Assembly (NCBI GenBank): GCA_016218575.1
Contig: JACRDN010000023.1
Location: forward strand, 62,001-126,000
Direction: 5' to 3'
DNA length: 64,000 bases
DNA from: Elusimicrobiota bacterium
GTDB taxonomy: Bacteria > Elusimicrobiota > Elusimicrobia > UBA1565 > UBA9628
Below, one piece after another: positions 1 through 64,000 of this stretch. Below the pieces are notes generated by a model that was not told the DNA's origin, did not search any database, and saw only the letters and a list, made by a program, of their open reading frames with translations. A program made the position numbers and the translations under genes. Positions within the stretch are counted from its first letter, which is position 1. The number at the start of each line of letters is the position of its first letter.

Positions 1-3000
1 GAAGTCGGAGCGGTTCTCATGGACCTTGGTGAGGGAGTAGTTGGGGTTGAACGAGGAGCCCTCCCAGGGCGCGAAGGTGAGGCGCGTTCCCACGGTGTTG
101 CTGAACTCGTTGGTGTTGAAGTTTCCCGCCACGCGGCGCGCGGCCAGGGACTCGAAGCTCACGTCGTAGCGCGAGTGGGAGTAGTTGGCGTCTATGGTGC
201 GGGGGAGCCATCGGCTCTGCCAAGGTACCCCGTACTGGAGCGTGCCGCTGTAGGTCTTGCGGTCGTCGAGCCTCGTGAGCAGGGAGTATTCGACGCGGTT
301 GCGCACGTGGCTGAGGCTTACCCGCGGATAGGCCCCGAGCGCGAAATTTCCTTGGGCGCTTCCGGTCCAGCTCGTCACCTTTCCCTGCTGGAGGAGATTG
401 ACGAAGTTGGAGAGGTCCCCGGTCTGGAAGGTGCTCGGCGTGTCCGTGATGGAGCGGGAGAGGTTGAAGGTCATGGGGAAATACGGCATGCGCGTGAAGT
501 TGAGGTAGGCCGAGTCCTCGCGCCGGTCCTGGTTCGACACCACCGAGGTCGGGGTCTGGAAGTTGCGGTCCACCTCGCGGTATTTCCCGCCGAAGGTGGC
601 CCAGCCGGGCACCTCGAAGGCCATCTCGATCTTCTTGGCCGTTCCCGTCCGCGCCACGGGCTCGGCCAGGTGGATCTCGTTGAGGTAGGCCCGGCCCCGC
701 GTGGTGCCGGCGCCGCTCACCCCCAAAGAGCGCACGCCGGCCACCAAAGAGGCCACTTGCTGGAGGCTGGGGGTGCCAGAGCTCACCACGACCGTTCCCG
801 CGGTCTTGGCCTTCCAGGCGTCGGCGATGGAGTCTCCATTGGTGTCGGCCTGGACCACCTGGATCTTCTTCCAACCGGTGTAGTTCAAGGGCACCCGGAC
901 CTCGAAGAAGTTCGCGTCATTTCCGACGCGCAGGAAGAACTCATGGTCGGCGTTGTTGACGTTGTTCAAGTCCGCGTTTCCGAAGAGCAGGAAATTGAAG
1001 GCCCGGTGCTGGCTGATGTCTATGGCGCGCGTGAACAGCCTCTTGGTCGTGACCACCGCCCCCGTGCTCATGCCCACGAACTCGAGTTGGAGGGCCTGCT
1101 CGGAGAGGTTCTTGGAGCCGGACTGCTTTTGAAGAGAGGCTAAATTCCCATAGAGATCGTTGAATACTTGCGTGGCGTCGCCGCCGGCGTTGAAGATGGG
1201 GGTGTAGTTTGGATTGTCCACGTTGTTGACCGGGGTGACGGTCATGCTCTCGCTCGCCACGGCCGGGGCGTTGGTGGCCGGGTCCAAGGCTTGGCCCCGC
1301 TGCCAGGTATTTCCGATCACCGCGATCCGGGCGAATTTCATCGTGCCGACGTTGTTGCCGCCGTTTCGGCGGCGCAGGGAGATGCGCAGCTGCTTGATGT
1401 TGGTCCAGCGGCTGGCCGTGGCCGTCGAGATGTTGAGGGGGATCTGGAAGACCTTCCAGTTGGTCCCGCCCCCGAAGTTGATGAAGCTGTGGGTGCTCGA
1501 GTCCGTGGCGTTGAAGAGGAAATTGTTGCCCGTCACGGTGTTGGAGCTGTAGCCGAAGTCGTCGCCGGAAAAATCGTCTGGGTCCAGGCGGCCGTTGGCG
1601 TTCAAATCCTCGGTGTCTATGCGGCCGTTGCCGGCGCCGAGCCTGGTCGAGGGTTTGCCGGCGGGATTGTAGAGCCAGCCGATGTCCTCGGAGGGCTGGA
1701 GGATTCCGTCGTTATTGGCGTCCTCCGTGTCGAAGACCCCATCGCCGTCGGCGTCCTCGTTGACGCCGCCCAGATGGAAATCGATCTCGTTGTTGGAGTT
1801 GTCGCCGAGCATGACCACCTCGAGGAGCGTTTTTTGCGAGAAGTCCATGCCCGTGGTGGAGAAGGGGTAGACGATCGAGGCCTCGGTGGAGAGGGTGTTG
1901 GTGAAGTCGTAGTTCAAGTCCAGGACCTTCTGGGTCTCCTGGCTGCCGGCCTGGGCGCGGGGGTTGATCTCGAGGACCTTCACGTCCTCGGTCAGCCAAT
2001 TGACCTTGGTGGGATCGGTAGGCCGAGCGCCGGGGTTTGCGGCCATGTACCATTGCTGAGCCAAGGTGCTGGCCGTGTCCTCCTGCTTGATCCCCTCCAT
2101 GTTGTCTATGAGGGCGTGGCTGTTCAGGTTCAGGTTCTGGCGGCTTTGCGCGTACTCGCCCGAGAAGCTCGCGATGAGGTTGGGCAGGAGCTTGACGTTT
2201 TTGACCTGGCTGTCGAACTCATAGACCAGCAGGCTCCTGGCCAGCTCCGAGACCGTGGGCACGGTGGGGGACTTGGTTCCCGCTTGGTAGAGCAAGGTCG
2301 AGCCCAGGGAGAAGTGGGGATTGAAATCGTAGGAGACGCGGGTTCCGAGGAGCGACTCGTTTGTGACCCCGGCGAAGGGGGCGACCTCGTAGGTGATGTC
2401 TATCTCGGACTGGGCCCGGATGCGGTCCTCGTTGAAGAATGTGATGAATCCCGCCTCGTAGTCGATGAAGTAGTCCACGTTGCGGTTGAGCTTGATCCCA
2501 TCGAGCAGGACCACCTCGCTTTGCGGCACGAGGTTGGGCTCGAGGAAGAAGGTCTTGAAGCGGTAGTTGTACTCCACGTGCAGGAGGCGCTTCGAGATCG
2601 GGGTGGGGGCGTAGACGTCCGGATCCGCGGTGGAGGAATCCCCGAGCACGGCGAAGGGATTCTGAAGCTGGAAAATGCCGTTCTCGAAATCTACGAATAT
2701 GCTCTCGGGGTACTTCTGGACGGGATTGAGCGAGGGGCCGACCTCGTTGCGGTTCTGGTCTAGAACCTTCAGGATGAAGTTCCCGCGCCCGTTGTCGCGC
2801 ACGATTTGGGTCTGGCCGATCGAGTAGAAGGTCTTGAGCTCCCGGTTGTAGCCGGTCTCGGTCGAAAGTGCTATGGGGATGTCGGAGGCCGTCTTGATCA
2901 GCTTGAAGCGCCCCGTGCCCCCCACGGCCAGGCTCGTGGAGGAAGTCTCGACCGTGATGCTGTTGCCGCTCGCGTCTATGAAGTCCACCGCCACCACGAA

Positions 3001-4224
3001 CTGGGGCTGGAGCTGGGTCCTAAAATTGATGACGCCCTTGGCGTAGTCCATGGTGTAGTCCTGACCGGGGCTCAGCTGGGTGAAGGTCCCGGTGAAGGTG
3101 GAGGAGGCCACCACGAGGTCGTCGGCGGTCAAGGTCAGGTCGTTGACGTTGGCCTGGCGAACCTCCTGGCGCGCCAGGAACACGCGCTCGCTGCCGGGCT
3201 TCAAGGGCAGGCGGTTCTTCAAGCCGAAGGTCAGGTCGTAGTATTGGCGGCGCAGGTAGGATGTGTCCAGAAGGTCGATCGCCACGAACTGGGTGTTGCC
3301 GAAGAATTGCTTGGACTTGGTGGTTCCCTTGGTGCGGCTGGCGATCACGGAGCCCTTGAAGCCCTTGTATTTGACGTCGGCCCGGATGCCGAAGAGCTGC
3401 TTGTTGTAGGAGACGAACTCGGTGGCCGGAAGGGAGAGGTCTATGTCACCGAATGAGACGTTCTGGACCACCTCGTTGGGGTCCCCGGTGTAGACCACGG
3501 AGATGTCCTGGTGGTTCTGCTTGGTGTCGTCGTAGTCCACGTTCACCGTGATCTTTGGCCCGACCTTGCCCTGCATCCGGAGCTGCAGCTGCTGGTTGAT
3601 CTCGATGAGGTTGGTGCTTGCGGCTCGGCCGCTTTTGGTCTGTTCGTTCAAGAAGCGCTTCTGGGAAAACTGGAAGCCGATCACCTTGCGGCCGGTGATG
3701 GAGAGGCTCGTGCCGTAGGCCGGCAGCTCGACCTCGGGGGGCGGGGGCTTGGGCGCGGCGGAGACGACGGGCGCGAATTCCCGCGGGCCCGGAGGCGGGA
3801 GCTCGGTGGCGGGAAGGCCCCGCTCCAGGCGGGATTTCACCTCGTCGTACTGCGAAGGCCGGTACTCGAAGGCCTTGAGCTGGTGCTCGAAGTCCACGAA
3901 ATCCGCGTCCTCCGTCTCCGGTTCGAGCGGGGCCGGGCGTTCAAGAAGCTCCTCCGGATTGGCGCGCTCGAGGAGCAGGAAGGGCTGGGCCTGGGTCCCG
4001 AGCGCGGCTCCCGGCTCGGCCGGCAGGCCCGTGGCCGGCGAGGCATCCGTGGAGGGGCCAGGGCCGGTCTCTTCCGCGGCCGCGGGCTTTCCGGGACTGG
4101 GGGGAGCCGCGAAATCCGGGTCGTAGGGGGCGGAGAACTGGGCCTGGCTCGGGGCGGGCGCCTGCGCGCGCATGAGCACAAGGGCCAAAAGGCCGATAAG
4201 GCGCAGTAGGCGTTTGACTTGCAA
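1..4224 (-). CDS. sprA: SprA/Sov-like outer-membrane protein (type IX secretion translocon family), 3' part outside window
   Basis: An open minus-strand frame runs from 4224 to the window edge without a stop (1408 codons seen; the C-terminus lies outside). It resembles SprA/Sov, the giant beta-barrel translocon of type IX secretion and gliding systems. The N-terminal part has the SprA-like stretch around SFGDIDLSLPATEFVSYNKQ followed by FGIRADVKYKGFKGSVIASR, and later the repeated hairpin pattern GIKLNRNVDYFIDYEAGFI. I chose a TTG start because it alone gives a full signal peptide (LQVKRLLRLIGLLALVL then RAQA); the ATG at 4173 would cut the hydrophobic core away. An AAAGGCG sequence lies just upstream. 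An EF-hand-like Asp-rich stretch (NEDADGDGVFDTEDANNDG) is visible mid-protein. It is the last gene after the GT2 gene, with a 95-base gap. Confidence 0.8.
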   Translation of the reverse strand, partial: MQVKRLLRLIGLLALVLMRAQAPAPSQAQFSAPYDPDFAAPPSPGKPAAAEETGPGPSTDASPATGLPAEPGAALGTQAQPFLLLERANPEELLERPAPLEPETEDADFVDFEHQLKAFEYRPSQYDEVKSRLERGLPATELPPPGPREFAPVVSAAPKPPPPEVELPAYGTSLSITGRKVIGFQFSQKRFLNEQTKSGRAASTNLIEINQQLQLRMQGKVGPKITVNVDYDDTKQNHQDISVVYTGDPNEVVQNVSFGDIDLSLPATEFVSYNKQLFGIRADVKYKGFKGSVIASRTKGTTKSKQFFGNTQFVAIDLLDTSYLRRQYYDLTFGLKNRLPLKPGSERVFLARQEVRQANVNDLTLTADDLVVASSTFTGTFTQLSPGQDYTMDYAKGVINFRTQLQPQFVVAVDFIDASGNSITVETSSTSLAVGGTGRFKLIKTASDIPIALSTETGYNRELKTFYSIGQTQIVRDNGRGNFILKVLDQNRNEVGPSLNPVQKYPESIFVDFENGIFQLQNPFAVLGDSSTADPDVYAPTPISKRLLHVEYNYRFKTFFLEPNLVPQSEVVLLDGIKLNRNVDYFIDYEAGFITFFNEDRIRAQSEIDITYEVAPFAGVTNESLLGTRVSYDFNPHFSLGSTLLYQAGTKSPTVPTVSELARSLLVYEFDSQVKNVKLLPNLIASFSGEYAQSRQNLNLNSHALIDNMEGIKQEDTASTLAQQWYMAANPGARPTDPTKVNWLTEDVKVLEINPRAQAGSQETQKVLDLNYDFTNTLSTEASIVYPFSTTGMDFSQKTLLEVVMLGDNSNNEIDFHLGGVNEDADGDGVFDTEDANNDGILQPSEDIGWLYNPAGKPSTRLGAGNGRIDTEDLNANGRLDPDDFSGDDFGYSSNTVTGNNFLFNATDSSTHSFINFGGGTNWKVFQIPLNISTATASRWTNIKQLRISLRRRNGGNNVGTMKFARIAVIGNTWQRGQALDPATNAPAVASESMTVTPVNNVDNPNYTPIFNAGGDATQVFNDLYGNLASLQKQSGSKNLSEQALQLEFVGMSTGAVVTTKRLFTRAIDISQHRAFNFLLFGNADLNNVNNADHEFFLRVGNDANFFEVRVPLNYTGWKKIQVVQADTNGDSIADAWKAKTAGTVVVSSGTPSLQQVASLVAGVRSLGVSGAGTTRGRAYLNEIHLAEPVARTGTAKKIEMAFEVPGWATFGGKYREVDRNFQTPTSVVSNQDRREDSAYLNFTRMPYFPMTFNLSRSITDTPSTFQTGDLSNFVNLLQQGKVTSWTGSAQGNFALGAYPRVSLSHVRNRVEYSLLTRLDDRKTYSGTLQYGVPWQSRWLPRTIDANYSHSRYDVSFESLAARRVAGNFNTNEFSNTVGTRLTFAPWEGSSFNPNYSLTKVHENRSDF

Positions 4225-4264
4225 TTTGGCTGCGCCTTTCGGCGAGGCGCCGTTTACAATTTTC

Positions 4265-4280
4265 CGTACGCGCGCGTACG
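4265..4280. repeat. 16-bp perfect palindrome upstream of sprA
   Basis: CGTACGCGCGCGTACG is fully self-complementary. It lies in the 95-base gap between the GT2 stop and the sprA start, about 40 bases before the start codon. It could be an operator or a cruciform-prone site; there is no T-run to make it a terminator. Function is unknown. Confidence 0.5.
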
Positions 4281-4319
4281 CGCGCAATATGGTGAATATA
4301 GTAGTGATTTGTTACGAAA

Positions 4320-5273
4320 TTATGGCTCTTTCGGGGGGTACCCGAGGGATTTTCGGACGATGTAGAGGGGGCGGCGCTTGACCTCATCGAAGACCCGTCC
4401 CAGGTACTCGCCGATGACGCCGAGGGAAATGAGCTGGATCCCGCCCAGGAACAGGACCAGGACCATGAGGGAGGTCCAGCCGGGGACGGCCCGCGGGTTG
4501 AACAGGCGGACGTAAAGCACCCAAAATCCGATGAGCATGGAGGCGAAAAACGACCCGGCCCCGCAGGCGGTCACCCAGTGCAGGGGCTCGTGCGAGAAGG
4601 AGGTGATGGCGTCGACGGCGAAGCGCGCCATTTTCCAGAGGGGGTAGTGGCTCTTGCCGGCGAGCCGAGCCTGGCGCACGTACTCCACCTTGGCCTGGCG
4701 AAATCCCACCCAGGAGGCGAGCCCGCGCATGAAGCGGTGGCTTTCCCTCATCCGGCCCAGCACCGCGAGGACCTGGCGGTCGATAAGCCTGAAGTCGCCC
4801 GCGTCCACTGGCATGTCCACGCGGGTGATTCTCTTGAGGATTCGGTAGAAGAGGGCGGCGGTGGCGCGCTTGAACAAGGTTTCCTCCTCGCGCCTGATGC
4901 GGACGGCGTAGACCACCTCCGAGCCCTTTTTCCATTGCGCCACGAGGTCCTCGATGACTTCCGGCGGGTCCTGGCCGTCGCTATCCATGACCACGCAAGC
5001 AGCACCCAAGGCGTGGTCCATCCCGGCCGTGATGGCGACCTGGTGCCCGAAGTTGCGCGAGAAGTGGAGGACCTTGACCGCGGGGTTCTCCTCGTGGAAC
5101 CTCCTCAAGAGCTCGGGCGATCGGTCCCGCGAGCCGTCGTCCACGTAGAGGACCTCGAATGGAACGCCGAGCTTGCCCAGGGCGCGCATGAGTCGAGCGT
5201 GGAATTCGGGAAGGCTGCCCTCCTCGTTGTGCACCGGGGCCACCACGCTCAAGACCGGCTTCTCGGCCGTCAC
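4320..5273 (-). CDS. Polyprenyl-phosphate glycosyltransferase, GT2 (DPM1/GtrB/ArnC-like)
   Basis: 317 residues. An N-terminal GT2 domain (about 8-175) has the nucleotide-binding VDDGSRDRS and the DSDGQDPP acidic motif, and two C-terminal membrane segments (about 235-260 and 268-292) are typical of GtrB/ArnC enzymes that load a sugar from a nucleotide donor onto undecaprenyl phosphate at the cytoplasmic face. The start overlaps the stop of the upstream methyltransferase gene in an ATGA junction, so the two are probably translationally coupled. The product would feed lipid-linked sugar to the ArnT-like transferase encoded two genes upstream. The exact sugar cannot be read from sequence. Confidence 0.85.
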   Translation of the reverse strand: MTAEKPVLSVVAPVHNEEGSLPEFHARLMRALGKLGVPFEVLYVDDGSRDRSPELLRRFHEENPAVKVLHFSRNFGHQVAITAGMDHALGAACVVMDSDGQDPPEVIEDLVAQWKKGSEVVYAVRIRREEETLFKRATAALFYRILKRITRVDMPVDAGDFRLIDRQVLAVLGRMRESHRFMRGLASWVGFRQAKVEYVRQARLAGKSHYPLWKMARFAVDAITSFSHEPLHWVTACGAGSFFASMLIGFWVLYVRLFNPRAVPGWTSLMVLVLFLGGIQLISLGVIGEYLGRVFDEVKRRPLYIVRKSLGYPPKEP

Positions 5274-6088
5274 GCCGCCTCCTTTTCCGCGACCAGGACC
5301 GTGTTCCAGCAGTAGCGCCCCAAAAAGGGCAGGAAGCGCAGGAGCTTCTCGTCCAAGCGCCTCAAGGGCTGGAACATCCAGTCGTAGCGGGCGGCCTCCT
5401 CGATGACTTTCTTCCAGTAGCGCACCTTGGAGGGAGAGGCCCTCTCGACCACGTAGAAGTGGACGAAGAGGTAGAGGGTGGCCAGCCAGAATTCCTTGTG
5501 GTGGAGCTTGGGGAAGACCTCTCGGATGCGCTCGAGATCCCCGAAGCCCAGGGGAAATTCCGTGGGGGTCCGGTTGTCCGAGGCCAGGCGCCGGTAAATC
5601 TCTATGACCGGGTTGTGCTTGAGGGGCTCGATGAAGGCGGCCTTGCCTCCGGGCTTCAAGACCCGGCGGATTTCCTTGAGGGCGGGGACGAGCTCGACGT
5701 GGTGGAGCACCCCGTTTCCGAAGACGAGATCGAAGCTCCCATCGGCGAAGGGCAGAGCCTCGGCTACGCAGGCCAGGGACTTCAAGCGGACTCCGTGCCG
5801 GGCCGCAAGCTTCTGGGCCATGGCCACCATCTCGGGAGAGATGTCCACGGCCGTGACCTCGGCTCCTTGCAGGGCGAGATAAACGGAGGTCTCCCCGGCT
5901 CCGCAGCCCAGGTCCAGAAGGGACTTTCCCGCGACCGGAGAAAGCTTCTCATAGGCCCAGCGGTTCTCCATGGCGGTCGAAGCCTCGAAGGCCTCGCGCA
6001 CGAGAAGCGAGTCCAAGTCCATGCTCTTGGCCCAGCGGTCGTGGAACTCGGTCTCTATGCGCTGTTTTTCAGTGGGAGAGGGAGCCAT
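5270..6088 (-). CDS. Class I SAM-dependent methyltransferase
   Basis: 272 residues. Motif I LLDLGCGAGETSVYL (about 58-72), the acidic loop VDIS and the motif around LVFGNGVLHHVE mark a UbiE/Methyltransf_11-type Rossmann methyltransferase. No membrane segment is visible except possibly a weak hydrophobic stretch near LATLYLFVHFYVV. It overlaps the upstream ArnT-like gene by 20 bases and the downstream GT2 gene by 4. The context suggests methylation of a sugar or lipid-linked glycan; the substrate is unknown. Confidence 0.8.
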   Translation of the reverse strand: MAPSPTEKQRIETEFHDRWAKSMDLDSLLVREAFEASTAMENRWAYEKLSPVAGKSLLDLGCGAGETSVYLALQGAEVTAVDISPEMVAMAQKLAARHGVRLKSLACVAEALPFADGSFDLVFGNGVLHHVELVPALKEIRRVLKPGGKAAFIEPLKHNPVIEIYRRLASDNRTPTEFPLGFGDLERIREVFPKLHHKEFWLATLYLFVHFYVVERASPSKVRYWKKVIEEAARYDWMFQPLRRLDEKLLRFLPFLGRYCWNTVLVAEKEAA

Positions 6089-8117
6089 GGCCTATTTTCA
6101 GTCCTTGTCCTAGGATTCGCAGGGGGCTTAGCGCCAAAGAGTAAGGTTGGTAAGGCGCCTTGGCCTCGAGGTTTTGGCGTCCTGACAGCCGGACTCCCCA
6201 CAAAGGGAGTCCGGCTAAATGTATATCCTGGGCTTCTATCTTGAGGTCGTGTTCCGTTTGCGATAACGAGAGACCCATTCCCAGGGGCAGGGGTCCCAGG
6301 TGAGCCTCTATTCGTATCCTGGAGTCTTTTCCGGAAACAGAGATCGGCAGGCGCGCCCGCGCCGAGAGGGCGCGCGAAAGCTCTTCCCAAGAGATCTCGG
6401 CCGACGCCAGGGTCAGGCGGTCGAGCCCCAGCACGTGGACCTTTCCCTCTCGCTCGAGAAGGCGCGCGCCCTCGAGGGTGGCGGCGATGCCCCGCACCGG
6501 AGCCGAGAGATTGGCCAAGGTCAAAGCGCCGATCTTGAGCTCGTAGCGCCCCCGGCCCAGGGGCCGAATGTCCACGCTGTCGAGGCGAGCGTTTTTGACG
6601 CGCAACTCCTTGAAATGCCGGGCGCTGCCGATCAAGCGGAGGCCGGGTTTCTGCTCGAAAAGAATCGCCTCGGAGCCGTCGGGAAGCGGCCAGCGCTGGG
6701 CCTCGCGGAAGACCTGGGAGAAAAGCCCTTTTCCGGAAAGAGCCTCGGAGAGGATGCGCAAGGTGTTGTCGGCGAGGAAGGCTCCCGGCTCTATCGATTT
6801 CACCAGGACGAAGTCGGCCCACTCCGGAATTTCGTTTTGCTGGCAGCCGAGGCTGATGTGGGGAAGCGCCATATTGCGGGCCTGCCAGCCGAGGGAGGTG
6901 GAATTAAGGAATCGGTGGTTGGCGAGGAGGCACAGGGAGCTCAAGGCCCGCGCGGGATCGCGGCGCTTCTCCACGGCCCGCAAGATGTCGGCGTTGTACC
7001 AATCGCCGGGCTCGGGGCGGCGCAGTTCCCGTCCGTGGTGGCGCGCCAGATAAAGGGCGCCAGCCAAGGCCGGGGCCGGCAGGCCCGCGGCACCGAGGGC
7101 CGGCAGGGCCCCGGCAGCGGGAAGAAAATAGCGCCAGTTCTTGCTGGGAGTCAACGTGGAAAGAAGGTAGGAGCCGAACAACCACAGCGCGATTAGGACG
7201 AAATTCCGCCCTTCAAGAGTTTTCCATGAGCCGAAGCGGAACAAAGCCCGGGCGCTTCCCGCGAGAAGCGCCCATACGAGAGGCCACGAAAAGCAGAGAG
7301 CCAGAAATGAGACGTAGAATTTCCAATTTTCCCAGGTCCAGGTCAAGGGATCTCCTTGTTGGTGGCCCAAGGTGAGCGAGACCCAGATGCGGGGAAGCAT
7401 CTGGACGCCGTTGACGAGGTACCAAGGCAGGCACAAGAGCGCGGCAGCGCCCAAGGCTAGGGCCAGGTTCCTGCGCGCCCGCGCCTGGGCCGCCAGCCCA
7501 GGCAGGAGGCAGGGCCAAAGATAGAGCAGCGCGCTCCATTTGGAGTTCAGGGCGAGTCCCGCGCAAATGCCGATTCCCAATGAGGAGAGTCGTCTCTCGT
7601 AGCCCCGGGAATGGACGAGCAGGGCGTAGGCGAGTGTCACCCAGGCCGCCAGGGCAAGATCCACGAAGGCTTCCCTGTATTTATAGATGAGCCCTGGCGA
7701 AAGCCCTAGAAATACCAACGTCATCAACGAGGCCCAAAATGGGGAGGCGGGGGGCCGGGCCAATTGCCAGGCGATCCACGCCGCGGCGAGCACGAGAATG
7801 GCCCAGTAGACGAGGTTGAGCCAGGCCACCGCGATGTGCGGATGAGGCAAGCCCAGCAATGGGATGAGCGTGTAATGATAGAGGGGAGGGTATGGAGGGT
7901 GGCCCGGCTTGGGCTTTGTGAGGAGCATGTCGAGCCAGCGACGGCCTTCCCAAGCCTCGCGGTAGTCGAGTGCCGTGGACAAATGCACGGACGGGTCCCA
8001 GCTCGGCGGGTGCGCGTCCACCTGGACCCAGCGCGCCACCAGGGCGGCTTGATAGGCCAGGACCAGGGCCGCGGCCAAGGCTAAAAGGGAGATTTTCCAG
8101 CGCGAGGCATTGCGCAT
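6069..8117 (-). CDS. ArnT/PMT-like membrane glycosyltransferase with C-terminal LmeA/DUF2993-like domain
   Basis: 682 residues. The first 430 or so hold many membrane helices with an early acidic motif in the first periplasmic loop (WDPSVHLSTALDYREAW), as in GT39/GT83 lipid-linked-sugar transferases that act on the outer face of the inner membrane. The last 180 residues (from about VKNARLDSVDIRPLG) are soluble, with alternating beta-strands like the LmeA/DUF2993 lipid-binding family. That fusion is unusual and suggests the enzyme handles a lipid acceptor or product directly; this is inference. A TATAAT box ends 9 bases before the ATG with no Shine-Dalgarno sequence. A 12-bp perfect hairpin lies inside the 3' coding region at 6187-6216. 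Confidence 0.7.
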   Translation of the reverse strand: MRNASRWKISLLALAAALVLAYQAALVARWVQVDAHPPSWDPSVHLSTALDYREAWEGRRWLDMLLTKPKPGHPPYPPLYHYTLIPLLGLPHPHIAVAWLNLVYWAILVLAAAWIAWQLARPPASPFWASLMTLVFLGLSPGLIYKYREAFVDLALAAWVTLAYALLVHSRGYERRLSSLGIGICAGLALNSKWSALLYLWPCLLPGLAAQARARRNLALALGAAALLCLPWYLVNGVQMLPRIWVSLTLGHQQGDPLTWTWENWKFYVSFLALCFSWPLVWALLAGSARALFRFGSWKTLEGRNFVLIALWLFGSYLLSTLTPSKNWRYFLPAAGALPALGAAGLPAPALAGALYLARHHGRELRRPEPGDWYNADILRAVEKRRDPARALSSLCLLANHRFLNSTSLGWQARNMALPHISLGCQQNEIPEWADFVLVKSIEPGAFLADNTLRILSEALSGKGLFSQVFREAQRWPLPDGSEAILFEQKPGLRLIGSARHFKELRVKNARLDSVDIRPLGRGRYELKIGALTLANLSAPVRGIAATLEGARLLEREGKVHVLGLDRLTLASAEISWEELSRALSARARLPISVSGKDSRIRIEAHLGPLPLGMGLSLSQTEHDLKIEAQDIHLAGLPLWGVRLSGRQNLEAKAPYQPYSLALSPLRILGQGLKIGHGSLSH
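6187..6216. repeat. Perfect 12-bp hairpin inside coding sequence
   Basis: AGCCGGACTCCC and its exact complement are separated by a 6-base loop. It lies within the LmeA-like part of the ArnT-like gene, where it encodes the stretch AGLPLWGVRLSG. It is one of several compact in-gene hairpins in this window. Confidence 0.55.
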
Positions 8118-8126
8118 GAAGAAGCG

Positions 8127-8132
8127 ATTATA
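8127..8132 (-). promoter_or_regulatory. TATAAT -10 box for the ArnT-like gene
   Basis: A perfect TATAAT reads on the minus strand and overlaps the stop codon of the upstream GT4 gene. It ends 9 bases before the ATG at 8117, so transcription would begin at or next to the start codon. No convincing -35 box was found. Confidence 0.4.
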
Positions 8133-9240
8133 TCAAATGCGCGTACGCGGACTCGTAATTGGCGATCATGTCTATGAGCTTGAATCTTTCGGTGATCGCG
8201 GCCTTGGCTCCTTCGCCAAGGCGAGATTTCAGCCCCGGGTCGTCCAAGAGCTGGGCCATTTTCCGGGCCAGAGCCGCGGCGTCCTTGGGCGGGACCAGGA
8301 GGCCGCTTTGGCCGTCTCGGAGCGCCTCCGGGATCCCGTCCACGGAGCTTGCCACCACGGGCAGGCCCAGGGCCATGGCTTCCAAGAGAGCGTTGGGCAG
8401 GCCCTCCCACAGCGAGGGCAAAGCGAAAAGATCGAAGCTCGACAGCCAGTGGACCACGTCCGGGCGCTCGCCCAAGAGCCAGACATGCCGCTCGAGGTTG
8501 AGTTTGCGGATCAGCTTCTCAAGGACCGGTCGTTGCGGTCCCTCTCCCAGGATGGCGCAGCGGACGGGGTAGCGAGTCTTAAGCAGGGCCAGGGCCTCGA
8601 TCAGGTATTCATGGCCCTTCTGGGCGTCCAGGCGGCCGATCGAGCCGATCAGTATGTCCTGGGCCCCCAGGCGGAGCTCCAGTCTCTTCTGCTGGCGCTC
8701 GAGCTTGGAGACCGGCCATTGGGCGATATCCACCCCATTGTAAATGGTCTTGACGCGCGCGGGGTTGTACCACAGCCTGCGGAGCAAATACTCGCGGCTG
8801 GCCTCGCACTCCGAGATGAGGAGGTCGTCGGCTCTCTTGAGCCATAGGTCCACGAGCAGGCTCCAGGCCGTGCGGCTGCGGTAGTTGACTCGGGGGGAGC
8901 TTACGAGCTTGAAGCGGCGGGCCGCGCGTTTCTTGGCTATGCGGCAGAGCTGGATGGCTTGGTACATGAAGGCGTGCACGATGTCGGGCTTGAGCTCGTC
9001 GAGGATATTGGCAAGCTCCTGAGCGTGGGCCGGGCTTGGGGTCTTTCCCGTGTCGAGCGAGCGCACGTCCACCCCCTGGGCCGAGAGCCTCTGGGCGTAG
9101 GCCCCCGGCGACTTCAGGCTCACCACCCCCGCCACCGTGAACTTCCTTGGGTCGAGCAAAGTCGCCAAAGTGTACAGCGTCTTCTCCGCCCCCCCCACCG
9201 TCGTGGACGTGCTGACAAAAACGATCCGGGTGCCAGTCAT
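8128..9240 (-). CDS. GT4-family glycosyltransferase
   Basis: 370 residues with the GT-B layout: the N-terminal Gly-rich loop VGGAEKTL near residue 16 and the C-terminal sugar-nucleotide motif EGLPNALLEAMALGLPVVAS near 280-300. It belongs to the GT4 retaining glycosyltransferases of LPS and exopolysaccharide assembly and is likely cytoplasmic. The first codons (ATG ACT GGC ACC) lie inside the left copy of the RAYT-associated 41-bp inverted repeat, so the start codon may have been supplied by the element. The natural family start would be near TRIVFVST. Confidence 0.85.
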   Translation of the reverse strand: MTGTRIVFVSTSTTVGGAEKTLYTLATLLDPRKFTVAGVVSLKSPGAYAQRLSAQGVDVRSLDTGKTPSPAHAQELANILDELKPDIVHAFMYQAIQLCRIAKKRAARRFKLVSSPRVNYRSRTAWSLLVDLWLKRADDLLISECEASREYLLRRLWYNPARVKTIYNGVDIAQWPVSKLERQQKRLELRLGAQDILIGSIGRLDAQKGHEYLIEALALLKTRYPVRCAILGEGPQRPVLEKLIRKLNLERHVWLLGERPDVVHWLSSFDLFALPSLWEGLPNALLEAMALGLPVVASSVDGIPEALRDGQSGLLVPPKDAAALARKMAQLLDDPGLKSRLGEGAKAAITERFKLIDMIANYESAYAHLI

Positions 9241-9268
9241 TTACATTCTTAACTTACTTAACTTCCGC
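9228..9268. repeat. Left copy of 41-bp inverted repeat flanking the RAYT gene
   Basis: This is the reverse complement of 10589-10629 with a single mismatch. The copy holds the C-terminal codons and stop of the small membrane protein gene (RKLSKLRM-stop) and the start codon of the GT4 gene. An internal TTAAGTAAGTTAA pattern is visible. Confidence 0.85.
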
Positions 9269-9669
9269 CAAGCGCCGGAAATGCAGATGCCGATGGCCAT
9301 GGATTTCGGCAATCCGAATATGATGTTGGCGACCGCCAGGCTTGTTGGGATGTCGAGCCAGACCGCTACTGACAATGTTCCCGAGAGGACCCAGAAACCC
9401 CAAAGAATCAGCCCGAATTGAGCGCCTCGGCGCGGCCAGCCGCCCTGGAGTGCTGGCTCTACTAGAATAAAGGCGAAAGCCGCGACCCAGCCGTTGATCG
9501 CTTCGGCGAAGAATCCAAGTCCCAAGGCCGGCGGATTCCTGAACGCCGGCTCGGTATGATGGGTCCAGTACGGCGCCGCCGCGATCGGGTTCCAGGAAAA
9601 TATGAAGTCCAAGAGTCCAAAGGCAAGGCCGGCCGTTGCCGCGAGCAGAATTAATAAAGGAAATTTCAT
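9241..9669 (-). CDS. Small four-helix membrane protein, unknown function
   Basis: 142 residues with about four hydrophobic segments (LLILLAATAGLAFGLL; the region around AFAFILVEPAL; LILWGFWVLSGTLSVAVWL; SLAVANIIFGL). I do not recognise the family; it has the look of DUF1761/DUF2177-type small integral membrane proteins. The C-terminal RKLSKLRM and the stop codon come from the inverted repeat. A TAGAAT box ends 6 bases before the ATG. It is divergent from the RAYT gene. Confidence 0.6.
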   Translation of the reverse strand: MKFPLLILLAATAGLAFGLLDFIFSWNPIAAAPYWTHHTEPAFRNPPALGLGFFAEAINGWVAAFAFILVEPALQGGWPRRGAQFGLILWGFWVLSGTLSVAVWLDIPTSLAVANIIFGLPKSMAIGICISGAWRKLSKLRM

Positions 9670-9675
9670 GATTTT

Positions 9676-9681
9676 ATTCTA
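9676..9681 (-). promoter_or_regulatory. TAGAAT -10-like box upstream of the small membrane protein gene
   Basis: TAGAAT on the minus strand is followed by six bases and the ATG at 9669. This spacing predicts a transcript that starts at the start codon. No Shine-Dalgarno sequence is present. Confidence 0.35.
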
Positions 9682-9742
9682 GATTTAAAATCTTCAAATT
9701 CCCAGTCGGGAACTTTTTCGGGGGTCCGCTCGTATAAGAGAT

Positions 9743-10603
9743 ATGGGTCGACCTCCGCGTCTAGATTTCCCGGGAGCTGTATTTCACGCCATGGCCAGGG
9801 GCAATGCGCGTGAGACGATATTCTTTCAGCCGCGGGATTGGGAGCGGTTCCTTGATATCTTGGCCGACCTGAAGAGGAGTCGCCCCTTCAAGCTGTATGC
9901 CTACTGTCTGATGTCTAATCATCTTCATCTGTTGATCGAGCCTCTGGCGGCCAGTATTTCCAATATCATGGGATTGCTATTGGGGCGTTACGCCAAATAC
10001 CTCAACGCGAGGCTGGACCGGGTGGGGCACGTGTTTCAAGACCGTTTCAAAACATCTCTTTGTCCAAAAGACGCGTACTTCAAGCATCTGGTCCGCTACA
10101 TCCATTTCAATCCGGTAAGAGCCGGTATGGCCGAAGATCCCGCTGGGTGGCCTTATTCCAGTCATCATGAGTATCTAGGTCAGCGCGGCCGAGGCCTCGT
10201 AGATCAAGATTTGCTTCTTTCCATGTTCCACGAAGATGTTCAGGTCGCGCGCTGGGAATACCGCAGCTACATGACCGAAGGGCTGGAGAGCGCTTCTACC
10301 ATTGTTCGGTCAATTCTTCCTGCGCCGGCCGAGCCGCTTCAAGCGGTGGGTGAATATTTCAATATTGATTCTTGCCGTGCCACTCTTGAGGAGCTTGCAG
10401 TGATCTCGGCCAAATCGTCCGGGATATCCCTTGCTCAACTGCGCAGTCCGGGAAAGGTTTCGGCGGTATGCCAAGCCCGGCGTCGCTTCGCGGCCGCGGC
10501 CTTCGATTCAGGTTATACCGTCACGGAAATCGCCCTCTATTTGCGTATATCCTTGCCGGCCGTCTCAAGAGCTTTAGGGGCGATCTCAGCGGAAGTTAAG
10601 TAA
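9743..10603 (+). CDS. REP-associated tyrosine transposase (RAYT, Y1_Tnp/IS200-like) with C-terminal HTH
   Basis: 286 residues. The HUH-type Y1 core is clear: MSNHLHLLIEP carries the HxH metal motif (about 58-68), followed by RVGHVFQDRFK and YIHFNPVRAG with candidate catalytic tyrosines. RAYTs are single-domain nucleases thought to spread palindromic REP sequences. Beyond the core there is a 100-residue C-terminal region ending in a helix-turn-helix-like segment (YTVTEIALYLRISLPAVSRAL), reminiscent of DnaA domain IV-like tails found in some RAYTs. The stop codon sits inside the right copy of the inverted repeat. The 3' end overlaps the convergent YcaQ-like gene by 67 bases. Confidence 0.9.
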   Translation: MGRPPRLDFPGAVFHAMARGNARETIFFQPRDWERFLDILADLKRSRPFKLYAYCLMSNHLHLLIEPLAASISNIMGLLLGRYAKYLNARLDRVGHVFQDRFKTSLCPKDAYFKHLVRYIHFNPVRAGMAEDPAGWPYSSHHEYLGQRGRGLVDQDLLLSMFHEDVQVARWEYRSYMTEGLESASTIVRSILPAPAEPLQAVGEYFNIDSCRATLEELAVISAKSSGISLAQLRSPGKVSAVCQARRRFAAAAFDSGYTVTEIALYLRISLPAVSRALGAISAEVK

Positions 10604-11778
10604 GTTAAGGATGTAAATGACTGGCACCCTACTACTTTCTCAGCTCCTAGAAAAGAGGCCAAGGAGCGCAAGGCCTCCATAGTGCCGGCGACGGCGCTGG
10701 CGCTCGGCTTAGAGTCGAAATGAACGGCGCGGACTTCAAGGCGCCTCTCGGCGCGGTGATTCTTGGGGTCGAGGCGCCCGATAAGCCTGCCTTCGTGGAG
10801 AATGGGCATGGTGTAATAGCCGTGGACGCGCCGGGCGGCCGGCGTGTAAACCTCGATTTTGTAGTCAAAGCCGAACAGACTCTTGGCCCGGGCGCGATGC
10901 CAGAGCAAAGAATCGAAGGGGGAGAGAAGCGTGGTCCCTTGAATCGGGTCTTGGGCGTCCAGGGCGGGCAGGTCTTCCGCCAGGACGTACCAGCGCCCGG
11001 GGCGGTTTTCAACGGCGATTTCCACCACCTCGCCTTCCTTGAGCAGGGCTCCCAGAGCGCGGCGTCGCTCGGCGGATTCAAAGCGGGGGAAGGTCAGATA
11101 GCGGGAAAGATCTGGCTCGGCCGCGACCCCCAGGGCGCGCAAGGTCTTGCGCAGGTGCCAGCGGGAGAAGGCGCCTCGCTTCATGGGCTCGACCGGGGCC
11201 AGCACGCGGCCGGCCAAGTCGTAGCTTTTCTGGAAGTGGCGGCGGGAGTGAACGGCCAGGCGCCCGCTCATCCAGAGGTAATGCAGGGCATGGTGGGCCG
11301 GCTTCCAGTCCCACCACCCTTTTGTCCTGTCCTGGGAAACCGGGCGGGCGAAAGCCGACGAGGAAAGCGGGCCGCGGCGCCGGATTTCATCCTCGACCCG
11401 CCGCAGGACTCTGGGGTGAGCCTTGAGCCAATCCGACCAGCCGGTGTGCCGCCTTTTGTAGTCGGCCATGGCGCGCGCCCAGCCGGGAAGGTCGGAGGCC
11501 GCCACAAGGCAGGCGGCGTGGGCCCAATACTCGATCAGGACGCGCTTTTCATAGATCATCCTGTCGAGAGCGTCTTTATCGTAGGCGCCGAAGCGGCTCC
11601 AGAGCGTCAGGTAATGGGCCCGCTCTAGGACGTTGATCGAGTCAAGCTGCAGCCCGCCCGCGTCCTCGACGAATCTCGAGAGAGATTCCTCAGTGAGAGG
11701 CCGCTTAAGCGGGAGGTCGAGGTGCTGGCGGCGCAGGAACAGGCGCGCCGCCGCCTCGGGCGCAACGGTTTTCATCAT
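10537..11778 (-). CDS. YcaQ/AlkZ-like winged-helix DNA glycosylase (HTH_42 family)
   Basis: 413 residues. It matches the YcaQ/AlkZ family that unhooks interstrand crosslinks and removes bulky alkylated bases. LQLDSINVLERAHYLTLWSR near residue 45 holds the catalytic Q-x-D motif. HGYYTMPILHEGRLIGRLDPK and the following region match the C-terminal half. The last 31 residues, from about VGCQSFTSLTYLTS onward, are read antisense through the RAYT inverted repeat and its gene end, so this tail is probably not native: the element seems to have replaced the original stop. A TAGAAT box lies 14 bases before the start. Confidence 0.85.
   Translation of the reverse strand: MMKTVAPEAAARLFLRRQHLDLPLKRPLTEESLSRFVEDAGGLQLDSINVLERAHYLTLWSRFGAYDKDALDRMIYEKRVLIEYWAHAACLVAASDLPGWARAMADYKRRHTGWSDWLKAHPRVLRRVEDEIRRRGPLSSSAFARPVSQDRTKGWWDWKPAHHALHYLWMSGRLAVHSRRHFQKSYDLAGRVLAPVEPMKRGAFSRWHLRKTLRALGVAAEPDLSRYLTFPRFESAERRRALGALLKEGEVVEIAVENRPGRWYVLAEDLPALDAQDPIQGTTLLSPFDSLLWHRARAKSLFGFDYKIEVYTPAARRVHGYYTMPILHEGRLIGRLDPKNHRAERRLEVRAVHFDSKPSASAVAGTMEALRSLASFLGAEKVVGCQSFTSLTYLTSAEIAPKALETAGKDIRK
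10589..10629. repeat. Right copy of 41-bp inverted repeat
   Basis: Matches the complement of 9228-9268 at 40 of 41 positions. It contains the RAYT stop codon (sense) and encodes residues of the YcaQ-like C-terminal tail (antisense). Confidence 0.85.
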
Positions 11779-11896
11779 CTGAACCGACCAGATTCTAGCC
11801 TATTTCTGGTTAGTTTATCGTGAGTGGAATCGCTCGTGGAACAGGGGGCTTCATGTGCTAGAATTCCAATAATCTTAAATTCCGATGGAGGTGCCT

Positions 11897-12331
11897 ATGA
11901 GCTGCTCACTCGATTGCAAGAAGTTCGGCATGGCCGCCGTTTCTGCGCTGGTATTGAGGAATTTCCTTGAATTTATTGTCCATGGTGTTCTGCTTAAAGG
12001 GGCCTATCAGCAGGCTCGGTACATGACTTTGTGGAACCCTCCGGAGGCGATGGCCAGCCGAAAACCGGCCGTGTTCTTGGCGAGCGTGTTGTTCGCCCTG
12101 TTCTTTACCAAGATATATACCAATGGCCATGAGCATGAAAAACCTGCCGTCGGCCAGGGTTTGCGCTACGGGCTGTGGATGGGTCTAATGACAGCGTCTT
12201 TTCCGCTGGTCGAATACATGGTTTACCCGGTATCCTGCGGCTTGGCAACCGCTTGGGTGGTCGGCGGATTCGTTGAGTGTCTCATCATGGGAGTCGCCGT
12301 CGCGACGATTTACCAGCCGAAACACGCTTAA
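11897..12331 (+). CDS. Small integral membrane protein, unknown function
   Basis: 144 residues from the second ATG (MSCSLDCKKFG). I prefer this start because GGAGGT lies four bases before it; the ATG at 11885 would place that sequence inside the gene. Three to four membrane segments are visible (around VSALVLRNFLEFIVHGVLL; VFLASVLFALFFT; LMTASFPLVEYMV; VVGGFVECLIMGVAVATI). The family is not recognised. It converges on the HExxH gene with a 4-base overlap. Confidence 0.65.
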   Translation: MSCSLDCKKFGMAAVSALVLRNFLEFIVHGVLLKGAYQQARYMTLWNPPEAMASRKPAVFLASVLFALFFTKIYTNGHEHEKPAVGQGLRYGLWMGLMTASFPLVEYMVYPVSCGLATAWVVGGFVECLIMGVAVATIYQPKHA

Positions 12332-13101
12332 TACTTATCGAGCGCAGGGGCTTGACGTGGTTGCGATGAAGACACGGTGAGAAGCGCTTCCTCGAAGCGC
12401 AAGCTGTTTCGCCTGGCCAAGCTGTCGAGGAGATACCGCAGTTGGTAAGCCCCATACCGGGCTGGATCCTTGGTTAGTTCGTCGTAATTTTTGTTGAAAT
12501 AAGAATCCGCCTCTTGAGGGTCGGCGGGGATTGGGGGCCATTGCTTGGAGGCGGTTTGCAGCAGGGATTCAAGCTCGGTGAGCCGCCCGGGCCCTTCCGG
12601 TTCTGTCATTAAGAACGCTACAGCCGCATCATTGGCTTGCCGCTCGGAAGCCGCGTGGCCCGGGTCAACTCGCGAAGCCGTCTGAAAGGCGTGCGCCAGC
12701 TCATGCGGGACAAAAAGCCACCGGAAAAGCATCGAGAAGAATTCTTGGCCCGAAGTCTTGCCGTCTTTGGCCCACTTTGTCAGCAGTTTTTTTGTTGATA
12801 CGGGGAGCTTATTCCAGGTTGAGACGGCCACGCAACCCCTCTCCTGGCGCCAAGAGATTATGGAGGGGCGGGTCCATTCGCAGACAGTGGGATCCAGTGG
12901 CAAGCGGTGCCCGAGCTGGCCGGCTTTTTCCAGGAAACGCTTGAGCAAAAGCGCCGGTTCCACCGTCGGTTTGACGCTGGTTCGAGGCATGCCGATGTCA
13001 TTGAACTGGGTGTTTCCAGGGTTTCCTGTTGCGGGGGCAATGAATGCTGATGAGAGGATCAACAATAAGTTCAAAATGGACGGGAAGCGCGCACCTGGCA
13101 T
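12328..13101 (-). CDS. Secreted protein with HExxH metallopeptidase-like motif
   Basis: 257 residues from the ATG at 13101, chosen because it gives a signal peptide (MPGARFPSILNLLLILSSAF) and sits four bases after the upstream stop. The frame itself extends further upstream inside that gene. VPHELAHAFQTA carries HExxH, and ASERQANDAAVAFL 20 residues later could supply the third ligand Glu, as in gluzincins. The family is not recognised. It is probably periplasmic and is the last gene of the exopolysaccharide operon, so a role in processing surface components is possible but unproven. Confidence 0.6.
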   Translation of the reverse strand: MPGARFPSILNLLLILSSAFIAPATGNPGNTQFNDIGMPRTSVKPTVEPALLLKRFLEKAGQLGHRLPLDPTVCEWTRPSIISWRQERGCVAVSTWNKLPVSTKKLLTKWAKDGKTSGQEFFSMLFRWLFVPHELAHAFQTASRVDPGHAASERQANDAAVAFLMTEPEGPGRLTELESLLQTASKQWPPIPADPQEADSYFNKNYDELTKDPARYGAYQLRYLLDSLARRNSLRFEEALLTVSSSQPRQAPALDKY

Positions 13102-13105
13102 CCTT

Positions 13106-14575
13106 TTAATACGCGCCCTTGCCGAAGAGCATGGCGGGGATGGTCTTGAGTATGATCTCAAGGTCCAGGCCGAGGGACCAGTGCTCGACGTAAAACAGGT
13201 CGAGGCCGAAGCGCTGCTCGCTGGAAACGTCGGAGCGGCCCGAGACCTGCCAGAGCCCGGTGATGCCGGGGAGAATGTTCATTCGCTTCTTGGCCGTGGG
13301 GCCGAAATCCCTTTGCAGGCTCTCGAGTTCTCCGGTGGTAAGGGCCAAGGGCCTGGGGCCCACCACGCTCATCTCGCCGCGCAGGACGTTCAAGAACTGG
13401 GGAAACTCGTCCAAGGAGAAGTGCCTCAACCACTTGCCGACAGTGGTCACCCGCGGGTCTTTCTTGGATTTGAAGAAGGCCCCTGGGTGGTCGTTCAAGC
13501 CCTTGACCGCCTGGATCTGTCTCTCGGCCCCGTCCACCATGGTGCGGAACTTGAAAGCCTCGAAGATCCGCCCTTTATGACCGTATCGCCTCTGGCGGTA
13601 AAGCACCGGCCCCTTGGAGTCGAGCTTGATGAGGAGACATACCAAAGCCATGGGCGCTGCCGTAAAGGCGAGAAGGCTTGTACTGAAAGCGAGGTCGAAG
13701 GCCCTTTTCACCGCGAAATTGATCCGGGTCATCGAGCCGTGCTGGATGCGGTAGGCGGGCAGGCCCAGGCTATGGTCCATCTGCACCTCGCCCAGGCGCA
13801 GCTCGAGAAGATCCGGCACCATCTTGAATGCCACGCCGCGGGCGTCGCAGACCTCGGCGGCGGCTAGTATCCTGTCGTGTGGGAGAGAGGATGTGAGAAG
13901 TATCAGCTCGAAGTATGGTTTTCGGCCCAGAATCTCCTCTAGCTGTCCCGCCGAGGGCAGTTCTCTCACCTCGTCTATGGAGGCCTCGGGATGCCGGGAG
14001 CGGATGCGCAGCTTCAGCTCCTCGGCGACCAGTTTTCCGCCAACGATCAGCACCGGCCTTGCCGCCTCGTGGCGGGACATCCACTCGTCCACCCACAAAA
14101 CGGCCGCTTGGCTGGCGGTGACGAGCACGGTGGAAATGGGGAGGATCAAGAGCAGCATCATCCGGGAATACTCGAGCCGCGAATAGATGTAGGTCGCGGC
14201 CAAGGTGAGGGCGGTTCCCAGGACGCAGCCCTTCAGAATCTTGAGGAAGCGGTCGGTAGAGCCCATCCAGGGGTCGGAGTAGAGCTTGGAGGAGTAGCCG
14301 AAAATCATGAGCCAAAGCGGAACCGCGGCGTAGAGCATCTTCTCGTAGGAGGCCCACTCGGGCGCGGTCCCGGTGAGAGGGAATCGCGAGAGCCACCAGG
14401 TCGAGTGAAAGCGCAGGGCGTAGGCCACGGCGTAGGAGAGGGCGATGGCGACGCCATCGAACAGGAGATGCAGGCCCGTGCGCAGAACGTGCCTGAGCCA
14501 GGGGGGAAGGGCGGCGGCGCCTTGATAAGCCGCCGCCGCGGGTCGCGAAGCCTTATCGGGAGCGTTCACTGTCAT
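13106..14575 (-). CDS. WbaP/CpsE-type polyprenyl glycosylphosphotransferase (initiating sugar transferase)
   Basis: 489 residues from the ATG at 14575 (a TTG two codons earlier is possible). Four N-terminal membrane helices (about 28-150), a soluble CoA-binding-like domain (about 160-280) and a C-terminal bacterial sugar transferase domain (about 290-487) with KRAFDLAFS, FKFRTMV, SLDEFPQFLNVLRGEMSVVG and PGITGLWQVSGR. These enzymes transfer hexose-1-phosphate from a UDP-sugar to undecaprenyl phosphate, the first step of repeat-unit synthesis. It sits in a tightly packed operon. Confidence 0.93.
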   Translation of the reverse strand: MTVNAPDKASRPAAAAYQGAAALPPWLRHVLRTGLHLLFDGVAIALSYAVAYALRFHSTWWLSRFPLTGTAPEWASYEKMLYAAVPLWLMIFGYSSKLYSDPWMGSTDRFLKILKGCVLGTALTLAATYIYSRLEYSRMMLLLILPISTVLVTASQAAVLWVDEWMSRHEAARPVLIVGGKLVAEELKLRIRSRHPEASIDEVRELPSAGQLEEILGRKPYFELILLTSSLPHDRILAAAEVCDARGVAFKMVPDLLELRLGEVQMDHSLGLPAYRIQHGSMTRINFAVKRAFDLAFSTSLLAFTAAPMALVCLLIKLDSKGPVLYRQRRYGHKGRIFEAFKFRTMVDGAERQIQAVKGLNDHPGAFFKSKKDPRVTTVGKWLRHFSLDEFPQFLNVLRGEMSVVGPRPLALTTGELESLQRDFGPTAKKRMNILPGITGLWQVSGRSDVSSEQRFGLDLFYVEHWSLGLDLEIILKTIPAMLFGKGAY

Positions 14576-14581
14576 CAGCAA

Positions 14582-16852
14582 CTATATTAAATATAGCTTT
14601 TCCAGACGTGTAATGGTCTCCTTGAGGCTGAATTCCTTCAAGGCTCTTTCGCGCCCGGCCCAGCCCAGGGTTTTCCTCAACCCGGGATTGTCCACCAGCT
14701 TGAGGCAGTATTCCAGAAGTTCGACCTCGGATTTGGCGAGGTAGCCGGTCTGCCCATGAACCACAAGGTCGCGGTTGCCGGGAATGTCGGAGGCCACCAC
14801 GGGGATTCCCAAGGCCATGGCCTCGAGAACGGCGTTGGGGAAGGCGTCCCAGCGGGAGTAGTGGACGAACACGTCCAAGCCCCGCATTCTTTTCCTGGCC
14901 GCGGCCGGCTCGAGCCAGCCGGTGACCTCGACGCGGGAAAGGAGGTTCATGTTCTGGAGCTCGGCCTTGAACTTGGGGGCCAGCTCCCCGTCGCCGATCC
15001 AGACGCACTTCATGCGGTTGCGGGAATCCGTGAGCCTCTGGCAGAGGTTGAGGAAGGCCTCCGGCTGGCGGGCCGGGGCCAGGCGCCCGCAGGATCCCAC
15101 CCGGGTCTCGCCGTCTTTCGAGGGTTCCGCCTCCAAGGCTTCTCCAAGGCAAGCGTCGCAGACGATGTGGACCGGCTTGCCCCAGGCAAGCCCGCGGGCG
15201 AGCGCCGCCTCGCTCGGCGAAACCGCGACGATTTCCCCTATCCAGGAGACGGAGAATTCCAAAACCCAGTAGAGCTTTCTCGCGGCCCAGGACCGGTCCT
15301 CCTGGAGGAAGCCGTAGCCGTGGGGGGAATAGAAGATTTTCGGGACTCCCGCGGCCCAGGCGGCCAGGCGCGCGAGGAATCCCGCCTTCGAGGAGTGGGC
15401 GTGGACGATATCGGGCTCTTCCTTTTGGAAGAGCCTGTAGAGCTTGATCAGCGCCTTCATGTCGTTGACCGGAGAGATCTCTCGGACCATTTCCGGGACA
15501 TGGAACGCCTTTTTCGCGCCGCCCGCCTGGGCGCGGTAGGTCTCGGGATCGCTCTCCCGCGAGGCATAGGCAAGCAGGGGCTCGAATGTTCTGGCGTCAA
15601 GATGGTTGCAGAGAGCGGCCGCCTGGTTCCCCGTGCCTCCAGGGCCGCCGCACTCGAGCGTCTGCAGGACCTTGATTTTCCGGCCGCGGTCGAAAGACCG
15701 CCGAGGCCGGGCCCACCAGAAGGCGAAGGGGAACAGCATCGGAAGGTAGAGCAGGCGGTGCCGGGTGGCGCTGCCCAGGTCGAACTCGAACAGGGCCGAG
15801 CCCGCGGCCATGGCGAGAAAGAATACGATCAGGGCGCGCTTGCGCGGCGAGGCCCCGCTTTTCCATATCCCCAGGCAGGCCAGGGCCGACAGGACCAACA
15901 TGAAAGTGTTCTCGCCGCTGGCCAGGACGCGGCCCAGCTTGTGTCCTAAAGGGTAGAGGAAGGGCAGGGGCATGAAGAGGACGTAGAAAACCCCGCGCGG
16001 CAGGAACAGGAGAACGTCGAGCCAGCCATGGAACTCGATCCCGTAAAAAATTTGGCTCGCGATCTCGCGGTTCTTGTGGATGCGGGCCCAATCCCTGTCC
16101 GCGTCCTGGCGGAACTTGCGGAAATCCGAGAGGGCCTGAGGGCTTCGCACCAGGGGTAGCTGGCTTGCCAAGCCCGAGCTCCGGCCCGGGACCGCCAAGG
16201 GCCCGGAAAAAATAAGCTGAAAGGCCAGCAAGAACGCGGCTGGGGCCAGCAGCAGGGCCGCCAAGGCTTTCCGCGATACCGAGGCGGAGGCCACGGCGAG
16301 GCTCGCGGTGAAGGCCAGGTACGGGCGCAGAAGCCCCATGGCCACGAAAGCCGGGATGCCGGCCAGGAACGAGGGCTCGGGGCGCAGAAAGCTTCCCAAG
16401 GCCAGGTAGGCGGAGAAAAAAATAAGCGCGTCCTTGAAGTTCTGCGAGGTGAAGAAAACATGCGAGGGCCAGCAGGCCAGGACCCCGGCCGCGAGAAAGG
16501 CTTGGGAGGCGCCGAAAACGGGAAGACAGAGGCGGAAGAAGGCCCAGACGCTGAGAGCCCCGAAAAGGGCGTTGACGAGCTTGGCGGCAAGCGGCACATG
16601 GCCGACGATCCGGTAAATCAAGGCGAGCCACACCAGGTGGATCCTCTGGCTCGTGGAGCCGGGCATTTCATAGGGCAGGGATTTTTCCCAGGCCTGGGTT
16701 AGGCCCCAGGCCCCTTGGTCCATGATTTCGGCGTCCGTGTAATGGAAGGCCGGGAAGATGGGATGGGATTCGGTCAGAACGGCCAACCCGGCCCTCAAGG
16801 CCAGGGCCAGGAGAAAAAGAGCGAGCAGGGATTTGCGGTCAATCGAGGACAC
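14582..16852 (-). CDS. Fusion: membrane glycosyltransferase (PMT-like) plus GT4 glycosyltransferase
   Basis: 756 residues from a GTG overlapping the upstream GT2 gene. Residues 1-385 or so are a polytopic membrane domain with an early YTDAEIMD acidic motif and many helices, like GT39/GT83 or Wzy-like proteins. After the basic linker WWARPRRSFDRGRKIK a complete GT4 enzyme follows: GGPGGTGNQAAAL near 405, HSSKAGFLARLAAWAAGV near 488, and the donor motif DAFPNAVLEAMALGIPVVAS near 675. Having a lipid-linked-sugar-type membrane transferase and a cytoplasmic GT4 in one chain is unusual. The coding frame is uninterrupted across the junction. Confidence 0.8.
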   Translation of the reverse strand: MSSIDRKSLLALFLLALALRAGLAVLTESHPIFPAFHYTDAEIMDQGAWGLTQAWEKSLPYEMPGSTSQRIHLVWLALIYRIVGHVPLAAKLVNALFGALSVWAFFRLCLPVFGASQAFLAAGVLACWPSHVFFTSQNFKDALIFFSAYLALGSFLRPEPSFLAGIPAFVAMGLLRPYLAFTASLAVASASVSRKALAALLLAPAAFLLAFQLIFSGPLAVPGRSSGLASQLPLVRSPQALSDFRKFRQDADRDWARIHKNREIASQIFYGIEFHGWLDVLLFLPRGVFYVLFMPLPFLYPLGHKLGRVLASGENTFMLVLSALACLGIWKSGASPRKRALIVFFLAMAAGSALFEFDLGSATRHRLLYLPMLFPFAFWWARPRRSFDRGRKIKVLQTLECGGPGGTGNQAAALCNHLDARTFEPLLAYASRESDPETYRAQAGGAKKAFHVPEMVREISPVNDMKALIKLYRLFQKEEPDIVHAHSSKAGFLARLAAWAAGVPKIFYSPHGYGFLQEDRSWAARKLYWVLEFSVSWIGEIVAVSPSEAALARGLAWGKPVHIVCDACLGEALEAEPSKDGETRVGSCGRLAPARQPEAFLNLCQRLTDSRNRMKCVWIGDGELAPKFKAELQNMNLLSRVEVTGWLEPAAARKRMRGLDVFVHYSRWDAFPNAVLEAMALGIPVVASDIPGNRDLVVHGQTGYLAKSEVELLEYCLKLVDNPGLRKTLGWAGRERALKEFSLKETITRLEKLYLI

Positions 16853-17534
16853 GGTATTTGAGCAGGCACCAGAAATAGGCCAGGCCGTCCTTCCACGTGA
16901 TTTTCTTGCCCTCGGCGTAGGTCCGGCCGCTGTAGGAGATAGGCACCTCGTACACCCTGAGGCGGCGCTTGCAGACCTTGGCCGTGAGCTCCGCCTCGAT
17001 GCCGAAGCGCTCGCTTCTCAGGGGGATGGCCCTGAGCGTGCGGCCCGCGAAGGCCTTGTAGCAGGTGCCCATGTCGGTCAAGTTGACGTTGTAGAGCACG
17101 TTGGCCATGAAAGTGAAAATCTTGTTGCCGAAGTAGTGCCAGAAGAAAAGGACCCGGTGAGGGCCGCCCAGGAAACGCGATCCGTACACGACATCCGCCC
17201 GCCCGTCCAAGAGCGGGGTCAAGAGAGCGCCGTAGTCGGCGGGATCGTACTCCAGATCCGCGTCCTGGATCAGGATGAAGTCGCCCTGGGCGCTCTCCAA
17301 GGCGGTCCGGACGGCGGCGCCCTTGCCGCGGTTTCGCGCATGGAAAAGAGCCTTGGCCTCCGGCGGGGCCAGGCTCGACAGGATTTCCCGGGAGCCATCG
17401 GTCGAGCCGTCGTCCACCAAGATGACCTCCCGCTCGAGCCCGGCGGGCAGGGCCGCGGATTTGACGCGCCGCAAGATCTCGAGAAGCGTGCCCTTCTCGT
17501 TGTAGACAGGGATCAGGATGCTCAGCTTAGGCAT
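16839..17534 (-). CDS. GT2 glycosyltransferase (dolichol-phosphate mannosyltransferase-like)
   Basis: 231 residues, a single GT2 domain without membrane helices: LSILIPVYNEKGTLLEILRR at the N-terminus, VDDGSTDGS near 40, IQDADLEYDP near 92, and YGSRFLGG. DPM1-like enzymes load mannose or glucose on polyprenyl phosphate. The gene overlaps both neighbours in the operon, so it probably provides donor for the membrane transferase domain encoded next. Confidence 0.88.
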   Translation of the reverse strand: MPKLSILIPVYNEKGTLLEILRRVKSAALPAGLEREVILVDDGSTDGSREILSSLAPPEAKALFHARNRGKGAAVRTALESAQGDFILIQDADLEYDPADYGALLTPLLDGRADVVYGSRFLGGPHRVLFFWHYFGNKIFTFMANVLYNVNLTDMGTCYKAFAGRTLRAIPLRSERFGIEAELTAKVCKRRLRVYEVPISYSGRTYAEGKKITWKDGLAYFWCLLKYRVLD

Positions 17535-18708
17535 GGGCTTGGTTTTCCTTTTGCGTCCAGGCCCATAGGAAAAGGACCAGGGCCGAGGCCTGTTCGTTCT
17601 GGAACGCCACCTCGGTGAAATTCATGAAGAAGAAGGCCGCGATCCCGGCCATGGCCCACAGGCTCCAGGCTCCGCCCTCCCTCCGGGCGAGATCCAGGGC
17701 CGAGCTCCAGAGTGCTGCCCAGAACGCCAGGAGCGCGCCCAGGCCCAGGAGCCCGCGCTCGGCCATTTGATGGACGAAGAGGTTATGCGCCGAGCCCCAA
17801 ACGCGCTGGTTGGCGAGGATTCCGTGGAAATAGTCGGGGAAAAGGGTGCGGTAATTTCCCGGTCCGGCCCCGAGCCAGGGATGGTCGCTGAATATTTGGA
17901 GCCCCACTTTCCAGAGTATGACCCGGTCCATTTGCCGGTTGCGCAGGGGCTCTAGGCCCTGCTGGAGAACCGTCCTCACCAAGGAGCGGTCCGTGGGCAG
18001 TATTTCCCAAAGAACGCTCACGAGCACCACCGTTCCCGCGACCCAAGAGAGTCTGCAACGCAGGCGGTTTGACATCGCTGAGACCGCGGCGAATCCCGCG
18101 ACGAGGCCCAGAAGCGCGCCGCGGGTTTGGTTGAGTAGAAATGCCACGCTGCAAATGGCGAGAAGTCCTCCCGCCAGGAAGCGCTCAGTCCCTGCTTTTT
18201 CATCCGAGTTGGGATGCAGCCAAAAGCATAGGGCCCCCAGCCAGGCCAAGGCGACCTGCTCTCCATAGGTCACGGGATGGACGAAGCCATGGGCGCGGAC
18301 CCAGACCGAGCCGTCTCCGGCGCGTGTGAAGAGGCTTTGCCCGGCCCCGACCAAGGCGGCGGCGGCGAACCCCATGGCCAAGGCCGGGAGAGCCTCCTTC
18401 GGGCGCAATTCCCGCGGCGTGAGAAAGCAGAGGAGAAGCAGCCACGGCTTGTGAAGATCCTTCAAGAACGGCCTCAGGCTCTCGGCGGGGCTCACGCCGA
18501 AAATGGAGGAGAGAAGCCCGGCCAAGAGATAGCCTACCAGGGCCAGCAGGGCCGGCCGACGTAGATCCCCCCAGTCCAGCGCCCGCCGGCGGGCGGTCCA
18601 GCCCAGGGCGATGGTCCACATCCCGGCCGCGATGTTGACCCCGGCAATGGACAGGGGCAGGCACAGGCAGAACAGGAGAATGGCCGCTCGCAGGGGCTTG
18701 TCAGCCAC
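17527..18708 (-). CDS. O-antigen ligase/polymerase-like membrane protein (Wzy_C)
   Basis: 393 residues with about ten membrane helices and a large periplasmic loop. LGAGPGNYRTLFPDY and GSAHNLFVHQMAERGLLG (about 285-330) match the Wzy_C/WaaL signature whose conserved His helps transfer glycan from undecaprenyl diphosphate to lipid A core or protein. The GTG start overlaps the end of the upstream methyltransferase gene. Ligase versus polymerase cannot be told from sequence alone. Confidence 0.85.
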   Translation of the reverse strand: MADKPLRAAILLFCLCLPLSIAGVNIAAGMWTIALGWTARRRALDWGDLRRPALLALVGYLLAGLLSSIFGVSPAESLRPFLKDLHKPWLLLLCFLTPRELRPKEALPALAMGFAAAALVGAGQSLFTRAGDGSVWVRAHGFVHPVTYGEQVALAWLGALCFWLHPNSDEKAGTERFLAGGLLAICSVAFLLNQTRGALLGLVAGFAAVSAMSNRLRCRLSWVAGTVVLVSVLWEILPTDRSLVRTVLQQGLEPLRNRQMDRVILWKVGLQIFSDHPWLGAGPGNYRTLFPDYFHGILANQRVWGSAHNLFVHQMAERGLLGLGALLAFWAALWSSALDLARREGGAWSLWAMAGIAAFFFMNFTEVAFQNEQASALVLFLWAWTQKENQAHA

Positions 18709-19612
18709 GCGGCCTCCGGGCGATGATTTGCATGGAATCCCGGGTGTCCAGATAGAGGAATTTGTCCTCGACGCCGAACGTTCTGATAACGGCCGCCAGG
18801 GCCCGGGAGAGAAATTTTGGGTAATTCGTTAGGCGAGAGAGCCAGTAGTTCCATGTGAATATTCTTCCGTAGGAGCGGCAGAGCGCGGTCTCGTAGCCTT
18901 GGCGGCGCAGAAGCTCCTGCAAGGTCTTGGGCGAGAAATAATAGATGTGGGCGGGCCGCAGTCCCCACCATTTGCCGCGCAGGAGCCGGGCCGAGAGGCT
19001 GTCTATGTCGGGGGTGACGAGATACAGGACTCCACCGGGCTTTAAGACCCGGCGTATCTCGGCCAAGAGCCCGGCCGGGTCCGGGACATGCTCGATGACG
19101 TCTATGGCGGCCACCACGTCGAAGTGCCCATCCGGGAAGCGGGCCGTCTTCAAGTCTCGCTCCGAGATCTCGAGCTTGAGGTTTTCGCGGGCGTAGTCTC
19201 GGGCCCAGCGCGAGGGCTCCACTCCGTGAACCTCGTAGGTGAGGCGCGCGGCGTTCAGGAAGAAGCCCGTGGCGCAGCCCACCTCAAGAAGCCGACCCGA
19301 GGGCGCGAAGCGCCGCACCATGGAAAGGGCGAGGTACGCGTTGATGCTGCGGGAATCGGCCTCCAGGAAATAGTCCTGATCCTGGGTTTCCTCATAGGCT
19401 TGGTGGATGGCGCCGGCCTTGACCCGGGGGCTTGTGTAGACCAAACCGCAGGAGAGGCATTGGCGGATCGTGCCGTAGGCTCCGAACCTGTCCGTGGTCG
19501 CGGCGTATTGTCCGCCGTCCCCGGGCCAGCCTTCCAGGGACTGATAGCGGATTTTGGACTGGTCCTTGCCGCAGAGGTTGCAGGGGACTTCCTCGATCAA
19601 GTCCTGTTTCAT
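18701..19612 (-). CDS. SAM methyltransferase with N-terminal zinc ribbon
   Basis: 303 residues from the ATG at 19612, which overlaps the upstream stop as ATGA; the frame extends 17 codons further but without support. N-terminal CNLCGKD and CLSCGLVYTSPR form a four-Cys zinc ribbon, followed by motif I LLEVGCATGFFLNAA (about 105) and AIDVIEHVPDP. This architecture is common among methyltransferases of surface-glycan and secondary-metabolite clusters. The substrate is unknown. It is probably part of the EPS operon. Confidence 0.82.
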   Translation of the reverse strand: MKQDLIEEVPCNLCGKDQSKIRYQSLEGWPGDGGQYAATTDRFGAYGTIRQCLSCGLVYTSPRVKAGAIHQAYEETQDQDYFLEADSRSINAYLALSMVRRFAPSGRLLEVGCATGFFLNAARLTYEVHGVEPSRWARDYARENLKLEISERDLKTARFPDGHFDVVAAIDVIEHVPDPAGLLAEIRRVLKPGGVLYLVTPDIDSLSARLLRGKWWGLRPAHIYYFSPKTLQELLRRQGYETALCRSYGRIFTWNYWLSRLTNYPKFLSRALAAVIRTFGVEDKFLYLDTRDSMQIIARRPRG

Positions 19613-21615
19613 GGCGCTTTGGCCAAGGCCAAAGAGACCGAGTAGGTTCCGAGTTTGGCCCACGGGTCTTTATCTCGCCGCTCGAAGAGAGAGAGTTCGG
19701 CTCCGAGCGCTCCCGCGGTCAAGGCCGGGGTCCTCTTCAAGCGGAAGGTCTCTCGGACCACGGCTCCCTCCGGCCAGCTCGCGGGGGGGATGAGGTCGTC
19801 GTAGCAGGGCCAGAGCGCGGAGTATTGGCGCTCGGCCGCGTAGACGGGCTCGAAAACAATGGAGCCGTCGTTCCGGCGCAAAGTCACCACAGTGGCGAAG
19901 TCGGCGGCGATTTTTTTCTCGGCCTTCCAAAGCATCTCGAGCTCGAGCCATTCTCCGGCGAGCCTTCCCCGTAGGGCGAGGAGAGACGCTCCGTTGGCGG
20001 CGGTCCAAAGCGGCGGCAAGGCTCCTTGCCCGGGAACAAAGCGCGAGTCCATGAGCCACGCCTTAGGAGAAAGCCGGGCCTCGGCCCGGCAGGAAGTGGG
20101 AGCATTCAAGGCGACGGTCTCGATTTTGCCTCCCGGGATTTCGAGCTTAAGGCCGCCGGCGCAGGCAAAATCTCCGTTATTGTAGAGCATGACTTGCATG
20201 TCCCGATAAGGGGTCCAGGAGAAATACTCCTTGCCGAAAAGCTCGACCTGGTTGCCGTGGAAGGCCCCGCGCCGCGTGGGGCCCATCATGATGTCTCCAG
20301 CCCTGGGAAGGGCACCGCCGCTCTCCGCGAAAGCGTAAACGTGCTCGCGGGGCTGCCTGAAGGCCGGTGCCCGGGCGATCGAGAGCGGGGCTCCCAATAG
20401 GAAGAGGCTGTCGGCCTTGCCGCCTAGAAGTTCGAGCGCTTTTTGGGCGAACCGCTGCTGGAGTTGGGCGGATAGGCTCCAGCCGTAGCCCTCCGCCAAC
20501 GCCGTTCCACCGGAAAGTCCGAAGAAGAGAAAGGCCGCGCCCGCGGCCGCGCGCCGCGGTCTTAAGCCCGCGCTTGCCAGCCACCGCTGCGCGCCCGCGG
20601 CCAGGCATAGAACGAGGCCCAGGCTCGGCAAGTAGTTGTGGCGCGCGCTGATGTACCAGAAATAATTGGGGAGATAGGCGCAAAAAAACCAGCAGGCTCC
20701 GAAGCTCAGCACGGTCCACGGCGCGGCGGGAGCCTCCTCCGAGCCGCGCAGCTGCGCCATCTTCCAAATCCATGCCGCGCTCAAGACGGCTAGGAGCGCC
20801 GCCGTGGGTCCCGGCCCCCCGGCCCAGCTGTGCAGGGCCTCCCAGGCCGGCAGTTTGCGCATGGGGACGAAGGAATCGAGCAAGGAGTGGAGGAAGCTTC
20901 CCGGCATATTCCCAAAGCGAATCATGGGCCGTCCTCCGTTCGAGACGGGCGCCAAGAGACGCAGGAGGCAATGGATCCCATCCACTGCCAAGCCGAAGAC
21001 CGCGATCCCGGCCAAAGCCTCATGGGAAGGACGGGGCTCCGGAGCGAGGCGGCGCAGGAAGAAAAGAAGGGGGATCCACATGAAGAAGGCCTGGTCGTAG
21101 TCGAAGGCGGCCAGGGCGTAAAAAGCCAGGGCCAATCCCCATCTGGCGGCGGGCCGCAGAGAAGCGATTCCCGCAGCCAAGAAGGAGAGGAGGATGAAAG
21201 TCGTGGATAGGAGGTTCATGGCTATGGCCGAGGTCCAGAAATGAGTCTCTCCGTGGTTGGGATAGACCAGGAAAAGCCCGCTGGCGAGCAGTCGCTGGGA
21301 CTCGGCAAGGCCCATCTGCCCGAGGAGGGCATAGACCAGGCCCACGTTGAGGAGGTCGAGGAAAAGCCCGAAGAGGTGCAGGCGCGCGGGGTCGGGTCCC
21401 AGGATTTTGTAGAGCGCGGCGTAATAGAGGATGTAGAGGTTGCGCCCCGGCACGTAGTCCAGAAACTCGCGGCGCATCTGGCTCCAGCGCGGTTTCGACA
21501 GGGTTGCGTGGAAGGCGTGGTCGTCGAGGTGGAGCCCGGCCTGAGGAGCGTGCGGGCCGAAAATAAGCCCTCCCGCCAAGGCGAGAAAGGCCAGAGATGG
21601 GATAGAGCGCAGCAT
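19609..21615 (-). CDS. Polytopic membrane glycosyltransferase-like protein
   Basis: 668 residues from the ATG at 21615 (a TTG one codon earlier is possible). About eleven helices fill the first 400 residues, with the acidic HLDDHAFH motif in the first loop and YISARHNYLPSLGLVL in the last, both typical of O-mannosyltransferase-like GT-C proteins. The remaining 270 residues are a periplasmic beta-rich domain. It heads the EPS operon; a perfect TATAAT ends 11 bases before the ATG with no Shine-Dalgarno sequence. Confidence 0.7.
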   Translation of the reverse strand: MLRSIPSLAFLALAGGLIFGPHAPQAGLHLDDHAFHATLSKPRWSQMRREFLDYVPGRNLYILYYAALYKILGPDPARLHLFGLFLDLLNVGLVYALLGQMGLAESQRLLASGLFLVYPNHGETHFWTSAIAMNLLSTTFILLSFLAAGIASLRPAARWGLALAFYALAAFDYDQAFFMWIPLLFFLRRLAPEPRPSHEALAGIAVFGLAVDGIHCLLRLLAPVSNGGRPMIRFGNMPGSFLHSLLDSFVPMRKLPAWEALHSWAGGPGPTAALLAVLSAAWIWKMAQLRGSEEAPAAPWTVLSFGACWFFCAYLPNYFWYISARHNYLPSLGLVLCLAAGAQRWLASAGLRPRRAAAGAAFLFFGLSGGTALAEGYGWSLSAQLQQRFAQKALELLGGKADSLFLLGAPLSIARAPAFRQPREHVYAFAESGGALPRAGDIMMGPTRRGAFHGNQVELFGKEYFSWTPYRDMQVMLYNNGDFACAGGLKLEIPGGKIETVALNAPTSCRAEARLSPKAWLMDSRFVPGQGALPPLWTAANGASLLALRGRLAGEWLELEMLWKAEKKIAADFATVVTLRRNDGSIVFEPVYAAERQYSALWPCYDDLIPPASWPEGAVVRETFRLKRTPALTAGALGAELSLFERRDKDPWAKLGTYSVSLALAKAP

Positions 21616-21626
21616 CAAGAAAATAA

Positions 21627-21632
21627 ATTATA
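21627..21632 (-). promoter_or_regulatory. TATAAT -10 box of the EPS operon
   Basis: A perfect TATAAT on the minus strand is followed by 11 bases and the ATG. The divergent plus-strand gene at 21647 has GATAAT (21633-21638) eight bases before its ATG, so two back-to-back promoters share about 20 AT-rich bases. Confidence 0.45.
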
Positions 21633-21646
21633 GATAATAAAGCTCC

Positions 21647-23383
21647 ATGGCGGACGCGCCCCCGGTGCATTTCCAATCAGTCTCAGCCCCTCTGCCAAGG
21701 GGCGGAGGGACCTGGATTTATCTCGGTTGGGACGTCGCGCGACGCGAGCGGCTTTCCCGGGCCTGGGGCCGATTTCCCGAGCCCTTGGGCTTGCGCCTGT
21801 CCGAGGCCGGAGAGCGCTTGCGCGGGCCTTTCCTCGACCTGGTGGCCGAGTGGGGGCGCCGCCAAGAGGACTCCCCCGCCTGGTGGGCGGGCACCTTGGC
21901 CTGGAAGTCCTGGAGCGCCTCCCAGCTCTTCCAGCTGTGCTGCTATCTTGAAGTGGCCGCTCGCGTCGCGCGCGAGCGGCCGGGGGAGGGCCTCGTTGTC
22001 GTTATCGAGGATCCGTGGCTTCTGCGCCAAGTTGAGGCCGCTCTTTTCCAAGAAATAGGAGTCCCATCTAGATCCATGGCAGAGCTCTGGCAGCGCCGCG
22101 CAGCGGCGCTGCTGACTGGACTAGCCCGGCGCTGGTTCTGGGCCTGCCGCATGGCTTTTTCCGCCCTGCGCACCGCGGCTTCTCAGCGATCCGTCGCGCC
22201 TCCCCCTCCCGCAGGCCCGCCCGCGGTGCTCATTTACAGCTATCTGGTCGAGCGCTGTCTGGCGGGTGGGCGCTGGACCGATCCCTACCTTCCCGGCCTC
22301 GAGGAGGAGCTCTCGGCCGCGGGGGCGTCCGCGGTGCGCTGCACGGATCCCGATGTCACGGGCTTCGAGAGGCGCCTGGCCGTCCGCGGAAGCGTCGAGC
22401 CTCTCATGCGCTGGGCTTCGCTCGGGGGCTTCTTGCGCGCGCTGGCGGCCCTGCCGCCGGAGCCGCCCGGCCCCCGCGTTTTGGCGGGCCTGCCCATAGA
22501 ACTCCTTGTCCGGCGCGAATGGTGGCACGATTTTTCGCGCTCCGGCCGGTGCGCCCATTTATTTTTCTGGGACGCGGCCGAGCGCCTCCTTTCCTCCCGC
22601 CCTTGGAAGGCCTTGGTCCTGGCCTGGGAAGGCCAGCCCCAGGAGCGCCTGCTCGCCTTGGCCGCGCGCCGCCGGTGCGTGAAAGTGGTCGGCTCCCAGC
22701 ATACCACGGTCTCGCCCTGGCAGCTGCCCTTCCTCCTGGGTCGGGGGGAGGCGGAGTGGGCGCCCTTCCCGGATGCCCTGCTCACCGCGGGGCCCCATCC
22801 CCGGGAAGTCCTGGCCCAGGGCGGCGTTCCTGAATCCAGACTGCGCGGCGGCGGCAGCCGGCGATTCAGGGCGCCCGTCTTTGCCGCAGGCGAAAAGGGA
22901 GAGGAGATTCTAGTCGTCCTTCCGGTGGATCCCCTGCGCGCCAGGCACCTGCTCTCGGCCATCTCCAGGGCTTTTCCGGACGGCCGGCTTCCCGCTCCCG
23001 CCGCGGTCAAGCCCCACCCCGGCGATCCCCACGCGGCGAGGGACCTTCCTTTCCCCGCCCGGATCGCCCGCGAGGCCTTCGCCGAGGCCGTCAAGCGCTC
23101 GCGCCTAGTGGTTTACACGAGCACGGCCGCGGGCTTGGAGGCCCTGGCGCTGGGCGTTCCCGCTCTGCGCTACCGCTCGGATTCCTTGCTCGACATAGAT
23201 CCCTCGGACGTTTTAAGCGACGAGCTTCTGTCCACTGCGAGCGACGCGGATTTCAAGGAAGCGCTCGAGTCCATGCTCCGCGAGCCGCGGCGACCAACTC
23301 CCGAGGCCGTGTCCGCGGCCTTGGCCCGGCTCTTCGAGCCCGCCCAGCCCGAAGCGTGGCGGCAGGAAATCCTGGGATTCTAG
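21647..23383 (+). CDS. Surface carbohydrate biosynthesis protein, GT-B-like C-terminal domain
   Basis: 578 residues. The C-terminal third has VKPHPGDPHAARDL and RLVVYTSTAAGLEALALGVP, the pattern of GT-B capsule/LPS transferases and CDP-glycerol transferase-like proteins. The N-terminal part (WAGTLAWKSWSASQLFQLCC; WWHDFSRSGR) looks like uncharacterised surface-carbohydrate proteins found beside flippases. No membrane helices. It is divergent from the EPS operon and shares its promoter region. The stop codon TAG lies within the left terminus of a MITE-like element. Confidence 0.6.
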   Translation: MADAPPVHFQSVSAPLPRGGGTWIYLGWDVARRERLSRAWGRFPEPLGLRLSEAGERLRGPFLDLVAEWGRRQEDSPAWWAGTLAWKSWSASQLFQLCCYLEVAARVARERPGEGLVVVIEDPWLLRQVEAALFQEIGVPSRSMAELWQRRAAALLTGLARRWFWACRMAFSALRTAASQRSVAPPPPAGPPAVLIYSYLVERCLAGGRWTDPYLPGLEEELSAAGASAVRCTDPDVTGFERRLAVRGSVEPLMRWASLGGFLRALAALPPEPPGPRVLAGLPIELLVRREWWHDFSRSGRCAHLFFWDAAERLLSSRPWKALVLAWEGQPQERLLALAARRRCVKVVGSQHTTVSPWQLPFLLGRGEAEWAPFPDALLTAGPHPREVLAQGGVPESRLRGGGSRRFRAPVFAAGEKGEEILVVLPVDPLRARHLLSAISRAFPDGRLPAPAAVKPHPGDPHAARDLPFPARIAREAFAEAVKRSRLVVYTSTAAGLEALALGVPALRYRSDSLLDIDPSDVLSDELLSTASDADFKEALESMLREPRRPTPEAVSAALARLFEPAQPEAWRQEILGF

Positions 23384-23530
23384 TGTAGTGTCCCGGAGGG
23401 AAGGCCCATCTTTGGAGCATTTCGTCGTTGCTCCTCGGTTACAGGCCTCGGCCCGCGCCCTCGTCGCGCCTAGAACTGTTCTCAAATCTGGGCCTTCCAT
23501 TGTCCAGTTATTTCCGGGACACTACACTAG
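23380..23530. mobile_element. 151-bp MITE-like element with 18-bp perfect terminal inverted repeats
   Basis: CTAGTGTAGTGTCCCGGA at 23380-23397 is exactly complementary to 23513-23530. Inside, GGAAGGCCCA (left) and its complement (right) extend the repeat, with a 14-base segment present only on the right arm. No coding capacity. The left end supplies the stop codon of the upstream gene. The termini contain CTAG/TA, compatible with a TA-targeting element, but no duplication can be proven from one copy. Confidence 0.6.
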
Positions 23531-23558
23531 GGTTTCAATCGTCAAACGTGTTTTAAGG

Positions 23559-24623
23559 TCACAAGAGCGCGTCAAGCGCCCGCGAATAAGCTTGCCAGAA
23601 AGGATCGACAACCGGATGCGTGAGCGTTCGTTCGCGTCTCCCGCTCAAGATTTTAATTCCCCTCTCTGGTCGGAGGATTTCTCCGATAACAGCGGCAGGG
23701 ATGCCTCGACGCTTGAAAGCTTTCATTAAGCGGCCGGTGTGGTGCTCCCGGCAGGTCAACAACAACGTCCCCTCGCTAATCGAAGCGTACGGGTCGATGC
23801 GAAATAACTCGCATATCTTGGCTGCCGCATCGGATACCGGCACAGCACCCTGATCAATATGCAGGCCTACGCCAGAAGCGCGTGCTATTTCGTAGAGGCC
23901 GCCCCAAACTCCACACTCGGTTGCGTCGTGCATGGCACTGACGCCGCGGTCACGCAACCCAATCGCCGCTGCGGCCAATGCATCATCGACCGTCGACATC
24001 TGCCAAAATAATTTTTCCGCCTGGCACGCGAAGTCGGTGCCGCAACGTTCCGCGATGAAGCGAGGGAAAGTGACCGCAAAAAGACCGGCCGCCTCTATGG
24101 CGGCTCCTTTCGTGATTATGATCATATCTCCGGGACGCGCCATTTCGGTCGTTACATAGCTGTCGCGGCGACCCATGGCCATCATCGTCGCTCCACCGAT
24201 CATTGGGTACTGGCATCCCGCGTATTTCGCCGTGTGCCCGGTCACGATGCTAACGCCGTATTTCACGCACTCTCGGTGGAACACGCTCCAGAATGCCTCC
24301 AGATCCGCGCGGCTTGTCGTCAGCGGCAGATTCATGTCCACGGCCAAGTAGGCCGGCTTGAGGCCGCTGGTGGCGATATCCGAGGCCAGGATATGAAATG
24401 CAAACCATGCGGCGCGTTCCCAACCATACTGAGGAACGACGAATAAGGGGTCGCAGGTTACCGCCATCACCTGGCCTCCACCCAGGTCCACGATCCCACA
24501 GTCGACGCCGTGGCGCGGCCCGGTCAATATTCGTTTCGAGCGCGCTCCTAGCCGTGGATAGATAATGGCGTCGAATATTTCCGGAGGAATCTTTCCAATG
24601 CTCGGCAATTCTTCTTTTTTCAT
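23559..24623 (-). CDS. PurM/HypE-superfamily (AIR synthase-related) protein in the thiamine operon; possible ThiL substitute
   Basis: 354 residues. It has the PurM-superfamily layout: GVDCGIVDLGGGQVMAVTCD near residue 40, HILASDIATSGLKPAYLAVD near 80, the GDMIIITKGAAIEAAG loop near 165 and the C-terminal half with HDATECGVWGGLYEIARAS. It is the third gene after thiD and thiE under a TPP riboswitch, each overlapping the next by 4 bases. ThiL (thiamine-phosphate kinase) belongs to the same superfamily, so a kinase role is a reasonable guess. However, the canonical ThiL IGDDAA motif is replaced by HGVDCG, so this is not a standard ThiL. Confidence 0.7.
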   Translation of the reverse strand: MKKEELPSIGKIPPEIFDAIIYPRLGARSKRILTGPRHGVDCGIVDLGGGQVMAVTCDPLFVVPQYGWERAAWFAFHILASDIATSGLKPAYLAVDMNLPLTTSRADLEAFWSVFHRECVKYGVSIVTGHTAKYAGCQYPMIGGATMMAMGRRDSYVTTEMARPGDMIIITKGAAIEAAGLFAVTFPRFIAERCGTDFACQAEKLFWQMSTVDDALAAAAIGLRDRGVSAMHDATECGVWGGLYEIARASGVGLHIDQGAVPVSDAAAKICELFRIDPYASISEGTLLLTCREHHTGRLMKAFKRRGIPAAVIGEILRPERGIKILSGRRERTLTHPVVDPFWQAYSRALDALL

Positions 24624-25252
24624 AGAGTGTACTCTAGACTATGGTTTAACGTTTCAACGGCACGACCGGCATTGCGGGCCGCAAAAGCAGCTGAAACCAC
24701 CGCTACGGAGTCCGCGCCCGCGCGCATGAGCGCGCCTGCGTTGGCCGCGGTGACTCCGCCGATGGCCACGATCGGTACGGTCATGCGTCGTCGCGCCTTT
24801 CCGAGAATCTCCATGGGGAGCAACGGCTCGTCGGGTTTTGTCGGTGAAGGAAAAAACGCGCCAAAAGACACATAGCTTGCTCCGCGGCGCTCCATTTCAA
24901 TGGCATGCGCGAGGTCGCCGTAACAAGAGACGCCGATGATCGCATTTGGGCCGAGGAGCTCGTGTGCCGCTTCCACCGGTGGATCCACCGCTCCGAGATG
25001 CACACCGTCAGCCTTGATCAAGCGCGCCAGCAACGGGTCATCGTTGACGATCAGCTTGATGCCTAGACGCTTTGTTTGCGCGGAAAGCTCTTGTCCCAAT
25101 TCCGCTCGGTCGCGCAGCAGTGAGGACTTCTCGCGAAATTGAATAATCTGGACGCCAGATGCAGCCACCTGCCGGATGCGCTCTAAGAAATTCCGGCGCA
25201 GGATTAATCGTTCATCCGTAATCACGTGGAGTCGACCAAGTCCTGAGTTCAT
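24620..25252 (-). CDS. thiE: Thiamine-phosphate synthase
   Basis: 210 residues forming a TIM barrel of the ThiE/TenI family. IIQFREKSS holds the pyrimidine-binding residues, LIVNDDPLLA and GVHLGA the diphosphate/Mg site, PSPTKPDE the PTPTK-like loop, and IVAIGGVTAANAGALMRAGA the phosphate-binding end. It joins HMP diphosphate with thiazole phosphate. The ATG overlaps the thiD stop. IGVSCY and VSFGAFFPSPTK vary slightly from the commonest ThiE forms, but catalytic positions look intact; a TenI-like regulator is less likely given the operon. Confidence 0.88.
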   Translation of the reverse strand: MNSGLGRLHVITDERLILRRNFLERIRQVAASGVQIIQFREKSSLLRDRAELGQELSAQTKRLGIKLIVNDDPLLARLIKADGVHLGAVDPPVEAAHELLGPNAIIGVSCYGDLAHAIEMERRGASYVSFGAFFPSPTKPDEPLLPMEILGKARRRMTVPIVAIGGVTAANAGALMRAGADSVAVVSAAFAARNAGRAVETLNHSLEYTL

Positions 25253-26109
25253 GGCGCGTTCCAGTGATGGAGAATCGGCCCGCAGCCGGAACCGAGTCCC
25301 GGAGCGGCGCAGATCGCTCCAGCAACGTAATCTTTCGCGCGCAGCGCCGCCTCGCGCAAATTCAGCCCCAGCGCCAAATAGGCCGCCAAGGCAGCAGACA
25401 AAGTGCAGCCGGTTCCATGAGTATGGCGTGAATTGATTCTTGGGCCGTCCAATGTTAGGAATCTGACCCGATCGAACAGAATATCCTTGCAGCGAGCGCC
25501 CCGCGTATGACCACCCTTGAGCAAGACGGCTCGCGGACCGAAGGCGACTATGCTGCGCGCCGCCGCGCGCATCGCGGCTGCGCCGATAATTCGCCGCCCA
25601 ATGAGAGCCTCCGCCTCCGGCAGATTCGGCGTTACGATCCCTGCCAGCGGCAATAGACGCTTGATTAAAGCTTCCCGCGCGTCGATTTTCAGTAAAACCG
25701 ATCCGCCCTTGGCCACCATGACGGGGTCGATGACCAGATTATGGAATCGACAGCGGGTCAGAATCGCCGAAACCGTCTCGACGATCGCGGCGTTAGACAG
25801 CATCCCTGTTTTGACCGCGTCAACACCGAGATCATCAGCGACCGCCTCAAACTGCTTGACGATGAGTTGCGGGGGCATGTCCATGGCCGCCAGCACCCCG
25901 CGCGTGTTCTGTGCGGTGATCGCTGTGACGACGCTCATCCCATAGACTTTCAGCGCCGCGAAAGTCTTCAGGTCGGCTTGAATGCCTGCGCCACCGCCAG
26001 AGTCCGAGCCAGCGATGGTCAATACCCGAGGAACCGGAGGACGGTCTTGTCGAGTTGATGAGACCCGACCATAGGGCAGGGTTGGGCAGGAAAGGCGAAC
26101 TTCATTCAT
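25249..26109 (-). CDS. thiD: Hydroxymethylpyrimidine/phosphomethylpyrimidine kinase
   Basis: 286 residues of the ribokinase-like ThiD family. VLTIAGSDSGGGAGIQADLKT near 29-49 is the family signature, VVTAITAQNTRGV follows, DPVMVAKGG is the substrate loop, and HTHGTGCTLSAALAAYLA near 230 is the anion-hole/catalytic motif. It phosphorylates HMP and HMP-P. It is the first gene after the TPP riboswitch, whose 3' end contains its GGAGG ribosome-binding site. Confidence 0.95.
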   Translation of the reverse strand: MNEVRLSCPTLPYGRVSSTRQDRPPVPRVLTIAGSDSGGGAGIQADLKTFAALKVYGMSVVTAITAQNTRGVLAAMDMPPQLIVKQFEAVADDLGVDAVKTGMLSNAAIVETVSAILTRCRFHNLVIDPVMVAKGGSVLLKIDAREALIKRLLPLAGIVTPNLPEAEALIGRRIIGAAAMRAAARSIVAFGPRAVLLKGGHTRGARCKDILFDRVRFLTLDGPRINSRHTHGTGCTLSAALAAYLALGLNLREAALRAKDYVAGAICAAPGLGSGCGPILHHWNAP

Positions 26110-26110
26110 A

Positions 26111-26194
26111 TTCCCTCCGCTGGTATTACCCAGATCAGGTTTTTAGGGTCTCCCGAGGTATCGGGACTCTCAGCCTGGTCTCACCAAGCTCCCC
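26111..26194 (-). ncRNA. TPP riboswitch (THI element)
   Basis: The minus strand shows the aptamer signatures in order: GGGGAGCTTGG (P1 5' side), GGCTGAGAG, the P3 stem TCCCGA/TCGGGA, ACCTGATCTGGGTAATACC, and GCGGAGGGAAT ending two bases before the thiD ATG. The ribosome-binding GGAGG is part of the 3' P1 region and no terminator hairpin lies between aptamer and gene, so control is probably at translation start. A TAAAAT box lies at 26208-26213, just upstream. Confidence 0.95.
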
Positions 26195-26312
26195 AAACTT
26201 CTTCTTTATTTTACAAAAATTGACGATGGAATAGCATGTTTGGCGTATTCAATGTGTTGCATCCGCGACCCAAGTTTGAAAGCGTTCGTCCTGCTTCATG
26301 ACTCAGGGCTTG

Positions 26313-27338
26313 TTAAGCCGCAAAATCGACGCGGAGGGCGACTTTAAGGCTGGTCTTGGCCCGCGCCGCGGCCCAGGCCTTCTCGTAGTCCTCGAGAGGA
26401 AATTCCGGGCCGAAAAAGAGGGAGAGGTCGAGCCTGGGCAGGATTTCAAGAGCCTCCTTGAAATCGCGGGCGCCCGACCCCACGGATCCGATCAAGGCGC
26501 GGTCATACGCGACGATGGACTCGAAAGGAAATGGACGCTGGTCATAAGGAAGGCCCAGCAGGAGCATGCTCGCTCCCGGACGAGATCCCGCGACGGCGGC
26601 GTGCAGGGCCTCTGGGTTTCCCGTGGCCTCCACGATGCAGTCGAAGCCGGCGAGCCCCGAGAGCCCGGCGCGGGCCTCGAGACCGGCTTTTTGCGCCAGA
26701 GCCCGGCGTCCCGGGTCGCGCTCGATCACGGCCGGGTGGTGGCCTCTGGATTTTAAGACTAAGGCCGCGAGCATGCCGACGGCCCCGGCCCCGATCACGG
26801 CCGCGCCGCGCGGCCGGCGCTCGGCGCCCCAAGCGCCTCCGAGGCGGCGCAGGCCCTTGCAGACCACGGCCAAAGGCTCGCAGAGGGAGGCGGCCCGCAG
26901 GGGGATCGCGGGCGGGACTCGGTGGACGACCCGGGCGGGTGCCAGAACAAGCTCGGCGTAGCCCCCATCCAGGTTCATGACGCCCATTTCCCGGCGCTTG
27001 GGGCAGGCTATGGCGTTGTCCTCGGAGCATAAGGCGCATTCCCCGCAGCCCTGGATGCACTCGACCACGACGGGATCCCCGGGTTTAAGGCCGCAAACAC
27101 CTTCCCCGGCCGCGGCCACGCGCCCGGAGAGCTCGTGCCCGGGGACTATGGGGTATTTGGCGGTCCCGTCCTTGAAATAGCCAAGCCTTCCATCGAAAAC
27201 CTCGAGGTCGGTGGCGCAGACGCCCTGCCAGGCCGGGCGCACGAGTATTTCACCCGGTTCCAACTTGGGGGTGGATCGTTCAAGAAGTCTCGCTCGATTG
27301 GGGCCTTCGATCACCACCGCGCGGTAAGTGGAGTTCAT
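26313..27338 (-). CDS. Zinc-dependent medium-chain alcohol/sugar dehydrogenase
   Basis: 341 residues from the ATG at 27338, which overlaps the upstream stop as ATGA. GVCATD (catalytic Cys), GHELSGRV (His-Glu), the four-Cys structural zinc loop CGECALCSEDNAIACP and the Rossmann AVIGAGAVGMLAALVL are all present. The family includes sorbitol, threonine and sugar-nucleotide dehydrogenases. As the last gene of the kdsD/kdsB operon it probably oxidises or reduces a sugar intermediate; the substrate is unknown. Confidence 0.88.
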   Translation of the reverse strand: MNSTYRAVVIEGPNRARLLERSTPKLEPGEILVRPAWQGVCATDLEVFDGRLGYFKDGTAKYPIVPGHELSGRVAAAGEGVCGLKPGDPVVVECIQGCGECALCSEDNAIACPKRREMGVMNLDGGYAELVLAPARVVHRVPPAIPLRAASLCEPLAVVCKGLRRLGGAWGAERRPRGAAVIGAGAVGMLAALVLKSRGHHPAVIERDPGRRALAQKAGLEARAGLSGLAGFDCIVEATGNPEALHAAVAGSRPGASMLLLGLPYDQRPFPFESIVAYDRALIGSVGSGARDFKEALEILPRLDLSLFFGPEFPLEDYEKAWAAARAKTSLKVALRVDFAA

Positions 27339-28189
27339 GGCTCGCCTTTCGCGGCCTCGCTCCAAACCCCGGCCACGGTCCCGGCCACCTTATTGAGCCT
27401 GAAGCGCAGGATCTCCCCGAGCTTGGAGGACAATAGGCCGCGCTTGGAGGCCTCGATGAGATCGCGGGAAAGCCATTTGAGCTCGCCCCAAAGCTCCACC
27501 GGCAGGTCCCGGCGCCGCAGCCACCCGATGCGGCGCGCGGCGATCCCTTCCCTGAAATAGCGGCGGCGCACCTGCTCCCAGGTCTCCTCGTGGATGTGGT
27601 GGATGGGCGCGTCGTGGGCGTAGGCGACGCGCCAGCCCCGGGCCCGCCACCAGCGCGCCCACTCGATGTCCTCGAGGCCCGGGAGGCCCTCGTCGAATGG
27701 GTGCAGGCCCCAAAGGCTCTTGCGCAGGGCCGAGTTGGCGTTGTTGGCGAAGAAGTGCTCGTCCACCTCCTTGGCCTCCCCGCCGAAGAAGCGGTCGAAG
27801 TCCAAGGTCTCGGCAAACTTCGAGGTGTCCCAGCCGATCTGGCGGCCGTAGACCATGGCGATCTTGGGGTTTTCCCTCAAGGGTCTGAGAAGGCTTTCGA
27901 GCCAACGCTCGTGCACCGGGCGGGTGTGGGCGGAGACCACGGCCACCAGAGGAGCCGTCGCCGCGCGCACCCCGATGTTAAGGGAGCGGCCGAAGGTGAA
28001 CTCCTCGGCGGGGATCGTCTCGACGCGGATCCTGCGCCCGCGCGCGATGGAGACGGTGGCGTCGGTGGACCCCGAGTCCACGAGAACCACCTCGACCGAG
28101 CGCTCGCTTTGCCCCGCGATGCCGTCCAGAAGCGCGGGCAGATGCCGGGCCTCGTTCTTGGCCCGGATGACGATGGAAATCTCAGGCAT
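27335..28189 (-). CDS. GT2 glycosyltransferase (rhamnosyltransferase-like)
   Basis: 284 residues from the ATG at 28189, eight bases before the upstream stop; the open frame upstream is inside the dehydrogenase gene. MPEISIVIRAKNEARHLPAL, VDSGSTDATVSIA and VSAHTRPVHERWLES with FDEGLPGLEDIEWARWW (acceptor-side acidic motif) mark a GT2 inverting transferase. It sits between two dehydrogenase genes in the Kdo-type operon, suggesting it transfers the sugar made by that operon. Confidence 0.88.
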   Translation of the reverse strand: MPEISIVIRAKNEARHLPALLDGIAGQSERSVEVVLVDSGSTDATVSIARGRRIRVETIPAEEFTFGRSLNIGVRAATAPLVAVVSAHTRPVHERWLESLLRPLRENPKIAMVYGRQIGWDTSKFAETLDFDRFFGGEAKEVDEHFFANNANSALRKSLWGLHPFDEGLPGLEDIEWARWWRARGWRVAYAHDAPIHHIHEETWEQVRRRYFREGIAARRIGWLRRRDLPVELWGELKWLSRDLIEASKRGLLSSKLGEILRFRLNKVAGTVAGVWSEAAKGEP

Positions 28190-29117
28190 TAAGGCCCTCG
28201 AGGAGGTTCTTGATCGTGCTGGCGTGTACCCGCTCGTAAGCGCGGGGGCTGCCATTGGAGTTGTGGGGCGACATAACGACCTGGGACAGGCGCCGAAGCG
28301 CGCTGTCGGCGGGCAATGGCTCGCGCTCGTAGACGTCGAGCCCGGCCCCGGCGAGCCTGCCGCTTTCGAGCGCGGCCACGAGGTCGTTTTCCACGACTAT
28401 CGGGCCGCGGGCGGCATTTAAGAGGTAGGAGCCGGGCTTGATTAGAGAGAAAGCCTTTTTATCCATGAGACGGCGGGAACTAGGATTCAGGTCGCAGTTG
28501 AGAGAAATAAAATCCGCAGCGGATAGGAGTTTTTCCAAGGGCAGCATTTTCATGCCGGTTTCTTTAAGAAAATTTTCCGAAGGGTGGATGGGATCCGTCC
28601 CAAGCAGCGTCATTCCAAAGCCCCTGGCCCTTCGGGCCACGGCGCGGCCGATGTGGCCCACCCCGATAATGCCCAAGGTTTTCTCGCCCAGCGCGAAAAG
28701 AGGGGGTTTCTCCCATTTCCCGGCCCGGATGCCGCGGTCCTGCTCCGCGGGCTTGCGCGCGAACCACAGCATCCAGGCGAGCACCGTGTCGGCCACGGGC
28801 TCGGTGAAGGCGTTGGGGGTATTTCTCACCTGCACGCCGCGCGCCTTGCAGGCCTCCTGGTCTATGGAATCTATCCCCGTCCCCCACTTTGAGATCACCT
28901 TGAGCTTGGGCGCTCCCGCCAGCACTTTGGCCGTGACCTTGTCGTCGCCGCAAATGAGGCCGTCCACGTCCCCGATCACGGCCAAGAGCTCGTTTTCCTC
29001 CAAGCGCTCGCGCACTTGGGCCACTACCACCTCGCAGCCGGCCTTCTCGAGGTCGGCCTTGAAGCGGCCGATCACGGGCATGGCGTAGGGCGCAGAAACC
29101 AGTACTTTGGGCTTCAT
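28182..29117 (-). CDS. D-2-hydroxyacid dehydrogenase (phosphoglycerate dehydrogenase-like)
   Basis: 311 residues. The NAD-binding GVGHIGRAVARRARGFGM lies near 150, NAARGPIVVENDLVAALESG near 235, and the catalytic Arg/Glu/His set includes VVMSPHNSNG near 285. SerA-like enzymes usually oxidise 3-phosphoglycerate; here the gene overlaps kdsB and a GT2 gene by a few bases, so a keto-sugar-acid substrate (for example a Kdo-like ulosonate) is an inference worth testing. Confidence 0.85.
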   Translation of the reverse strand: MKPKVLVSAPYAMPVIGRFKADLEKAGCEVVVAQVRERLEENELLAVIGDVDGLICGDDKVTAKVLAGAPKLKVISKWGTGIDSIDQEACKARGVQVRNTPNAFTEPVADTVLAWMLWFARKPAEQDRGIRAGKWEKPPLFALGEKTLGIIGVGHIGRAVARRARGFGMTLLGTDPIHPSENFLKETGMKMLPLEKLLSAADFISLNCDLNPSSRRLMDKKAFSLIKPGSYLLNAARGPIVVENDLVAALESGRLAGAGLDVYEREPLPADSALRRLSQVVMSPHNSNGSPRAYERVHASTIKNLLEGLNA

Positions 29118-29845
29118 GGGAGCTCCCTCATGAGGGCTTCCACTCGCGCCAGGTCCTCGGGCGTGTCCACGGCGCGCGAGGAATGCCCGGTCGGGGCCAT
29201 GCGGACCTTGATCCCGTGCTCGAGGAAGCGCAGCATGTCCACGGACTCCGCTTTCTCAAGGGGGGTGGGTGCCAAGCGAGCGTAAAGCTCGAGGGCGTCG
29301 GCGCGGAAGGGCATCACGCAGACCTGCTTCCAAGCGGGGAAGCTTCCCCAGGGGCCGAGCTTGCGGGTGGGGATGGGCTCCCGGGAGAACATGAGGGCGT
29401 TTCCGTTGAGGTCCAAGACCACCTTGATGCAGTTGCGGTCCTCGAACTCGGACTCGCTTTGGATGCGCCCGGCCAAATTGACGCAGGCGACCGCGGGGTC
29501 GGCCAGGGGTGCCAGGGCCTCCTCCACCATCTCGGGCGAGGTCATGGGCTCGTCGCCCTGGACGAGGACATAGGCGTCGGCCTTGACCTTGCGGGCCGCC
29601 TCGGCCACGCGGTCGCTGGCGCGCTCGTGCTTGTCCGAGGTCATGACGAACGGTGCCCCGAAGGCCTTGCAGGCCAGCGCGATCTCCGAGTCGCAGGTGG
29701 CGACCACGGTGTCCGCGAGGGCCCGGCAGCGGGAAACGCGCTCCCAGACATGCTGGATCATGGGCTTTCCCAGGAGTTTGGCCAAGGGCTTTCCGGGAAA
29801 GCGAGTTGAGCCCATGCGCGCCGGCAGTATGGCGACCGCCTTCAC
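29114..29845 (-). CDS. kdsB: 3-deoxy-manno-octulosonate cytidylyltransferase
   Basis: 243 residues from a GTG at 29845 that overlaps the upstream stop (GTGA); the reading frame further upstream is antisense-like filler. VKAVAILPARMGSTRFPGKP is the CTP-binding signature, VVATCD and LVQGDEPMTSPEMV follow, and AESVDMLRFLEHG is the C-terminal family motif. It activates Kdo to CMP-Kdo for inner-core LPS. It sits three genes into a tightly overlapping operon begun by kdsD; kdsA and kdsC are not in this window. Confidence 0.92.
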   Translation of the reverse strand: MKAVAILPARMGSTRFPGKPLAKLLGKPMIQHVWERVSRCRALADTVVATCDSEIALACKAFGAPFVMTSDKHERASDRVAEAARKVKADAYVLVQGDEPMTSPEMVEEALAPLADPAVACVNLAGRIQSESEFEDRNCIKVVLDLNGNALMFSREPIPTRKLGPWGSFPAWKQVCVMPFRADALELYARLAPTPLEKAESVDMLRFLEHGIKVRMAPTGHSSRAVDTPEDLARVEALMRELP

Positions 29846-30786
29846 GAAAGGGAGACCTCCACGGCGGTCTCGAAAGTCCCGCCCGGGGGCAGGCAGGCGC
29901 AGCGCCCGGCCGCGGCCGCCTGACTTAGATCCTTGGGCCAATTCGTGCAAGGCTCGAGCACCGCGGTGTAATGCCCGCGCCAGCCCCCGAAGTCCATGAA
30001 CAGCCAGCAATGCGGGAAGGCCTTTGGATCGAAGCTCATGCGCAGCCCCGCCCCGTCGGGCCTTCGGATCCCGGCCCAGCCCTCGGGGAGGTCGCAGACG
30101 TAGACGAATTCTCTGTCCCACCCGGCCGGGGGCAAAAGGGAAATGTCCACGCCCCGGCCGTTTTTGTCCAAGCCCAGGGGCCAGGCAAAGGGCCCGGCTT
30201 CCCCCAGGCGGGAAGAGAACGCCAGGTCCACGGGGCGCATGGAACCTCCCGGAAGCTCGATGCGGTCTCCCGGGCGCACCGCGGCGGCCAAGTGCTGCTT
30301 GAGCATGAAGCGCAGGGGCTTCTTCTCCAAGTTTTGCACGCGGTAGAGCACAGTCAGTTCCTTCACTCCGGCTTTAAGCGTGATGGTTTTCTCGCACGAA
30401 GCGGCGACCGAATTGGTTTTGAGCCGTAGACGGATTTGCGCCTGCCGGGAGGAGTCCTCCGCTATTTCGGCCGTCCAAGCTTTGCTCCACCACTCCCCGT
30501 GGTCCGGGAGCTCCCGCCCATCGAAGGCTCCCGGCGCGTCGTTGGGGAAGAGATCCTCCCAGCCGCCGGCCCAATTGTCGTCATAGGTCCCGCCCTTCTG
30601 GGGCGGGGCCGGGGAGAGATTCTCGTTGTGCCAAATCCACTGGATGCCGCGTTCCGCATCCTCCAAGGTCCAGATTTTTCCACCCAAGCCGGGGAGAATT
30701 TCCGCGCGCAGACGGCCGTTGTTAAACCGCCAGACTTCTTGGCCGTTCTGCACATCGCGGCTCAGCAAAGTTGTCGCCGCTCCCAT
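29842..30786 (-). CDS. Aldose 1-epimerase-like (galactose mutarotase fold) protein
   Basis: 314 residues, beta-rich, with ILPGLGGKIWTLED near residue 30, NENLSPAPPQKGGTYDDNWAGGWEDLF near 55-80 and WLFMDFGGWRGHYTAVLEPC near 270, resembling mutarotase-like carbohydrate-binding proteins (DUF4380/DUF5107 type). It lies between kdsD and kdsB with one- and four-base overlaps, an unusual position suggesting it handles an arabinose-5-phosphate or Kdo anomer. That role is inference; the active-site His/Glu pair is not certain. Confidence 0.6.
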   Translation of the reverse strand: MGAATTLLSRDVQNGQEVWRFNNGRLRAEILPGLGGKIWTLEDAERGIQWIWHNENLSPAPPQKGGTYDDNWAGGWEDLFPNDAPGAFDGRELPDHGEWWSKAWTAEIAEDSSRQAQIRLRLKTNSVAASCEKTITLKAGVKELTVLYRVQNLEKKPLRFMLKQHLAAAVRPGDRIELPGGSMRPVDLAFSSRLGEAGPFAWPLGLDKNGRGVDISLLPPAGWDREFVYVCDLPEGWAGIRRPDGAGLRMSFDPKAFPHCWLFMDFGGWRGHYTAVLEPCTNWPKDLSQAAAAGRCACLPPGGTFETAVEVSLS

Positions 30787-31766
30787 CAGAGGCCCCGGGC
30801 TCTTAGGTCGTGGGTCTGTATCAGTCCCACGGAGCGGCCTTTCTTGTCCACCACGGGGAGAACATTGAAGGGATTATTGCGGTCCTCCATCGCCTCGAGG
30901 GCCTCGGCCGCGAGCGCGTCCGGGCTTATGGTGGTGGGCTTGGGATTCATGACCTCCCTGACGGTGAGGCGGTTGAAGTCCGCGCCGCCCCCGAGAGCCC
31001 GTCGAATGTCGAAGTCGGTAACCAAGCCCAAGAATCGCCCTTTCTTGTCCACCACCGAGGCGGCTCCCGCCTGCAGGCGGGTGATCACGGAAAGAAGGTC
31101 GCGCGTGGTTTGATGCGCGAGCACAGTCGGATTGTCGGGGCCGGCCCGCATCACGTCTTTGACGCGCAGATGCAGGCGCCGGCCCAGGCGCCCGGCCGGA
31201 TGGTTGGCCGCGAAATGCTCGGCCTTGAATCCCCGGCGCTTCATGAGCGCCACGGCCAAGGCGTCGCCCAGGGCCATGGCCACCGTCGTGCTCGTGGTGG
31301 GAGCGAGATTCAGCGGACAGGCCTCGGCCGGAATGGGCATGTCGAGGACGAGGTCGGCGGCCTTTCCCAAGGTGGAGCGGGCATTGGCTGTAATGACCAG
31401 CAGCCTGACCTTTCGGGAGGAAAGGGCGGGCAGGAGGGTGTTTAATTCCTCAGATTCTCCCGACTTGCCCAGGGCCAGCACCAAATCGCCCCTCTGCACC
31501 GCACCGAGCCCCCCGTGCAGGGCTTCCCCGGGGTCCAGGAACATGGCCGGGGTCCCGGTCGAGGAGAAGGTGGCCGCGATCTTCTGGGCCACGAGTCCCG
31601 ATTTGCCCACCCCCGTTACGATAACCTTGCCCCGGCAGGCGGCCAGCATTTCCACCGCGCGAGCCCAGCGCCCGTCTATGGTCCCCAGCATCCGACCCAA
31701 GGCCTTGGCCTCGAGCGCGACCACCCGGCGAATCTCATCCAAGGCCGCCTTTTTGGAATTAGGCAT
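30786..31766 (-). CDS. kdsD: Arabinose-5-phosphate isomerase (KdsD/KpsF/GutQ)
   Basis: 326 residues from the ATG at 31766. The SIS domain (about 30-180) has VTGVGKSGLVAQKIAATFSS, PGEALHGGLGAVQRGDLVLAL and the SGESEELNTLLP loop; PTTSTTVAMALGDALAVALM follows. Two CBS domains (about 205-260 and 270-325) complete the usual architecture. It isomerises ribulose-5-phosphate to arabinose-5-phosphate, the Kdo precursor. First gene of the operon; a TAGAAT box ends 13 bases before the ATG and no Shine-Dalgarno sequence is visible. The frame upstream of this start is not conserved-looking and covers a divergent gene. Confidence 0.93.
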   Translation of the reverse strand: MPNSKKAALDEIRRVVALEAKALGRMLGTIDGRWARAVEMLAACRGKVIVTGVGKSGLVAQKIAATFSSTGTPAMFLDPGEALHGGLGAVQRGDLVLALGKSGESEELNTLLPALSSRKVRLLVITANARSTLGKAADLVLDMPIPAEACPLNLAPTTSTTVAMALGDALAVALMKRRGFKAEHFAANHPAGRLGRRLHLRVKDVMRAGPDNPTVLAHQTTRDLLSVITRLQAGAASVVDKKGRFLGLVTDFDIRRALGGGADFNRLTVREVMNPKPTTISPDALAAEALEAMEDRNNPFNVLPVVDKKGRSVGLIQTHDLRARGL

Positions 31767-31860
31767 ATGTTTGCTACAAATTCTACCAAATACTCTTGCC
31801 TCAGCTACAGGAGGTCCTGCCGACGACTTCGGCCATATCCATGTAATTGATAAGCTATAT

Positions 31861-32856
31861 ATGGTGAGAATCCTTATTTTGGGCGGGACAGTTTTTCTTG
31901 GCCGCCATATCGTAGAAGCCGGCCTCTCGCGGGGGCATAGCATTACGCTATTCAATCGCGGACGGCAGAATCCAGAGCTCTTTCCAACGGTAGAAAAACT
32001 CTGTGGCGATCGCAACGGCGATCTGTCCGCGCTCGAAGGAATACGTTTCGATGCCGTCATTGACACATCTACTTATACGCCAAAGCAGGCGGCCAACATC
32101 GCAGAAATTCTCGGCGACTCGATCGAACATTACACATTCATCTCGAGTGTTTCTGCTTATGCGAGCTTTCCCCCGGGGCGTTCATATGACGAAAATTCTC
32201 CGCTCGCGCAAGGCAATGAAGGCTATGGCCCGCTTAAAGCGCGCTCCGAGGAGACTCTTGAGGTTGCGTATCCTGGGCAAGTCGCCCACGTTCGTCCGGG
32301 GCTTATCGTTGGCCCCTGCGATCCTACAGACCGGTTTACTTACTGGCCGCAACGGATTAAACGAGGCGGAGACGTGCTAGCGCCTGGGCGGCCAGAACGC
32401 CCCGTGCAGTTCATCGATGTGCGGGATCTCGGTGACTGGTGCATCCGATTGGCTGAGGCAAAGGCTGCCGGGAGATTCAACGCCGTTGGTCCGCGGCAGA
32501 CGCTGACAATGCAGCAGTTGCTCAAGGAGTGCTGCAGCACGCTTGGAAGCGATGCCCGTTTTCACTGGGTCCCGGATGATGAGTTGATCGCGGCCGGAAT
32601 CGAAGCCTGGACAGAGCTTCCATTATGGATTCCAGAAAATGACGAAGATTCCGGGGGCTTTCTCCAGGGGGACAACCGGAAGGCAATTGCAAATGGTCTT
32701 ACCTATCGGGCACTCTCCGATACCATAAGGACAACTTTTGAATGGTTCACCCGATGCGGTCGAGCTCCCGATTCGCCGATTAGGATTAATCCGATTTCCT
32801 CCCAAAAGGAGGCTGCGATTTTAGAAAGCCGAAAGATGAGAACGCATGCAGCTTAA
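31861..32856 (+). CDS. NAD-dependent epimerase/dehydratase family protein (extended SDR)
   Basis: 331 residues from the ATG at 31861; the frame is open far upstream but only across the antisense strand of kdsD. ILILGGTVFLGRHIVEAGL is the Rossmann motif, followed by FDAVIDTSTYTPKQAANIAE, FISSVSAYASF and VHVRPG-like VAHVRPGLIVGP. GATAAG ends seven bases before the ATG, with no Shine-Dalgarno sequence. Codon choice is less GC-rich than in the glycan genes, so it may be acquired. The substrate is unknown. Confidence 0.75.
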   Translation: MVRILILGGTVFLGRHIVEAGLSRGHSITLFNRGRQNPELFPTVEKLCGDRNGDLSALEGIRFDAVIDTSTYTPKQAANIAEILGDSIEHYTFISSVSAYASFPPGRSYDENSPLAQGNEGYGPLKARSEETLEVAYPGQVAHVRPGLIVGPCDPTDRFTYWPQRIKRGGDVLAPGRPERPVQFIDVRDLGDWCIRLAEAKAAGRFNAVGPRQTLTMQQLLKECCSTLGSDARFHWVPDDELIAAGIEAWTELPLWIPENDEDSGGFLQGDNRKAIANGLTYRALSDTIRTTFEWFTRCGRAPDSPIRINPISSQKEAAILESRKMRTHAA

Positions 32857-33331
32857 ACTGATGGACGGATGCAGGCCGCGCATTCGAGCGGCTCGCGCCG
32901 ATGAGCTTCGCGCGATTTATCTCATGGGATATGATGCTTGGGGGAGGGGAGGCTCGATCGACGCCTATCTCCTGGAATGCGAAAGATCGCCGAAATACGC
33001 GTCAGGCAAATGGTACGTGCTGGAGATTGCCGGCCGTCTCTTGAGCGCACTTATCTGCTACCGCAACGTTTTCGGCCTTCCGCAGGGCGCGTGGGGTTTG
33101 GGATCGCTGGCTACTTCGCCAGAGTCTCGGCGGTGTGGCTATGCCTCGGCTCTAATTGGGGAAGTGTTGCGAATCGAAGAGGGACCGACCTTTCTGCACG
33201 CGGATATTGCGCCTGCCTTTTATCGTCGGTTCGGGTTCGTCGAGCTGTCCATACGCATGCAGGGCGCCGGCTCTTCGATTATGGTACGAGGCTCATTGCC
33301 CGAGGGATTTCGGCCGCCGTCTTATTTCTAA
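32846..33331 (+). CDS. GNAT-family N-acetyltransferase
   Basis: 161 residues. The acetyl-CoA signature is in GSLATSPESRRCGYASALIGEVL (V-x-P-x-R-x-x-G-x-A variant, about residues 88-110), and FLHADIAPAFYRRFGFVEL supplies the last core strand and the Y-x-x-x-G-F motif. It overlaps the end of the SDR gene by 11 bases and is therefore likely co-transcribed. The acceptor is unknown. Confidence 0.75.
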   Translation: MQLKLMDGCRPRIRAARADELRAIYLMGYDAWGRGGSIDAYLLECERSPKYASGKWYVLEIAGRLLSALICYRNVFGLPQGAWGLGSLATSPESRRCGYASALIGEVLRIEEGPTFLHADIAPAFYRRFGFVELSIRMQGAGSSIMVRGSLPEGFRPPSYF

Positions 33332-33432
33332 ATGGGCCGACAGGGCTTTTCCGCAGAAGATGGCGTCAACCAGCCGAAAGTCGGAAATATTCCTTGCGAA
33401 GTAATAAATAGTGCTGTACACTATATTAAATA

Positions 33433-33783
33433 ATGGCGAAGTTTAAATTCATCGAGTGGTTGATCCTATGGCTTCAGGAGACGCCGCGGTTTGAATTTGA
33501 CTGGGATGAGGGAAATAGCTCAAAGAGCGCGGCAAAGCACAGCGTCACAACAGCGGAGACAGAAGAAGTCTTTGGGTTGGGGCAAGCCGCGGCCTTGGGT
33601 GTTCAAATGAGCCCCGAGGTGCCTGAGGAGCGGTTGGGGATTGTAGGGGCGACCATGTCAGGCCGCATCCTTCATGTGGTTTTTACCCTTAGGGCAGGTA
33701 AGGTTAGACCGATCAGTTCTCGGCCAGCAAAGAAGGATGAGAGGGAATACTATGAAGCGTATCTACGCGAAATCTCCGATTGA
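33433..33783 (+). CDS. brnT: BrnT-family ribonuclease toxin
   Basis: 116 residues. FEFDWDEGNSSKSAAKHSV near 19-37 matches the BrnT core F-x-W-D-x-x-K-x-x-x-N-x-x-K-H-x-V, then EEVFGLG, RLGIVGATMSGRILHVVFTL and the C-terminal RPISSRPAKKDEREYYE with the conserved R-x-I-S-x-R. The N-terminal 18 residues are longer than usual. BrnT cleaves RNA and is neutralised by BrnA, encoded by the overlapping next gene. TATATT lies a few bases before the ATG, and GTGCTGTACAC just upstream may be the autoregulatory site. Confidence 0.85.
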   Translation: MAKFKFIEWLILWLQETPRFEFDWDEGNSSKSAAKHSVTTAETEEVFGLGQAAALGVQMSPEVPEERLGIVGATMSGRILHVVFTLRAGKVRPISSRPAKKDEREYYEAYLREISD

Positions 33784-34000
33784 GTATCGGGCTTCCTCAA
33801 AATTTGAGGAGAAAAAACTTTTGGCCGCGGCGAAACGTCTTAAGAGGAAGCGCAAGCTGCCGACAAGCATAGCCTTGGAAGAAGAGACGATTCGAGAGCT
33901 CAAGGAGCTTGCTGCTTGGCGGGGAGTTCCCTATCAAATCCTAATGCGAATGTTCATCCTGGAGGGTTTGCATCAATCGAGGGTTCGGGATTCGCGCTAA
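33752..34000 (+). CDS. brnA: BrnA-family antitoxin
   Basis: 82 residues from the ATG at 33752, overlapping the toxin gene by 32 bases. The C-terminal half is a ribbon-helix-helix-like domain: LPTSIALEEETIRELKELAA then GVPYQILMRMFILEGL, the usual BrnA/CopG-type DNA-binding and dimerisation region. The N-terminal half is the toxin-wrapping segment. It probably represses the brnTA promoter together with BrnT. Confidence 0.82.
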   Translation: MKRIYAKSPIEYRASSKFEEKKLLAAAKRLKRKRKLPTSIALEEETIRELKELAAWRGVPYQILMRMFILEGLHQSRVRDSR

Positions 34001-34009
34001 ATTAGAAAC

Positions 34010-34777
34010 ATGACAACAAATTTCGGGGCCGCTGCCAAAGATTACGCGAAATTTCGAGTTGGCTTTCCCGATTCTCTGTTTGAGCGACTTGGCGCTTTCG
34101 GAATTGGCGTCGCGGGGCAGACTGTCGTTGATTTGGGCACGGGAACGGGAACTTTGGCGCGAGGATTCGCCCTCCGGGGAGCTCGGGTATTTGGCATTGA
34201 CCCCGACGTTCGCCTCCTTGAGCAGGCCCGGCAGCTCGATTTCATCGCCAAGGCGGGCGTCGAATACAAGACTGGTTCGGCCGAAGCCATCCCGTTTGGG
34301 AATCAAATGGCGGACGTCGTTTCGGCGGGCCAATGCTGGCATTGGTTCGATGGCCCCGCGGCCGCAAAAGAAATCTCGCGTATTGCGAGAACGCAGGGGG
34401 GGGCCGTCATCGCGCATTTTGATTGGCTTCCCTTCCCCGGCAACGTCGTCGAAGCGACCGAACGTCTGATCACGGCCCACAATCCGAGCTGGCATATGGG
34501 CGGCGGCAATGGATTTCATCCCGAAAGCCTGCCGCACTTGCGTTCGGCTGGCTTCTCCGAATTCCAGAGCTTCTCGTACGATGTTTATATCGCCTACTCT
34601 CCCGAGGCTTGGCGCGGCCGGATTCGAGCGAGCGCCGGAGTGGGAGCGAGCCTATCTCGCGACAAGGTCAAGGACTTCGATGCGGCGTTAGCACGGACGC
34701 TTGAGGCGTCTTTCCCAGGCGATGTGCTGCGTATACCGCACCGGGTATTCGCGATCTTGGGGCGGAAAGGAGATTAA
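34010..34777 (+). CDS. SAM-dependent methyltransferase
   Basis: 255 residues. TVVDLGTGTGTLARGFALRG (about 38-57) is motif I, FGIDPD the acidic loop, and AEAIPFGNQMADVVSAGQCWHWFD motif II/post-I, typical of UbiE/Methyltransf_11 proteins with a W-x-W-F catalytic surround. It follows brnA by nine bases but is unlikely to be functionally linked. The substrate is unknown. Confidence 0.8.
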   Translation: MTTNFGAAAKDYAKFRVGFPDSLFERLGAFGIGVAGQTVVDLGTGTGTLARGFALRGARVFGIDPDVRLLEQARQLDFIAKAGVEYKTGSAEAIPFGNQMADVVSAGQCWHWFDGPAAAKEISRIARTQGGAVIAHFDWLPFPGNVVEATERLITAHNPSWHMGGGNGFHPESLPHLRSAGFSEFQSFSYDVYIAYSPEAWRGRIRASAGVGASLSRDKVKDFDAALARTLEASFPGDVLRIPHRVFAILGRKGD

Positions 34778-34788
34778 GAAGGCTATAG

Positions 34789-35268
34789 ATGGGACCAGTC
34801 GAGCGTAAAATAGACGAGGGGCTTGAGTTGGCGCAAGCCGGAAAGCGCGAAGAGGCGCTGGCTCATTTCGCGGAACTCGCGCGAGCGTTTCCCGGCGACG
34901 CCCGGGTTCACTATGAGCTTGCCTCGGCTTTGGATTCTCTCGGCCGGGAAGAGGAGGCGATTCCGCACTACCAAAAGGCCCTGGATTCGGGCTTGTCGGA
35001 AGAATTCCGGCCGGAGGCGCTTCTGGGATTGGGGAGCTCCCTGCGGGTTGTGGGACGAACGCGGGATGCGGTGGCGCTTTTGGAAAACGCGGCAAAGGAG
35101 CACCCGCAATTCGTTCCTTTGAGGGCATTTAGAGCCCTGGCGCGACTTGCCGCTGGAATAGACAAGGAGGAGGCGATTTCGGAGCTGAAGGGTCTGCTGC
35201 ATGGGGGCGAGTTGGGCGCTTACGAACGAGTAGTCCGGCGTTACTTCGAAGAACTGACCTCTCCTTGA
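34789..35268 (+). CDS. TPR-repeat protein
   Basis: 159 residues made of about three tetratricopeptide repeats: IDEGLELAQAGKREEALAHF, VHYELASALDSLGREEEAIP, and LLGLGSSLRVVGRTRDAVAL. No signal peptide or membrane segment. TPR proteins act as binding scaffolds; there is nothing to specify the partner. It resembles small DUF3808/Tetratrico_peptide-type proteins found singly in many genomes. Confidence 0.75.
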   Translation: MGPVERKIDEGLELAQAGKREEALAHFAELARAFPGDARVHYELASALDSLGREEEAIPHYQKALDSGLSEEFRPEALLGLGSSLRVVGRTRDAVALLENAAKEHPQFVPLRAFRALARLAAGIDKEEAISELKGLLHGGELGAYERVVRRYFEELTSP

Positions 35269-35323
35269 CCGTGGGCGCGCAAACAGGAACTTTGGCGCAA
35301 GCGCGGTGTCTTGATGGGACATC

Positions 35324-35707
35324 ATGCGTTTGGCCATAGCATTCGTCGTTGCAGCTCTCTGCGTCCTCATCGCGCCCGGCCCGCTTCACGCGGGCAAGCT
35401 GGACCTCGATATTTACGGAACCGCGCCCAATCTGCCTCGGGCTCCCAACAATGGGGTGCGGCCGCAGTTCCGGCTGCTGCCCGGCGACCCGCGCGGCCTG
35501 CAGGGCGAGAGCCGGTGGGTGCGCAATGTGTCGCACGCGGGATACGCGGGCCTGGGCGTGGCGGGCTTGGTGGGGGCCTTGGCCACAGGCGGGATAGGTC
35601 CAGCCATTGGTTTCGGGGTCGTGGCTCTCATCCATGGCTACGGCTTGTGGAGAGAGCGCGGTGAGCCAAGCCAGCCGCCGCATCCCAGGCGCGTTCCGGA
35701 GCCCTGA
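35324..35707 (+). CDS. Small secreted or membrane-anchored protein, unknown
   Basis: 127 residues. A signal peptide (MRLAIAFVVAALCVLIAPGP, cleavage near HAG) and one glycine-rich hydrophobic segment (YAGLGVAGLVGALATGGIGP onward, about 75-105) with a proline-rich tail (PSQPPHPRRVPEP). The family is not recognised. It ends 30 bases before a strong hairpin. Confidence 0.55.
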   Translation: MRLAIAFVVAALCVLIAPGPLHAGKLDLDIYGTAPNLPRAPNNGVRPQFRLLPGDPRGLQGESRWVRNVSHAGYAGLGVAGLVGALATGGIGPAIGFGVVALIHGYGLWRERGEPSQPPHPRRVPEP

Positions 35708-35736
35708 GACGATGGAACTAAAAGGGACCCTCGTAT

Positions 35737-35765
35737 ACTTGAAGTCACAATTTATGACTTCAAGT
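35737..35765. terminator. Candidate bidirectional terminator hairpin between convergent genes
   Basis: ACTTGAAGTCA and TGACTTCAAGT pair perfectly (11 bp) around a 7-base AT-rich loop. It lies between the 3' ends of a plus-strand and a minus-strand gene, but the T-runs on either side are weak. Confidence 0.4.
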
Positions 35766-35781
35766 TGGGGAGGGATTTGTG

Positions 35782-36426
35782 TTAGCGACAGAACGCCTTG
35801 ACCTTGTCCAGCGAGTCCCACACGCCTGCGTCGGTCATCTTCTGGAGGGTCTGGCGGTCGAAGTCCCACCAGCGGAGCTTGAGGAGGTAGGCGATGTCCT
35901 TGGGTCTGAATCGGTAGCGCAGGACCTTGGCGGGGCTGCCGACGGCGACGGCGTAGGGGGGGATGTCCTTGGTGACCACACTGCCGGCGCCGAGCACGGC
36001 GCCGTGGCCGACCGTGACTCCCTTGAGCACGGTGACATTGGCGCCGATCCAGACATCGTGGCCGATGGTTGCGGTCTCGGCGTCCTTCTCGTAGTCCTTG
36101 AAGCCCTTGACCAAGCCCCCGCAGGCCTCCGACAGATAGAAAGAATGGGTGGAGACCCAGAGATTGTGCTCCCAGAGCCCGATGTAGACGCCGGGGCCGA
36201 TGGAGTTGAACTTGCCTATCGTCGAGGCGTTGACCATTGCGTAGGGCCCGATCACCGAATAGTCCCCGATGGCGCTGGCGCGCAGTTCCGTGTGGGGCTT
36301 CAAGCGGCTGTAGTCCCCCATGATGCTGCGCCTGACCGAGCAGTCCGGTCCGATGATCGAGGTCTTGGCGAGAGTGTTGCTGTCCTTGGCCTTGAGCCAG
36401 TCCTTTCGGAAGTTCTGGAATTTCAC
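35782..36426 (-). CDS. Hexapeptide-repeat (left-handed beta-helix) acyltransferase
   Basis: 214 residues from a GTG overlapping the upstream stop (GTGA). Hexapeptide repeats run from SIIGPDCSVRRSIMGDYS through IGDYSVIGPYAMVNASTIGK, then IGHDVWIGANVTVLKGVTVG and GAVLGAGSVVTKDIPPYAVA, followed by the C-terminal helix. It matches the xenobiotic/maltose-type O- or N-acetyltransferases. Being the last gene after a radical SAM and an aminotransferase gene, it may acylate the amino group that the aminotransferase installs; this is inference. Confidence 0.88.
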   Translation of the reverse strand: MKFQNFRKDWLKAKDSNTLAKTSIIGPDCSVRRSIMGDYSRLKPHTELRASAIGDYSVIGPYAMVNASTIGKFNSIGPGVYIGLWEHNLWVSTHSFYLSEACGGLVKGFKDYEKDAETATIGHDVWIGANVTVLKGVTVGHGAVLGAGSVVTKDIPPYAVAVGSPAKVLRYRFRPKDIAYLLKLRWWDFDRQTLQKMTDAGVWDSLDKVKAFCR

Positions 36427-37520
36427 GCCGAGAGCCTCCCGGGATTGGCCTTGGCCCAAGTTTTGAATTCCTTGAGAAAGGCCTCCATGGCTTTCCTCGG
36501 CCCCAGCGTGACGCGCACGGCGCGGTCTAGTGGTTTCTCAAATGAGGCCCTGATGTATATTTTCTTCTTGCGCATCTGAGCCACCAGATCCTTGACCGCC
36601 TCGTTGTCGCGCAGAAAAACCAGCATGGCGTTGGTCCTGTCCCCGCCCAGCCAGCGCGCGCCCATGGCGGCGAGGCCCCGGCGCAGCTTGTCGCGGCCCT
36701 CTTGGGTGGCGCGGGCGTAGTTCTTCATGATATCAGGGTGGTCGAGCATGTACGAGGCCACGGCCATGGAGAGGCTGTTGGACTCGACCAAGGAGCGGGT
36801 CTTGGAGAGATAAGAGATGGTCTCGGGCCGGGACATCATGTATCCGACCCGGGCCCCGGCCAGGCCGAAGGCCTTGGAGCAGGTCTGGAGGATGATGACG
36901 TTGTCAAATTCTCCGATGAGGCCCGCGGCGGTCTCGGCGCCGAAGAAGCCGTAGGCCTCGTCCACGACGAGAAAGGCCCCTCGCTCTTGGCAGCGCCGGG
37001 CTAGGTCCCGCAGGAACGGGACGCCGACGTAGCTTTCGATGGGCAGGTTGGGATTGGGGACGCAGACGAACGCGGTTCTGCCGCTCAGGCCCGAGTCGAT
37101 GTCCGAGAGGCGCAGCTCCGGGCGCTCATCGAAGCCTATGGCCCTGTGGTTTACCCGGTAGATGGACGAGTATATCCGGTACATGGGGTAGGTGGGATCC
37201 ACCACCAGGACCTCGTCTCCCGGCTCGGTTAAGGTCTCGTAAAGGACGCGGATGGACTCGGTGATGCCGTTGGTCAGGTACAGGTGGTCGGCGGGAAGGC
37301 TGGTGAAGCGAGAGAGCTTGTCGTAGAAGCCGGCCGGGTCCGGGTAATAGTTGAGGAGCCGGCTCGTGAGCCCCCGGCGCAGGTCCGCCATAACGCTCTT
37401 GGGGAATGGGACGACGCGCTCGTTGCGGTCGAGGCACAGCCCCTCCTCCATGTCGCGGCCCGAGGAGGTGCGGTAGCGCTCCAGGGCCAGAAGATGCGGC
37501 TTGAAGCGCCGATGGCTCAT
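36423..37520 (-). CDS. HisC-like class I/II PLP aminotransferase
   Basis: 365 residues from the ATG overlapping the radical SAM stop (ATGA). LDRNERVVPFPKSV and YYPDPAGFYDKLS at the N-terminus, FVCVPNPNLPIES, VVDEAYGFFG (PLP-contact Asp) and TCSKAFGLAGARVGYMMS with the catalytic Lys are all HisC-type features. Histidinol-phosphate aminotransferases normally sit in his operons; here the context is glycan modification, between radical SAM and acyltransferase genes. HisC-like enzymes also act in unusual sugar or amino-alcohol pathways. Substrate unknown. Confidence 0.85.
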   Translation of the reverse strand: MSHRRFKPHLLALERYRTSSGRDMEEGLCLDRNERVVPFPKSVMADLRRGLTSRLLNYYPDPAGFYDKLSRFTSLPADHLYLTNGITESIRVLYETLTEPGDEVLVVDPTYPMYRIYSSIYRVNHRAIGFDERPELRLSDIDSGLSGRTAFVCVPNPNLPIESYVGVPFLRDLARRCQERGAFLVVDEAYGFFGAETAAGLIGEFDNVIILQTCSKAFGLAGARVGYMMSRPETISYLSKTRSLVESNSLSMAVASYMLDHPDIMKNYARATQEGRDKLRRGLAAMGARWLGGDRTNAMLVFLRDNEAVKDLVAQMRKKKIYIRASFEKPLDRAVRVTLGPRKAMEAFLKEFKTWAKANPGRLSA

Positions 37521-38530
37521 GAACGGCGTTTCTTGGGAGGTTCGGGCGCGAAGGGGCGCGCGAACTCTGGCACCAGGGGTGCCGTCGGCTCGTCGCAGTT
37601 GCCCAGGCAATTGTGGCAGATGAGGCCCTTGAGGTCGCCCGAGATGTGGCGCTCCCTGAGCCTTACGAAGCGCTCGTTGTGCCAGGCCTCCTTCATGGTG
37701 GTCACGCTCAGGTCCGCCACGCAGAGGTAATTCTGGTAGTCCACGACACAGGTCGTCATGAAGCCCTGCGGGGTGATGGTGCAGCGGAAAAAGGGGTCCG
37801 GGCACTTGCCGAGCTTCTGGCCGGGGAGCATGCTCCCGAGGAGATTGTTTTTGTCCACATCCTCGGTGGCGTTGTTCTCGTACATGTTGCCGCCCTGGTT
37901 GGAGCAGCCGCGCAAATCGTCGGCGTCCGTGTAGGGCTCGAGGAGCTTCTGGAGGATGGGCCATTCCCCCTCGGTCAAGCGCGTGGGCACCATGCTGAAG
38001 TAGAGCCCGTATTTGAGCCCGCTTTTCTCCCGATAGGCGTGGAACCACTTGATGTGCTCGATGACCTTGTCGAAGTCGTCGCTGCCGTGGATTTTCTTGT
38101 AGGACTCGCGGGTTCCGGCGTTGACCGAGAACTTGACGCTGTCCAAGCCCGCGTCCAGAACGGGCTTGGCCCGTTCGGGGGTGGCCAGGGCCGCGTTGGT
38201 GGTGATGAAGACGTAGCCGACCCCGATTTTCTTGGCGTAGGCCACGAACTCGGCCAGATCCTTGCGCACGAAGGGCTCTCCGGTGGCGTAGAAGCCCACG
38301 TCCGTGGTGCCGTTTTCCTTGCACTCGCGCAGGAGCCGGAAGGCCAGCTCCTTGTCCATGTTGGCGCGCTCGGCGATCTTGACGTTGCTGCAGAACACGC
38401 AGGTGTGATTGCAGGCGTTGCTGATGTCGAAGAATACCTCGCGCGGGAAGGGGGGCCGGGGGTTGTCCCACTCCACTTGGGTGCGCTGGGACTTCTTCTT
38501 TATGAATTGCGCGGCGGAGCGGTTGGTCAT
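37517..38530 (-). CDS. Radical SAM/SPASM-like enzyme
   Basis: 337 residues. FFDISNACNHTCVFCSN holds the CxxxCxxC cluster motif (near 40-47). YATGEPFVRKDL is the GGEP-like SAM-binding motif, and the C-terminus has further Cys residues (CPDPFFRCTITPQG; CVVDYQNYLCVADL; CHNCLGNC) of a SPASM/twitch domain that binds an auxiliary iron-sulfur cluster. It heads a three-gene overlapping unit with the aminotransferase and the acyltransferase. Its GGAGG ribosome-binding site lies in the 3' arm of a hairpin, and a TATAAT is present 34 bases upstream. Confidence 0.9.
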   Translation of the reverse strand: MTNRSAAQFIKKKSQRTQVEWDNPRPPFPREVFFDISNACNHTCVFCSNVKIAERANMDKELAFRLLRECKENGTTDVGFYATGEPFVRKDLAEFVAYAKKIGVGYVFITTNAALATPERAKPVLDAGLDSVKFSVNAGTRESYKKIHGSDDFDKVIEHIKWFHAYREKSGLKYGLYFSMVPTRLTEGEWPILQKLLEPYTDADDLRGCSNQGGNMYENNATEDVDKNNLLGSMLPGQKLGKCPDPFFRCTITPQGFMTTCVVDYQNYLCVADLSVTTMKEAWHNERFVRLRERHISGDLKGLICHNCLGNCDEPTAPLVPEFARPFAPEPPKKRRS

Positions 38531-38537
38531 GTCTGTA

Positions 38538-38555
38538 GCCTCCGCGTTCGGAGGC
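38538..38555 (-). promoter_or_regulatory. Hairpin sequestering the ribosome-binding site of the radical SAM gene
   Basis: GCCTCCG and CGGAGGC pair (7 bp, 4-base loop). On the transcript the 3' arm contains GGAGG eight bases before the ATG at 38530. The fold would block translation start until melted or bound. Confidence 0.4.
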
Positions 38556-38563
38556 GAATAATG

Positions 38564-38569
38564 ATTATA
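38564..38569 (-). promoter_or_regulatory. TATAAT -10 box upstream of the radical SAM gene
   Basis: A perfect TATAAT on the minus strand inside GATATAATCATTATT, between the ArnT-like gene stop and the radical SAM start. The same TTTGATATAATC 12-mer occurs at 8127-8138. No clear -35 box. Confidence 0.4.
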
Positions 38570-38576
38570 TCAAACA

Positions 38577-40076
38577 TCACCGGCCTAAAATTCGGTAAAG
38601 CTCGGCGTGGACGCCGGGGAAGAGGGGAACGGATTCCAACTTGAGAGTGGGCAAAGTCCCATGGCGCACGGCGCTCATGAGTCCCGCATTGGCTCGATTA
38701 AGGAGTGGTGAGAGATCACCCTTTGGAGCGTCCCGGACTAGAATGAGGAAATCCGCACTTTTGTCTTTAAGTCTAATGAGCGCCCCTTCGGCCGAACTCT
38801 GGGCGTAGCCCAGGTTGATGAAGCGATAACCGCGGCCTTCGGCCGCTGCGAGCGAACTCAAATTGTTGGCGTTGAGAAACGGGTGCTCCAGAGCCACCGC
38901 GATGACCGAGCCCGGACCCGCGTGCCTGGCGGCCGCGGCGACCAAAGCGGCGCGGTCCCAGCCGGGGTTATTCGAGGGGGGGCCGTTATAGGCTAGGGCG
39001 CGAGCCTCGGGCCAGCCGAAAGTTTGGGAGCTGAATACTCCGAGTGGAATCAGGATGATGAGCCCCAGAAGGCTTCTTCGAAGCCTTCCACTGGCCCAGG
39101 AGGCGGCGCAGGCCCCTAGTCCTATGGCCAAGGCCGGCAAGGCCGGGGCCAGATAGCGCAGTTCCTTGTTGACTCCCATCGTCCAGGCGAGCCATGGCAA
39201 TAAAAACCATCCCGCTAGAAATTTGGATGGGGAGAGCTCGCCCATTTTCCTCCAGTTCAACAGGATGAGGGAGAAAAAAACCGCTACGCAACTAAAAGAC
39301 AGGCCTTGCCCCAAGAACTGCAATTGAGGGGAGACAAACCGCGCCCACGGGCCCGAACCGCCGGGCCCGTAGTCTTTCCCGATGGCCCCGAAGCCCGCGC
39401 TCCAGGCGAACCCCAAGGCGTACGGCCAATTGAAGGCGTACCAGGTCCCGGCGACCAGGACGGCCGCAAGCGCCGCAGTCTTTGCTTGCGGCCGGAGTTC
39501 CCGGCGCATGAGCCAAATGCTGGACAGGGCGTAGATCGGAAAAAGGGACTTGGCCAGCAGGCCAAGCCCTAGGATGAGCCCCAGGGAGAATCCTCTCTCT
39601 TTTTCTTTTATTTGGAGGATTCTCCACTGGGTCCAGGTGACTAACGTTGCCAGGACGCATTCCACCAAGTAAATCCGGGATAGTCCGTACAACATTGGCA
39701 TGAGTGCTGCGAAAATGACGGAGAGAAGGCCGGCCTTCTCTCCATAGAGCTTTCGACCGATCTTGTAGCAGAATACCCAGCACAGGGACAGGGCGAGTTG
39801 ATTCACCCAAAGCGCCGCCCTCTCGCCCGGCCCAAACAGCCAGTAAAACGGAAGAGGCAGGACGGAAATGAGAGGGGCCTTGATCTTGAAGGAAACGACA
39901 TACTCCCAAGCGAAGGCGGCCATACTTTGCTTGAGGGCGTAGTAAAAGCGGAAGCTGTTTTCCAAGTACCAGGCGTCGTCCCAGGCCGGGGGCGCCTTGT
40001 GATGGAGGATATGCCAGGCGTTGCCGGCCAGGACCAAAGCGCAGACGCCGAGGGCTGCGGCGCGCCAAGCCTTCAT
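38577..40076 (-). CDS. ArnT/PMT-like membrane glycosyltransferase
   Basis: 499 residues with about eleven helices. The first periplasmic loop carries APPAWDDAWYLENSFRFYYA with the DD/D acidic pair used by GT39/GT83 enzymes to activate polyprenyl-linked sugar; KELRYLAPALPALAIGLGA is the typical late-loop R-Y-L-x-P motif. A soluble C-terminal region (about 390-499) follows. The ATG overlaps the flippase stop. Likely adds a sugar to a lipid- or glycan-acceptor on the periplasmic face. Confidence 0.8.
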   Translation of the reverse strand: MKAWRAAALGVCALVLAGNAWHILHHKAPPAWDDAWYLENSFRFYYALKQSMAAFAWEYVVSFKIKAPLISVLPLPFYWLFGPGERAALWVNQLALSLCWVFCYKIGRKLYGEKAGLLSVIFAALMPMLYGLSRIYLVECVLATLVTWTQWRILQIKEKERGFSLGLILGLGLLAKSLFPIYALSSIWLMRRELRPQAKTAALAAVLVAGTWYAFNWPYALGFAWSAGFGAIGKDYGPGGSGPWARFVSPQLQFLGQGLSFSCVAVFFSLILLNWRKMGELSPSKFLAGWFLLPWLAWTMGVNKELRYLAPALPALAIGLGACAASWASGRLRRSLLGLIILIPLGVFSSQTFGWPEARALAYNGPPSNNPGWDRAALVAAAARHAGPGSVIAVALEHPFLNANNLSSLAAAEGRGYRFINLGYAQSSAEGALIRLKDKSADFLILVRDAPKGDLSPLLNRANAGLMSAVRHGTLPTLKLESVPLFPGVHAELYRILGR

Positions 40077-41743
40077 TTCTTCTGGAGCGACGAGGCCAAT
40101 GCGTAGGCGGCCAGCCCCAGGCCGTAGGCCCCGACCAAGGCCAGGACCGCGCCCGTGATGCCCCAGCGCGGGATGAGCAGAAGTCCCAGCGCCGCGTTGG
40201 AGAGGCCCGCCACCAAGGAGCCCGCGACCGATATGCAGAGGCCGCGGAAGTCCCTGGCCGAATACAGGGCCGCGGCCACGCCGTGGATCAAGATGAGGGC
40301 CGCGGCCGCCGCGAAGAGCGCCGCCCAGTCTAGCCGGAAAGGATATTGCCGGCCGAAGAGGGAGAGAGCCGCGGCCTCGGCCGCGAGGAAAAAGCCCATG
40401 GCTCCTAGGGCCATGGGCAGGAAGAATTTCCTAAAAGTCCTCCACGTGGCGCGCTGGCCCTCGGCGGAGCTGGCCAGCGGCACTAGGACCGAGCTCAGCA
40501 TGTAAAGGAAGGCGAGGCTCACCTGGGCGGTGGAGGTGAAGTAGGCGCTGAAAATCCCGACCTCCTGGGCCGAGTGGTGGTGGTGGTGGAGAATGAGCCG
40601 TGCGGGCCCCAGGACGCAGGCGATGGCCAGGAGGTTCAAGGTGGCGACCAAGGCGTATCGGAAAATGAGCCGAAAGGCCGAAGGCTCAAAGGCGGGCTTG
40701 AGGTAGGTCCTCAAAGTCCACAGGGAATAGAGCGCGGCCACCGCGAGGCTCGAGCACAAAGTTATGATGAGGGCCTCATGGTTGGGCGGGCCCTTCAGGG
40801 CGTAGAAAATTAGGAAGGCCGGCGCGGAAAGCCCATAAATGGCCTCGGCCGCGCCCCGGTAGTCGAAGCGCTTGAGGCCGAGAAGAGGGCTTGAGACCAC
40901 GATGTAGAAGGCCGTGAAATAAGCGAAGGCGAGGGAGAGGTTGAATAGCGGGATGGGGAGAGAGAGAATGCCAGCGATAGACTCGCGGCCCGCAGCGGCC
41001 GCCAGGAGCCAAAGACTTCCCCAAAGCAGGAAGGTAGTGAACGTCGTGGAGATGATCTTGGAACGCTCGGCGGGTTTTTTCTCCTCGGAAACGAATTTGC
41101 TCATGGCCAGGGGGAAGCCCATCATGGGCAGTATCTGAAGATACGCGGCGGCGGCGAGCACGAGGTTCGCCTTGCCGTATTCGATCGGCCCGAGCCAGCG
41201 CCCCGCCGCCACTTGGGTGAGCAAGGTGGAGGCCTTGGCCAGGCCATAGAGGAACCCGATCCAGGTAAATCCCCGTAAAAAGGCCATCAAGTGCTGGTTT
41301 GGGGTCGGCGAGGCCGAGCCCGGCTCGTGCCGAGCCTGGGCGAGGGAAGCTTCCATAGCCCCCTTCAGTTCCGAGAACGCCTTGGCTTGGGCGTGCTCGC
41401 GGGCCTTGCGCACCCGGCCGGCGCGGCGCTCGGGAGTCTCGGTTTCGGGCAGGCCATTTGCGGCCTCGACCCACTCCGCGGGGGTTTTGACGAGGTAGAG
41501 GCAGTCGCCCATGTGCCTGAGCGCGGGCAAGGGGCTGGCCAGCACAGCAAGCCCTGTGGCCAGGCACTCGTAGAGCTTGGCCGGGATCACGCCGCGGTTG
41601 TACTCGTCGTCGGCGTAAGGAAGCAGGAGCGCGTCGTAATGGGAGAGTGTTTCCGGCAGTTTGGCGTGCGGCACCGCCGACTTCAGCCTCACCCCTTCGG
41701 GGAGCGGCGGCGGCGCCTCCTTTCTCGGGCCGATCAAGTCCAC
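40073..41743 (-). CDS. Wzx-like flippase fused to C-terminal half of a GT-B glycosyltransferase (downstream part of an amber-split gene)
   Basis: 556 residues if translation starts at the GTG at 41743. Residues 1-145 are the donor-binding half of a GT1/TuaH-like glycosyltransferase (NRGVIPAKLYECLATGLAVLAS); residues 153-556 are a polysaccharide flippase (MATE-like PST/Wzx family) with about fourteen helices. The frame is the same as that of 41777-42466, and only an in-frame TAG at 41777-41779 separates them. The flippase part has its own ATG at 41287 but without a good ribosome-binding site. A run of five His (LHHHHHSAQ) lies in one loop. If the amber codon is real, flippase function depends on re-initiation or suppression. 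Confidence 0.7.
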   Translation of the reverse strand: MDLIGPRKEAPPPLPEGVRLKSAVPHAKLPETLSHYDALLLPYADDEYNRGVIPAKLYECLATGLAVLASPLPALRHMGDCLYLVKTPAEWVEAANGLPETETPERRAGRVRKAREHAQAKAFSELKGAMEASLAQARHEPGSASPTPNQHLMAFLRGFTWIGFLYGLAKASTLLTQVAAGRWLGPIEYGKANLVLAAAAYLQILPMMGFPLAMSKFVSEEKKPAERSKIISTTFTTFLLWGSLWLLAAAAGRESIAGILSLPIPLFNLSLAFAYFTAFYIVVSSPLLGLKRFDYRGAAEAIYGLSAPAFLIFYALKGPPNHEALIITLCSSLAVAALYSLWTLRTYLKPAFEPSAFRLIFRYALVATLNLLAIACVLGPARLILHHHHHSAQEVGIFSAYFTSTAQVSLAFLYMLSSVLVPLASSAEGQRATWRTFRKFFLPMALGAMGFFLAAEAAALSLFGRQYPFRLDWAALFAAAAALILIHGVAAALYSARDFRGLCISVAGSLVAGLSNAALGLLLIPRWGITGAVLALVGAYGLGLAAYALASSLQKK

Positions 41744-41776
41744 TTGGAAGCCCGCATCGGCCAGGGCCCGGATCGG

Positions 41777-42466
41777 CTAGTAGTCGAGGGCGCGCCAAAT
41801 GGTCCCGAAATAGCAAAGGCGAGTATAGCCGGAGCGCCGTCGCTCCGGTAGGAAGAAAGCTGGCGCAACTCCATGGTGGAGCTCTTTTACCCGCGGGTGC
41901 AGGCGGCTCTTGTCATCATAAAGGGTGCGCGAGGTCGCGAGCACCAGCGCGCTCTCGGCGATGAGCTCCTTCTCCTTCTTGGCCAGGTCCTTGGGGGGAT
42001 CGGGCAGGCCGTGGAAATTGTCCACGCAGTCGTAGACCGTGAGGGCGGGGCTCAAATATTTCAAGGCCTGCAAGGTTGTGTCGGTGGGAAGGTAGCAGAC
42101 GACGACGGGCGACGGCCCCAAGCCCAGGGAGTGGAGATTCTCGACGAGACCCGGCACCAGCAGGAAGGAGTTGAGCCTCCTGAATATTCTCCAGGTGGGC
42201 GGCAGGACCAGGGGATTGACCACGTGGAGATTGGCGGGCAGGCGGGCCCCGCGGCGGCGAGACCCTCCGGAGAAGAGCCGCCAAACCTTGTTCCAGAGCC
42301 TCGGCAAATCCCGCGGGGAGGGATTGCGAAAACCGGTGTTCTCGATGAAAAAGACCTCGTGCCCGGCCTCGGCCCACTGCGAGGCGAAGATTTGGTGGCG
42401 CTGCCAGGCCGCGTCCCACTCGATGCTACTGAGGATGACGATCTGGGACTCAGCGAGCCGGGTCAC
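41777..42466 (-). pseudogene. GT-B glycosyltransferase N-terminal half, cut by in-frame TAG
   Basis: 229 residues from a GTG preceded by GGAGG (a TTG five codons earlier is less likely). VILSSIEWDAAWQRHQIFAS is the family start, VVCYLPTDTTLQALKYL and YDCVDNFHGLPDPPKDL follow, and LCYFGTIWRALDY ends at a TAG. The same frame continues with PIRALADAGFQVDLIGP, the expected next strand of the GT-B second domain, so the stop interrupts a single gene of about 797 codons (40073-42466). Possible causes: a nonsense mutation (from TGG or CAG), a sequencing error or amber read-through. Confidence 0.75.
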
Positions 42467-43217
42467 GGCGCCTCCAGGCAAACCAATCCCAGCTTCCCTC
42501 GAGCTTCAGGGAAAAATCGCGCGCCGTGTCCCAAGCCGTGAGCTCGGTGCGGCAGAGAAGTAGGGGGTCGCGGTCCGGCGCGTTCAAGCCGTAGCGGCTG
42601 CAGCCGCCGAGAGCGTAGCCGGCGGCGGAGGCCGCGTCTCGTACTCTCCGGTTGACGGCTCCATGAGGATAGGAGAGAGTTGTGACGGGCTTGCCCAGGA
42701 GGTCTTCCAAAATTTCGCGGCTTTTCACCAGCTCATTGGACAGCGCGTCAGCCCCGAGCGAGCTCAGGGCTTTATGGTGATGGCCATGGGCTCCAATCAG
42801 AACGTTTTTAAATTGGGAGAGTTCTTTCAACTCTTTTGCCGTCAGATAAAGGGAATTTTTGCTCAAGACATAGCTCGAAGCCACGAACACCGTGAACGGG
42901 ATGCCGCGCTTGGCCAGGAGGGGGGCCGCTACGCGCAAGGTGTCCTTGTAGCCATCGTCGAAGGTAATGGCAACTTGGAGACGGTCGGGGCGGGGCTTGG
43001 CAAAGAGAGCCCACTCCCAGTCGGCCCTGGCCTCGGCCAGGGCCTCCAGGTGTTCCTCGAATCGGCGCGGGGAGAGGCTGAGGCCGTAATGGTCGTTCGG
43101 AACGGTGGAGCCTATTGAATGGTACAAGAGCGCCCTCAGCCCGGCCTTCGGCCGGGCCGCAGGGCGCAGGGCCCAAAGGCGCGAGAGGCCTCGGTAGGCC
43201 AGGTGTTTTAGGCTCAT
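42450..43217 (-). CDS. Polysaccharide deacetylase (NodB domain)
   Basis: 255 residues. VAITFDDGYKDTLRVAAPLL (motif 1, catalytic Asp pair) near 84 and GAHGHHHKALSSL (motif 2, metal-binding HxxxH) near 143, with LSYPHGAVNRRV as motif 3. NodB-type enzymes remove N-acetyl groups from polysaccharides. The start overlaps the FemAB-like stop (ATGA) and the end overlaps the GT gene by 17 bases. No signal peptide is obvious, so the enzyme may act on a lipid-linked intermediate or use another export route. Confidence 0.9.
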   Translation of the reverse strand: MSLKHLAYRGLSRLWALRPAARPKAGLRALLYHSIGSTVPNDHYGLSLSPRRFEEHLEALAEARADWEWALFAKPRPDRLQVAITFDDGYKDTLRVAAPLLAKRGIPFTVFVASSYVLSKNSLYLTAKELKELSQFKNVLIGAHGHHHKALSSLGADALSNELVKSREILEDLLGKPVTTLSYPHGAVNRRVRDAASAAGYALGGCSRYGLNAPDRDPLLLCRTELTAWDTARDFSLKLEGSWDWFAWRRRDPAR

Positions 43218-44203
43218 GCTTTGGAGGCGAAACGGCTAAGAAGCGCCCCGCAGGGCCCGCGCAAAATTCCGGGCCAAGCCCAATCCCATTCGCCCAGGTA
43301 CTCGAGCTCGCGGGCCCCGGTCCCTTTCTTGAAGTCATGCACGCCCTTGGCCTTCTCGGGATCGGCTCCCCCGAGGTCGTAGGTCTTGACCCCGCGCTCG
43401 CGGCATATCTGGAGAAGATTCCAGAGGAGGGCATAGGAGGCGTAGCTTTGCCGTCCGGCCTGGGAGGAAGCGGCCAGAAGATCCCAAGCCTTGCCGTCCT
43501 GCGTAGCACAGGCGCGCAGGGCGATCGGGTTGCCTGCGTCGTCGTCGGCGCGTAGTAGTAGCCATGAGGAGCTGAAGTGTTTTAAAAGTGACCCCAGCTC
43601 CTCTTGGCGGTACTGCGCATGCATCCCTTTGTAATTCTCCATCATCCGGTACACTGCGATCACGTCCTCGGGTTTGGGATTCTCCCAAACCCGAGGACGT
43701 GATCGCTTCAGCCCCCGGCGCAAGTTGTGCGCCCAATTGGCCGAGAGCCCGCGCCGCAATTCCTCCTCGGGTGCTAGCTCCAGCAGGAAGGTGAGATTGC
43801 GGTTGAGCGCCTTGGTGGGGTGCTGCCAGCCGTTTTTTACCAGCGTCTCAACGGAGCCGTTCTGGGGACGGTACGAGCAGAATCGCATATAAACCGGTCC
43901 GCTCCCGCCGGACTCCCGTAAAACTGAACGCAGGCCATCGTCCCAAAGCTCGGGGCCGCCCAAGGGCCCGCCGCGGGCCCAGAGCACGGTGAACCCGAGG
44001 CGCCTCTTGGCGAGGAATTGCGTCGCGGCCAAAGGAGCGCCGTCCTCGCCAATGGCGAGGGCCCTCAAGGCGCGCCAGCCGAAGTTCTCCTTGTGGCGCG
44101 CCCAGGACGAGCCTTGGAAGGGGTTGCCGTCAGGCAACCCCTGGAGAATTGCATCCCAAGCCGCGTCCGGGTAGCTCTCGGGCAAAAGCCTCCAGGTCAC
44201 CAT
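43214..44203 (-). CDS. FemAB/GNAT-fold peptidyltransferase-like protein
   Basis: 329 residues from the ATG at 44203; a GTG six codons earlier is possible. Typical FemABX features: NPFQGSSWARHKENFGWRAL, HNLRRGLKRS in the first GNAT domain, and SYASYALLWNLLQICRERGVKTYDLGGADPEKAKGVHDFKKG in the second, ending in the conserved G-x-x-x-F-K-x-x-F-G-like stretch. FemAB enzymes add amino acids to lipid II; relatives in exopolysaccharide clusters (next to deacetylases, as here) probably aminoacylate glycans. A 51-bp perfect palindrome (43655-43705) and a 10-bp hairpin (44119-44142) lie inside the gene. Confidence 0.82.
   Translation of the reverse strand: MVTWRLLPESYPDAAWDAILQGLPDGNPFQGSSWARHKENFGWRALRALAIGEDGAPLAATQFLAKRRLGFTVLWARGGPLGGPELWDDGLRSVLRESGGSGPVYMRFCSYRPQNGSVETLVKNGWQHPTKALNRNLTFLLELAPEEELRRGLSANWAHNLRRGLKRSRPRVWENPKPEDVIAVYRMMENYKGMHAQYRQEELGSLLKHFSSSWLLLRADDDAGNPIALRACATQDGKAWDLLAASSQAGRQSYASYALLWNLLQICRERGVKTYDLGGADPEKAKGVHDFKKGTGARELEYLGEWDWAWPGILRGPCGALLSRFASKA
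43655..43705. repeat. 51-bp perfect palindrome (24-bp arms, 3-base loop) inside the FemAB-like gene
   Basis: The left arm 43655-43678 (GCGATCACGTCCTCGGGTTT...) is the exact reverse complement of 43682-43705, around the loop TTC. It encodes residues RSRPRVWENPKPEDVIA without disturbing the frame. Such a long perfect inverted repeat is far beyond chance. Confidence 0.9.
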
Positions 44204-45240
44204 AGGAAATGGGCGAGCCACACGTTCTTATAATGCTTGGGCGCGCGCGCGGCCACCGAGTCCGGCAGGTCGGGCCAGGGCAGCGGGTAAAGGCCGAGCC
44301 GCTTGAGGGCCGCTAGAGCTTTAGGCAATCCCTGCGGCTCGGCTCGGAAAGGGTAGCCGTAGGGAACGACGCCCTCGGGCAATGCCTCGAAGACAGGACG
44401 CAGCTCCGCTTGACACAGAGCGTTCTCCACGAGCGCATAAAGTTCTCTGCGCCGAGCCGCTTCAATCTCGGGATCGGCGACGGCGATGGGACGGCTGAGC
44501 TCCAGACATGGCTCGGCCGGCAAGGGGAGTTCGCGCTCTGCGGCCGGTTTTTCGGTCGAGCTGCCGTTTCCCAATCGGCGCAGTGTCCTGAAAAGCCGCA
44601 GGCCCGCCAGGCTTGCGCGCGCGCCGCAGGCCCCGGCCAGCATCCGATAGGAATTCTTGAGTTTGAACCGGAGGTCCCCGCTTGGAGCGAACGTCGGAGC
44701 GGGGCCGCTCTTCCAGGCGCGGCCGCCAGAGAGCGCCAAAGCGGCGCCGTTGGGCAGAGCCAGGCTCTTGCGCAGGCTGAAAATCCCCATGTCCGCGCGC
44801 AGGCCGAGGAGACGACCGTCCTCGTCCCGGCTGAAGAGACCGTGGGCGTTGTCCTCGATCAGGATGGCCCCCGTCCTCCGGCAATAGTCGCGGAAGGGCG
44901 CCAGGGACTGCGGGAAGCCGAAGAAATTCACCGCGACCACGGCCTTGGCGCCGGGCCAAGTCTCGGGAGGCGAGGCCGGTTCGAGCTCCGCGCTGACCGG
45001 GTAAAATGCCGGCCGGGCCCCGACTGCCGCCGCCGCGGACAAAAGATCCCGGCAAATGAACTCTGGAAAAAGGACATTCTCGCCGGGCCCGATGTCCGAG
45101 GCCCTCAGGCCGGCGGCCAGGGCCCGCCGGCCGAAGCTGTGGAAAGTCAGTTCGTGCCCCGGCGCCAAATCCTCGAGACGCCAAGGCGTGGCCGCCGGAG
45201 GCGGGGCGTAGACGGCGGCGGCGAGCGCCAAGTTATCCAC
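44197..45240 (-). CDS. DegT/DnrJ-like PLP-dependent aminotransferase-fold protein
   Basis: 347 residues from a GTG that lies inside a palindrome. GPGENVLFPEFICRDLLSAA, VVAVNFFGFPQSLAPFRDYC, ILIEDNAHGLFSRDEDG (PLP-contact Asp) and FSLRKSLALPNGAALAL, where Lys is in the place of the Schiff-base residue, give a DegT-like fold. The usual SGEGG after the lysine is replaced by LPNGA, as in the group of DegT relatives next to FemAB genes. Catalysis may differ from nucleotide-sugar aminotransferases. Confidence 0.7.
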   Translation of the reverse strand: MDNLALAAAVYAPPPAATPWRLEDLAPGHELTFHSFGRRALAAGLRASDIGPGENVLFPEFICRDLLSAAAAVGARPAFYPVSAELEPASPPETWPGAKAVVAVNFFGFPQSLAPFRDYCRRTGAILIEDNAHGLFSRDEDGRLLGLRADMGIFSLRKSLALPNGAALALSGGRAWKSGPAPTFAPSGDLRFKLKNSYRMLAGACGARASLAGLRLFRTLRRLGNGSSTEKPAAERELPLPAEPCLELSRPIAVADPEIEAARRRELYALVENALCQAELRPVFEALPEGVVPYGYPFRAEPQGLPKALAALKRLGLYPLPWPDLPDSVAARAPKHYKNVWLAHFLW

Positions 45241-45273
45241 AAAAACTTCCCGGGAAGTTTTTGTGGATAACTT
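45230..45273. repeat. 44-bp perfect palindrome with two inverted DnaA-box sequences at a gene junction
   Basis: AAGTTATCCAC at 45230 begins a perfectly self-complementary 44 bases centred on CCC/GGG. It contains TTATCCACA (45233-45241) and its complement TGTGGATAA (45262-45270), each a perfect consensus DnaA box. It includes the stop of the GT2 gene and the start of the DegT-like gene. A diverged relative is at 62448-62489. Confidence 0.9.
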
Positions 45274-46186
45274 TCCGGTCGAGCTCCCTCCAGGCCCAAG
45301 ATAGCGCCTTGACGGCGTTCTTGAGGTCGAACGGGAAGGTCCGGAGCATTTTCAGGGCGTACTGGCGCTGCTTCTCGGGCTCCTCGCCGTAGCTCATGAG
45401 CTGACCCAAAGCGGAGCGGTAGACTGCTGAAAGCCGCTTGCGTTTTCGCAAGCGGCTGATGAGGCCGTCGTCGTCGCCGAAGTATGTTTTGAAGTGGTCC
45501 TTGAGCAGGGCCTCCAGGTTGCCGTGGTGATACTCGATCCGCCGAGAGGCCGCGCGCTCGACCAGCTGGTACTCGCCTAGGACCTGGTCGAGGAAATGGA
45601 AGCGCGCCACGCGCGAGAGCCTCATCCAGAAATCGTAATCCTCCACGGTGTTGAACTCGGGGTTCTCGCGGAAGCCCCCGATCTCGAGGGCCTTGTCCCT
45701 AAGGAAAACCGAAGCCGAGGGGGAGAGCGCGTTGCCCCTAAAGAGCAGGCGCTCGTACATGCGAGGCTCGGTCGGGCCGTTGCGCGAAAGGCGGACGACC
45801 TTTCCGTCCTTGGTGACGTTCTCGTTGTGGCAGATAAGATCCGCTTCCGGGTGCCTCTCGAACTCGGACATCACGACCGCGAGCTTCTCCGGGCGCCAGA
45901 GGTCGTCGTGGTCAAGAAGCGCTATGTAGCGGCCCTCGGCCGCGCGCATGCCCGCGTTGCGGGCGGCGGCGATCTTCTTGTTGGGCTGACGCAGGCAGGA
46001 GCCAGACAGGTGGTGGCGGTTAAGGTAGTTTTCCACCACCTCATGCGTTCCATCCGAGGAGCCATCATCGGTCACCACGATCTCGTAGTCCGCGAAGGTC
46101 TGGGCCCGCACCGAGTCCAAGGTCTTCTCGATGAAGGCGGCGGCGTTGTAGGCGGGGATGACGACCGAAACCGTGGCCTTGGGCAT
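45233..46186 (-). CDS. GT2 glycosyltransferase
   Basis: 317 residues. VSVVIPAYNAAAFIEKTLDS, VTDDGSSDGT and LLDHDDLWRPEKLAVV are the GT2 nucleotide and DXD motifs; NTVEDYDFWMRLSRVARFHF is the acceptor-side ED motif. The C-terminal helical region contains an 11-bp perfect hairpin in the DNA (45432-45457). The last residues (VIHKNFPGSFCG) and the stop are read from the 44-bp palindrome, so the native C-terminus may have been altered by it. Confidence 0.9.
   Translation of the reverse strand: MPKATVSVVIPAYNAAAFIEKTLDSVRAQTFADYEIVVTDDGSSDGTHEVVENYLNRHHLSGSCLRQPNKKIAAARNAGMRAAEGRYIALLDHDDLWRPEKLAVVMSEFERHPEADLICHNENVTKDGKVVRLSRNGPTEPRMYERLLFRGNALSPSASVFLRDKALEIGGFRENPEFNTVEDYDFWMRLSRVARFHFLDQVLGEYQLVERAASRRIEYHHGNLEALLKDHFKTYFGDDDGLISRLRKRKRLSAVYRSALGQLMSYGEEPEKQRQYALKMLRTFPFDLKNAVKALSWAWRELDRKVIHKNFPGSFCG
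45432..45457. repeat. Perfect 11-bp hairpin inside the GT2 gene
   Basis: AGCCGCTTGCG and its exact complement around a TTTT loop. It encodes ISRLRKRKR in frame. Member of the compact in-gene hairpin set. Confidence 0.55.
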
Positions 46187-46199
46187 TCGGAGGATGGCG

Positions 46200-47108
46200 T
46201 TAAATTCCGGCCCTCATGGAATCCTTCATGGCCTCGAGGCCTTCCTTGAGGCCCAGGGGAGCGACGCCTAGCTCGCGCTCCATGCGGCCCGTCAAGAAGG
46301 AGGTGTTCTTTGGGCGGGGCGCTATGCTGGGAAAATAGGAGCTCGCCACGGGCTTGATCAGGGACTTGTCGAGACCGAAGGCCTCGGCCACGGCCAGGCC
46401 GAACTCGTGGCGGTTGACCACGTCCCTGCCGGCGAGGTGGAAAACCCCGGACGGGGTTTTGCGCGCCATGGCCCAGAGAGCCTTGCCGCATTGGCGGTTG
46501 AAGAGGGGGTTTTCGTAGACGTCGTTGACGAGGGGCGCTTCCTCGCCGCGCAGGAGCTTCTCGTAGATCCATGTGGCGGGGTTGGGCCGGCAAACCACGT
46601 GGTTCCAACCGTACATGAGGATGGGGCGGGCGACGGCGAAGCGCTCCAAGGTCTCGCTCACGAGCCTCTCGCACTCCACCTTGATCCGGCCGTACTTGTT
46701 GACCGGGCGCACGGGGTCGGACTCGCGGTAGGGGGCGGCTTTGCCGTCGAAGACCGCGTTCGTGGAAACATAGATCATATATATTCCGTGGCGCCGGCAG
46801 GCCGAGCTTACGTTGAGGGTGCCCACGATGTTGGACTCGAGGCTCTCGGCGTAATGCTTCTCCACGTAGTCCACGCTCGCGATGCCGGCGGCGTGGATTA
46901 CCGCGGAGAATCGGTATTTCTTGAAAAGGGCGTCCACCTTGCGCTTGTCGCGGATGTCGAGGACGACGTGCTTGGCTTTGGAATCGGGCACCGCGTAGTC
47001 GCGCTGGTGCAGGCTCAATATCTTGAGGCCCTTGGGGGCGGTTTCCTCCAGGCCCTTGCCCAGGAGCCCGGTGCCCCCCGTGACCAGAATAGTGTTAGTT
47101 TTAGGCAT
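46200..47108 (-). CDS. RmlD-like dTDP-4-dehydrorhamnose reductase family SDR
   Basis: 302 residues. ILVTGGTGLLGKGLEETAP is the Rossmann motif, FSAVIHAAGIASVDYVEKHY the RmlD-type strand, YVSTNAVFDGKAAPYRESD the catalytic Ser region and NKYGRIKVECE the YxxxK. It is the first gene of the minus-strand operon and probably makes the deoxysugar donor used by the GT genes that follow; RmlA, B and C are not in the window, so the exact substrate is open. A TATAAT ends 14 bases before the ATG. Confidence 0.85.
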   Translation of the reverse strand: MPKTNTILVTGGTGLLGKGLEETAPKGLKILSLHQRDYAVPDSKAKHVVLDIRDKRKVDALFKKYRFSAVIHAAGIASVDYVEKHYAESLESNIVGTLNVSSACRRHGIYMIYVSTNAVFDGKAAPYRESDPVRPVNKYGRIKVECERLVSETLERFAVARPILMYGWNHVVCRPNPATWIYEKLLRGEEAPLVNDVYENPLFNRQCGKALWAMARKTPSGVFHLAGRDVVNRHEFGLAVAEAFGLDKSLIKPVASSYFPSIAPRPKNTSFLTGRMERELGVAPLGLKEGLEAMKDSMRAGI

Positions 47109-47122
47109 GCGGAGGAGATGTA

Positions 47123-47128
47123 ATTATA
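47123..47128 (-). promoter_or_regulatory. TATAAT -10 box of the second glycan operon
   Basis: A perfect TATAAT on the minus strand, 14 bases before the ATG at 47108. The predicted leader is about 8 bases and has no Shine-Dalgarno sequence (it reads CTCCTCCGC). Confidence 0.45.
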
Positions 47129-47158
47129 GTATTTTGGGGCGTGCGCGCGTATTGCCTG

Positions 47159-47224
47159 ATGCTCGCCCTCTACCACGAGGACGCGCGGGCGTGGTTCACC
47201 GACGTCAGCGTGATTTCTGAGTAG
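47159..47224 (+). pseudogene. Possible C-terminal remnant of a carbohydrate-binding-type beta domain
   Basis: A 21-residue frame ending in ALYHEDARAWFTDVSVISE and a stop codon. AWF-x-D-V-S-V is the usual last strand of galactose-binding-like modules. The frame is open about 45 bases further upstream but has no plausible gene start in the 209-base intergenic gap. Otherwise the gap holds only the promoters of the flanking genes. Confidence 0.25.
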
Positions 47225-47317
47225 GCCTTTCGGCCCGGGTGAGGCTAGGTCCAAAATTGGATTTTATCTTCCCCAATGGCCCAGGATTCTATTGGGATGC
47301 GGGCCTAAACTCCTGTT

Positions 47318-49294
47318 ATGCGCAGGAAGTGCCTTCTCTGGGGCATGCTGGCGGTCGCCGCGGGCCTTTCCCCTGGTCTTAGCTTTGGCGGTAGCAGGCA
47401 AGCCCATTTTTCGGAACCCATCATGACTTTGGTGGGGCGGCTCCTGATTCTTAACGGACACCGCAACGCTGACCGCAAGCTGGTAGTCGCCGCGAATGAT
47501 TTCCTTGAAGGCTTGAAGGGCAGGCAGGAGCTTTCCGAGGAGCATTTTGGGCCTATCCTGCACAGTTTGGTTGCCATGCCTCGCGATAATCCTCTAAGGA
47601 TCAGGAAACTTGCCGCCCTTTTTTACGTGATGCAAAGAGATTATGGCGTGACGGAAGGGAACCTGGCGCTTAAATTCCATCAAGAGCCGGGCTTATTCAG
47701 GCAAGCCGAGGAGCGAAGCCAACTCCATTTGCGGCGCATGGCCCGGGAGCTTTGCGCGATCGCGGAAAATTCCAGTGTCGAGAGAGTCTTGGGGACGGAC
47801 CTTGACGATTCTCGGTTGAGGACCGCATTGGGGCAATTGGGTTATTTTTTCTCGGATTTTTTAGTGACCCCTGATGGGAAAAGGGATCGTTTATTGGAAG
47901 TTAACAAGGCCTATAACGATATTCTGGACAGAGAGGCCCAGGCCAGCATTAATCACTCCGGGGGAATTCGGGACGAAATCCTGGCCGAGCTTCGCCGGCA
48001 TTCCCTGGCCGACCCATTTGGAGGCGCGACCAGAGAGTTGGACGAGCCTTTGGCGACGGAGCCGCGGGACTTGGAGGTTCCGCGCGATGCCCAGATAAAA
48101 GCCCTGCGGGCCATGCCCGATATCCAGGCCTCCTTACCCGTGGCTGCCGATCCCGAGGCGCTTTTTGCCGTGGCTTACGCGGCTGGTCTCTATCGGGAGA
48201 CCTTGATCGCGGGGGTGATTTTACCCGCCCGCTTGGCCAATGCCCCTTTTCCGGCGGACGTGCTCGCGGCCAATACCTTGGGGACCTTTAGGCTCTATTT
48301 CGCGAGTTCTGAGCAGGAAACCCAATCTTTTCTCGCTTCGCAACCGAACCCCCTGGCCTGGGCTGTATTGCCGGCGACGAAAATTGGTTGGCGCGGCCGA
48401 TTGCGGTTCCGGCATAGATTCGAACCCCGCAATCCCGCCAAGATGGCAAGCCAGCTTTTAAAATCTTCCGCGGCGATTAAAACCCCACGGACCCCTGCCC
48501 CTACTCCTACTCCTACCCCTGCTCCGGCCCCCGCGGTCGGCCCTCTGCCGTTTTGGGACCAGTTCCTTGGCGGGAGAACTTTCGAGGCTTTTTTGGGCGC
48601 TGTTGGCGCCTCTGCCGGCTATGCGGCGGTTTTCGGCCAGAGGATATTGCAGCCTTTTCTAGCGCCTTTGCCGTCCTTGCCCTTGCCCCATTCTGAAATA
48701 TGGAGCCAGGCCGCGATTAAAATATCCGCCTTGGCGGCTTTGCCCGGCCTCGGCGATTTGGGGCTTCTCATGGGACAAAGTATTTTTGCGGGGATTGCGG
48801 GGGCCTGGATATTTTCCAGGTATATTCCCCGAGCTTCTCCCAAGGCGCGTCAATATCCGATGGCCTATGCTTTGGGCTTAAGCGCGGCCGTCCTATCGTC
48901 CATGGCTGCGGGCTTGTTGGTATCAAGTTTGGCGACAGTCATGCTCGGCTTCGCGTTCCGCGACAATATTCTTCAATGGCTCAAGCTTAAATCGGCTGGA
49001 GTCAATAAGGCTAAATTGCTGGTCGGGTCGGGCTGGCTCGCGACCTTGGGCGGCCTGGCTTGGGCCGCGCATCAGGCGGGGTGGACCTCCGCGGCCCTGC
49101 TCTTCATCGCGGAGCATTCTCTCGGGCTGGCGGGTTTTTTGGCTGTCATGTCGTTCGGGGCTATTCTCTGGAAGCTGCTGTCGCCTAAGACGGTGTCCGG
49201 GGCAGATATTTGTATTTGGCTCGCCATCCTGATTGTACTCAGTCTGATACTGATGCCGCTTGTTTTTATCGGGGGTACTGGCGGGGTTTTGTGA
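47318..49294 (+). CDS. Large exported membrane protein, unknown function
   Basis: 658 residues. Signal peptide (LLWGMLAVAAGLSPGLSFGG), a mostly helical soluble domain (about 30-385), a Pro/Thr/Ala linker (TPRTPAPTPTPTPAPAPA, about 387-405) and then five to six hydrophobic segments up to the C-terminus (SALAALPGLGDLGLLMGQSI; YALGLSAAVLSSMAAGLLVS; ILIVLSLILMPLVFIGG). I do not recognise the family. It is followed by the SUMF1-fold gene one base after its stop, so the two may work together. TAAACT ends six bases before the ATG, with no Shine-Dalgarno sequence. Confidence 0.6.
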   Translation: MRRKCLLWGMLAVAAGLSPGLSFGGSRQAHFSEPIMTLVGRLLILNGHRNADRKLVVAANDFLEGLKGRQELSEEHFGPILHSLVAMPRDNPLRIRKLAALFYVMQRDYGVTEGNLALKFHQEPGLFRQAEERSQLHLRRMARELCAIAENSSVERVLGTDLDDSRLRTALGQLGYFFSDFLVTPDGKRDRLLEVNKAYNDILDREAQASINHSGGIRDEILAELRRHSLADPFGGATRELDEPLATEPRDLEVPRDAQIKALRAMPDIQASLPVAADPEALFAVAYAAGLYRETLIAGVILPARLANAPFPADVLAANTLGTFRLYFASSEQETQSFLASQPNPLAWAVLPATKIGWRGRLRFRHRFEPRNPAKMASQLLKSSAAIKTPRTPAPTPTPTPAPAPAVGPLPFWDQFLGGRTFEAFLGAVGASAGYAAVFGQRILQPFLAPLPSLPLPHSEIWSQAAIKISALAALPGLGDLGLLMGQSIFAGIAGAWIFSRYIPRASPKARQYPMAYALGLSAAVLSSMAAGLLVSSLATVMLGFAFRDNILQWLKLKSAGVNKAKLLVGSGWLATLGGLAWAAHQAGWTSAALLFIAEHSLGLAGFLAVMSFGAILWKLLSPKTVSGADICIWLAILIVLSLILMPLVFIGGTGGVL

Positions 49295-49295
49295 T

Positions 49296-50678
49296 ATGAA
49301 GATTCTCTGCTTGGTTCTATTGGCAGGCACCCGGGCCTGGGCGGGCGAGAGCGCCCTGGGGGAGCTTAATCTTATCGCGGGCCATCAGGTCCAGGCGCCG
49401 GCGCCTCCCGTTGAGGCCGAGAGGAAAGACGATCCCAAGAGTTTGGACATGTCAAGGGCTCGGCGCCTGTTCAACGGGGGACTGCTCCCGGATCCGAGAA
49501 AGATGGCCGGGAAAGTCTACCGCCTGTCGGCCCGGGCCTCGCTTGAGCCCTATGGAAAATCGGAATTGGTGCCCGAACTGCAATTTGAGTATGACCCAAC
49601 GATTTATTTGGTTTACAGGTCCGCCGATGGGAAACAGGCAAACGAGAGCATTCCTTTGAGCAGGATTAAAGACAAAGAGGCCCTGGCTTGGAGGTGGTGG
49701 GGTGTGCTGCCGGACGGTTCTAACAGCGGTGTTGGTGTGGAGTATAAATTCCGCTGCAAGGCCTTGGATCGTGCATATCAAAAGCTGCTTTGCCAGGTAC
49801 GCCGGTCCTATTTCCAGGCCGGAGAGTTCGCTGCCGGGGATGTTTTTTATGAGCTCTACGTGCAGGTCGCCAAGGACGTGACGCCTCGCACAAGGGCGCA
49901 GCCGAGGGCTTTGAAGCCGATGGATGCTTTCAACAAGAAAATCGCGGGAATTGCCGCCAAATTTATCCCAATAAAGCCCGGACAATTCCAGATGGGCAGT
50001 CCCGCCGGCGAGCAAGACCGGGGTGCGGACGAAGCCCAACACACGGTCGAGATTTCCAAGGCCTTTGAAATGCAGGCGACTGAAGTGACCCAGTTCCAGT
50101 ATCTCTTGGTGACGGGAAACAATCCTTCCAGTTTTCAAACGGTGCAGGATTGCGCCGGCGCGCGCCGCCAAGTCGTCAACGGGGTCGAGCTTTTTTGCCC
50201 CCATCATCCGGTGGAAAGCGTCTCTTGGGACGAGACCCAGGAATTCATCAAGCGCCTAAATCAGATGCAGAGCCGGTACGCTTATCGGCTTCCCACCGAG
50301 GCGGAATGGGAGTACGCGGCTCGGGCGGGTAGTCTCTCCGCCTATTCTTTCGGGGATGCTGGCGGTTTAGATCAGTATGCCTGGTTCAACGATAATTCAG
50401 GAGGACGCACCCATGCCGCGGCCGTAAAAAAAGCCAATCCCTGGGGCCTCTATGACATGCACGGCAATGTCTGGGAATGGGTGCAAGACTGGTATGGTCC
50501 GTATCCCGGTGAGACCGTGACCAATCCTGCGGGGCCTTCTACAGGCTCGTCCCGGGTCCTTCGTGGCGGTTCCTGGTTCAGCGATGCCGGGGGCCTGCGC
50601 TCCGCCGTTCGCTACTCCGGCGTCCCGGGCGGCCGCTACGGCGGCGTTGGGTTTCGCCTCGTGAGGTCGAGTCGTTGA
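49296..50678 (+). CDS. Secreted SUMF1/FGE-sulfatase-fold (C-type lectin-like) protein with DGR-like variable tail
   Basis: 460 residues from the ATG at 49296. A signal peptide (MKILCLVLLAGTRAWAG) is followed by an N-terminal region of unknown type (about 20-215) and a formylglycine-generating-enzyme fold (about 218-458): MGSPAGEQDRGADEAQHTVE, ATEVTQFQYL, RLPTEAEWEYAARAG, GLYDMHGNVWEWVQDWYG, VLRGGSWFSDAGGLRSAVRY and GGVGFRLVRSS. The two catalytic Cys of true FGEs are not evident, so a binding role is more likely. The last 35 residues have the pattern of diversity-generating-retroelement variable regions. No retroelement reverse transcriptase is seen in the window. Confidence 0.82.
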   Translation: MKILCLVLLAGTRAWAGESALGELNLIAGHQVQAPAPPVEAERKDDPKSLDMSRARRLFNGGLLPDPRKMAGKVYRLSARASLEPYGKSELVPELQFEYDPTIYLVYRSADGKQANESIPLSRIKDKEALAWRWWGVLPDGSNSGVGVEYKFRCKALDRAYQKLLCQVRRSYFQAGEFAAGDVFYELYVQVAKDVTPRTRAQPRALKPMDAFNKKIAGIAAKFIPIKPGQFQMGSPAGEQDRGADEAQHTVEISKAFEMQATEVTQFQYLLVTGNNPSSFQTVQDCAGARRQVVNGVELFCPHHPVESVSWDETQEFIKRLNQMQSRYAYRLPTEAEWEYAARAGSLSAYSFGDAGGLDQYAWFNDNSGGRTHAAAVKKANPWGLYDMHGNVWEWVQDWYGPYPGETVTNPAGPSTGSSRVLRGGSWFSDAGGLRSAVRYSGVPGGRYGGVGFRLVRSSR

Positions 50679-50751
50679 CTTTTGAATCCTTGGCTCATTG
50701 GCTCTTGGCCGCGCTACGCCAGGGACATTTGCTAAAATACGTCGAGGAAAC

Positions 50752-51603
50752 ATGGGACTTAAGCGCGAGGTCGCTGGTCTTGCCGCCCGTTGGGTTTCGG
50801 GCGCCCTGGATGCCCTCGGATCTTTGAGGCCCCTGCGCCGGTTTATGCTGAGGACGGGGGGGAAACTTCGCTTCACCGAGTCGGAGGTGAAAGTGAACGG
50901 CCAGGCCCTGCGCCTCCACACCCCTAACGAGCTCTCCCTATTTCGGGCGGAGACCTACTTCACCAAGGAGCCGGAGACCTTGGAATGGATTGATTCCTTC
51001 GAGGGGGAGGGCGTCTTGTTCGACATCGGGGCCAATGTCGGGACCTATTCCCTTTACGCTGCGAAGAAGGGCCTGGAGGTGCTCGCCTTCGAGCCGGAGG
51101 CCCAGAACTTCGCGGGGCTCAACCGGAATATCGCCGTGAACGGGCTGGACGATAAGATCACGGCCTTGAACGTGGCGCTTTCCGACCGCACGGCGGTGGA
51201 CCGCCTGCACTTGTCCGCTCTGTCCTTCGCGGCTGCCAACCATTCTCTGGGAGCTTCCGTGGATTTTAATGGGAACCCGAGGTCGGCGGGTTTCCGGCAA
51301 GGCATTCTTTCCTATTCTTTGGATGGATTTCTGGAAGCCTTTCCCGTGCCATTCCCAAATTACATCAAGCTGGACGTGGACGGGCTGGAATCGAAAATCG
51401 TGGCCGGGGCCCAAAAGACTCTCGCCGATCCGAGACTGCGCTCACTTCTCATCGAGATCAACGAGGCCCTGCCCAAGGATCTGGCGATAGTGGAGACTTT
51501 GCGTGGGCTTGGATTCTTAGCTGAGAAGAAGCCGCGCGCCCCCATGCCTGACAGCCAGATCTACGAAAAATTGTTTAATTATGTCTTCCGGCGTAACCGA
51601 TAA
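50752..51603 (+). CDS. FkbM-family methyltransferase
   Basis: 283 residues from the ATG at 50752, preceded by GAGGAA and a TAAAAT box at 50733-50738. VLFDIGANVGTYSLYAAKKG is the FkbM SAM-binding motif, LAFEPEAQNFAGLNRNIAVNG the second, and NYIKLDVDGLESKIVAGAQK the family-defining I-K-x-D-x-D/E-G. FkbM enzymes O-methylate sugars and polyketides. Its stop overlaps the start of the next gene by one base. Confidence 0.9.
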   Translation: MGLKREVAGLAARWVSGALDALGSLRPLRRFMLRTGGKLRFTESEVKVNGQALRLHTPNELSLFRAETYFTKEPETLEWIDSFEGEGVLFDIGANVGTYSLYAAKKGLEVLAFEPEAQNFAGLNRNIAVNGLDDKITALNVALSDRTAVDRLHLSALSFAAANHSLGASVDFNGNPRSAGFRQGILSYSLDGFLEAFPVPFPNYIKLDVDGLESKIVAGAQKTLADPRLRSLLIEINEALPKDLAIVETLRGLGFLAEKKPRAPMPDSQIYEKLFNYVFRRNR

Positions 51604-53507
51604 TGCCCAATCCCTCAGGCCCTAGAATCGTGGTGGCCACCACTCCCATCCGCCCTTTGCCCACGGACTACGCCCCGGTGGGAAGCCTCTCGGTCTTGAG
51701 CGCCTTGAACCGCGCAGGCTACAAGAATACCCATTTCTACAATATAGACCTCCTGCGCCCCTCGTATGAGCAGGCGGTCCGGGACATTGCAGCACTCAAG
51801 CCGGACGTCTTCGCGATCTCCGCGGTGGTCTCGACCGCCTACGAATACACCAAGAAGCTCTCCTTGGACGTCAAGCGCGCCCTGCCGGGGACGACAGTCA
51901 TCATGGGCGGAAACCTCGGCACTTCCGCGGAGATACTCCTGCGCAAGACCGGAATAGACTTCATCGTCACCGGCGAGGGCGAGCGGGCGGCCGTGGACTT
52001 CATGCGCCTGTGGGAGACGGCCCCCAAGAGCCGCGAGGAGTACAGACAGGTCAAAGGGCTGGCCTTTGTCGACGGCAAGGGCGAGCTCGCGGTGACTCCC
52101 TACGCCGAGCCCCTGAAGCCCGAGGAGCTCTACGACATAGACTGGGGAATCCTCGAGGACCTCGGCCAGCTCGACTATTTCATAGTGCCCGCCGCCAATT
52201 CCGGCAAGCTCGCCGTGACCGACCGCGAGGATCCCAAGATCATCAAGGTCAAGCGCGACGGGAAAACCGTGGCCATGATCAACACCTGCAAGGGGTGCGT
52301 GGCCCGCTGCACCTTCTGCCACCGCTGGGACAAGGGCATACGCTACATCCCGGTGCCGGTCCTCATGAGGCGCATGGACGAGATGATGCGTCGGCACAAC
52401 GTGGGATTTTTCCGCATGGGCGACGAGAACTTCGGCTCGGACAAGCGCTGGCTCTCGGAGTTTCTCGCCGAGATCAAGAAGCGGGACGTGCTCTGGCGCG
52501 TGGGCGGCATGCGCGTCAACTCCATCACCCCCGAGTACATAGACCTCATGAAGGCCGCGGGCTGCGTCACCATCTTCTACGGCATGGAAAGCGGCAGCCA
52601 GAAGATGATCGACGTCATGGAGAAGAAGACCACGGTTGAGCAGAACAAGAGGGTCATGAAGTGGATGGTGGAAAAAGACGTGAGCACCATCATCCAACTC
52701 ATCGTGGGCATGCCCGGCGAGGACACCGGGACCGTGGCCGAGACCTGCGATTTTTTGCGCTACTCGGCCACCCTCACTCCGGATTGGGACCCTAACAACG
52801 TGAGCGTGAACTTCGCCCAGGCTTTGCCCGGAACTCCCCTCTACGAGGTCGGGCGCCGGCGCGGCCTCATCGGCCAGAGCCTGGACGACGAGGAAGAGTA
52901 CCTCCTCAAGATATCCGACCGAGACGCCCGAGACGGGGAGACCGCGATCAATTTCACCGAGTTTCCGCGCCTGCTCCTGGAGCGCTGGCATTACGATCTG
53001 CAGAGCGCCGGGCGCTTCGCCTTCATCGAGAAATTCGGCATGGAGGCCTACAAGCGGATACTCGCCAAGTCCGCCCTGTTCGAGGAGGAGCCCGACTCCG
53101 GCTACTTCGCCTCCCCGGCCCGCGACCGGGTGCTCGAGTCGAGCGCTTCCACCGACAAGCTCCACCAGCAGGCAGACCGCTCCAAGTTCAGCATGAGCCG
53201 CTATCCCTCGATTCTCGCCTTGATCCGGATGCGCAAGTTCAACATGCTTCCCATCCTCCATCCGCGGCTTTTCATGAGGCTCGGGTTCATCAGCACCTGG
53301 ATCGTGTTCATCAACGCGGCGCGCAAGTACGGGGTCGCCCAGATCCCGCACATGGTCGGGGAATATCTCTCCTGGCGGGTCACGGGGCTCTTCGTGCGGC
53401 GGCAAGGCTTTCCGCGACTTTCCCTGCGCAAGATGGTGAATGAGAACCACCTGCCCCCTATCCCGGCCGACAGCCCGGCCATGGAGTCCCTGAGGGCGGG
53501 GCGCTGA
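51603..53507 (+). CDS. B12-binding-domain radical SAM protein
   Basis: 634 residues. An N-terminal cobalamin-binding-like domain (about 10-150; IVVATTPIRPLPTDYAPVGS, IMGGNLGTSAEILLRKTGID, VTGEGE) precedes the radical SAM core with NTCKGCVARCTFCHRWD (CxxxCxxC near 230-240), GDENFGSDKRWLSEFL and YGMESGSQKMIDVMEKKT. The C-terminal 200 residues are helical. Such proteins methylate or rearrange unactivated carbons in lipids, sugars or peptides. In this cluster a glycan or lipid substrate is likely but not shown. Confidence 0.88.
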   Translation: MPNPSGPRIVVATTPIRPLPTDYAPVGSLSVLSALNRAGYKNTHFYNIDLLRPSYEQAVRDIAALKPDVFAISAVVSTAYEYTKKLSLDVKRALPGTTVIMGGNLGTSAEILLRKTGIDFIVTGEGERAAVDFMRLWETAPKSREEYRQVKGLAFVDGKGELAVTPYAEPLKPEELYDIDWGILEDLGQLDYFIVPAANSGKLAVTDREDPKIIKVKRDGKTVAMINTCKGCVARCTFCHRWDKGIRYIPVPVLMRRMDEMMRRHNVGFFRMGDENFGSDKRWLSEFLAEIKKRDVLWRVGGMRVNSITPEYIDLMKAAGCVTIFYGMESGSQKMIDVMEKKTTVEQNKRVMKWMVEKDVSTIIQLIVGMPGEDTGTVAETCDFLRYSATLTPDWDPNNVSVNFAQALPGTPLYEVGRRRGLIGQSLDDEEEYLLKISDRDARDGETAINFTEFPRLLLERWHYDLQSAGRFAFIEKFGMEAYKRILAKSALFEEEPDSGYFASPARDRVLESSASTDKLHQQADRSKFSMSRYPSILALIRMRKFNMLPILHPRLFMRLGFISTWIVFINAARKYGVAQIPHMVGEYLSWRVTGLFVRRQGFPRLSLRKMVNENHLPPIPADSPAMESLRAGR

Positions 53508-53518
53508 CCTCGGACGGC

Positions 53519-55360
53519 GTGGGGAAAACACTAGCCTTCGTCGAAACCGGCGCGCAGGTCCAGGACGGGATCTCCCTGGCCCGGAAGACGAGCCGGGCCT
53601 TGACTTGGATCGCCTTGGCGCCGCGGGCCTCCTGGGAGCTCGAGCGTTTGGGCGAGCCCTTCCACGACTTGGACGAGTTCGCCGATCTTCCGGCCTTGGC
53701 CGAGCTCGACACGCTCTCCATCGAGCGCACCGAATCCTTCTGCCGCTTCATTGACGAGCGCCTGGCGGCCTTCGCCCCGGGCCTCCAAAGCGGGCTTTCC
53801 TGCTACTACAATTTACGGCATGTCTTCAACGCCCCGGCCTTGTGCGACGCCTATTATCGGCGCATCCGGGCGGCCTTCCCGGAGGCCGGGGAAATTTGGT
53901 TCTGGGAGAGCCCGGCGGAGGCTCCGGGCCCGGAGCTGCGACTCAAGCGCGAGTCCATGTGGTCCCGCTACCTGGCCTTGAGGCTCAAGAGGGACAATAT
54001 CCCCTTCAAGGCTTTTCCTGCAGTTGGGGACGAGCCGGCTCTGGCTCGTCCCAGGCCTAGGGCCTGGTTTAAAGCTTTCCAATGCCTGGTCGAGACCGTC
54101 CGCGCGCTTTTTTACCCCCCCGCGCGGCGCCTGGCCGTGCTCGATGAAAGCTATAGCCTGGGGCTCATGCTCGAGCGCAATCGCGCAAGGGGGGACTTCA
54201 CGGTTTTCAACTTGAGCCGCCTGCTCCAGATCTTAGCACCCCTTTTGCGCCTGCGGCCGGGCCGCGGCCGGGCCGCGCGCGAGGCTTCGCTTTTGTGGAG
54301 CAGTCTTTGCCGGGAGCCGGAATTTAAGCGGCGCTTCGTTTGGGACGGCCTTGACGTATTCCCTTTGGTCGAGGGCCAGTTGAGCTATTTTTTTCGGGAC
54401 CTCGTCCCGGAAATGATGGGGCTCGACGGGCTCGCCTTCCGGATGCTCGCCCTTATGCGCCCCAAGGCCGTTCTAGCCTCGGCCATGGGGCTTTTCCGCG
54501 AGAAGATCATAGCTCTGGCCGCGCGGCGCGCGCGAGTCCCCTTCGTCGTTTACCAGCACGGGGAAATCGGCCTTCGGACCATGGGGCCGAGGAGCCCGAA
54601 CTTCTGGTACTATAACGACGTGTACTTTTCCGACCTCTTCCTGGTCTTCGGCCGCGGCCAGGAGGCTTTCTGCCGGGAAAAATACGGGGACCGGGCCAAA
54701 ACCGCCTGCGTGGGCTCGGCCGCCCTCGACCGCTTGACCGAGCGGGCGCGAAAGGCGGACCGTAAGCGCGTGAAGGAGTCCCTGGGGTTTTCCCCCGACC
54801 GGCCCCTCGTGGCCTATCCCCTGGGCCAATTCGGCATGGGGATCAAGGTCCCGCCCACATATCGCACCGACTGCGCCGCGGTCAAGCTCGAGCGCCGCGT
54901 TGTGGATCTTTTCGCCGAGTTTCCAGGGGCGGATCTTGTCGTAATCCCCAAGCTGGGGGAGTTCTGGGCGCAGAACCCCTTGCCTGAATATCTGGCCTCG
55001 CGGAAATATCCCAATGTCTTCCTCCATACCACCGGATTTGGGAAATTACTCCAGGCCGCCGACGCCTTCATCATGGACTGGCCGAGCACCGCCTTTCTCG
55101 AGGCTCTGACCACGGACCGCCCCATCTTGATCACGGACTGCGGGCTCAACTGGCAGTGGCAGGAGAGCGCCCGCGCGCATTTCGGCAAGCGCGTGCTCTA
55201 CGCTCGCGAGCTTGAGGATTTCCTGGCTCTGGTCCGGAAAACCTTAAAGGAACGGGACTTCGGGCCCCGGCCCGACCGGGGCTTCATATCGGAGTACGGG
55301 ACTTTCCTTGATGACGGACGAAGTGCTGAGCGCGCCTTGGAGAGGCTCGCGGCCCTATGA
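53519..55360 (+). CDS. CDP-glycerol glycerophosphotransferase-like surface carbohydrate protein
   Basis: 613 residues from a GTG. The C-terminal half has the GT-B polymerase look: VVYQHGEIGLRTMGP, LVFGRGQEAFCREKYGDR, GSAALDRL, PPTYRTD, then LLQAADAFIMDWPSTAFLEALTTDRPILI, similar to the TagF/capsule phosphotransferase donor-site region. No membrane helices. The 3' end overlaps the formyltransferase gene by four bases. A 10-bp perfect hairpin lies in the gene (54027-54052). Assignment to a precise family is moderate. Confidence 0.62.
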   Translation: MGKTLAFVETGAQVQDGISLARKTSRALTWIALAPRASWELERLGEPFHDLDEFADLPALAELDTLSIERTESFCRFIDERLAAFAPGLQSGLSCYYNLRHVFNAPALCDAYYRRIRAAFPEAGEIWFWESPAEAPGPELRLKRESMWSRYLALRLKRDNIPFKAFPAVGDEPALARPRPRAWFKAFQCLVETVRALFYPPARRLAVLDESYSLGLMLERNRARGDFTVFNLSRLLQILAPLLRLRPGRGRAAREASLLWSSLCREPEFKRRFVWDGLDVFPLVEGQLSYFFRDLVPEMMGLDGLAFRMLALMRPKAVLASAMGLFREKIIALAARRARVPFVVYQHGEIGLRTMGPRSPNFWYYNDVYFSDLFLVFGRGQEAFCREKYGDRAKTACVGSAALDRLTERARKADRKRVKESLGFSPDRPLVAYPLGQFGMGIKVPPTYRTDCAAVKLERRVVDLFAEFPGADLVVIPKLGEFWAQNPLPEYLASRKYPNVFLHTTGFGKLLQAADAFIMDWPSTAFLEALTTDRPILITDCGLNWQWQESARAHFGKRVLYARELEDFLALVRKTLKERDFGPRPDRGFISEYGTFLDDGRSAERALERLAAL

Positions 55361-56142
55361 GCAGGCTCGACCTCCTGGTTCTCACCGCGGACCGGCCGCG
55401 CCACCGCTATTTCGCGGCGGAGTTGTCGAGGGCCTTTCCCAACTCCCGGTGGCTGTCCGAGGCGTCCGCGGCGCCGAGCCCGGGAGGGGCGGAGGGCCTT
55501 TCCCGGCATTTCCAGCGCTTCGAGGAGGCCGAGGCGCGTTTTTTCGAAGAATCCGAGCGCCAAAATCAGGCGCTGCTCTTGGAGCGCCTGGCGCGGCAAA
55601 TCCCGCGGGGTGGTCTTAATCAAGCCGAGACGGTTGAGTTCATTAAGGGCTTAAATCCTCGCTTCATCGCGGTCCACGGCACTGGAATCATCCGCGAGGA
55701 CTTGATCCGCGCCTTTCCGGGCCGGCTCGTGAACCTCCACGCGGGGCTCTCGCCTTACTACCGAGGCACCGGGACCAATGTCTGGCCCTTCTACAACCGG
55801 GAGCTCGAGTACGTGGGCATGACCGTGCACTACATCGACGCCGGGATAGACTCGGGAGACATCATCCTGCAGGGGCGGCCGGTTTTCAAGGCCGAGGACG
55901 ACACCCACACCATCGGCTGCAAGAACGTGGTCCTGGGGACCGGGCTCATGGGCCGCGTGATCGAGCGTTGTCTGGCCGGGGGCTCGCCCCCGGCCGTAAG
56001 GCAAGACAAAAGTCAGGGGCGTCTTTATTTGAAAAAACAGTTCACCGAAGAGATCGTGGTCGAGATCGAGCGCTTCATCGCCTCGGGCGGGGTCCGCGAG
56101 TACGCCAAGGCGCCCCGACAGGCCCGCATCGTTTCTTGGTAA
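55357..56142 (+). CDS. Formyltransferase-domain protein (probable sugar N-formyltransferase)
   Basis: 261 residues. FPGRLVNLHAGLSPYYRGTG (N-x-H) and GMTVHYIDAGIDSGDIILQG (Asp) are the catalytic N-H-D set of the PF00551 formyltransferase fold, which uses N10-formyl-tetrahydrofolate. The N-terminus differs from methionyl-tRNA formyltransferase and there is no tRNA-binding C-terminal domain, so a sugar-amine acceptor is more likely. It ends one base before legB, whose pathway creates a C4 amino sugar; a role in formylating that amine is inferred. Confidence 0.82.
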   Translation: MSRLDLLVLTADRPRHRYFAAELSRAFPNSRWLSEASAAPSPGGAEGLSRHFQRFEEAEARFFEESERQNQALLLERLARQIPRGGLNQAETVEFIKGLNPRFIAVHGTGIIREDLIRAFPGRLVNLHAGLSPYYRGTGTNVWPFYNRELEYVGMTVHYIDAGIDSGDIILQGRPVFKAEDDTHTIGCKNVVLGTGLMGRVIERCLAGGSPPAVRQDKSQGRLYLKKQFTEEIVVEIERFIASGGVREYAKAPRQARIVSW

Positions 56143-56143
56143 A

Positions 56144-57148
56144 ATGAAAACCAATATGGCTTGGAAAGGGGTCACAGTCGCGGTGACGGGCGCGGGGGGC
56201 TTTATCGGAAGTCATTTGACCGAGGCCCTTTTAAAGGAAGGGGCCGAGGTCCGGGCCTTGGTGCGCTACAACTCGAGGGGCACGCGGGGCTTCTTGGACC
56301 GCGTCCCTCCGGAGCTTTCCAGGAAGCTCGATGTTTGGGCCGGCGACGTCACGGACTGCGCTTTCGTGGACAAACTGGTCAAAGGCCGCGAGGTCGTCTT
56401 CCACCTGGCCGCCCTCATCGCCATTCCCTACTCCTACGAGGCCCCCCGCAGCTTCGTCTCGGTCAACGTCGAGGGGACGTTGAACGTTTTAGAGGCCTGC
56501 CTGCGCTCGGGCGTCAAAAAGCTCGTGCAGACTTCCACCTCCGAGGTGTACGGCACCGCGCTTTACGCGCCCATGGACGAGAAGCACCCCCTGCAGGGGC
56601 AATCCCCGTACTCGGCCTCCAAGATCGGGGCCGACCAACTCGCCGAGAGCTTCCACCGCTCCTTCGGGCTTCCGGTGGCGATCGTGCGCCCCTTCAACAC
56701 CTACGGCCCGCGGCAGTCGGCGCGCGCGGTCCTGCCCGCGGCCATTTGCCAGGCTCTCTCCGGGAAATCCCGCGTCGAGCTCGGGAGCCTCTCCCCGGTG
56801 CGAGACTTCAATTTCGTGGAGGATACGGTGGCGGGATTCCTGGCGGCGGCGGCGAGCCCGCGCTCGGTGGGCGAGACCATCAATATCGGTTCCGGCCAGG
56901 GGGTTTCCATAGGCGAGGCCGCGAGGCTCATCTTGAAGCTTTCCCGAAGCTCGGCGCGACTGTCCCAGGATCAGAAACGCGTCCGCCCGGCCAAGAGCGA
57001 GGTGGGGCGGCTTATCTGCGACAACCGCAAGGCCAGGCGCCTGCTCGGCTGGAGGCCTAAGGTTAGTCTTGAGGAAGGCCTGCGCCGGACCATCGCCTAC
57101 GTCGGCGGGCACGGCTCCGAGTACGATCCGCGGACTTACGCGGTTTAA
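56144..57148 (+). CDS. legB: NAD-dependent 4,6-dehydratase, LegB-like
   Basis: 334 residues. VTGAGGFIGSHLTEALLKEG, FHLAALIAIPYSYEAPRSFV, VQTSTSEVYGTALYAPMDEK, PLQGQSPYSASKIGADQLAE (YxxxK) and FNTYGPRQSARAVLPAAICQ match the LegB-type dehydratase family of legionaminic acid pathways closely. It would make a 4-keto-6-deoxy-HexNAc nucleotide for the later aminotransferase. Start chosen at the ATG two bases after the formyltransferase stop. Confidence 0.88.
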   Translation: MKTNMAWKGVTVAVTGAGGFIGSHLTEALLKEGAEVRALVRYNSRGTRGFLDRVPPELSRKLDVWAGDVTDCAFVDKLVKGREVVFHLAALIAIPYSYEAPRSFVSVNVEGTLNVLEACLRSGVKKLVQTSTSEVYGTALYAPMDEKHPLQGQSPYSASKIGADQLAESFHRSFGLPVAIVRPFNTYGPRQSARAVLPAAICQALSGKSRVELGSLSPVRDFNFVEDTVAGFLAAAASPRSVGETINIGSGQGVSIGEAARLILKLSRSSARLSQDQKRVRPAKSEVGRLICDNRKARRLLGWRPKVSLEEGLRRTIAYVGGHGSEYDPRTYAV

Positions 57149-57154
57149 TTCCCG

Positions 57155-57946
57155 GTGGCCTCTTTCGACGCCGACGCCTGCCCCTTTTGCGGGCCTGGTT
57201 CCGCGGGGATTTTCCGCAAGGACAATCCCCGCGATCTTTGGCGCTGCGGCGTTTGCGGCACCATATTCCCCAGGCCGCGCCTGGGGTTTGAGGGCTGCGC
57301 TGAGGCCCTTCAGTCTCTGGACCGGCGCCCGCGGCCCTTGGACCCCCCGGTTTCGGCCTCGGATCCCCTGTGCCGGCTTATAGTCCGTCATATCTCTCGC
57401 CGGGGCCTCGCCCTGGACGTGGGCTCGGCCACCGGAGGCTTTTGCGCGGCCTTGGACGCCCTCGGCTTCGAGGCCCATGGCTTGGAGCCCCAGGCCTCGG
57501 CCCGGCTGTCGGCCGGCCAGCGTGGTACGAGAACTCATCCTGGGTTTTTTCCGGAGCAGATTCCGGAGGCGCTGGCCCAACGGCGCTTCACTCTTATATC
57601 CATACTTGAGTCGATCTATTATTTTCACGACCTTCGCCGGGCCCTGCGCATGGCGCAGGCCCTACTAGAGCCCTCTGGATATCTCTTACTTAAGGCCCAT
57701 CACGCCGAGTCCCCGGTCTACGCGGACGGCCAGCTCTCCCTATTCCGCCGCTTCGGAGACCATGTCCAAGGCATTCCCACGGCGGCCTCTCTCAGGCATT
57801 GTCTGGAGGCTTCTGGCTTTGGAATCGTGCACCTGCGGGGGCTCGCGCCCATATCAGGCCTTCTTTCCCGCTTGCGGGCTGGGGTGCTTCCTTGGACCGA
57901 GCCTGGGAAAGCTGACCGGCTGGTAATCCTGGCCCGCAGGCCCTAG
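57155..57946 (+). CDS. Zinc-ribbon SAM methyltransferase
   Basis: 263 residues from a GTG. An N-terminal four-Cys ribbon (CPFCG...CGVCGTIFPRPR) and a degenerate Rossmann core with LALDVGSATGGFCAALDALG and LISILESIYYFHDLRRALRM. Same architecture as the EPS-operon methyltransferase at 18701-19612, but shorter and divergent. It lies between legB and the aminotransferase gene, so methylation of the nonulosonic acid or of a carrier is possible. Confidence 0.75.
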   Translation: MASFDADACPFCGPGSAGIFRKDNPRDLWRCGVCGTIFPRPRLGFEGCAEALQSLDRRPRPLDPPVSASDPLCRLIVRHISRRGLALDVGSATGGFCAALDALGFEAHGLEPQASARLSAGQRGTRTHPGFFPEQIPEALAQRRFTLISILESIYYFHDLRRALRMAQALLEPSGYLLLKAHHAESPVYADGQLSLFRRFGDHVQGIPTAASLRHCLEASGFGIVHLRGLAPISGLLSRLRAGVLPWTEPGKADRLVILARRP

Positions 57947-58467
57947 CGAAACACGAGTGCTGCCAGAAGGGCGTCCCGATTTTCCCCCCAAATGAGGTCT
58001 TTGTCGAATGACCGGGGCAGCTCCAAGGTGACCGTCGGGATGCCTCCCTCGATGCCCGCGTAGGTTCCGAACGAGCCCGGGGTGGCGTACCCGATGTTCG
58101 GCTCGAGCCTATAGCCGTTGGCGCGGGCCATGGCCGCGGCCAGGACTTTGGCTTTCGGGGGGTCATAGTTCACGCTGCGATAGGGAGAGTGGATTGAAAC
58201 GATGCGGGCGGGCCGATAGTCCCGAAGCAGCCGGATCACCATCCGCGTTTCAGGTTCCGATTGCGGCTTCGAGCCTCCCCATTCCCGGCCTCCCGGCGGC
58301 TTCCTTTCCCAGTTCTTGGCCGGGAAATTCCGGTTGATATCCACCCCCGCCGCGTTCATCCTCCTCTTCATGTGCAAGCCGTCCGGGTTGACTCGCGGGA
58401 CGATGATCGCGGCGCGGCCCTGCAAGTACCGCGGATTATTCGCCAGGAACGCGCCGAAGCGCTCCAA
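57943..58467 (-). pseudogene. Truncated M14 carboxypeptidase/MpaA-like remnant
   Basis: 174 residues from a TTG. VPRVNPDGLHMKRRMNAAGVDINRNFPAKNW, SEPETRMVIRLLRDYRPARIVSIHSP and TLELP match the middle and end of M14 amidases (third zinc His and catalytic Glu present), but the first zinc motif (HGxE-like) is missing: an in-frame TAA lies a few codons upstream of the TTG and no other frame there restores it. It is the only minus-strand gene among the nonulosonate genes and overlaps the methyltransferase end. Confidence 0.6.
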
Positions 58468-58507
58468 CGCGAACTTTCGCTGTCGCGCGATAGGCCGGGG
58501 CTGTTAA

Positions 58508-58536
58508 TTGCAGGCCCCGAGTCAAAAAGATAAAAT
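58508..58536 (+). promoter_or_regulatory. Promoter of the aminotransferase-NeuA-NeuB-SDR-NeuC operon
   Basis: TTGCAG (58508-58513) and TAAAAT (58531-58536) are 17 bases apart, and the -10 box ends six bases before the ATG at 58543. The predicted transcript starts at the start codon; no Shine-Dalgarno sequence is visible. Confidence 0.5.
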
Positions 58537-58542
58537 AGCTGC

Positions 58543-59940
58543 ATGTTGCGCGCTCCCACGGCTCGGGCAAAGCTCGCCCTATTCGGGGGAACGCCCGTCC
58601 GCAAGAAGCCCTTTTCCGGTCCCGCCGTGTTCGACGCCTCCGAGCGCAAAAACGTCCTCGAGGTCCTGCAGGACAAGGCCCTCTCGCGCTTCATGGGCAG
58701 CCCCTCGGCTGACATCGACAAGCAGCTCGCCATACCGAGTGCTGCGGCCGCGAGGTACAATCCCCAGCACTTCATGTTCATCGGAGGGCGCAAGGTGCGG
58801 GCCCTCGAGGCGGAGTTCGCCGCGCGCTTCGGGGCGAAGTACGCCGTCGCCGTCAACTCGGCGACCTCGGGTCTCATGACGGCCTTGGGGGCCTGCCGCC
58901 TCGGCCCCGGCGACGAGGTGATCACGACCTGCCTCTCCTTCAACGCGACGGCCGTCAGCATTTTGGCTTTTAACTCCATCCCGGTTTTCGCGGACGTGGA
59001 CCCCGAGACTTTCTGCATGGACCCGGAGGATGTCCGCCGCAAGATCACGCCTCATACCAAGGCCATTTTGGTGGTGCATTTGTTGGGCCGCGCGGCGAAT
59101 ATGGACGCCATCCTCGGGATTGCGCGAGAGCGCGGGCTTATGGTGATCGAAGATTGTTCTCAATCGCCGGGCACTCTTTACCACGGAAAGCCAGTAGGAA
59201 CGCTCTCTCCCATAGGAGTGTTCAGTCTACAGGACACGAAAAATATCGTTTCTGGCGAAGGCGGAGTTATCATCACAAGCGATCCGGATCTCGCCCGGCG
59301 CTGCCGCCTCATCCGCAACCACGGGGAGTCCATCCCCGGGCCCGAGGCCGGCCCCGAGGAGCTCTGCAATTTGGTGGGCTTCAATTTCCGCATGACCGAG
59401 CTGACAGCCGCCGTGGCCTTGGCCCAGGTCAAAAAGCTCAAGGCCAACAACCAGCAGCGCAACGTCAACGCCCGCTACCTGGCACAGAGGCTCGCCAAGC
59501 TCCCCTATCTGCGGGTTTGCGAGGGGTTTGCCTCGGACGGCAACGTCTGCCATGTCCTGCCCATGCTCTACGACGCCGAGTCCGCCGGGGCGAGCCGCGA
59601 CGCGGTGCTGGCGGCCTTGCGCGCCGAGGGGATTCCCACGGGCACGGGGTACCCCCGGCTCATGCCCGAGAATCCGATTTTCACGAAAAAGATCGCCTTC
59701 GGCTCCCAGGGCTGGCCTTGGGAGCCCTTCGAGCATGGCCGGGCCCGGGTCTACCGCCGGGAAGATTACCCCGTCGCAGCCTCCCTCATCTACGAGAAAT
59801 TCATCTGGTTCTACCATGTCAACGCCCCCAACACCCCCAAGGACATGGAGGACGCGGCCAAGGCTTTCCAAAAAGTATTCTCGAACCTCGAGGCCTTGAG
59901 GGAGTACACGCCCTCCGGGCCCAAGGTCTACAAGTGGTAA
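58543..59940 (+). CDS. DegT/DnrJ/EryC1 sugar aminotransferase (LegC position)
   Basis: 465 residues, longer than typical LegC (about 390). FGAKYAVAVNSATSGLMTAL, GPGDEVITTCLSFNATAVSI, MVIEDCSQSPGTLYHGKPVG (PLP-contact Asp) and FSLQDTKNIVSGEGGVI with the Schiff-base Lys are classical. NFRMTELTAAVALAQVKKL follows. It sits where LegC is expected, between legB and the CMP-transferase genes, and would aminate the 4-keto sugar. The C-terminal extension (PENPIFTKKIAFGS... YHVNAPNTPKDM) is unlike the shortest LegC enzymes, so a different keto-sugar is possible. Confidence 0.85.
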   Translation: MLRAPTARAKLALFGGTPVRKKPFSGPAVFDASERKNVLEVLQDKALSRFMGSPSADIDKQLAIPSAAAARYNPQHFMFIGGRKVRALEAEFAARFGAKYAVAVNSATSGLMTALGACRLGPGDEVITTCLSFNATAVSILAFNSIPVFADVDPETFCMDPEDVRRKITPHTKAILVVHLLGRAANMDAILGIARERGLMVIEDCSQSPGTLYHGKPVGTLSPIGVFSLQDTKNIVSGEGGVIITSDPDLARRCRLIRNHGESIPGPEAGPEELCNLVGFNFRMTELTAAVALAQVKKLKANNQQRNVNARYLAQRLAKLPYLRVCEGFASDGNVCHVLPMLYDAESAGASRDAVLAALRAEGIPTGTGYPRLMPENPIFTKKIAFGSQGWPWEPFEHGRARVYRREDYPVAASLIYEKFIWFYHVNAPNTPKDMEDAAKAFQKVFSNLEALREYTPSGPKVYKW

Positions 59941-60644
59941 GGCCGAACGTCCTGGCCGTGATCCATGCCCGAGGGGGCTCCAAGCGCATTCCCCTGAAAA
60001 ATGCCAAGCTGCTCAATGGTAAGCCCTTGGTTGCTTACATGATCAAGGCCGTCTTGGCCGCCAAGAAAGTGACGACCTGCCTGGTGTCAAGCGACCATCC
60101 CGAGATCATCCGGATCTCCAAGGAAGCCGGGGCCTACGTCCCCTTCGTGCGCCCGGCCGACATCTCCGAGGACGTGCCCTCCGAGCTCGTGACCCGGCAC
60201 GCCGTGAAATGGGTCGAGGAGAACACGGCAAAGCGCGTGGACATCGTCATCACCATGCAGCCCACGACTCCCTTCGTTCGCCCCGAGGACGTGAATGCCT
60301 GTGTGGCGGCCGTGGAGGAGGGGGCGACCTCCTGCGTGAGCGTTTTTCCGGTGCACGAGCGGCCGGAGTGGATGTTCTATATAGACGGGGAAGGCCTGGC
60401 CAAGCCTTTCCTCGGCAAGGAGATCAAGGGCGAGCTCGGGGTTTCCCAGAAGCTTCCCAAGATGTACATGCCCAACGGCGGCATCTACGCCACGCGCCGC
60501 GACGTCATGATGGAGCAAGGCTCGATTTACGGTGACCGCATGAAGGTGCATGTCATGCCCCGGGAGCGCTCGGTGGACATAGACGACCCGATAGACTTCG
60601 AGTTCGCGGAGTTTCTCGCCAAGACCGCGTTCAAGGATGGCTAA
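59934..60644 (+). CDS. CMP-nonulosonate (sialic/legionaminic acid) cytidylyltransferase
   Basis: 236 residues from a GTG that overlaps the aminotransferase stop by seven bases; the frame upstream is a shadow. AVIHARGGSKRIPLKNAKLL is the CTP-binding motif, VSSDHPEIIRISKEAGA, TMQPTTPFVRPEDV and NGGIYATRRDVMMEQGSIYG follow, with the C-terminal SVDIDDPIDFEFAEFL (NeuA/LegF/PseF signature). Activates the acid made by the next gene product. Whether the acid is Neu5Ac, Leg or a variant cannot be read from this gene alone. Confidence 0.9.
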   Translation: MVRPNVLAVIHARGGSKRIPLKNAKLLNGKPLVAYMIKAVLAAKKVTTCLVSSDHPEIIRISKEAGAYVPFVRPADISEDVPSELVTRHAVKWVEENTAKRVDIVITMQPTTPFVRPEDVNACVAAVEEGATSCVSVFPVHERPEWMFYIDGEGLAKPFLGKEIKGELGVSQKLPKMYMPNGGIYATRRDVMMEQGSIYGDRMKVHVMPRERSVDIDDPIDFEFAEFLAKTAFKDG

Positions 60645-61686
60645 GACCATGAAAGAGTTCAGCATCGCGGGCCGCAAGATAGGCCCCGCTTACCCGCCCT
60701 TTATCATCGCGGAGGCCGGGATCAACCACGAGGGCAGCTTCAAGAAGGCTCTCCAGCTCGTGGACGCCGCCGCCGAGGCCAAGGCCGACTGCATCAAGTT
60801 CCAGTGCCATATCACCGAGGCCGAGATGATCCCGACCGACATGAGGCCGGGGAAGATCTCCAAGGAAAAGCTTTGGGACATCATCAAACGCTGCGAGCTC
60901 AACGAAGAGGAGGAGCGCAAGGTCAAGAGGCATTGCGAGAAAAAGGGCATCCTCTACATGTGCACGCCCTTCTCGCGCGAGGCCGCGGATAGGTTGAACG
61001 TGATGGGGGTGAGCTCTTTTAAGATCGGGTCAGGGGAATGCAACAACATTCCGCTCCTCGAGCATATCGCCAAGATGGGCAAGCCCACCATCCTCTCTAC
61101 GGGGATGAACGATGTCCCATCCATCCGCCGCTCCGCGGCGGTGTTCAGGCGCGCGGGGGTGCCCCTCATGCTCATGCACTGCACCTCCATGTATCCCACG
61201 CCCTACGAGAAGGTGCGCCTGGGTGCCATCGCGGACCTGCAAAGACAATTCGATCTTCCGGTGGGGCTTTCGGACCACTCCATCGGAATTTATACTTGCT
61301 TGGGCGCGGCGGCTTTGGGCGCGGTCGCCTTCGAGAAGCACTTCACCATCACCCGCAAGTGGCCGGGGCCTGACGTTCCCATCTCGATAGAGCCCCAGGA
61401 GTTGGCCGAACTGGTCAAGGGCGCTCGCGCCGTGCATAAAGCCTTGGGCGGAAATAAGAACATACTCCCCGAGGAACGGCCTGTCATAGAATTTGCCTAC
61501 GCATCGGTCGTCACCATCGCCCCGGTCAGGGCCGGGGAGGCCTTCTCCCGCGACAATGTCTGGGTCAAGCGCCCCGGCACGGGCAAGATCCTGGCCGAGG
61601 ACTTCAAGCGGGTGCTGGGCAAAAAGGCGGCGCGCGACATCGCCCCGGAGCGCCAGCTCACGCCCCATGACATCCGCGGCTGGTAG
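60637..61686 (+). CDS. N-acetylneuraminate/legionaminate synthase family (NeuB/LegI)
   Basis: 349 residues, overlapping the previous gene by eight bases (the ATG at 60649 is an alternative). FIIAEAGINHEGSFKKALQL, CTPFSREAADRLNVMGVSSFKIGSGE, ILSTGMNDV and VGLSDHSIGIYTCLGAAALGAVAFEKHFTI form the PEP-condensing TIM barrel; a SAF domain closes the C-terminus (VTIAPVRAGEAFSRDNVWVK). It condenses a hexosamine with PEP to a nine-carbon ulosonic acid. Confidence 0.93.
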   Translation: MAKTMKEFSIAGRKIGPAYPPFIIAEAGINHEGSFKKALQLVDAAAEAKADCIKFQCHITEAEMIPTDMRPGKISKEKLWDIIKRCELNEEEERKVKRHCEKKGILYMCTPFSREAADRLNVMGVSSFKIGSGECNNIPLLEHIAKMGKPTILSTGMNDVPSIRRSAAVFRRAGVPLMLMHCTSMYPTPYEKVRLGAIADLQRQFDLPVGLSDHSIGIYTCLGAAALGAVAFEKHFTITRKWPGPDVPISIEPQELAELVKGARAVHKALGGNKNILPEERPVIEFAYASVVTIAPVRAGEAFSRDNVWVKRPGTGKILAEDFKRVLGKKAARDIAPERQLTPHDIRGW

Positions 61687-62518
61687 CGCCCTAGTCACCG
61701 GAGCCGGGGGCCTTATCGGCCGCAGGCTCGCCTCTATCCTCGTAAACGCGGAGCGTCTGGACGCCCGGAATCTTCCCGCCGGCGGGGGCAAGGCCCGCGC
61801 GCTTTTCCACATGGCGGGGCTGACCTCGGCTTCGGCCTGCGAGGAGAATCCGGCGGCCGCCTACGAGGCCAACGTCGCGCTATTCCAGAGAACCCTCGAG
61901 CACGCGGTGCGGCGCGGGGTTTCCACGATAGTATTCCCCTCAAGCGGACTGGTCTACGGAGAGGCCCTGCTCCGCCCAGCCCTGGAGAGTGACTTGCCCA
62001 GGCCCGGCGGCTATTATGCCGCGACAAAACTTGCGGCTGAAGCGCTGCTACTTGGCGCCTGCCGGCGCTGGGGCCTGGCCGGGGTGGCGGCGCGGCTTTC
62101 CAACGTCTACGCCGAGGACATGCGTCCCGACACCATGTTCGGCGCGGTTTTCGCCCAACTGCGCGCGGGCAAGGAGCCCCGGGTGCGCGACTTAAGCCCG
62201 GTGCGGGATTTCCTTCACGTGGGCGACGCGGCCGAGGGCCTGCGCCGCCTGGCCGCCGTCGCCCGCCCGGGGGAGATGCTCGCCGTGAACCTGTCCACCG
62301 GCCGCGGTTTTTCCGTGGGCCAGGCGGTGGAGCTCGCGCGCAGAGCTTTTGGGCTACCGGAAAGGCTCTTGCCCTCTCAAGGCAAGGGCCCCACGTTGGT
62401 GCTGGATAATTCCTTGCTCTTCCAGCTCACGGGCTGGCGGCCCCCCGAGTTATCCACCAAACTTCTCCGGGAAATTTGCGTGGATAACTTCGGACCCAAG
62501 CCGGCAGGCCCCAAATGA
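61667..62518 (+). CDS. Extended-SDR epimerase/reductase in the nonulosonate operon
   Basis: 283 residues from the ATG at 61667, overlapping neuB by 20 bases. ALVTGAGGLIGRRLASILVN, ALFHMAGLTSASACEENPAA, VFPSSGLVYGEALLRP and GGYYAATKLAAEALLL (YxxxK) are SDR motifs, and NVYAEDMRPDTMFGAVFAQL follows. It is shorter than most sugar SDRs. It is not part of the standard LegBCHGIF set, so it may reduce or epimerise the product or its carrier sugar. The 3' coding end contains the diverged DnaA-box palindrome (62448-62489). Confidence 0.8.
   Translation: MTSAAGSALVTGAGGLIGRRLASILVNAERLDARNLPAGGGKARALFHMAGLTSASACEENPAAAYEANVALFQRTLEHAVRRGVSTIVFPSSGLVYGEALLRPALESDLPRPGGYYAATKLAAEALLLGACRRWGLAGVAARLSNVYAEDMRPDTMFGAVFAQLRAGKEPRVRDLSPVRDFLHVGDAAEGLRRLAAVARPGEMLAVNLSTGRGFSVGQAVELARRAFGLPERLLPSQGKGPTLVLDNSLLFQLTGWRPPELSTKLLREICVDNFGPKPAGPK
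62448..62489. repeat. Diverged copy of the DnaA-box palindrome at the end of the SDR gene
   Basis: AGTTATCCAC and GTGGATAACT bracket a 42-base imperfect palindrome with the same layout and a CC/GG centre as 45230-45273; 15 of 20 arm positions pair when counted from GTTATCCAC. Each arm holds TTATCCAC followed by C or G instead of A. It lies 26 bases before the start of the NeuC-like gene. Confidence 0.7.
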
Positions 62519-63690
62519 AGCGGCGGGTGATCGCGGTCTACACCGGCAATCGGGCCGAGTACGGCCTGCAGTACCCTATTTTAAGGGCGATCGCGGCGGA
62601 CAAAAGGCTCGCCTATAAACTTCTAGTATCGGGCGCCCATCTTCAGCAGGCCTTCGGCAGGACCAAGGCCGAGATCGCCAAGGACGGCTTCGATGTCCAC
62701 GCCGAGGTCAAGATCGCCATGGGCGACGACAGCCTTTTCGGCACGGCCCAGGCCATCGGCTCGGGAATATTGAGCCTCAGCCGGGTTCTCGCCAGGCTTA
62801 AGCCGGACATTCTTGTCGTCTACGCCGACCGCTTCGAGGGCTTCTCGGCCGTGATCACCGGCACCCAGATGAATATTCCCACGGCGCACGTGGAGGGGGG
62901 CGACATCACCGAGGGCGGGGCCTTGGACGACTCGGTGCGCCACGCCATGACCAAGCTCGCCCATCTTCATTTCACCACCAACGAGGAGGCGGCCGAGCGC
63001 GTGCGCAAGTTGGGTGAGGAGCCCTGGCGGGTGCACAATGTGGGGTTTCCGGCAGTAGATCTTGTCAGGGCTGGCCTTTTGGCCAGCCCCGAAGAGCTTT
63101 TACAGCGTTTTGGAGTGGACGTTGGCAAGCCCTTGGTGGTATTCACCCAGCATTCCGTGACCACAGAGTATGACGAGGCCGGCGCTCAGGTCCGGCCGGC
63201 CTTAAAGGCGATGGAGCGCCTGGCTCGCGAGGGGGTCCAGATCCTGCTGACCTACCCGAATAACGACGCCGGGGGGCGCCGCATCATCGCGGAACTGGAA
63301 AAGCTCCGGCGCCGTAATGTCCCCAACCTCCAGGTGCATGCGAGCCTTGGGCGCTACAACTACCACGGGGCCCTAGCCTTGCCCCGGGCCGTGTGCGTCG
63401 GGAACTCCTCCTCGGGCATCAAGGAGACCCCGGCCTTGGGCTGCCCCTTCGTCAACGTGGGCTCCCGGCAGAATGGGCGCCTGCGCGGCGGCAACGTCCT
63501 GGACGTGGGCTACGACGAGGAAAAGATTTACGAGGCTTGCCGCAAGGCCCTTTTTGATGAGACCTTCCGCCGCCTCTGCCGCGGCGGCGGCAACCCTTAC
63601 GGCATCGGAGACGCCGGTCCCAAGATCGCCCAAGTTCTCGCCACCGTTCCTCTCGATAAGAGGCTTCTGCAAAAGAAGATGACGTATTGA
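62515..63690 (+). CDS. Hydrolysing UDP-HexNAc 2-epimerase (NeuC/LegG-like)
   Basis: 391 residues, starting in an ATGA overlap with the SDR stop. RRVIAVYTGNRAEYGLQYPI, DILVVYADRFEGFSAVITGT, PTAHVEGGDITEGGALDDSV and HFTTNEEAAERVRKLGEEPW are the NeuC/LegG/PseG-type GT-B epimerase motifs; VVFTQHSVTTEYDEAGAQ and VCVGNSSSGIKETPALGCPF close the fold. It removes UDP and epimerises C2 to give the free hexose that NeuB condenses. Strong match. Confidence 0.92.
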   Translation: MKRRVIAVYTGNRAEYGLQYPILRAIAADKRLAYKLLVSGAHLQQAFGRTKAEIAKDGFDVHAEVKIAMGDDSLFGTAQAIGSGILSLSRVLARLKPDILVVYADRFEGFSAVITGTQMNIPTAHVEGGDITEGGALDDSVRHAMTKLAHLHFTTNEEAAERVRKLGEEPWRVHNVGFPAVDLVRAGLLASPEELLQRFGVDVGKPLVVFTQHSVTTEYDEAGAQVRPALKAMERLAREGVQILLTYPNNDAGGRRIIAELEKLRRRNVPNLQVHASLGRYNYHGALALPRAVCVGNSSSGIKETPALGCPFVNVGSRQNGRLRGGNVLDVGYDEEKIYEACRKALFDETFRRLCRGGGNPYGIGDAGPKIAQVLATVPLDKRLLQKKMTY

Positions 63691-63712
63691 CCGTCTTGAG
63701 CCTTGCGCCCGC

Positions 63713-64000
63713 TTAATAGCTTAGCAGGAAAGCGTTTATGAGCACAGATTGAAAGTCGCTCCCCTCCGGGTGGGAAGTGACCCGGACTGCCGTGATCTTC
63801 GGGCCTAGAAATTGAGGCAAATCAATGGTGTTTATCTTCCTAGTGCTTGCGAAGAGTCCTCGTGCCGCAAAAAATATTATTTTAGAGGCATTGTAACCGC
63901 TGATCTCCCAGCCCGGGAAGCGGCGGGTCATTATGGAAGCCGGGGATAAGGCTCCGGGGTCTGATTTTCGGTTCCGAGCGGGATCCCCATTATGACGTTG
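63713..64000 (-). CDS. C-terminal end of an unidentified minus-strand protein (5' part outside window)
   Basis: The frame is open from the stop at 63713 to the window edge (95 codons). The visible end reads TRRFPGWEISGYNASKIIFF then ITAVRVTSHPEGSDFQSVLI, beta-rich and not recognised; it could be a secreted or surface protein. It is convergent with the NeuC-like gene, 23 bases apart, without an obvious terminator between them. Confidence 0.55.
   Translation of the reverse strand, partial: QRHNGDPARNRKSDPGALSPASIMTRRFPGWEISGYNASKIIFFAARGLFASTRKINTIDLPQFLGPKITAVRVTSHPEGSDFQSVLINAFLLSY

Follow-up and report, generated by a model that had tools for sequence, protein, structure and literature searches.

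The palindromes of the window

The window analysed here, a stretch of 64,000 nucleotides from a draft genome of an Elusimicrobiota bacterium (G000; 2.82 Mb in 23 contigs), contains a perfect 44-bp palindrome of the sequence AAGTTATCCACAAAAACTTCCCGGGAAGTTTTTGTGGATAACTT at the junction of two minus-strand genes and a diverged copy of it beside a second pair of genes. The relevant features are the following:

44197..45240, minus strand: DegT/DnrJ/EryC1-type aminotransferase ORF (PF01041, E 2.4e-11)

45230..45273, no strand: 44-bp perfect palindrome, copy 1 (core 45231-45272; 66.7 bits with covariance model R1, on both strands)

45233..45241, plus strand: consensus DnaA box TTATCCACA, left arm of copy 1

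45262..45270, minus strand: consensus DnaA box TTATCCACA, right arm of copy 1

45233..46186, minus strand: family 2 glycosyltransferase ORF (PF00535, E 1.3e-33)

61667..62518, plus strand: NAD-dependent epimerase/dehydratase ORF reading through copy 2

62448..62489, no strand: diverged copy 2 with boxes TTATCCACC / TTATCCACG (model scores 55.8 / 43.3 bits)

62515..63690, plus strand: UDP-GlcNAc 2-epimerase ORF (PF02350, E 4.5e-70), starting 26 bp past copy 2

A preliminary description of the window had presented copy 1 as a perfect palindrome with two perfect inverted DnaA boxes that spans a stop and a start codon, and we indeed confirmed both statements. On the minus strand, the element encodes the final 12 residues of the glycosyltransferase (VIHKNFPGSFCG) together with its TAA stop and also contains the GTG start of the aminotransferase, which overlaps the upstream glycosyltransferase stop in GTGGATAA; read in either direction, a G+C-rich stem is followed by a run of five T. 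The 42-bp relative at 62448-62489 is real but does not share this layout as had been proposed, given that both of its boxes are one off the DnaA consensus (at position 9) and that it lies in frame within the 3' end of the NAD-epimerase ORF (ELSTKLLREICVDNFGPKPAGPK and the stop) instead of spanning a stop and a start codon.

Elsewhere in the window, we noted a perfect inverted repeat of 24 bp around a 3-nt loop (43656-43706) within a FemAB-like ORF (43214-44221, minus strand) and a TPP riboswitch (26095-26205, minus strand; Rfam RF00059, 62.7 bits).

Copy number, taxonomic range and sequence evolution

A search for the exact ends of the element (GTTATCCAC-N20-30-GTGGATAAC) found 23 copies in G000, compared to none for the reversed pattern used as control, and a covariance model trained on 29 copies from nine genomes detected around 65, including both copies of the window. 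The palindrome is therefore more than a product of chance, and the many further copies that a repeat family would have, as considered in the preliminary description, do exist. Exact-ended copies are found in nine of the 341 genomes of the phylum, all of them from one order (23 in G000, 13 in G225, 9 in G016 and one to three in each of the others), and covariance-model matches in 21 of the 56 genomes of this order. Scanning for the same ends further afield returned at least 117 stretches in GTDB genomes and 54 in viral contigs, mostly groups of DnaA boxes without a self-complementary interior; among the matches listed, the named ones with fully palindromic interiors are Elusimicrobia MAGs (e.g., JACQWX01 and MGUL01).

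The elements are 39 to 44 bp long and nearly perfectly self-complementary, within the 20 to 60 bp of palindromic sequence that characterise REP-like elements, and their ends read AGTTATCCAC/GTGGATAACT with a near-constant (A)GTTATCCAC. Conservation across the 126 half-sites (63 copies) is strong in the outer core A-G-TTATCCAC, where C10 is invariant and C8, T4 and T6 nearly so, while position 5 of the DnaA box is C or T and position 9 is A in 87 half-sites and C in many copies. Changes in one outer arm are matched in the opposite arm as C/C at 2 (five copies), T/T at 7 (three copies) and C/C at 9 (three copies), and matched changes elsewhere include TTATCCCC...GGGGATAA in G226 and AATTATCCAC...GTGGATAAAT in G005. 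The inner arms are complementary in each genome, with an identity of 0.88 within genomes but only 0.46 between them, where they are unrelated; unlike the constancy of the outer arms, which is partly ascertained because copies were found via these ends, this result is free of such bias. The dispersed repeat evolves in concert, either constrained to remain self-complementary or subject to a symmetry-restoring mutational process, and self-complementarity could be kept by mutation (hairpin-templated correction) and not by function. The flanks of nearly all 63 copies are unrelated, with sharing limited to L005/L006, L007/L009/L010, L011/L299 and L020/L303, so that the palindrome itself is the unit.

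Placement at gene ends

In line with the extragenic nature of REP-like elements, 53 of the 63 copies in G000 lie between genes, including one at a contig edge, compared to 12% of random positions; the other ten sit mostly at the extreme 3' end of an ORF. Compared to random non-coding placement, copies are strongly enriched at gene 3' ends (22 within 10 bp versus 7.5 expected; 43 within 60 bp versus 16.2 expected), whereas gene 5' ends, at which our simple codon-based gene calls are approximate, remain at background (7 versus 7.3 and 18 versus 16.8, respectively). Among the 38 copies of other genomes, 18 lie within 30 bp of a 3' end and 8 within 30 bp of a 5' end. The gaps that harbor the copies of G000 are tandem in 27 cases, convergent in 16 and divergent in 9; an expected location at gene junctions thus held true, but a shared strand orientation of the copies has no meaning for a symmetric element. 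The idea that the palindrome regulates the glycan genes found no support, with copies located at the ends of genes of all kinds. We also looked for insertions common to different genera and found homologous neighbors, but where this was checked, the element did not occupy the same side of the gene.

A RAYT-derived protein as candidate partner

In G016, a relative of Y1 transposases is encoded between two copies of the palindrome. Its orthologue group (alignment A3), which is single-copy, comprises 32 of the 56 genomes of the order (more than 390 bits, with the next best at 170) and is represented in G000 by a conserved, single-copy and catalytically degenerate member on contig C19 (242670-243623). 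The N-terminus of this RAYT-derived protein folds like TnpA-REP 4er8, its C-terminus has a weak match to Bac_DnaA_C below the curated cut-off, and the top PDB match of its profile is bacterial DnaA (2hcb/1l8q, E 4e-4). None of the 27 aligned members retains the first histidine of the HUH motif, nor is the catalytic tyrosine conserved, while a C-terminal FxRTPSAxSQ segment is conserved with TPS in place of the DHT recognition residues of DnaA. Taken together, the protein probably is a domesticated DNA-binding protein that does not cleave its target.

It is a possible yet doubtful explanation that the palindromes are binding sites and the REP-like partner of this protein with its tail resembling DnaA domain IV, which might then have been domesticated as a regulator or nucleoid protein. 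The gene occurs in 16 of 18 genomes with at least two model matches and in 16 of the 38 others (Fisher p 0.0012, ignoring relatedness), though this association is weak within genera (p 0.17 for g8 and 0.03 or 0.14 for g11) and G226 and G228 have palindromes without the gene. Among 30 RAYT loci scanned, one is closely flanked by copies (L231) and another has a copy 0.7 kb away; the distance from the RAYT-derived gene is 0.7 kb in G014 and about 2.2 kb in G233. A cognate RAYT with intact HUH motif and tyrosine that is flanked by palindromes was not found at these 30 loci or among the 27 aligned proteins. The REPtron-like arrangement in G016 is weakened as proof of a partnership by the syntenic locus of G009, where the gene lacks copies, and by the location of one of the two flanking copies inside a transposon-derived TIR insert. 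Because of the weak signal within genera, the gene-free G226 and G228, the synteny with G009 and the insert in G016, we treat the partnership as a lead and the protein as a candidate partner.

The window itself harbors another Y1-transposase gene (RAYT/TIRYT-like, at about 9230-10630) with a C-terminal HTH and a long flanking inverted repeat (GGGTGCCAGTCATTTACATTCTTAACTTACTTAACTTCCGC). This RAYT (9.7-10.6 kb) was dismissed as a partner based on its different flanking repeat and the absence of any palindrome nearby. In G009, the 3' end of a RAYT gene is followed by its own inverted copy, forming a palindrome of ca. 54 bp (CTCGAGCAGGGGACTTAGTCCGGCGCC and its complement; L222 2907-2958).

DnaA boxes and a possible role in titration

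The G000 draft contains 74 consensus TTATNCACA boxes compared to 9 matches of the reversed pattern and 8 to 16 boxes in three relatives, and 66 of these 74 fall into palindrome copies by their coordinates. Consensus boxes thus mark the copies of G000 but not those of several relatives: most copies seen in G016, G226, G233 or G028 read TTATCCACC or TTATCCCC, outside the DnaA-box consensus TT[AT]TNCACA (PMC6006769). Since most copies are TTATCCACC in G016 and TTATCCCC in G226, the family does not conserve a perfect DnaA box, with position 9 being free and, in some genomes, position 7 as well. The recognition helix in domain IV of G016 DnaA is canonical (GGKDHTTVMHA), and TTATCCACA and TTGTCCACA are found by the start of the dnaA gene, which makes binding of DnaA to copies with TTATCCACA a fair inference.

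We did not find dnaA in the G000 draft (97% complete), where the PF00308 matches are weak DnaA-like ATPases only (C20:73988 and C2:477; best E 6e-27), whereas the DnaA proteins of relatives reach E-values of 1e-65 to 1e-70. This is probably an assembly gap, and we rejected a genuine loss because 4 of 44 genomes of the family have no strong match, about what incompleteness would give.

The abundance of consensus boxes in the copies of G000 and the canonical DnaA of G016 could suggest that the palindromes are sites of DnaA titration or cell cycle control that would bind DnaA to buffer or time initiation, similar to datA or DnaA-box clusters, and the T/T pairs among the matched changes indeed fall on position 5 of the box, a free position of the DnaA consensus. 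We consider such a role unlikely as an explanation of the family, given the frequent C at position 9 and the several genomes with copies mostly outside the consensus; DnaA binding would also not explain the self-complementary inner arms, and the copies, instead of forming clusters, are dispersed singly over gene ends.

Transcription termination and carriage in transposons

The strong 3'-end placement, the larger number of convergent (16) than divergent (9) gaps and the G+C-rich stem with T5 in both directions of the window copy are features that bidirectional transcription terminators or mRNA 3'-end hairpins would have. However, A5/T5 runs are kept in only 13 of the 63 copies, and those without them are placed alike (a 3' end lies within 30 bp in 9 of 21 and 16 of 29 cases, versus 8 of 13 with runs); we therefore rejected termination as a general explanation. 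T runs are missing from the inner arms of other genomes, and the constant TTATCC ends would be unnecessary for termination, so that we regard this interpretation as improbable. No match to the palindromes was found in Rfam at gathering score, the only match in the window being the TPP riboswitch.

An IS1182-family element of G016 (L033 142-1574; ends GAGCAATTAGTCGGCGC) has a palindrome just inside one end, as does its deletion derivative, which is located upstream of the RAYT in L326, and three copies in G000 (L007, L009 and L010) lie in a small MITE with AGTGCTC(C/T)GACCG ends. With copies in these carriers, it is clear that the palindrome can ride unrelated transposons as a passenger. That the palindromes are sub-terminal or internal parts of ordinary DDE transposons or MITEs is nevertheless highly improbable and refuted for most copies by their unrelated flanks, and the carriers are themselves unrelated to each other.

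A lineage-specific family of REP-like elements

REP-type repeats are among the most common repeats of bacteria, though their mode of spread is poorly known. In all likelihood, the palindrome of the window is a member of a lineage-specific REP-like family that has spread non-autonomously within the genomes of one Elusimicrobiota order. The suggestion of a REP-like element built on DnaA boxes, one of several offered in the preliminary description, is thus well supported by the number of copies, their extragenic location at gene ends, their palindromic nature and their concerted evolution within genomes. We found no description of this family in the open-access literature and consider it new. Recombination sites of attC-like or dif-like type were dropped as an alternative, since attC sites end in RYYYAAC/GTTRRRY and those of XerCD contain a short asymmetric spacer.

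The mobility of the REP-like palindromes is inferred from their dispersal and homogenisation; no exact empty counterpart of an occupied site was found among the genomes compared, which comprise one per species. Their active form may be the hairpin of one strand, which replication would expose and whose TTATCC foot would be bound in trans, and their placement behind genes could reflect an insertion preference, selection against harm or both. Spread would depend on a trans-acting factor, for which the RAYT-derived protein with its C-terminus resembling DnaA domain IV is the best candidate partner, though the present-day proteins are devoid of the catalytic residues and we found no enzyme with an intact active site tied to the family. 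Judging from their consensus ends, the copies of G000 are very probably bound by the host's DnaA.

With even less confidence than for the partnership as such, we speculate that the repeats and the RAYT-derived protein might share the recognition code of the replication initiator. A hairpin foot shaped like a DnaA box would then be read by the DnaA-like tail or by DnaA itself, tying spread to replication and turning the repeats into the main chromosomal store of DnaA boxes. The ends of the palindrome match the site of DnaA, the protein that starts replication, and its copies hold most such sites in G000; if DnaA binds them, they would be a natural repeat family that multiplies consensus DnaA boxes several-fold in one genome and would be useful for tests of titration. 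The palindromes are also a concrete candidate site for the DnaA-like C-terminal domain of RAYT relatives, the target of which was left open in a previous survey (PMC6006769).

Comparison with known systems

Chromosomal DnaA-box clusters, datA and DARS resemble the palindromes in having consensus boxes outside any known origin at which DnaA could be retained, as in titration on the chromosome (PMC12371093), but form clusters at few loci instead of scattered single palindromes at gene ends.

The closest parallel in organization is with REPs, palindromic units (BIMEs) and REPINs mobilised by TnpA-REP (RAYT), which are likewise short, palindromic, extragenic, near gene ends, capable of forming hairpins and present in tens of copies with genome-specific sequence classes (PMC3116915, PMC6006769). 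Unlike these, the Elusimicrobiota palindrome is nearly perfect with a constant 10-bp end that matches the DnaA box, its copies are mostly single and not paired, and no catalytically intact RAYT is tied to it. The GT[AG]G 5' foot that lies outside the imperfect stem of canonical REPs (TnpA-REP subclasses 2.2, 2.4, 2.5, 2.7 and 2.8) is absent from the palindromes, where the foot is AGTT and GTGG occurs solely inside the 3' arm. Lacking both this foot and an intact cognate RAYT, the family is REP-like in the broad sense but is not filed under the TnpA-REP system. The "double foot" REPs of TnpA-Y1 subclass 2.4 are similarly symmetric, with a foot and its complement at both ends (PMC6006769), but the foot of the Elusimicrobiota family is AGTTATCCAC and not GT[AG]G.

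For the candidate partner, the same domain layout is known from TnpA-Y1 subclass 2.1.2 (TIRYT), for which Quentin et al. described a C-terminal Bac_DnaA_C tail (PMC6006769). No REP-like sequences were found near genes of subclass 2.1, and their flanking motifs are unlike DnaA boxes (PMC6006769). In Elusimicrobiota, by contrast, DnaA-box palindromes co-occur with such a protein, albeit a catalytically degenerate one. To the best of our knowledge of the open-access literature, this is the first pairing of a RAYT relative with a Bac_DnaA_C-like tail and DnaA-box palindromes in the same genomes.
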